IMG/VR virus record: IMGVR_UViG_3300009104_000115
Coordinates: 1 to 25,230 of that record
Length of the DNA: 25,230 bases
Reading direction: 5' to 3' (one strand)
DNA from: a virus
Below, piece after piece: positions 1-25,230 of this stretch. The notes under the pieces are model-generated. The model ran no database searches. It worked only from the letters and a program-made list of their open reading frames with translations, and was not told the DNA's origin. The stretch's first letter is position 1. Each line of letters opens with the position of its first letter. The translations under genes were made by a program, and so were the position numbers.

Positions 1-1634
1 TATCCATTTGTTGCACTTGAACCATTCGTTACATCGATAACTCTCATCGTACTTGCAGATGTGTTTACATCAACAACATATGCAGTTGCACCAGATGCAG
101 CCTGTGTGATTGTAATATCACCAGTAACCGCCTCGTTGGCTGCAGAGTAAGTAATAACTTTTGCTTGATCCGCGGTATCAGAAGTATATCTTGTCCATGC
201 ACCATTTGTGTTTGGATCTTTCAATAATCCGATTTTTCTGAAATCATTAGATGTAGTAAATGCACCAGATTCACTCTGTGTCAGTTTTGTGTTAATCATG
301 CAAAAATATCCACCCAATTCTGAAACTGCATCAAATCCATGACCACCCTTTGGTGGAATAATAGGAGTGATGATTGCACCAGAAGGAGAAGATGCTCCAG
401 GCTGTGAAGAAACTGTCATAGTTGCAGTTGTAAAACTATTTCCAGAGTTTACGACTGTAACACCTCCAACTGATCCTGCTGCAGCTCCACCAGTAGTGTT
501 TGCTGTCAGAACTATTTCTTGTCCGTGTCCATCTCCATCAATCCTTGGCCAAGGCCCAACATTACAAGTTGGCATTGTTCCAGAAAGAGTAACCCCTAAA
601 GTTTTACTTAATGTGAGTGTGGATTGACTTGTTCCACTATTATAAGTACTCGATGCAACTTTTCTTACGTAAGAAGTACCTCCGTAAGTAAAATAGACAG
701 AAGAGTTTGCATATGCATTTGCGGTTGTCAAAGATGTTGCAGAAACGACCAAAGTTGTTCCTGTTCCAGATGCAATAGCTTTATTGTTTTCAAAGTGATA
801 GTTAGCACCATCATTAGAAATTACAAAAATATCTAATGCACCATCTATTGCATTTCTTTCGATTAATACTTGATCTGAACTGTCATCCTTTGCACCACCA
901 GCTGCCATACCTCCAGCAGTTCCACCTTGTCCATATGCATTTGCATCACGAATCTGTTTTACTGGAATATAACTGGATGTTACAAACTTCAACGATTCTG
1001 CAGCGGAAATGGTATACATATATTTCCACACATATCCATCCGACTGTGCAGCTGGTGCTGCAGCCGTAGTTGTAGTATGTGTTGGTTCTACAGTAGAAGG
1101 AAGTGGTCTTCCAGATTCATTCTTATTGTTGTAAAGACATTTGTAAACTTTAAATGTGCTATTCATTACATACATTGGATACAGAGTTGCAGTTGTATCT
1201 GCCGTTCCGCTGTTTACATTTTGACTCGCAAGACTTGAAGTCAAAGAACTGAACTTAACTGTATCATCATACATCGAATAATATCGACCAGATGTCCAGT
1301 TATTTCTTGCGATAACGTGACTCACATCTGAAGATGCAACCTTTTTGGCTGCAATCATGTCTTTCCAATGTGAATATGCAGTATTTGCAGTTGTGTCAGA
1401 AGATGGAGCATTTGTGTTATTCGGATCTGGTTGTGCAGTATCCGATACTTGATAAGTAGTAGTTCCATCGTTGTAGGAGCCAGACCATGCAGCAGATTTC
1501 CCGATAAACAAATACATATTTGTCGAAAGAGCAGCTGATGCTGTTGCTCCACCATATAGTGCAGCCTCAGAAAACATCTCTCTGAACTGTTTTGCGTTGT
1601 GGATTCTAAATTCCGTTGTTACTAAAGCAGGCAT
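1..1634 (-). CDS. 8: Baseplate wedge protein, gp8-like (partial, 3' end outside window)
   Basis: About 544 codons are open from an ATG at 1632-1634 to the left edge, with no stop in the window. The N-terminus MPALVTTEFRIHNAKQF, followed by segments such as WKDMIAAKKVASSDVSHVI, ARNNWTSGRYYS and YKCLYNN, and later DGYVWKYMYTISAAESLKF, is the pattern I recognise from gp8 baseplate wedge proteins of T4-like marine cyanophages. In T4, gp8 is a dimeric wedge subunit that joins gp7, gp10 and gp53/gp6. The later part is Thr/Ser/Gly/Ala-rich and likely beta-structured. A good Shine-Dalgarno (AAGGA, reverse complement of 1644-1648) lies 9 bases upstream of the ATG, and a late promoter element lies further up at 1664-1671. 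This is the last gene of the leftward block visible here. The assignment rests on recalled family pattern, not a search. Confidence 0.8.
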   Translation of the reverse strand, partial: MPALVTTEFRIHNAKQFREMFSEAALYGGATASAALSTNMYLFIGKSAAWSGSYNDGTTTYQVSDTAQPDPNNTNAPSSDTTANTAYSHWKDMIAAKKVASSDVSHVIARNNWTSGRYYSMYDDTVKFSSLTSSLASQNVNSGTADTTATLYPMYVMNSTFKVYKCLYNNKNESGRPLPSTVEPTHTTTTAAAPAAQSDGYVWKYMYTISAAESLKFVTSSYIPVKQIRDANAYGQGGTAGGMAAGGAKDDSSDQVLIERNAIDGALDIFVISNDGANYHFENNKAIASGTGTTLVVSATSLTTANAYANSSVYFTYGGTSYVRKVASSTYNSGTSQSTLTLSKTLGVTLSGTMPTCNVGPWPRIDGDGHGQEIVLTANTTGGAAAGSVGGVTVVNSGNSFTTATMTVSSQPGASSPSGAIITPIIPPKGGHGFDAVSELGGYFCMINTKLTQSESGAFTTSNDFRKIGLLKDPNTNGAWTRYTSDTADQAKVITYSAANEAVTGDITITQAASGATAYVVDVNTSASTMRVIDVTNGSSATNG

Positions 1635-1663
1635 GGTTTATTTTCCTTAATGATTTCTTTTTA

Positions 1664-1671
1664 TATTTATA
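1664..1671 (-). promoter_or_regulatory. T4-type late promoter element TATAAATA for gp8
   Basis: The reverse complement of this site is exactly TATAAATA, the T4 late-promoter -10 element recognised with the phage late sigma factor gp55. It lies in the 61-base gap between the large wedge gene and gp8, in the correct orientation. It would start a transcript with a leader of roughly 25 bases that includes the AAGGA ribosome site. This is one of only two exact matches sitting directly upstream of a minus-strand gene in the window. Confidence 0.65.
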
Positions 1672-1695
1672 CAGATAAAACTTATAAGTCAGCTA

Positions 1696-4600
1696 TTATG
1701 CAGCCAAAACTCGTTGATCAACTTTGTGTTTATATAAACCAAATCCTTGATTGTTTGGATGTTGTGTGTAAGGCACACCCTTATAATCAAATGGTCTATT
1801 GAATGTTAAAATATTGTTTGTTACACCTGAAATTTGTCTCTGTACAGCAGGTGTGACAGCCAATTGATGGGCATCGTTTGCACCATCTAAATCTATTTGT
1901 CCTTCATCCGCAAGGATATATCCTATCGCAGAAGAATTTGGAGTATTGGTAGTTCCATCTTCCAATAGGAAATCATCATTACTACCAGAATCTTCTTGAA
2001 TCATTCTACTTTCGATATCTACGTGTCTTCCAGAAATGTCTAGCACATCACCAGAACTAAATCCAGATAAATCTGCCGCATTTGTATGCAAAAATTCATG
2101 AATTGTCTTTGTTTTCATTCCTTCAATATATTCTGTTGAATATAGATCAATTAAAATACCAGAACTTGCTCGTTTTCCAGATCTAAAGACTTTTCCTTGT
2201 GTGGTAATTGTCATTCCTGTAGTATCTACTCTCCTGTCCTCATACGATAACGTTGTTACATCATCCTCTAATAAAAGATTATCTCCTTGATTCGCACCTT
2301 CTGAACTGTCTATAACAAGATTAACAGTTTCATCAACTTCTTTTAAGACAAAAGTATTGTTAGTTGCAGGATTGTTTCCTATCGCTGTTGCTTTGTACAT
2401 CTTCCCATTGATGAGAGAAACATTAGTTCCTACAAAATCATCCAGAGATACAAGATCATCTTCTCTAAAATAATGAGGAGTAGAGGTTGTAATAGTAGTA
2501 GTATTTCCAACTGAAACAGATGCAACATCTTTTACAAACAATGTCGAAAACATCTCTGCTGGAATTCCATTTGATGCTCTAAAATTGCTTACGGTATATG
2601 TCTGAGTTGTTCCACCTTTAATTGTTATCTCTGCAAATGTCTCAAGAGCCGCAATCAATGAATCGATCTGTGCTTCAACTTCAACGAATGCTTCTCCCAT
2701 TGCAACTTGAAGTCCAGTAATAAACGACTCAAAGAAGAACGTCACTTCTCGATAAGTTGACATTCCAGTTGCATTGATTGTATTGATGTTATTGAGCCCT
2801 CTATCGAACATTTGAGTGTTCAAGAGATTTTCAATTAACACCTCACCAAATAACTTATATCCTGCTGGATGTAATAATTTCAGAACATCGTTTCTCCAAA
2901 CATTAACAGAATCGGTTGTCTTGAGAACATAAGAGTAATCTTGATAATAATCGTTGTCTTGAATCTTTTTCTGAGAACTGGGCATTCCCGATTCACCAGA
3001 ATACTTTCCTTCTTTAACTCTTGTGATTCCTAAAACTCCTGTTAGAGTTGCAGCGGTTGAGTGAGTTGCTCCTGTTACTGCTGGAGTAGTGACATATCCA
3101 AATCCTGGCTCGGTAATGGTAACTCCTGTTACTGCACCACCTAAATCACCTATTGCTATTACTGCATTTCTTCCGTAGAATCCTCCTGCACCATCACTTC
3201 TAGTTTCTACTGTATTGTAATACCCTAAAGATGTTAGAGTTGCAGTTGGTTTTGCCTCGTAACCACTTCCATGAGAAGAATATGATATTGTTGCAACCTT
3301 ACCGAAAGTCTGTGTAGTGAATGTTAATGCATTCTTAATTCGTGAACTTATAATCGGAATCATTTCAACTGTGCCATTTGCAGCTGCGCCACTTATTGTA
3401 ACTGTAAAAGTAGTAGGATTCGGAACAGTTGCAACAGAATAAGTTCCATTCATTGATGCTGCAGAAAAAGATAATTTAACAGAATCATTTACTTGAAGAT
3501 TGTGTCCATTAGCATATGTTATCGTTACAGTTGTTCCTGCCGAAGTAAATGTTCCGTCTGGTGTTGCAAAATTTGCACCATAATTTGTTGAATTGAGTGC
3601 AACATGAGCAGTTGGTGTCGTGAAAGATGTATCATTGATTGTTACTGAAAATGCACCAAGAACTGCTGTTCCAGTTTTGTCAAAGAGATACATTGTATCT
3701 CCATTAGCCCATGGCGTTAAAGATTCGGGGCTAGTTGATACAGTATTAAATACCAGAGAAGTAGATCCACTTGCAGTTGCATTTGTAGATAAAACAAAAG
3801 TTGTTGAATTTGTAACAGATGCAACAGTTGCTCCTGTGGGAATACCCGATCCACTTACTGGCATTCCGGCTGAAAGTCCAGATGTATTGGTTGTAGTTAT
3901 TGAAGTACTGCCGCTAGTAGTTGTGCAAGTAAGAGTAATTTGTAGAGTTTCATTATCCATGTCATAAATCGAAAGAACATTTGGAGTTCCAACAGTATAA
4001 GAAACAACTACTCCTTTTTTTGTTGCATTCGCATATATCGCAGCATTTCCAAGTAAATATCCCTTTGAAACTGTTACACCAAATGCACCAGAAAGATCAA
4101 AAGTTTTTGTTTCGATTCCAGCAGTAAGTTCAGTAGAAACAACATCTACCGTAAATGTATCTGAAAGAGTTGCAACCTTTGCGGCCGCACCCACAACAGC
4201 ATTTGTTCCTGTATTATCAAAAGTGAGAGGATCGTTTACTTGATATCCATTTCCTGCATTTGAAACTGTTATAACTGCAACTTGATCTGCGGTTGTTGAT
4301 TTAACTTTTGCTGCTGCTCCAAATCCCACATTAGTTGCATCAGTAACAGTAAGTGCTTCATCTACAATATATCCTTCACCTCCACTCACAACTGTTACAT
4401 CCGTCAACATTCCTGAGAGAGTTGCAGAAAGTTCTGTTCCAGTTGCAGTTGTTGCGGTAATAGTTTCACTTACCACAAAAGTTCCTACAAATGTAGTTAC
4501 GACCAATTCGATGACTGGCACGTTTCCAATTTTACGAGTAGTTACATTTTGGACAAATGCAGTTGCTGAAGAAGTATTTCCTGTAATCGTTAGACCATTG

Positions 4601-5277
4601 AAATCCAGATAAGATGCATCATAAGACAACTGTAAAACTGTATCTTGTAACCAGTTTCCATCCGATATTTTAAACATATCAGTTTTTGGATAATAGAAAT
4701 CAAGTGAATCTTGACCATAAAGAGCTCGAAACAAAGTACGAAATGATTTTTCACTACCTTTAGAACGATAAAATTCTTTGAGATGTTTTAAAAAATATCG
4801 TAAGTCTACAGTTGCAGTATTTCTTATATTCGGATAAAGTTCTTTTTTGAACCAATCAAGAATCCCCTCTGTTGTTAAATCCGAATCAATAAGATTTCTA
4901 AATGTTTTAGTACCATTCAGAGGTTTACGATTTAACTTTGTAATTGTGCCACGAGAATTGGATGTTCCACCTATGATAACTTCTTCAGTAATAAAATCCA
5001 GATCGTTAGTTGGTTCGAGAAACACTTTAAGTGTAGTGGTTAGTGCATTCCGACCTTTGACTTTAGCTGTTGCACCAGAAGTTTGTCCAGTTACAGTTTC
5101 CCCATTTGTAAATGTAGTTGGATATGCGCCGACTGCTGTATAATACACACAAAGTGTCTCTAAGAATTCATAATAGTTCTTGAGAAACTTCTCATAAAGA
5201 GGATTCTCATCACTTATGAATTGAGGTATCTGATTTTCTACTTGTGATACCGCTTTAGCGGAAACTTTTGCAGACAT
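1696..5277 (-). CDS. Large composite baseplate wedge protein (gp7 position)
   Basis: The protein has 1193 residues. Residues 1-220 carry a conserved-looking alpha-rich region (QIPQFISDENPLYEKFLKNY and later FLKHLKEFYRSKGSEKSFRT, LFRALYGQDSLDFYYPKTDM) that I recall from baseplate wedge/structural proteins of T4-like marine phages. A second such region lies at about 760-850 (VWRNDVLKLLHPAGYKLFGE). Between and after them are beta-rich modules: GxGY repeats near 297, 338, 667 and 722, a Ser/Thr-rich module near 450-507 (SGLSAGMPVSGSGIPTG), and two HG/NG-type barrel modules near 587-631 and 924-980. The gene lies 3 bases after gp6 and has no clear ribosome site, so translational coupling is likely. 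T4 gene order (6-7-8) would place gp7 here, and size is similar to T4 gp7 (about 1030), but sequence identity with gp7 is not shown. Role as wedge protein is inferred from position and the recalled family. Confidence 0.6.
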   Translation of the reverse strand: MSAKVSAKAVSQVENQIPQFISDENPLYEKFLKNYYEFLETLCVYYTAVGAYPTTFTNGETVTGQTSGATAKVKGRNALTTTLKVFLEPTNDLDFITEEVIIGGTSNSRGTITKLNRKPLNGTKTFRNLIDSDLTTEGILDWFKKELYPNIRNTATVDLRYFLKHLKEFYRSKGSEKSFRTLFRALYGQDSLDFYYPKTDMFKISDGNWLQDTVLQLSYDASYLDFNGLTITGNTSSATAFVQNVTTRKIGNVPVIELVVTTFVGTFVVSETITATTATGTELSATLSGMLTDVTVVSGGEGYIVDEALTVTDATNVGFGAAAKVKSTTADQVAVITVSNAGNGYQVNDPLTFDNTGTNAVVGAAAKVATLSDTFTVDVVSTELTAGIETKTFDLSGAFGVTVSKGYLLGNAAIYANATKKGVVVSYTVGTPNVLSIYDMDNETLQITLTCTTTSGSTSITTTNTSGLSAGMPVSGSGIPTGATVASVTNSTTFVLSTNATASGSTSLVFNTVSTSPESLTPWANGDTMYLFDKTGTAVLGAFSVTINDTSFTTPTAHVALNSTNYGANFATPDGTFTSAGTTVTITYANGHNLQVNDSVKLSFSAASMNGTYSVATVPNPTTFTVTISGAAANGTVEMIPIISSRIKNALTFTTQTFGKVATISYSSHGSGYEAKPTATLTSLGYYNTVETRSDGAGGFYGRNAVIAIGDLGGAVTGVTITEPGFGYVTTPAVTGATHSTAATLTGVLGITRVKEGKYSGESGMPSSQKKIQDNDYYQDYSYVLKTTDSVNVWRNDVLKLLHPAGYKLFGEVLIENLLNTQMFDRGLNNINTINATGMSTYREVTFFFESFITGLQVAMGEAFVEVEAQIDSLIAALETFAEITIKGGTTQTYTVSNFRASNGIPAEMFSTLFVKDVASVSVGNTTTITTSTPHYFREDDLVSLDDFVGTNVSLINGKMYKATAIGNNPATNNTFVLKEVDETVNLVIDSSEGANQGDNLLLEDDVTTLSYEDRRVDTTGMTITTQGKVFRSGKRASSGILIDLYSTEYIEGMKTKTIHEFLHTNAADLSGFSSGDVLDISGRHVDIESRMIQEDSGSNDDFLLEDGTTNTPNSSAIGYILADEGQIDLDGANDAHQLAVTPAVQRQISGVTNNILTFNRPFDYKGVPYTQHPNNQGFGLYKHKVDQRVLAA

Positions 5278-5280
5278 AGT

Positions 5281-7155
5281 TTAGTATACAGTTGAAGAAC
5301 CTGTTGCAGTTCCAGTTGTTATTGAGTCAGATGATCCCGTTGCACTTGCAGAAGTGGTTGTTGTTCCAGTATCAGCATCATCTTGCATTGTTACTGTTAT
5401 ATCCGTATTAGCAATCGTGAATAGTTGATTTCTTACAGGAATCAAATCATTTATAGCCGGTTTAATTGTAAAATCTAAAGTAGATCCCGAATAAGAATCT
5501 GGCTTGAAGGAAGTCAATGTAACATGACCGTTACTATAAGCAACTGTTCCAATATTATTTGCAACAATAAGTTTATCACTTCCAGAATAATAAAATACTC
5601 TCATTACTCCATTGAGATCATCTAAGTAACTTGTAGAATAAGTTGTGCCTGCTGAATCCGTATATGCAAATGCGGATGAAGTTACTGCACCTTCGTAAGT
5701 TGCAGAAGGATTATAGATTGCATTGTTGAAACTAATTGTATAACTGTTATTTGCAGTCAAAGAAGGAGTTAAACCCTTTTTTGCAGTAAGTGTCAAGAGA
5801 TTTCCTAAAATAGAAGCATCTGTAACATCGACCAATTTAGAAAGTACAGAATATCGGAAAATTGAACCAAACTTATTCAAATTGTTTGTTTTGTAATTTT
5901 GAATTGTATCAATAACACTTGCAGCGATTACACCAGATGCTTTGGTTGTCTTTCTTGAATCGTATTTAACTGTTAAACTAAAAATCAAACTGATCAGATC
6001 TGGATCAACAACTTCTGGTGAAATTGCAACAATATTGTAATCTGTCAATGCAGCTTTAATAAGTGTTTTTTGACTTGTAGACAAAGCATCAGCTCCAGAA
6101 GGTTTTGCAGAAACATAAACAGTTCCATATTTTGGAGTTGCATCATCTTGTCCGCCCCAAACTGCAACTGTGTCTAATCCTGCAACATTATCTTCTACGA
6201 GTTTCTTATAATCATCTGTAGTTACTGCACGATTCTGTGCTTCATAATTCTTTGGTGCATTAAACTTAATACTTTCAATTGTTTCCTTATCCATTCCTCC
6301 GATTGCAGAATTTGCAGTTACAACCGAAACAGTTGAATAACCACCTACTGTACTGGCTGCAGAAAATGTATTTGCACCATTGGTTTCTGTTCCTTCTGAA
6401 ACCAAACTGTTAAGAAATACAATATTTCCTGTAATCGGTTTTCTACCTAAAGTTCCATCTCCAAACTGAACACGATATTGTCCGTTTGAATGCTCGTTCA
6501 TGAAATACACATTAGATGTTGCATTAACAGTAGTGATGTCTGTGGCCAAGGCATATACTGAAGTATTGGTGTCCGTTGCAGATTCTTGAACGGATACGAC
6601 TAACGTATTAGTATCAGTATTTGCATTTGGTAAAAGAAATTTCTGTTCAGTATTTGCAGTATCTACTGTATACTTAAATGTCAAAGGAACACCTTGTCTC
6701 AACAAGACATTTTCCGCAACATAATTTCCGCCTACAGGAGTAATTACAGTTGAATTTGCAGTTGCAAAAGTATAAGATGTACCGTTTACTGTTGAAGTAA
6801 ATTGTGTGTCTTTATCTACTGTAATTGATGCAGGAGAATCACTTGCAGTAATAGTCAAATCAACATATGCTTGCGAACCTCTTACTGATCTTGGAGTGTA
6901 ACCTAGCATAGATGCTTTTGCAACAACTGAATCTCTCAATTGTGCAGAATCCAAAAAGGATTCGCTTGCAAGCATATTCAAATAGTATGCATTATAATGA
7001 GTATTGTATGCAAGGATATCTAAAAGAACTGAAATTGCAGAACCATCAAAATTGTGGTCAGTAAATTCAGTTTGAGATCCGAAATAATCTTTTAAGTTTG
7101 TTTTGATTGTATCAAAATCAAGTTCTGCAACATTAAGTTTTTGTATTTCAGCCAT
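5281..7155 (-). CDS. 6: Baseplate wedge protein gp6
   Basis: The protein has 624 residues, against 660 in T4 gp6. The N-terminal segment DGSAISVLLDILAYNTHYNA, followed by YYLNMLASESFLDSAQLRDS and MLGYTPR at about residues 38-95, is the hallmark of gp6 in T4-like phages. The middle part (about 287-360, with KNYEAQNRAVTTDDYKKLVE and a following YGTVYVSAKP) matches the baseplate J/gp47-type domain. In T4 a gp6 dimer per wedge forms the continuous ring holding the inner baseplate together. The C-terminal tail is Ser/Thr-rich. The ATG is preceded by AGGGAT inside the end of gp25, whose stop codon is 3 bases upstream of the gp6 start, so the two are probably coupled. The gp25-gp6 adjacency is standard in contractile-tail systems. 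Confidence 0.93.
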   Translation of the reverse strand: MAEIQKLNVAELDFDTIKTNLKDYFGSQTEFTDHNFDGSAISVLLDILAYNTHYNAYYLNMLASESFLDSAQLRDSVVAKASMLGYTPRSVRGSQAYVDLTITASDSPASITVDKDTQFTSTVNGTSYTFATANSTVITPVGGNYVAENVLLRQGVPLTFKYTVDTANTEQKFLLPNANTDTNTLVVSVQESATDTNTSVYALATDITTVNATSNVYFMNEHSNGQYRVQFGDGTLGRKPITGNIVFLNSLVSEGTETNGANTFSAASTVGGYSTVSVVTANSAIGGMDKETIESIKFNAPKNYEAQNRAVTTDDYKKLVEDNVAGLDTVAVWGGQDDATPKYGTVYVSAKPSGADALSTSQKTLIKAALTDYNIVAISPEVVDPDLISLIFSLTVKYDSRKTTKASGVIAASVIDTIQNYKTNNLNKFGSIFRYSVLSKLVDVTDASILGNLLTLTAKKGLTPSLTANNSYTISFNNAIYNPSATYEGAVTSSAFAYTDSAGTTYSTSYLDDLNGVMRVFYYSGSDKLIVANNIGTVAYSNGHVTLTSFKPDSYSGSTLDFTIKPAINDLIPVRNQLFTIANTDITVTMQDDADTGTTTTSASATGSSDSITTGTATGSSTVY

Positions 7156-7158
7156 TGT

Positions 7159-7557
7159 TTATCCCTGCTCAAAGTAAGTTTCTAATTTTTGTGGCTCTGT
7201 TTCTGTCGATATACTAAAAAGAATACTTACTTTATATCGATTTTTATCTTCTTGTCCTTCTACAGTCACACCTAAAACTGTAGCTCGTGGTTCACTTCTC
7301 ATCAAACAATCTTTAACTTCTTGTGTTAATCGTTCTTCCGTAATTGGATTCATTGGTTCAAATAACAATGCACGTATTCCAGAACCTATTTCTGGTTGAA
7401 ACATTCTTTCGTTATAATTAGTTTTCATAATGGACAACATTGCAGCCTTGACGGCAGCTGACCCTGACTTCTTTGCAACATCCCCACTCATGGGATTATG
7501 AGAGAAGTTAAATGAAAAATCGTGATATGTTCTTGTACTTGGTACGTTTATAGCCAT
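7159..7557 (-). CDS. 25: Baseplate wedge protein gp25
   Basis: The protein has 132 residues, the same as the usual T4 gp25 size. Residues 89-91 give the conserved Glu-Pro-Arg (EPR) core of the gp25/GPW family, within MRSEPRATVLGV. The segment FQPEIGSGIRALLFEPMNPI near 53-72 is also typical. In T4, gp25 sits in the inner wedge core with gp6 and gp53 and nucleates sheath polymerisation. The gene starts 11 bases after the previous stop and has no visible Shine-Dalgarno sequence. Instead a CATAAATA element ends 8 bases before the ATG. Confidence 0.95.
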   Translation of the reverse strand: MAINVPSTRTYHDFSFNFSHNPMSGDVAKKSGSAAVKAAMLSIMKTNYNERMFQPEIGSGIRALLFEPMNPITEERLTQEVKDCLMRSEPRATVLGVTVEGQEDKNRYKVSILFSISTETEPQKLETYFEQG

Positions 7558-7565
7558 AGTAATAA

Positions 7566-7573
7566 TATTTATG
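7566..7573 (-). promoter_or_regulatory. Candidate late promoter element CATAAATA before gp25
   Basis: The reverse complement reads CATAAATA, a one-base variant of the T4 late element, and fits the NATAAATA form I recall for cyanophage late promoters. The ATG of gp25 begins 8 bases downstream, so a start point at the usual distance would give a nearly leaderless transcript. The element also contains the stop codon of the preceding gene, so chance in AT-rich DNA is a real alternative. Confidence 0.3.
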
Positions 7574-9662
7574 GTACTAATAGTTTTTGGAGCGTTTTAA
7601 ATCCTTCTTCAGTTCCAGCTGCGCCTCCCCCCATTATCATGAATGCTAAAGTAAAATCTAAAGTATCAGGCGGTTTATTTGCTGCACCCTGAAGTTCTTC
7701 TTTAATATACTCATTTCCACCAATTGCTACTGGTATATTCAATACATAAACTCCTGCATCACCAAGACCAACTGTGAAGAGTGCAAGAATTTTTTGAAGT
7801 GCTGCTGCAATTTCTTCCAACTCTGCAATTTTTGCATCCAGATATGCAATAATATCTTCTATTGCTTGAGCCGCATCATCTGCCATTTTTCGGATAGCAT
7901 CAGTTAGTGCATCAATTGCCATAAAGAATGTTTTAAAATCTCCGATTAAATCATCAAGTTTTACTGCTTTGAAATTTGGATGTGGAGCTTGAGGAGTCTT
8001 TTCTTCAAGTATATCTCCAACAGTCACATTATTTGTTGTGAATGTATTTGAACCATGATGTGTTTCAGATGTGTGTTCTTCTTCTATAGATTCTGTATCT
8101 ACTACAGTCAATAATGTTTTACCCGATTCTCTCTTTACCTTTGTATTTGCTTCTTTTGCAGTATATGTAACCTCTTTTGTTGTAGATTTTCCTGCATCAT
8201 CCACTACAGTATAACTTCTAGTAGTTGGTAAATTAGGAAGATATTCAAAATCATTAAATGGGCCAGTTGATTTCGCTCTACCTGTATTTTGATCTATAAA
8301 AGTATTCCATCTTTCAACAAATGCAACTTTCTCAAGTTTTGCACCAGATCCAAGATTTTTAAATCCTATTGCATCCATAGGTGTTATGCCTGTTATAACA
8401 AGTTCTTGTGTAGAATATACTCCTTCATTTTCTACAACACCTTTTGTTTTTATATCATCTCCATCTTCTGTACTTTTAACTTGAGCTACATATCCTTGAC
8501 ATCTTGCACCAAATTTTACTCTTGGCCCGACAACAAAATCACCAACTTCAAATACACCTTCTATCATATAAGCAATAGGGGGAGTGGATCTCATTAATCT
8601 CTTTTTATCTTCTTCTGTTCCTCTTACTTTACATACATTATTTACTTTTAAAGTGACATTATTTTCATCTGGTTCGTCTATTTGTAAAAGTGCTGCATTT
8701 ACAAGACCACCCAATTTTGCCATTCCAGATGCAACTCCGCCCGGAGCAATTACTTTTCCTTTTTTGTCTTTCTTTTCCTCTCCTCCAAAAAATACATTAA
8801 ATGCTTTAATAATAGATTTTAAATTTGCAAGATTTTTGGTAAGGTCAGAAACCCCAACAAGAACTACTACTGCTCCTGCTTCTGCGGATGCTGAAAAATT
8901 TGGTCTACGATCATCCAATTCATCATCCATTGCTGAAATTATGGTAGCAATGACTTGAGAAGGAGTCATTTTGTACATTCCAGTTATTTCATCAACAGTA
9001 CCTAATTTATTATCATTTGCATTACCTGTTCGTGATTCTTCTGGTTCTGCTTTTCCTACTGGTACTTCGTATTGTGCTTTTTGGGGCCCAGTAAGAAGAA
9101 TATCTTCTTCACCAAGAAATTCTTTTGCCCACCCCACAAATTCTCCTCCAAGTCCATGTCCTCCTTTACTCATATCCCATTTACCACCAGCTGCTTCACA
9201 AGATTTTATATCTCTATATTTGGTGCCATCCTTTTTTAATAATTCTCTATCGGGGTTTATCGTGGGATATGGGTTTGGTGCCATACATTGTCCAAGTCCC
9301 ATAGTAGATGCAATTGCCATGTTTGCTGTAATTTGAATAGGAGATACAAGCATTTTTATAGGATTTCCATCTGCATCTTCTGGAATGATATATCCACCTT
9401 CTGCATCGGTGACCTCTAAAACATAAAATCCAATATCCCTAAAATCTACAACAAAATCATCTATCGCATCAGCAGTTGTACGTAACAAAAGGATATAGGG
9501 GCTCAGTAATCCTGTCAGAAGAACACCTGCTGCTTTGATTGCAGTAGATGCAAGTTCTACATTAGTAGTTACAAGAGCAGATGCCTTTTCAGCTGCGGCA
9601 GCAATCTCTTGTATCTTTTTATTTTGTCCTATTGATTGGACTTTCCATTCTGTAGTAGCCAC
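7569..9662 (-). CDS. Virion structural protein, unknown (697 aa)
   Basis: I do not recognise a named function. The start is a GTG at 9660-9662, with AGAGGA in a plausible ribosome-site position upstream, inside the preceding small gene. Residues 20-65 form an alanine-rich helical stretch with a hydrophobic run (AAGVLLTGLLSPYILLL). C155 lies in SCEAAGGKWDM, a Cys-Gly-Gly-x-Trp motif echoed in the 1131-residue neighbour. Residues about 570-640 form a strong amphipathic or coiled-coil helix (AIEDIIAYLDAKIAELEEIA). The C-terminus is Gly/Ala-rich and hydrophobic (FMIMGGGAAG). Its place between spike and gp25 genes in a baseplate operon suggests a baseplate or tail component, by context only. Confidence 0.6.
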   Translation of the reverse strand: MATTEWKVQSIGQNKKIQEIAAAAEKASALVTTNVELASTAIKAAGVLLTGLLSPYILLLRTTADAIDDFVVDFRDIGFYVLEVTDAEGGYIIPEDADGNPIKMLVSPIQITANMAIASTMGLGQCMAPNPYPTINPDRELLKKDGTKYRDIKSCEAAGGKWDMSKGGHGLGGEFVGWAKEFLGEEDILLTGPQKAQYEVPVGKAEPEESRTGNANDNKLGTVDEITGMYKMTPSQVIATIISAMDDELDDRRPNFSASAEAGAVVVLVGVSDLTKNLANLKSIIKAFNVFFGGEEKKDKKGKVIAPGGVASGMAKLGGLVNAALLQIDEPDENNVTLKVNNVCKVRGTEEDKKRLMRSTPPIAYMIEGVFEVGDFVVGPRVKFGARCQGYVAQVKSTEDGDDIKTKGVVENEGVYSTQELVITGITPMDAIGFKNLGSGAKLEKVAFVERWNTFIDQNTGRAKSTGPFNDFEYLPNLPTTRSYTVVDDAGKSTTKEVTYTAKEANTKVKRESGKTLLTVVDTESIEEEHTSETHHGSNTFTTNNVTVGDILEEKTPQAPHPNFKAVKLDDLIGDFKTFFMAIDALTDAIRKMADDAAQAIEDIIAYLDAKIAELEEIAAALQKILALFTVGLGDAGVYVLNIPVAIGGNEYIKEELQGAANKPPDTLDFTLAFMIMGGGAAGTEEGFKTLQKLLVP

Positions 9663-9814
9663 TTCTTTGTTTCCTCTAAAATATTTTTCCTAGCATTAGT
9701 ATGTTGAATCATTAATTCTATAAGATCTTTCATGCCTGGTTGTTTCTCTCCCTTTTGACCCCATTGACCCCATTCTAAAGGATCTTTTTCTTTTTTATCA
9801 TTGATTGTACTCAT
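9629..9814 (-). CDS. Small overlapping helical protein (61 aa)
   Basis: This is a short gene with ATG at 9812-9814, overlapping the end of the 1131-residue gene by 17 bases and the start of the 697-residue gene by 34 bases. The upstream sequence AAAGAGAG is a usable ribosome site. The protein is charged: Lys/Glu-rich and Gly/Trp residues (EWGQWGQKGEKQPG) are followed by a predicted helix (MKDLIELMIQHTNARKNILE) that could form a coiled coil. Without it there would be a gap of about 135 bases in an otherwise gapless operon, which supports it being real. Function is unknown; a small baseplate adaptor or assembly factor is possible but unproven. Confidence 0.55.
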   Translation of the reverse strand: MSTINDKKEKDPLEWGQWGQKGEKQPGMKDLIELMIQHTNARKNILEETKKWLLQNGKSNQ

Positions 9815-12800
9815 AATATTCTGCTCTCTTTGATTTTATTTGATCGTAAATCGTTTCTACATCTGAAATTGCTGCAAGGATTTTTCCAAACAACTTTATC
9901 TTCTTCCCCGCAAGAAAGTTTGCATGAGAGAAAATGGTATTTGCATATCCATTTCCACCATTGAAAGAATATCCTGTGAATCCTGCTCCTGCACTTCCTA
10001 CTGTAACATCTCCACTTACTGCTACACCACCAACTGCTGTGTCTTTTCCATTTAAATATCCAATTCGATTACTGATTTCTGAAATTCTATATTGAACTGC
10101 ATTCTTGAAAGTAGTCATATAAGTAGCCATACTGTCATATACTGTTTTATATCCAGCAGTAATATTATATGCATTCGATCCTGCCATTGCAGTTGTTATT
10201 AAACCTCGTTCTGTATTGTGTGCTGTAATTAGTTGTTCTATTCTAGTTTTCATTGTTTCTACAACAGTTTTAAAACTTGCATCACTCCGACCAGTTTCCG
10301 AATAACTTCCTGCTTCTGTTCTTTGAACTGGATCTACATATGATGCACCATAAGCTGCACTTGTGAGATCCAAAACCAACTGATATAAAATTTTAAAGTT
10401 TGGCTCCATATTTGTAGTTGCACCGATTGTCAATGCACCCCCATTTGAAGTCAATATATACTGAACACGATTGTAGAAACAAGCAAATTCTACAGGATTA
10501 GTTGTACTCCATGCAGATGATGCTGTCCAAGTTCCTGAGGCGGCTGTACAAGCATTTTCAGTAGTGTAGTTGGAATCACTACAAGAAGAAGTATCATTAC
10601 AAGTTTGACTTAATACTTTTACCATATTTGAATGACTGCCGACAGTTCCAATTGAATGTATTAAATTTGTATTGCCAACATCAGATATACCACTCGCAGT
10701 ACAAGTAGTGATCGCAGTATCAGCAGGAATTGTCATAACTGTTGAACCATTGGATGTCTTTCCATTATCAGCATTTTCGGCAGCTGCATTGATGAGTGCT
10801 GCTATTGTTCCACTTCCATTGAACATATAGTCTTTATGATCTGTTGCAGCGGGTCTATTATATTCTACAAAAGAACTATGAGCACTATTTGCATCATACA
10901 CATTCGATGCATAAATCCATTTCTGATCATTCTGTATCACAAAACGATAATCCCCAGCTGGATCGACTGCACCTTTTGAATATTCCGAATACGATCCTGC
11001 AAAAACTGCATTTGCATCTAATCCTCCTGGCTGTCTTCCAGTTATACCATCCGAAGTGTTTGCAATCGGTTTATGAGTTCCACCAGTTGAAGGAAAAAAC
11101 GGATTTGCATTTACAGATGGATAGTTGTTTCCAGCAGTTGTTGCATCTGTTTTCTTTGCACTAGATCTTAAATCTGGATTTGAAGAACGAAATACATCAT
11201 CGGCCGGACTTGCTATCGCAGTATTATAAGGCCCGAGTTTTGATTGAAATTCTGACTTGTTTAATATCGTACATTCTTCTGCATTGTGTGCTGCGGTCTG
11301 TACTGTTCCATTTTGATTGAGATCTGTTCCATCGTTTCCTGCACCAAGTGGTTTCCATGTATCATAATCTATTTCTAATCCTTCTGGTGCAATAATAATA
11401 TTTGCAAAATTATCGTATGCCTCTAAAGTAACTGTACCACTATGTGTCTGATCTTCCCATGTCTTGAGAGGATATGCAAGATAAACTCCAGGCAATTTAG
11501 TTGGAGCAGTACCATCGTAACCTCCTGTTGCATCACCAGCAGTTGCAAGTGCTTTTGTCAAAATCATTTTGGCCGCAACTGCACCTGTTCCAGATCCAGA
11601 GGCAGGAACAATATTTGAAATACGAACTGGTTCAAAATTCTTGTTCCAGAATTCTCCTGTATTTGCTGCTGCATCTATTGTCCATGTTCCAGTACCAGAA
11701 TTAAATACTTTGACTTGTTTGTCTCTTGCTTTATACCATTCTCCTTTAATAGTTCTACTATCGATAGTACCTGTAGATCCACTTGTAGTTCCAGTAACAG
11801 TATTTCCAATCGCAAATCCTACAGAAAGATCATCTGATTGAAACACAACATTTGCAGTTGCATTCACAGTCCTTGTTCTTACTGCAGCCGATGCATTACT
11901 TGTTCTTCCAAAGACAACACCTTTGACCATTGAAAAATTTCCAGTTGGTATGGATGATCCTGTATTTGCTGTGGTGAAAGTCAAAGTATTTGCAGTTGTA
12001 TCGTCTACTTCAAATATTCCGTTAAATTCATCAAACTCATCGTCGGCTCCTTTTAGGACAATTCGTTCACCCGAAAGAATACCATGTTCATCTGTAGTTT
12101 GAACTGTGACTGTACTTCCCGATCTTGAAATAGAATTCGTATCCAAAGTAATCGTATTAGACACAGGAAATCCAAGAGTGATGTCTGTATTTGCTCCTGT
12201 ATCAAAAGTACTACCTGTGAGTGTTATGTTGACTTCTGTATCTGAACCTACTTGTGTCGTAAAAATAGCCGCATTAGTTGCTCTATCGGTTAATAATTCT
12301 CCTGCAACAAATGTACCTACCGTGTCAAATGTTTCCAATAAAACAGTAGAAGTATTTGCGGATGATTTAATTGTAGAAGTATTGTTTGCAAAATCTAAAA
12401 GTGATTCTGATACAGCAAATGTTCCCACTACATTTGAAACTTCCATCCATACATAAGTGTTTCCTGTGTAGTGATCTTCTGCAAGATCATATCCTGCTCC
12501 TATATGACCCCCTGCAATCGGTTCAGAATTTGCCACCAATGAATATTCGTATCTCACATCCGAATTTGCAGTAGGATCTACCGCCGTTCCACGATAAGTT
12601 TCACCATTGATTGTATTTGCAGGAAGAAATGGTTCAGCAGTAGTTGGTGTTGCATAAGGTGCAGTATTTTCATCTACAGAAATCATCTCTCCGTTTGCTC
12701 GACTTCGTGTCATGAAATATTTTGAAAAATCCGTAAAATATTTTGTCGATACTCCGTCATCATCTGTGATAGAAGTGTTTGCATTTGAAGAAGTCGAAAG

Positions 12801-13193
12801 AGTGATCTGTCCACCAGCATCTGTAAAATCATGTAAAACAATAAACGGAAAAGTTGTTTTGTTTCCTTGAGTACTATCTTCCAACTTAGGCATAGTCAAT
12901 GCACCAGTAGAAGTATATGCTGTGCCAGGAGCAAAATTAAATTTCATTATATGATCTGGATGTGCTCCATGTAACAATGCTCGTTGTTGTGCAAGTTTAT
13001 GACATACAGTTGGTAAAGAATCAGAATTGGAATGAGAAGTATTTGCAGCCCCACGAAAGAAAGGAGTAAAATCCACTTTCATCAGATCTGCAAGTTGAAC
13101 CTCATCGCATATTGAAATCCTTGCAAAAATAACATTGCCTGGCCCTCTTGCAATATCCTCTTTTACTTCAATTTTCTTTTGTTCTATATCCAT
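9798..13193 (-). CDS. Large virion structural protein, unknown (1131 aa)
   Basis: The N-terminus (VIFARISICDEVQLADLMKV) and C-terminus (QYRISEISNRIGYLNG, then GYSFNGGNGYANTIFSHANF) look like ends of a structural protein family I recall from T4-like marine phages. The interior is rich in Thr, Ser, Asn, Ala and Gly and is probably beta-structured. Residues about 359-409 form an HG...NG module also present twice in the 1193-residue wedge protein. Residues about 863-905 hold four cysteines in a CNDTSSCS...NACTAASGTW pattern. C-terminal residues 990-1131 look helical. The ribosome site (AAAGAGAAA) is moderate and the start lies 9 bases after the previous stop. Location between the spike and gp25 suggests a baseplate or short-fibre component; this is inference. 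Confidence 0.65.
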   Translation of the reverse strand: MDIEQKKIEVKEDIARGPGNVIFARISICDEVQLADLMKVDFTPFFRGAANTSHSNSDSLPTVCHKLAQQRALLHGAHPDHIMKFNFAPGTAYTSTGALTMPKLEDSTQGNKTTFPFIVLHDFTDAGGQITLSTSSNANTSITDDDGVSTKYFTDFSKYFMTRSRANGEMISVDENTAPYATPTTAEPFLPANTINGETYRGTAVDPTANSDVRYEYSLVANSEPIAGGHIGAGYDLAEDHYTGNTYVWMEVSNVVGTFAVSESLLDFANNTSTIKSSANTSTVLLETFDTVGTFVAGELLTDRATNAAIFTTQVGSDTEVNITLTGSTFDTGANTDITLGFPVSNTITLDTNSISRSGSTVTVQTTDEHGILSGERIVLKGADDEFDEFNGIFEVDDTTANTLTFTTANTGSSIPTGNFSMVKGVVFGRTSNASAAVRTRTVNATANVVFQSDDLSVGFAIGNTVTGTTSGSTGTIDSRTIKGEWYKARDKQVKVFNSGTGTWTIDAAANTGEFWNKNFEPVRISNIVPASGSGTGAVAAKMILTKALATAGDATGGYDGTAPTKLPGVYLAYPLKTWEDQTHSGTVTLEAYDNFANIIIAPEGLEIDYDTWKPLGAGNDGTDLNQNGTVQTAAHNAEECTILNKSEFQSKLGPYNTAIASPADDVFRSSNPDLRSSAKKTDATTAGNNYPSVNANPFFPSTGGTHKPIANTSDGITGRQPGGLDANAVFAGSYSEYSKGAVDPAGDYRFVIQNDQKWIYASNVYDANSAHSSFVEYNRPAATDHKDYMFNGSGTIAALINAAAENADNGKTSNGSTVMTIPADTAITTCTASGISDVGNTNLIHSIGTVGSHSNMVKVLSQTCNDTSSCSDSNYTTENACTAASGTWTASSAWSTTNPVEFACFYNRVQYILTSNGGALTIGATTNMEPNFKILYQLVLDLTSAAYGASYVDPVQRTEAGSYSETGRSDASFKTVVETMKTRIEQLITAHNTERGLITTAMAGSNAYNITAGYKTVYDSMATYMTTFKNAVQYRISEISNRIGYLNGKDTAVGGVAVSGDVTVGSAGAGFTGYSFNGGNGYANTIFSHANFLAGKKIKLFGKILAAISDVETIYDQIKSKRAEYYEYNQ

Positions 13194-13202
13194 AATTTCT
13201 CT

Positions 13203-13694
13203 TTAACTTATTGGCCCCGAAAATGGAACTCCTGGCGTATCTGGTGTCACTCCTATGACTATTGCTGCAAGAGTATATGTGTTCAATTCTTTCGCAAGTT
13301 TATTTGCAAAAAGAGTTGAAGATGGATTGGGGGAACTGAATATATCTATCAACCCTGCAATCAAACCCGGCAAGCCAGGAGCAGTAATTATTGTATTCTG
13401 AAAAAGACTCATCCAAGTTGCAAGACACGAATCAAATGCTTTTGCCATCTTTTGTGCAGTCAATGCACCAGCAGGACTAATTGAACTATAGATACCTCCC
13501 AATTCCTGACCTAATGCAGCTGCTCCTGGCATTGCTATAAATGGATGACCTCCCGCATTCATTCCTGCTGAACAAAAATTCATATAAGCCTTTGCAGTTT
13601 TCAATCCTACTATTTGTGGAGAAGGATTTCCCGATGGGCCCTTCTCGTATATGTCTATTAATTCTGCTTGTAATCCTGCTACTACTATTGGCAT
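13203..13694 (-). CDS. Small structural protein with three internal repeats
   Basis: The protein has 163 residues, is hydrophobic and Gly/Ala/Pro-rich, and I cannot assign a function. Three degenerate repeats of about 52 residues are visible at 7-40, 57-90 and 110-140. Each has an Ile-Tyr/Phe pair, a Ser/Pro loop, then a helix with Lys-x-Ala-Lys (LKTAKAYMNF, QKMAKAFDSC, NKLAKELNTY). AGGAT precedes the ATG. The gene lies 4 bases after the gp5-like spike gene and 9 bases before the 1131-residue gene, so it is probably co-translated with the spike. A spike- or hub-associated role is suggested only by this position. Confidence 0.7.
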   Translation of the reverse strand: MPIVVAGLQAELIDIYEKGPSGNPSPQIVGLKTAKAYMNFCSAGMNAGGHPFIAMPGAAALGQELGGIYSSISPAGALTAQKMAKAFDSCLATWMSLFQNTIITAPGLPGLIAGLIDIFSSPNPSSTLFANKLAKELNTYTLAAIVIGVTPDTPGVPFSGPIS

Positions 13695-13698
13695 ATTA

Positions 13699-15561
13699 TT
13701 ATCCTAAAAAACATTTTTTAGACATTGCTTTAATTATTTTTGCTGCATATTGTGGCATTATCGGCCCAGTCGGCCCAACTGAACTTGGATGTTGATGATC
13801 CTTAAATAAATCCATCAAAAATGTTTTTCCAAGAATCATTGGTTCTGTTTGACCACCTACTGTGATCATTGCACCATCTATTTGACACATTGCATCTGCT
13901 TTAATGTCTATCAATGCACCTTCAATTGCGGCTTTAACTATTCCTTTAAGTTTTGCTGTCGTTGTTGCTTGAATATCAATACCCGATGGCCCAGTATTTG
14001 ATTTAATATCGATATCTCCTAAAGGTGCTTTAAGTTTAATATTTGCTGCCGCACCCATCGGCCCCATGTTTAAATCGATTCCCCCTGTAACTGCTGCATC
14101 TATAGTTTCTAAAACAATTTTTCCCAGTAATGCTTTGATGGTTTTTGCAGTTGGAGAAACAATAGGTGCATTTGCAAGTGTTTCTTCAGAAGTACCTCCT
14201 ATCGTTTGAGATATTGAACCAAAAGAAGTAATCTTCATTGCACCCATAGATCCTAAAGTCATACTCCCTGCTTGATAATTTAATGCACCTTCTGCCGATA
14301 TCGTATGACTTCCTTTAAACTTATCTATCGCTGCAGCATTACTCCGAACTATATTAGGTGCATTTAACATCAATGTGTTCTTTGCATCAATCACAGTAGT
14401 CTGAGCAGCAACAACTGCAAACCCAGCAGGAGCTCCAAGAATAATGTCTCCACCATCCGTTGTTACTACATAATCCTGACCAACAACTGTATGTTTCGAT
14501 TTTCCAACCTTTGTAAAAGAATCACTATTTGATATTACTTTCTTTTCTGTTCCACCTATAATAGATTCTTGGTTTCCTGTAACCATGTTGTAACGATGGC
14601 CGGTAGTGTTGTCTGTTCGTATTCCTTTTGGATGAAATTCAGTAAATGTTCCTGCTCGATGATACCAATGCAATCTTTCTTTTGTTGGTGTATCATCCAT
14701 CTCAATTAAATGTCCACTCTCCGATTCGTAAACGTGATTAAAAGGATATACTGCTGCATAAGGAGATGGTGGTTGATTTAATTCTGTTGTTTCGTTTACT
14801 GTGAACAATGTAGTATCAATAAGTTTTGCATATGGTGCAACAGTCATGCTCGGAACATTTTTAGTCAAATTTTCCGTTGGAACAAATTGAGATGTTATTT
14901 TTCCGCTGGTCAAGTTCTTGTTTTTTGATGCAATAATTCCTTCCGTATCTGTTTTTGCAGATGCATCCGCTTCTCCACGAGCATAACGAGAAGTTGTTGG
15001 TTCATTTTTTAGTCTAGGATATAACGATTTACTTGTAAGTGCTTGTCTTTCTTCATTCGTGTATTCTGTAATCGTAACTTCTTTTCCATCTTTGAATGAT
15101 AATTTCTTTGGTGGATAAGGCCAACCCACAAGACTGATAGAACCACCACCCGATTTTGCACCACCTTGAGTTGTAATCGTGTGTCGATCTGCATCTTCAA
15201 CATCTAATCTTGAATCATTGAATCCTGTGTTTATCTTTGCATAATCTGCTGGAATTCCATGCATCGTTCCCATCATCACAGGTTCTTGTGCAAGTTCACC
15301 ATCACGATAATATCCCATCACCCACGTACCTTCAACTGGGCCAACTGGTGCTTCCCCTGCATTCGTTTGACTTGCAGAAGTGATCGGCATTATCGGAAAT
15401 GCCCAAGGCAAATCATCAGTAGGAAGTTCTGATTTGTCAGCAGTATGCCATCCTAGTATCCGAACTCTACATCGACCCAAAAACAAAGGATCTTTACGAT
15501 CTTCTACGACACCATTCCACCAGACAAATCCATCTTTACCTTGAAAATAAGTAGTATTCAT
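13699..15561 (-). CDS. 5: Baseplate hub spike protein, gp5/VgrG-like, no lysozyme domain seen
   Basis: The protein has 620 residues. Residues 1-105 look like the gp5/VgrG OB-fold (FVWWNGVVEDRKDPLFLGRC, then VRILGWH and VEGTWVMGYYRDG). Around 268-320 is the VgrG-type region NHVYESESGHLIEMDDTPTK followed by HWYHRAGTFTEFHPKG. Residues about 330-570 are repetitive, with short strands and many Gly/Ile/Ala, fitting the triple-stranded beta-helix of the needle. Near 585 is DHQHPSSVGPTGPIMP. T4 gp5 carries a lysozyme of about 165 residues between OB fold and needle; I see no recognisable counterpart. The start overlaps the stop of the gp27-like gene by ATGA, which fits co-production of hub partners. 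Confidence 0.85.
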   Translation of the reverse strand: MNTTYFQGKDGFVWWNGVVEDRKDPLFLGRCRVRILGWHTADKSELPTDDLPWAFPIMPITSASQTNAGEAPVGPVEGTWVMGYYRDGELAQEPVMMGTMHGIPADYAKINTGFNDSRLDVEDADRHTITTQGGAKSGGGSISLVGWPYPPKKLSFKDGKEVTITEYTNEERQALTSKSLYPRLKNEPTTSRYARGEADASAKTDTEGIIASKNKNLTSGKITSQFVPTENLTKNVPSMTVAPYAKLIDTTLFTVNETTELNQPPSPYAAVYPFNHVYESESGHLIEMDDTPTKERLHWYHRAGTFTEFHPKGIRTDNTTGHRYNMVTGNQESIIGGTEKKVISNSDSFTKVGKSKHTVVGQDYVVTTDGGDIILGAPAGFAVVAAQTTVIDAKNTLMLNAPNIVRSNAAAIDKFKGSHTISAEGALNYQAGSMTLGSMGAMKITSFGSISQTIGGTSEETLANAPIVSPTAKTIKALLGKIVLETIDAAVTGGIDLNMGPMGAAANIKLKAPLGDIDIKSNTGPSGIDIQATTTAKLKGIVKAAIEGALIDIKADAMCQIDGAMITVGGQTEPMILGKTFLMDLFKDHQHPSSVGPTGPIMPQYAAKIIKAMSKKCFLG

Positions 15562-17255
15562 GTTGTAACACCATCAATTGTTGTTTTCATAGTTTGGCCA
15601 GGAATTCGTTTTGCAAAAGAATTCTTTATTAGTTCAAAATCAGTTTTATATTCAGTAGGGGTAATTTGATGATGAATCTTTGATACCAAATAATATCCAC
15701 TATAAAGTTGATGTCCAATTTCTGGTACAAATATAGGCGGATTTGGTGCCATCGATGTTGGAACTTCAAAACGTATCAAATCTCCAACGTGTCTCGATGA
15801 ATTTCCTGCAACTGTAAAAGTTACTATTATATTTCCAAATTCTTGTAATTGTGCTTTTCTTTGCAATAACCATGTTTCAATTTGATTTGGTTTTGCTTCA
15901 TTGTCCTTAAATGTTTTTGAGGTAACACCTATTTCCGTAGCATAAGTTTCAAAAGTTGGCGCCATAGGAGGAGGCGGTGAAACAAACATTGCATCATGAG
16001 CTTTTGTTGTTGTTGCTAATTTAATAGATGCATCATTAGATCCAAGATAATCGGATACATCACTTATCAATTTATTTTGTGTTCTTTCTGTTGGATGAAT
16101 ATCAGTTGCAATAAAATCTGCAAATATTCTTTGAGAATCATCTTTTGCTTGTGAAAGATCTGTTTCTACTATTGTTGCACCAGTTGTTTCATCTTCTCTT
16201 TCTGTAGTGGGATTGTCTTCTTTTTCATAATAATCATATTTAACCTCATCATATTTCATCCGAATTGGATCATAAGCAATCAATTTAGAACCATACATTC
16301 CATGTCCAAGATTTTCTAATGTCTTAAATGTACTTTTAACTTCATATTTTTCTACACCAAAAAATTGTAATGGTAAATTTGCATCTATTGTTTCGCCTGT
16401 TTTTGGAACAAATTGATACAAAGGAATTGACCCTTTACTCTTTTGATTAATGATCATAGTTTCAATAGATTCATAGAAAAATCCTGTTCCCAATTTTTCA
16501 TAAAATACAAAAAGAGAGCCAGGAGCATTTGGTAACTGATTTTCATCTGGATTATCTTGACTCGATTCTTCTATCGCAGCAGAAGTAGAACGAGATGCAC
16601 AAAAATCTATTGCTTCAAATGGAGTCCAATTTGGAACAATCATATTTTGAGGAGTTGCGGTTTTTTCAATGAAAACATTTTTATGATATTCGGGATGAAT
16701 ATGTGCATTGATTTTTTTCAATGAGTCTTTAACTACTTGATGATAGAAACGAGACTTGTATCCTTTACTTATTTTAATTTTCGTACTGATAACATATTCC
16801 CAACTAACAAAAAATAATTTATATGCTTTTGCGGAACTCCCTTCCATCAAAGTAGTTTCTACACAATCATACACTTTAAATTTTTGTCTAATAGCTTCCT
16901 CACTCTTATCTTCTGAAGTCATTTCTTTTTTTTCTTGAAAATCTGTTCCAGTTCCTTCAGAGCCGGGAGTTCCGTATGTTATGACAAGATCTTCATCTCC
17001 AATAATCGGTACTGTTTCCACCAATCCTTGATTATCTACAAAAGTGAAAGTTCCTCTAAGAACTTTAGAAAATAAATCTTCATAAATGTCTAAAGATCCA
17101 AATGTTCCCCCTACATTCAATTGTATTATACTATTGGTTGATCTAGAATGTAATGTAAGCTCACGTAATCGAAAATCTCCACCCGATATCGGTGAAGAAT
17201 AATCTTTATCTGTTAATTTTTTATCTGTTGTTGTTTTGTTGGTTTGATTTGCCAT
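15558..17255 (-). CDS. 27: Baseplate hub protein, gp27-like
   Basis: The protein has 565 residues, longer than T4 gp27 (391). The N-terminal part (RLRELTLHSRSTNSIIQLNV, then YEDLFSKVLRGTFTFVDNQG) fits the first beta-barrel of gp27-type hub proteins. The middle (NWTPFEAIDFCASRS at about 210-225, and FVFYEKLGTGFFYESIETM) is the usual hub signature, and the C-terminal RHVDLIRFEVP...YLVSKIHHQITPTEYKT region (about 495-545) is the second barrel. In T4 a gp27 trimer forms the socket holding the gp5 spike and matches the tube's symmetry. Its stop overlaps the start of the gp5-like gene by four bases. The start is 10 bases after gp53 with a weak GAAGAAAT ribosome site. Assignment is by recalled pattern and neighbours. 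Confidence 0.78.
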   Translation of the reverse strand: MANQTNKTTTDKKLTDKDYSSPISGGDFRLRELTLHSRSTNSIIQLNVGGTFGSLDIYEDLFSKVLRGTFTFVDNQGLVETVPIIGDEDLVITYGTPGSEGTGTDFQEKKEMTSEDKSEEAIRQKFKVYDCVETTLMEGSSAKAYKLFFVSWEYVISTKIKISKGYKSRFYHQVVKDSLKKINAHIHPEYHKNVFIEKTATPQNMIVPNWTPFEAIDFCASRSTSAAIEESSQDNPDENQLPNAPGSLFVFYEKLGTGFFYESIETMIINQKSKGSIPLYQFVPKTGETIDANLPLQFFGVEKYEVKSTFKTLENLGHGMYGSKLIAYDPIRMKYDEVKYDYYEKEDNPTTEREDETTGATIVETDLSQAKDDSQRIFADFIATDIHPTERTQNKLISDVSDYLGSNDASIKLATTTKAHDAMFVSPPPPMAPTFETYATEIGVTSKTFKDNEAKPNQIETWLLQRKAQLQEFGNIIVTFTVAGNSSRHVGDLIRFEVPTSMAPNPPIFVPEIGHQLYSGYYLVSKIHHQITPTEYKTDFELIKNSFAKRIPGQTMKTTIDGVTT

Positions 17256-17265
17256 ATTTCTTCAC

Positions 17266-17838
17266 TTAGAACATACGTTTTACTTCATAATCCACATCCT
17301 GTATTATTCCAGCATTTATCATTTGAAGTTCAGTTTTTTCATCGTTCAATTCAAACTCCCAATCATACTGCGAGATGGTAGTTCTGTCATCTTCACTTAA
17401 AGCATTATATGCAGTTTGGTCTACAATATATTTAACTGCTGGAACTCTTTCTGATGTTCCAGTTTTTGCAATTTCTGCACGAATAATTTGATAATAGTAC
17501 TTTATTGTAGAAATTGCAGAGTCTATACTACCATATTTGGAAACAATGTAATTGTCAAATTGTCTGAGTCCTAAAGGCCAATCAAATACAGGATCATATA
17601 TATCGTTGAACATCAAAATCAAATATGCATATGCTGGTGTTCCGTATACTTCATTTGAAACCATATCTGGTCTATAACCATCTTTTATACGATAAGGATA
17701 ATAATCAGTTATCTCTGCTACGACTGCTGGTTTGAACTTCGGCCGTTTCATTATGTTCGTTGCCCGTTGAAACGTATTCGGTGCGTTGCCGTTTATATCA
17801 TAATTAACATTTGGTATTGATCTAAAATAGTTTGCCAT
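17266..17838 (-). CDS. 53: Baseplate wedge protein gp53
   Basis: The protein has 190 residues (T4 gp53 has 196). The conserved block at residues about 42-100 (ITDYYPYRIKDGYRPDMVSN, then EVYGTPAYAYLILMFNDIYD, PVFDWPLG) parallels T4 gp53, where the YYIKGSPRPEELANAIYGNP and WVLLMCNDNYDPYYGW segments form a LysM-like fold. gp53 clamps adjacent wedges together in the baseplate. The ATG follows the stop of gp48 with no spacer (TAAATG), and AGGAT within the gp48 end serves as ribosome site, so the two genes are coupled. Confidence 0.9.
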   Translation of the reverse strand: MANYFRSIPNVNYDINGNAPNTFQRATNIMKRPKFKPAVVAEITDYYPYRIKDGYRPDMVSNEVYGTPAYAYLILMFNDIYDPVFDWPLGLRQFDNYIVSKYGSIDSAISTIKYYYQIIRAEIAKTGTSERVPAVKYIVDQTAYNALSEDDRTTISQYDWEFELNDEKTELQMINAGIIQDVDYEVKRMF

Positions 17839-19086
17839 TTATTTGAATCCTATCATTGGAAATCCTAATTTGGAATAATCTACATTATAAAATCCTTCTG
17901 AATCTATCCCTACTGCATCGGAATAACCAGTATCAAGTAGCTCTTGTGCCATAACTCCGATCCAAGTAGTTTCTGCATCCCACTTATAATTGAAAGAGTA
18001 AATGTTGGGGATTCCAAATCTTTCTCCTTGAAGTAATGTAATATTATCTTTCAATCTAAAATCTGACTTTTTTTGTTTTTCTCTGGCCAGGCGCATAGCA
18101 TCCATACCTTGACTGACATGGGCATGAGGATCTATCGATGCTGGGGTAATATTATATTTTGCTGCTAAACCACTTGTTGCTTGTACTCGAGCACTTTGAG
18201 AATGTGGGCCGTAATTGGGCTTGAGGGCTTGGGAGTGGGGTTCAGTTGCCTGTGTATCAGCAAATTGATCAGAAACAGGATCAGCACTTGTTACATGAAC
18301 GATTTCTTTAAAAGTCAAAGTTAATGTCGAATGAACAGGAGATCCATCTCTATGAAAACTAATAACACTATCGGGATCATGATTAACCATGAATGATGAT
18401 ATTACAGATCGTTGTATTTTTGGTAAATAAGGGTTTTCTCCACCTGAAGTGGGGCCCGATCCGGGCCCTCCACCTAGTTTACCAGCAATAAATTTAATTG
18501 TCCATTGTCTAGGGGAAGCAAAATAAGGGGCCAATAATTTATCCCCAGCTCCAAGCTTACTTTCCACTCTTCTTGGAGTAGAACCATTTTGAAAATCTCC
18601 AATTATTTGTCTCACTTCCTCAGCTTCTGGTGCTGATTTTGGAAAAAACTGAAAAGTAAAAGAATGATCCCAGAATCCTTGTGGGCCTCTGTATGTAAGT
18701 GCAACACGATTATTTGTTGCAAGACCAGATGCAGCTGCTCGAAAATCTCCAAGTTGTTTAATCCTTTTGTCAGCTTGGTTTTCAAGTATAGTTCCTATAT
18801 TCTTCGTTCCTTGTTCAGAAAATATATTCTTTATACCTGCAATTATTCCAGTATCTTCTGTGCCTGTACCTAAAATAGCTCTGGATGTGCCTCCTTCCAA
18901 TTCTTGATAATTTTGTTGTATCGTTGTCGTTAAAGAATTAGGAGGAATATATAATGCAATAGAAGACATTACTTTTGTACTTGCCGCAACAGCACTTCTA
19001 GATTCATATGAAGAAAACAAGATATAATGCTGTCCTTGTTTAACATCATTTCCTATAGATTCGGGATATGCATAATGGTTTGCCAT
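17839..19086 (-). CDS. 48: gp48-like tail-tube cap with C-terminal S74 chaperone domain
   Basis: The protein has 415 residues. The first part of about 300 residues (VMSSIALYIPPNSLTTTIQQ; GPQGFWDHSFTFQFFPKSAP; LTLTFKEIVHVTSAD) resembles gp48 baseplate tail-tube caps, which sit on the hub and start tube growth with gp54. Residues 341-415 are a different module: SDFRLKDN, IYSFNYKW, WIGVMAQEL, AVGIDSEGFYNVDYSKL. This is the peptidase S74/intramolecular chaperone domain of endosialidases and tail spikes, with the Ser341/Lys346 spacing of the self-cleaving dyad. The two parts are joined by a Gly/Ser/Pro- and Gln/His-rich region. The start codon overlaps that of the divergent gp4 gene. There is no Shine-Dalgarno upstream; a late promoter is at 19156-19163. 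Tube-cap identity is good but not certain. Confidence 0.72.
   Translation of the reverse strand: MANHYAYPESIGNDVKQGQHYILFSSYESRSAVAASTKVMSSIALYIPPNSLTTTIQQNYQELEGGTSRAILGTGTEDTGIIAGIKNIFSEQGTKNIGTILENQADKRIKQLGDFRAAASGLATNNRVALTYRGPQGFWDHSFTFQFFPKSAPEAEEVRQIIGDFQNGSTPRRVESKLGAGDKLLAPYFASPRQWTIKFIAGKLGGGPGSGPTSGGENPYLPKIQRSVISSFMVNHDPDSVISFHRDGSPVHSTLTLTFKEIVHVTSADPVSDQFADTQATEPHSQALKPNYGPHSQSARVQATSGLAAKYNITPASIDPHAHVSQGMDAMRLAREKQKKSDFRLKDNITLLQGERFGIPNIYSFNYKWDAETTWIGVMAQELLDTGYSDAVGIDSEGFYNVDYSKLGFPMIGFK
18452..18468. other. GC-rich perfect hairpin inside gp48
   Basis: A 7-bp all-GC stem (GGGCCCG paired with CGGGCCC) with a three-base loop lies within the coding region, where it encodes a Gly-Pro-Gly-Ser-Gly-Pro linker. 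It is striking in AT-rich DNA. There is no U-run after it on either strand, so it does not look like an intrinsic terminator. Confidence 0.6.
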
Positions 19087-19531
19087 GAGAAAACGCTATA
19101 AAGGTAAATTTAAAATTAAAAATTCCGAAAAATACATCGGAGATAGTTCTAATGTTATTTATAGGAGTTTGATGGAACTTAATTTCATGAAATGGTGCGA
19201 TAAAAGTGAAAGGGTTCTCAAATGGAGTAGTGAAGAAGTTATTGTTCCTTACATCTCTCCTATGGACAAAAAGAGACATAGATACTTTCCTGACTTTCTT
19301 ATTCAGACCGATAAAGGATGGACTCTTATAGAAGTTAAACCTCAAGTTCAAACTAAACCTCCAAAAAAACTTCTGGTTGAAAATCTCACTCCCAAAAAGA
19401 AAAGAAGATATGTCCATGCTGTTAAAACTTGGTTGATCAATGAAGCAAAATGGGAAGCCGCAAAAAAGGTATGTGAAGTAAAAGGATGGAGATTTCAAAT
19501 TATGACTGAAAAACAACTACAACCTTCATAA
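19085..19531 (+). CDS. 4: Head completion protein gp4 (PD-(D/E)XK nuclease fold)
   Basis: The protein has 148 residues (T4 gp4 has 150). It aligns by eye with T4 gp4 along its whole length: KYIGDSSNVIYRSLMELNF versus KYRGDPKKITYRSNWEKFF, then VPYISPMDKKRHRYFPDF, LIEVKPQVQTKPPKK, KKRRYVHAVKTWLINEAKW. A TnsA-like PD-(D/E)XK set is visible: E31, P69-D70, and E83-V-K85. In T4, gp4 (also called gp50) acts late in head completion after packaging. It is the first gene of the plus-strand block. Its ATG overlaps the ATG of divergent gp48, an in-frame stop lies just upstream so no earlier start exists, and only a weak GGGAT is present as ribosome site. Confidence 0.92.
   Translation: MRKRYKGKFKIKNSEKYIGDSSNVIYRSLMELNFMKWCDKSERVLKWSSEEVIVPYISPMDKKRHRYFPDFLIQTDKGWTLIEVKPQVQTKPPKKLLVENLTPKKKRRYVHAVKTWLINEAKWEAAKKVCEVKGWRFQIMTEKQLQPS
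19156..19163 (-). promoter_or_regulatory. T4-type late promoter element TATAAATA driving the gp48 block
   Basis: The reverse complement is exactly TATAAATA and faces left, about 70 bases upstream of the gp48 ATG. It lies inside the gp4 coding sequence because the two divergent genes leave no intergenic space. It is the best candidate promoter for the leftward baseplate operon. Confidence 0.6.
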
Positions 19532-19534
19532 ATA
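19527..19534 (+). promoter_or_regulatory. Candidate late promoter element CATAAATA
   Basis: CATAAATA spans the gp4 stop codon and ends 8 bases before the ATG of the next gene, which has no Shine-Dalgarno. The arrangement is the same as that before gp25. It may be a NATAAATA-type late promoter giving a near-leaderless message, or a chance effect of an AT-rich stop region. Confidence 0.3.
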
Positions 19535-19542
19535 ATAATATC

Positions 19543-20139
19543 ATGGCAAGTTTATTAGATAAAGTATCAGATGCGCTTCGTACTGGAACATTTGGAGCAG
19601 AAGTTAAACGGTCTGCACAATGGTTTCAAACGAAAATCAAAGGATTAAAAGGAACGTTGAGGAATCAATGGTCATCGACAAATGCACCAAAATTTTATCG
19701 GGAAGCAGAAACTAAAGTTAATCCGAAAGTTCTGAGATTAAGAGCAAATTTAGGAGATTTGTTTGCGTATTATTACAGACCAAAACATTTGATGACATTA
19801 CCATATTATGATCAGTTTCCTTTAATTATGCTGCTCAAATATGAAAAAGATACATTTTTAGGATTAAATTTTCATTATCTCAATCCCAGATTACGTGCAA
19901 TTCTTTTGGATAGAGTGACAGCTAAAGTAGGACAAGGAATTATCAAGTGGGAAAAAATTGCAAGGATTCCACAAGTTGAACCATGTGTAAAACGATATCG
20001 ATACGATCATATCGTGAGAAAAGTAATTCCGATAGAAGAAAAAGAAAACGAAATTGCAATATTCTTACCATTAGAACGATTTAAGAAAGCATCTAAGTCC
20101 AAAGTGTGGGCAGACAGTAGAAAAAGAATAGGAGCATAA
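19543..20139 (+). CDS. Conserved T4-like phage protein of unknown function (198 aa)
   Basis: I do not know a function. The protein is basic and soluble-looking. Its core, YYRPKHLMTLPYYDQFPLIM followed by FLGLNFHYLNPRLRAILLDR, and the C-terminal CVKRYRYDHIVRKVIPIEEK, IAIFLPLERFKKA...VWADS, form a pattern I recall from an uncharacterised protein of T4-like marine phages. The N-terminal 60 residues are Lys/Arg-rich, with several tryptophans, and may bind nucleic acid or another virion protein. It starts 11 bases after gp4 without a ribosome site and its stop overlaps the next start (TAATG). Position between gp4 and a tube-type protein suggests a virion or head-tail joining role, by context only. 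Confidence 0.75.
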   Translation: MASLLDKVSDALRTGTFGAEVKRSAQWFQTKIKGLKGTLRNQWSSTNAPKFYREAETKVNPKVLRLRANLGDLFAYYYRPKHLMTLPYYDQFPLIMLLKYEKDTFLGLNFHYLNPRLRAILLDRVTAKVGQGIIKWEKIARIPQVEPCVKRYRYDHIVRKVIPIEEKENEIAIFLPLERFKKASKSKVWADSRKRIGA

Positions 20140-20765
20140 TGGCCAGAGACATATCTGCTTTTGCAGCAAGAATTGCACAGGTTGGATTAGCATCCCCAAA
20201 TAAATTTAAAGTAGAATTTTCTAAATTACCATCCGGCATTCAGAAAGAAGCAGATGTACAAACATTAAATATTATGTGTGAAAGTGTCAACCTTGCTGGA
20301 AGAACAATTCAATCTGTACTTGATAGACAATATGGAATTAATAGAGAAGTTCCATATAATGGCCCAACATATCCTCCGCTGACTATTGCTTTTTTATGCT
20401 CAGGAGATTATTTAGAAAAAAAATTATTTGATCGATGGAATGATAAAATAGTTAGTATACAGGATGGATGGGATGTAGAATACTACGACAATTACACAGG
20501 AACGGTATCAGTAACAGCATTAGATAGAGATGGAGTTACAGCAACACATATGCAAACATATCATGAGTGTTGGCCGAAATCAGTTGCATCAATTGAACTT
20601 AATCATTCGACACAAAATTCTGCTCTAAGAATGACTGTGGAAATGGAATATGCTTTTTGGGAAACAGATGATCTTCTGTTAAACCAAACAAGAACATCGG
20701 GGACAAGATTAAAAGGACAAAATTTAAAATCATCTAAGGGGGGACAATTTAACATAGTTGGTTGA
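20139..20765 (+). CDS. Tail-tube-fold protein, probably gp54-like tube initiator
   Basis: The protein has 208 residues. The order of elements fits the tail-tube (gp19/gp54) superfamily: an N-terminal PNKFKVEFSKLP strand, LNIMCESVNLAGRTIQS, a loop REVPYNGPTYPPLTIAFLCS, then LFDRWNDKIV and a final YHECWPKSVASIELNHST with MTVEMEYAFWE. In T4, gp19 forms the tube and gp54 is the baseplate layer on which it starts; the proteins share a fold. Placement next to gp26 and the tape measure favours the gp54 role, but a minor tube protein cannot be excluded. A strong ribosome site AGGAG lies in the end of the upstream gene, whose stop overlaps this ATG. Confidence 0.65.
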   Translation: MARDISAFAARIAQVGLASPNKFKVEFSKLPSGIQKEADVQTLNIMCESVNLAGRTIQSVLDRQYGINREVPYNGPTYPPLTIAFLCSGDYLEKKLFDRWNDKIVSIQDGWDVEYYDNYTGTVSVTALDRDGVTATHMQTYHECWPKSVASIELNHSTQNSALRMTVEMEYAFWETDDLLLNQTRTSGTRLKGQNLKSSKGGQFNIVG

Positions 20766-20784
20766 ATTATTATTAACCGTCATG

Positions 20785-20790
20785 AAAGGA
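20785..20790 (+). promoter_or_regulatory. Ribosome binding site of gp26
   Basis: AAAGGA stands 7 bases before the ATG at 20798 in a 32-base gap. It is one of the strongest ribosome sites of the plus-strand block, which fits the need for abundant chaperone. It contrasts with the lack of any site before the gp51-like ATG. Confidence 0.6.
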
Positions 20791-20797
20791 ACTTATT

Positions 20798-21529
20798 ATG
20801 GCATTACCTAAAATGAACGTTCCAGTTTATGAGGCAATTTTGCCATCGACTGAGAGTGTTATAAAATACCGACCATTTTTGGTCAAAGAAGAAAAAATAT
20901 TATTGACTGCAATGGAGTCAGAAGATGAAAAAACCATTTCTAATGCAGTTAAACAGATTATTAATAATTGTGTTCAAGGAGATCTTGATGTAGACCGATT
21001 ACCTACTTTTGATATCGAATATCTATTTCTCAGACTTCGTGCAAAATCAGTAGGAGAAGAAGTTACTATCGGATTGAAGCCATGGGGCTGTCCTCAAAAT
21101 GATGGAAAACTTTGTGAAAATACAACTGAAGTAAAAGTAAACCTTGAAGAAGTGAAGGTTGAAAAAAATAAAGACCATACCAACAAAATTATGTTGACTG
21201 ATGATATAGGAATAATATTGAGTTACCCAAACATAGAATCTATAAAAAAAACTATGAGTGGAAATATATCAGAAACAGAAGCTGGAATGCAGATAATAAA
21301 AAAATCTGTTGAAATGGTTTTTACACAAGAAGAAACACACGAAAGAGATTCTTTCACAGAAAAAGAATTGGATGATTTTTTCGATAGTTTGAATACGTTA
21401 CAACTGAATAAAATCAGAAATTTCTTTGATACTATGCCCGTATTAAAACATACTGTGAAGTATACTTGTGAAACGTGTGGTGAAGAAAAAGAAACAACGG
21501 TGCAGGGAATTAACTCTTTTTTCGGTTAA
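20798..21529 (+). CDS. 26: Baseplate hub/tail assembly protein gp26
   Basis: The protein has 243 residues (T4 gp26 has 208). The N-terminus PVYEAILPSTESVIKYRPFL then VKEEKILLTAMES is typical of the T4-like gp26 family. Four cysteines, C98, C106, C224 and C227 (CPQNDGKLC and CETCGEE), could bind one metal ion. The C-terminus ends in SFFG, exactly over a slippery heptamer, so a longer product of 305 residues is predicted by -1 frameshifting. In T4, gp26 is needed for hub assembly. Position just before the tape measure matches the tail assembly chaperone slot of other tailed phages. Identity as gp26 is from recalled pattern and context. Confidence 0.82.
   Translation: MALPKMNVPVYEAILPSTESVIKYRPFLVKEEKILLTAMESEDEKTISNAVKQIINNCVQGDLDVDRLPTFDIEYLFLRLRAKSVGEEVTIGLKPWGCPQNDGKLCENTTEVKVNLEEVKVEKNKDHTNKIMLTDDIGIILSYPNIESIKKTMSGNISETEAGMQIIKKSVEMVFTQEETHERDSFTEKELDDFFDSLNTLQLNKIRNFFDTMPVLKHTVKYTCETCGEEKETTVQGINSFFG
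21517..21523 (+). promoter_or_regulatory. Programmed -1 frameshift site (T TTT TTC)
   Basis: In the gp26 frame the codons are TCT TTT TTC GGT TAA, so bases 21517-21523 form the heptamer T TTT TTC in the X XXY YYZ phase needed for tandem -1 slippage. The -1 frame is closed by a stop at 21511-21513 and opens only over this point, then stays open to 21714. The slip would occur two codons before the gp26 stop. Weak stems follow (GAGT/ACTC at 21534-21545). Confidence 0.75.
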
Positions 21530-21714
21530 GCCTGAGTCATAACTCGCTCGAGAATTATTACTTGAGTAACTTTGCAATGATACAACATCACAAGTGGAGT
21601 TTGACCGAAATCGAGGATATGATGCCCTACGAAAGAGATATTTATACAACCTTACTAAGTAATTGGGTTGAAGAAGAAAATGAAAAATTGCGACAACAAC
21701 AGACAAGTCACTAA
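21523..21714 (+). CDS. 51: gp51-like extension, made as gp26 -1 frameshift fusion
   Basis: After slippage, 18 codons (RLSLSHNSLENYYLSNFA) lead into the ATG at 21577 and a further 45 residues beginning MIQHHKWSLTEIEDMMPYE and containing RDIYTTLLSNWVEEE, ending at TAA 21712-21714. The helix-rich, acidic character and the motif KWSLTEIEDMMPYERDIY are what I associate with gp51-type hub assembly factors and with the downstream half of tail assembly chaperones. The ATG at 21577 has no ribosome site, and the codons before it read as protein in the same frame, so the fusion is favoured over independent translation. The full fusion, from 20798, would have 305 residues. It ends inside the tape measure ribosome site. 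Confidence 0.7.
   Translation, partial: RLSLSHNSLENYYLSNFAMIQHHKWSLTEIEDMMPYERDIYTTLLSNWVEEENEKLRQQQTSH
21534..21545 (+). other. Possible stimulatory stem after the slippery site
   Basis: GAGT pairs with ACTC across a four-base loop, starting 10 bases after the slippery heptamer. An alternative pairing of ACTC with a second GAGT at 21564-21567 exists. The stems are short and the structure is weak, so its role as a frameshift stimulator is uncertain. Confidence 0.25.
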
Positions 21715-21724
21715 GGAAACATAA

Positions 21725-24379
21725 ATGGCTGATTCAAAAAATGCTTTTGCCGCTATAGCAAAAGACCCCCACGCTTCTTGGAATATAAACCGCAAGACAG
21801 TACTGAATACAATTAGTAAGAGCACAGCCGTAGAGTTCAAGAACAATGTTCTTAAAAAATATACAGACAAAGATTTAAAACAGAAAAAATCAAGAGCATA
21901 TGATGCTGTCATAGGTGACATTAAATCTGCCTTAAACCTTCCAAAAGAACCAGCTCGTGAAGATTTTATTAGAGCAACAAAAAAGATAGAAGAAGTTCAA
22001 AAAGTTTTAGAGGATGCATTAAAAGAAAAAGATGTGGTGCTTGATAGAGTTCTCATTGATCAACTTTTGGATTTTGTTCAACTTGCTGCTACAGCATTAG
22101 ACGAAGGTACTCCATTCTTAGGAACAGCAGCATTTAAAACTGTTAAGGATAAAGCAAAAGCAACTGGAACAAATATTGCCAGTGGATTGGTTTCGCAATT
22201 AACTCAAGGTATTCCTTTTGCACCAGAAATGATAAATTTCGCTGGTGCTAAAATCAAAAGTGCTCTTGGTGGTGGAGGAGCTTCTTCTTCAGCAAAAGAG
22301 ATGGCATCCTTATTAAAAGGAGCTAGTGATGATGGTGGAAATGGTGATGCAGAAGATTTTGGTGGTGCAATTGATACAGTAGAAAAAGCAAAAGAAGAAA
22401 TACTAGGAGGAACATCCACAGGTGGTGGTGCTGCTGGAGGAGGACTTGAATTTACCAATGAATTGTTAATTAGTATAGAAGACCATCTTGACTTCATTCG
22501 TAAGAATACTGAAACCGCAGAAACAAGAAGAGAAGATAAAAGGAAGAAAGATGCACAACAAATAGCTGCAATAAAAAAGATGGGAGGAGCAGGTGCTGCT
22601 GGTCTGGCTGGTGCTGGTGCTGCTGGTGCTGCTGCTGAAGGATTAGATTGGATGGATCTTTTGATCTTTGATAGAGCTAAAAGTTTTTTTGATAAAAAAG
22701 GACTAATTCCTAAATTTTTTGGTGGTGGCGCAGGAAAAGCACCTTTCCCCGGCGGGCCAGGATTTGGTGGTGTAAAACCAACTTTAGGTAAAGGAGTACT
22801 TTCTCGACTTGCAATCGTACCTCATTTAGCAAGATTAGGCCCGTTGCTTTTGAATCCGTGGGTTCTCGGGGCAGTAGCAGTAGGTGGTTTGGCATGGTGG
22901 TTACTCTCTGGTGATGATGATGATGAAAAACCCCCAGCGAGGAAAAAGACAAAAAGTAAAACACCCACAACAAATGCTTGGGGTGAAAGTATCAGTAGAA
23001 AGGGTTTACCAGAACATGAAGAAGGTGTAACTGATGTCAAAGAAACCCATATTGCAAAAATACACAAAGGAGAAACAGTATTAGATAATAAAGCTGCAAA
23101 GGATTTTAAAACTGGTCTAGAAACACTTAAATATCTTCAGCAAAATCTTGGTGTTCAATTGATGCCATTAGTAGAAATAATGGGACACTCAGTTGAAGAA
23201 CTAAAAAAACAAGGATATAAAGGAACTCTGGTAGTTCCTGACAGATCTCAGGAAGCTTTGATAGATCTTGGTTATATCGGAGATACTTGGGAAGACAGTA
23301 AATGGGCAAAAGGTTTAGATGAATTATTCGAGCACTTTATACAAGTAGATACTGAAACCGCTTTTCATCGTATAGCAGGTGTGAAATCCTTTCAAGAATC
23401 TATTTTGCAGCCCAGAATTGAAGCAATGTCGGAAGCACAGAATAAAAAACCGATGAGTGAGAAAGTGAGAAAAAGTTTTGAAAAAGGAGGTATAGGTGGA
23501 TTGGGTCACGTAGGAGCAAAAGCAGACTCCCTTGCGGAAGCATTATATGCACTTGGTCTTGATTGGCAGGCTAGTGAAAAACGGATTACAAAAACAGGGG
23601 AAGGTTTCGCATCTGACGGATTACTTCAAAAAGGTGGACAATTTTTGCCTGGTTTATCGATACGTAAGGAAGGAACTCACAAAGTAGATCTCTTTGGGCG
23701 GACTGAAAATCCATTACATAAAGTCAGACAAACAATGGAAAATATGAGTGTGTCTCAACTGGTACAATTGCAAGGATCAGTAAAAAAATATATGCTTTTA
23801 AGAGAAGCTCTTCAAATTGCTAACGGCACACTTGAAGCAGCATACTCAATATGGGGGGCAGGAGATATAGTTACAGGGCCAGATAAAGATATTTTCAGGA
23901 CTGAATTCCGCCAACATGACCAGCCTAACAGGGGCATCGGAATGTCATCATGGAACAAATTAATCGCAAAGGGCACAGGTTTGGGAATGGTAGAACGTAT
24001 AAGACCTCTATTAGCAGCAGCAAGTGCTGAAGTCCAAAACTTAGTTGGTGGAAAAGCGTTTTACAAACCTACTGATCAATCCGTCTACGATGCTAGAAAT
24101 CGAATTTCTGGTAAATACGGCATGGGAGTTGCAAAGGGAGGACTTGGATTATTACATAAAGGTGAAGAAGTATTAGAAGCAGCAGAAGTTGCTGCGATTG
24201 GAGCTGCGTTAAATAATGCAGCAAAGAATAGAATTGGTATAGATAGGTCTGGTGGAGGCGGATCTCCTAATGTGATTGATACAAGTAGTACTCAGGTAGT
24301 TAATAATACCACCATCATTCCACCAATTGAACCTAATGGCCCGGCATTACCATTTGGATATGCAAATGCTCGGGTATAA
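21725..24379 (+). CDS. Tail tape measure protein
   Basis: The protein has 884 residues and is the longest gene of the plus block, directly after the gp26/gp51 chaperone pair, with ribosome site AAGGA overlapping the gp51 stop. Residues 1-150 are helical. Gly/Ala/Ser-rich low-complexity segments lie at about 165-250 and 285-350. One hydrophobic segment (about 372-396, LLLNPWVLGAVAVGGLAWWL) could span a membrane, a common feature of tape measures ejected with the DNA. The motif HKGExVL occurs twice (near 447 and 811) and the C-terminus ends NNTTIIPPIEPNGPALPFGY, a type of ending I recall from marine T4-like tape measures. The protein would fill the tube lumen and set its length; T4 gp29 (590 residues) is the functional counterpart. 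Confidence 0.82.
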   Translation: MADSKNAFAAIAKDPHASWNINRKTVLNTISKSTAVEFKNNVLKKYTDKDLKQKKSRAYDAVIGDIKSALNLPKEPAREDFIRATKKIEEVQKVLEDALKEKDVVLDRVLIDQLLDFVQLAATALDEGTPFLGTAAFKTVKDKAKATGTNIASGLVSQLTQGIPFAPEMINFAGAKIKSALGGGGASSSAKEMASLLKGASDDGGNGDAEDFGGAIDTVEKAKEEILGGTSTGGGAAGGGLEFTNELLISIEDHLDFIRKNTETAETRREDKRKKDAQQIAAIKKMGGAGAAGLAGAGAAGAAAEGLDWMDLLIFDRAKSFFDKKGLIPKFFGGGAGKAPFPGGPGFGGVKPTLGKGVLSRLAIVPHLARLGPLLLNPWVLGAVAVGGLAWWLLSGDDDDEKPPARKKTKSKTPTTNAWGESISRKGLPEHEEGVTDVKETHIAKIHKGETVLDNKAAKDFKTGLETLKYLQQNLGVQLMPLVEIMGHSVEELKKQGYKGTLVVPDRSQEALIDLGYIGDTWEDSKWAKGLDELFEHFIQVDTETAFHRIAGVKSFQESILQPRIEAMSEAQNKKPMSEKVRKSFEKGGIGGLGHVGAKADSLAEALYALGLDWQASEKRITKTGEGFASDGLLQKGGQFLPGLSIRKEGTHKVDLFGRTENPLHKVRQTMENMSVSQLVQLQGSVKKYMLLREALQIANGTLEAAYSIWGAGDIVTGPDKDIFRTEFRQHDQPNRGIGMSSWNKLIAKGTGLGMVERIRPLLAAASAEVQNLVGGKAFYKPTDQSVYDARNRISGKYGMGVAKGGLGLLHKGEEVLEAAEVAAIGAALNNAAKNRIGIDRSGGGGSPNVIDTSSTQVVNNTTIIPPIEPNGPALPFGYANARV

Positions 24380-24400
24380 AAATAAGATATAACCGAGCAT
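24366..24400. terminator. Hairpin at convergent tape measure/gene 32 junction
   Basis: ATGCTCGG at 24366-24373 pairs perfectly with CCGAGCAT at 24393-24400. After one mismatch TATA pairs with TATA, leaving a 9-base loop. The left arm lies inside the last codons of the tape measure gene. It sits between two convergent genes where a bidirectional terminator is expected. No U-run follows on either strand, so it may act as a weak terminator or as a 3' end stabiliser. Confidence 0.5.
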
Positions 24401-24420
24401 AAGATACATTACGTAAGAGA

Positions 24421-25230
24421 CTATGCTTCCGCAAGTTTCTTGAAGTAATCAAGATTCTCTTCTTCAGAACCAGAAGAAGTATCACTTGTATCGGTAGGAA
24501 CTACCGATGATTCTACTGTAGTTGGTGCAGTCATTGCTGGTGTTGCAACGTTTCCAAGAACAATATCCAAACGAGATTTTAACTCATCATAGGACTTGAA
24601 CTTGTCTTCTCCAACAAATTCCGTCAAGGAATGTTGTGAGTTCCAAGTTTCTTCCATCTTGGTATCATCCTCAAACAGAGGAGCCGGAGTTACAAATTCC
24701 GACTTGTCATAGTTGGAGAAACCATCAACCTTACGAATTTTAAGTTTAAAATTCGCTCCATCCCAAAAGTTGAATACATCAACTGGTGACTCATCCTCAA
24801 ACTCTGGATTAGCCATCGAACTAACCTTATCAAAGATTTTCTTTCCATAACGGAAAAGGAAAACCTTACCTTCGTTTTGAGGATTTGCTTTGTCTTCAAC
24901 GACAAAGATGTTTGAGATGTAGGTCAACCTACGTTTCTGTTTACGGGCGATTTCCTTGTTCGCCTCGATACCCGAATTCCAAAGGGTAGAGTTATACTCT
25001 GCCAATGGATCTTTTTGACCGATTGTGGTCAAAGAGTTTTCGATGTACCAACCGCCTGGGCCTTGGAAACCATGATTGAAGATCTTGGCCCATGCCATTT
25101 CTTCACCATTAGGTGGGGGAAGGAAACGGATAACTGCATATCCATTACCTGACTTGTCGAGTTCCGCTTTCCAGAAGCGGTCATCCTCTCGACTAAAATT
25201 GTTTTGTGGATTGTTAATCTTCTCCACTTC
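24421..25230 (-). CDS. 32: Single-stranded DNA-binding protein gp32 (partial, 5' end outside window)
   Basis: The frame is open to the right edge; a GTG at 25225-25227 is internal and the true start lies outside. The visible 269 residues match gp32 of T4-like marine phages: DRFWKAELDKSGNGYAVIRF, LPPPNGEEMAW, WYIENSLTTIGQKDPLAEYN, FLFRYGKKIFDK, FWDGANFKLKIRKVDGFSNY. It coats single-stranded DNA in replication, recombination and repair. The histidine of the T4 zinc site is kept (NHGF), but the three cysteines are not (ENSLTTIGQKDPLAE), so the T4 zinc finger is missing. The C-terminal tail is Ser/Thr-rich and acidic (SSGSEEENLDYFKKLAEA), the usual partner-binding region. It is convergent to the tape measure gene. 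Confidence 0.93.
   Translation of the reverse strand, partial: EVEKINNPQNNFSREDDRFWKAELDKSGNGYAVIRFLPPPNGEEMAWAKIFNHGFQGPGGWYIENSLTTIGQKDPLAEYNSTLWNSGIEANKEIARKQKRRLTYISNIFVVEDKANPQNEGKVFLFRYGKKIFDKVSSMANPEFEDESPVDVFNFWDGANFKLKIRKVDGFSNYDKSEFVTPAPLFEDDTKMEETWNSQHSLTEFVGEDKFKSYDELKSRLDIVLGNVATPAMTAPTTVESSVVPTDTSDTSSGSEEENLDYFKKLAEA

Follow-up and report, generated by a model that had tools for sequence, protein, structure and literature searches.

Is the short gp51-like frame that follows the gp26-like gene of T4-like phages a gene in its own right, or the end of gp26 read in another frame? The question arises from a 25,230-base contig of an uncultured T4-like virus (the window, meaning here the whole stretch of DNA analyzed), for which a sequence-only reading had proposed that gp26 and gp51 are a frameshifted chaperone pair. 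We put the probability at about 0.93 that the locus is a T4-like tail assembly chaperone (TAC) gene whose long form is made by a -1 slip at T TTT TTC. This assignment is based on sequence, phase, conservation, the coding signal of the -1 frame and fold resemblance.

The gp26/gp51 junction in the window

The two frames lie on the + strand between a tail tube-like ORF (20139-20765, phrog_45) and an ORF of 884 aa (21725-24379) in the tape-measure position, both also on the + strand, which is the gene order of tail assembly chaperones. The large ORF is named by synteny (its equivalent is annotated as tape measure in Cr30 and is similar to tape measure in phiM12); searches of the Pfam and PHROG families gave no significant match for it. 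A DNA end protector-like gene (19543-20139, + strand) precedes the tail tube-like ORF. Adjoining this gene is a small ORF (19085-19531) with a TnsA-like endonuclease N-terminal domain (PF08722, E 1e-20), which also resembles phage endonuclease I.

The gp26-like gene (20798-21529, 243 aa) is homologous to gp26 by its matches to PF12322 (T4_baseplate, E 2.5e-62) and phrog_150 (E 3e-66), the latter reaching across the -1 tail, and the extension in the -1 frame (21523-21714, + strand, 63 aa) is gp51-like by its match to phrog_634 (E 5e-28). A Pfam NMT match (E 0.028) to the -1 tail fell below the cut-off and was taken as chance. The AlphaFold2 model of gp26 has a mean pLDDT of 85. Its residues 1-95 are best matched (VIA-align) by 3FGX (Z 7.9), 2OB9 (HK97 gp13, Z 7.5) and 3KLU (YqbN, Z 7.2), with rmsd 3.9-4.3 over 83-85 residues and a sequence identity of 6-16%, and the best clearly unrelated structure reached Z 3.9. 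All three are described as phage tail assembly chaperones (PMC9603447), so the model points, with moderate confidence, to a TAC fold in the N domain. Foldseek alone against the PDB gave nothing significant with the gp26 model (E about 1), and a PDB sequence search with the gp26 and extension profiles gave no match. The extension is modeled as three helices (pLDDT 81).

The 3' end of gp26 reads AAC TCT TTT TTC GGT TAA, with the stop at 21527-21529. As the sequence-only reading had it, T TTT TTC (21517-21523) is exactly in X_XXY_YYZ phase, two codons 5' of this stop, and the -1 frame, blocked on the 5' side, is open thereafter: it has a TAA at 21511-21513, is open from 21514 to 21711 and ends at the next TAA (21712-21714). 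The exact point of opening, three codons 5' of the slip site in the contig, is uninformative because this distance varies from 2 to 21 codons in relatives. By computed translation, a slip would give a predicted fusion (TAC-NC) of 242 + 63 = 305 aa with the junction peptide ...INSFFRLSLSHN...; post-slip residues 1-18, RLSLSHNSLENYYLSNFA, come before the ATG at 21577, from which gene callers would call gp51 (21577-21714, + strand).

We infer slippage in vivo and its level as follows. Most ribosomes would stop at TAA 21527-21529 and give TAC-N (gp26), and a minority would slip back one base on the heptamer to give the long form with its helical C-terminal domain, the slip being probably aided by an upstream Shine-Dalgarno (SD)-like element that pairs with the ribosome. 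By analogy with lambda G/GT, the products would act as chaperones: TAC-N would coat the tape measure protein, and tail tube subunits would be recruited by the C domain.

Conservation of the heptamer and of the -1 frame

Searches of viral contigs, together with individual phage records, yielded 333 loci with homology to both gp26 and gp51, represented by 189 non-redundant junctions. Of these 189, 187 have T TTT TTN in phase and carry gp51 in the -1 frame. One exception (L103) has G TTT TTC instead; GTTTTT is a reported -1 signal in other myophages (PMC12846349). The other (L261) is only an apparent exception, since it has T TTT TTC and its gp26 frame is broken upstream. Elsewhere in the gp26 set, an in-phase TTTTTT occurs at only 23 of 14,702 other codon positions. 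The codon 5' of TTT encodes Ser, Asp, Asn, Ala, Thr or Gly, with T as its third base every time. Over 62 clusters, log10 p was -14.6 for this third-base T and -6.7 for TTT as the first Phe codon, values that assume independence and are too strong because the relatives share ancestry; the picture was the same with 61 coarse groups. The gp26 stop lies 0-8 codons 3' of the heptamer among relatives, so that the junction is anchored by the heptamer and not by the stop.

The heptamer is present in Kyanoviridae (S-PM2, ACG-2014e), in Straboviridae (KVP40, nt-1, CC2, LPCS28, PX29) and also in Mendera, Astolliot, RL2RES, IC12, phiM12, Cr30, Melnitz, BUCT-ZZ01 and ACP17. Alignment of the junction across relatives, from Kyanoviridae to phages of Methylophilales, found it conserved together with the pre-ATG part of the -1 frame, which is kept in Kyanoviridae, in several Straboviridae outside T4's own group and in alphaproteobacterial, Stenotrophomonas, Pseudomonas, Acidovorax and Methylophilales phages. 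No natural in-frame gp26-gp51 fusion was found among the 189 representatives.

The 18 codons before the ATG, which had been described as protein-like from the letters alone, do behave as coding sequence. The extension is matched by 564 phage records, mostly from its first or second residue, and columns 1-18 of the alignment are conserved, Phe17 without exception and Leu9 almost so. Of the 745 pairwise differences that 13 close relatives show in this part, 484 fall at third positions of the -1 frame. The locus shares with other tail assembly chaperones a conserved C-terminal domain that is encoded in the -1 frame and can be read on from the slip site. The internal ATG had been said to have no ribosome site; its initiation signal is indeed poor, but it is weak rather than nil, with an SD energy of -2.2 kcal/mol, compared to -5.6 for gp26 and -6.0 for the gene in the tape-measure position. 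In many relatives, the internal Met is replaced by Leu or displaced by one residue. Judged from the sequence, ATG 21577 is unlikely to be the main start.

Signals around the slip site and alternative explanations

In most sequences GGAGG, GAGGG, AAGGA or something similar ends 8-10 nt 5' of the heptamer (GGAGG at 10, GAGGG at 9 and AAGGA at 8 nt). In the window, the candidate stimulator is CAGGGA (21503-21508, + strand), with AGGGA 8 nt before the heptamer and 9 nt before its first in-frame TTT. SD stimulators of -1 shifting have a spacing of 9-14 nt (PMC5009743), and the distances found here, like those of dnaX-type signals, match this range, depending on how the bases are counted. Predicted pairing with the anti-SD averaged -6.15 against -4.49 (sd 0.10) in a synonymous-codon null for 187 sequences, and -5.75 against -4.28 (sd 0.19) for the 61 coarse groups; no null draw reached the observed mean. 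Codon choice goes in the same direction: at codon -4, 79 of 123 Glu are encoded by GAG, compared to 22% over the whole gene, and at codon -3 GGG accounts for 36 of 182 Gly, compared to 6.5%. As a frameshift stimulator the element is a statistical finding, and its pairing with the ribosome probably helps the slip.

Consensus folding detected no conserved downstream RNA structure in the family, a hairpin of the dnaX type included, and the window's own downstream fold was not significant (z -1.45). A downstream structure as a conserved stimulator was therefore rejected, the folds of single sequences being lineage-specific. Strong hairpins just 3' of the heptamer were seen in S-PM2 (L002:1502-1578, z -3.5) and in L021 (L021:1138-1214, z -3.8), and these are possible lineage-specific stimulators.

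Programmed frameshifting has to be weighed against other ways of expressing or explaining the locus, all the more as U_UUU_UUA and U_UUU_UUU slip less than A_AAA_AAG in E. coli (PMC5009743), which counts against it. Ribosomes could instead stop at the end of gp26 and re-initiate on gp51, giving a free small protein and no fusion. This kind of coupling gains from the relatives in which an ATG overlaps the gp26 stop (17 of 189, about 9%) and from the TAATG or TAATT, without heptamer, of Ackermannviridae-like phages, and SD sequences before gene ends may serve it (PMC5009743). However, the window has TAAGC, the first ATG of the -1 frame comes about 47 nt past the stop with its weak SD, and the SD-like element is about 68 nt 5' of that ATG; moreover, the near-invariant heptamer and a -1 frame conserved from immediately after the slip would be left unexplained. 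We consider coupling very improbable as the explanation of this locus, and re-initiation may add free TAC-C in the relatives with a stop-overlapping ATG.

It would take even more to attribute the fusion to RNA polymerase slipping on the T6 run, with the same protein arising from mixed mRNAs. The homopolymer is there, but six T are short for transcriptional slippage, the relatives hold codon phase and the X_XXY_YYZ pattern, and TTTTTTC, TTTTTTT, TTTTTTA and TTTTTTG are all tolerated, one relative even having G TTTTTC; the probability that we give to it is minimal. That gp26 and gp51 are two unlinked genes, the poly-T being due to chance and Phe-Phe being needed by the protein alone, is scarcely credible. 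Both Phe are kept in gp26, in T4 as well, and elsewhere in the genes of the gp26 set TTT makes up 78% of the Phe codons; yet the varying preceding codon has a third-base T in 187 of 187, TTT is kept as first Phe codon, and the other FF sites of gp26 are T TTT TTN in just 11 of 85. Translational frameshifting at T TTT TTC is thus the reading that we retain, and the proposal of a frameshifted chaperone pair finds support in the 187 junctions, the -1 coding signal and the TAC fold.

Other expression modes and known systems

Relatives in which gp51 has a start of its own and the heptamer is lost, a pattern which the sequence-only reading had named as speaking against it, are confined to Ackermannviridae-like phages and, in another form, T4. 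The gp26 of T4 is homologous to that of the window (hhalign E 6e-17, probability 99), and the N-terminal part of T4 gp51 is paralogous to gp26 (BLASTP 2e-6), its C-terminal 38 residues having a weak likeness to the -1 tail (hhalign E 4e-4, probability 34%). In T4 gene 26 (L167:3803-4429), the C-terminal Phe-Phe is kept as TTC TTT and the heptamer is gone. It looks as if T4 encodes the short and long chaperone forms as two genes, its slip site having decayed, so it would seem, after the separate long form (gene 51) took over. The two-gene reading is in line with a passage of PMC10885494, in which Vladimirov et al. 2022 is cited for some T4-like phages encoding short and long forms as separate genes.

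In the Ackermannviridae-like SD25, YC, D510, K355, Coodle, dinky and XDRKpn-1 (gp26 3' ends of L171, L173, L176, L180, L181, L182 and L185), the heptamer is absent and the SD-like element is weak. The gp26 stop reads TAATG or TAATT, and behind it, in the -1 frame, comes a short TAC-C-like ORF, an arrangement that suggests stop-start coupling, possibly with an AUU start in dinky and XDRKpn-1. A broader view would be that what drives the chaperone frameshift is an SD-like stimulator upstream, under codon-level selection of its own, and not downstream RNA structure, with at least three expression modes in the gene family: frameshift, duplicated separate genes in T4, and heptamer-less coupling in the Ackermannviridae-like phages, where SD-like element and heptamer were lost together. 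We hold this view tentatively, at a little under even odds.

Annotations of marine T4-like phages commonly list gp51 as a gene of its own, a "baseplate hub assembly catalyst", or omit it, and the records of relatives viewed here flagged no joined CDS, the frames being annotated as separate genes or the second one missing. By the evidence, gp51 forms the C-terminal end of a chaperone made by frameshifting, and thus these annotations should be joined. The diverged gp26/gp51 junctions are also a clean panel in which to ask which upstream signals determine the level of -1 shifting.

Like E. coli dnaX (PMC5600365), the junction has a homopolymeric heptamer preceded by an SD-like element. Unlike the gp26/gp51 family, in which no hairpin is conserved, dnaX has a downstream hairpin too. 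HK97 gp13, YqbN and Rbstp2171 (2OB9, 3KLU, 3FGX) have the best structural likeness to residues 1-95 of gp26, which has some 150 further residues. Compared with lambda G/GT, the slippery sequence and the protein sequences differ, and the C-terminal extension is only 63 aa here. Vladimirov, Gautam & Davidson 2022 (Virology 566:9-15) reportedly identified the chaperone genes of T4-like phages, and frameshifting is reported to be conserved in several T4-like groups, T4's own group having separate genes 26 and 51. The genes are the same gp26/gp51 described here, and a passage of PMC12846349 credits Vladimirov et al. 2022 with poly-T signals for -1 frameshifting in the TAC-N genes of T4-like phages. 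The mechanism is therefore the known chaperone frameshift of tailed phages, with its T4-like assignment published in 2022, and the finding is correct and already known; possible additions to that work are the scale of the conservation, the SD-like element and this contig, and the Ackermannviridae variant without heptamer is a possible further addition.
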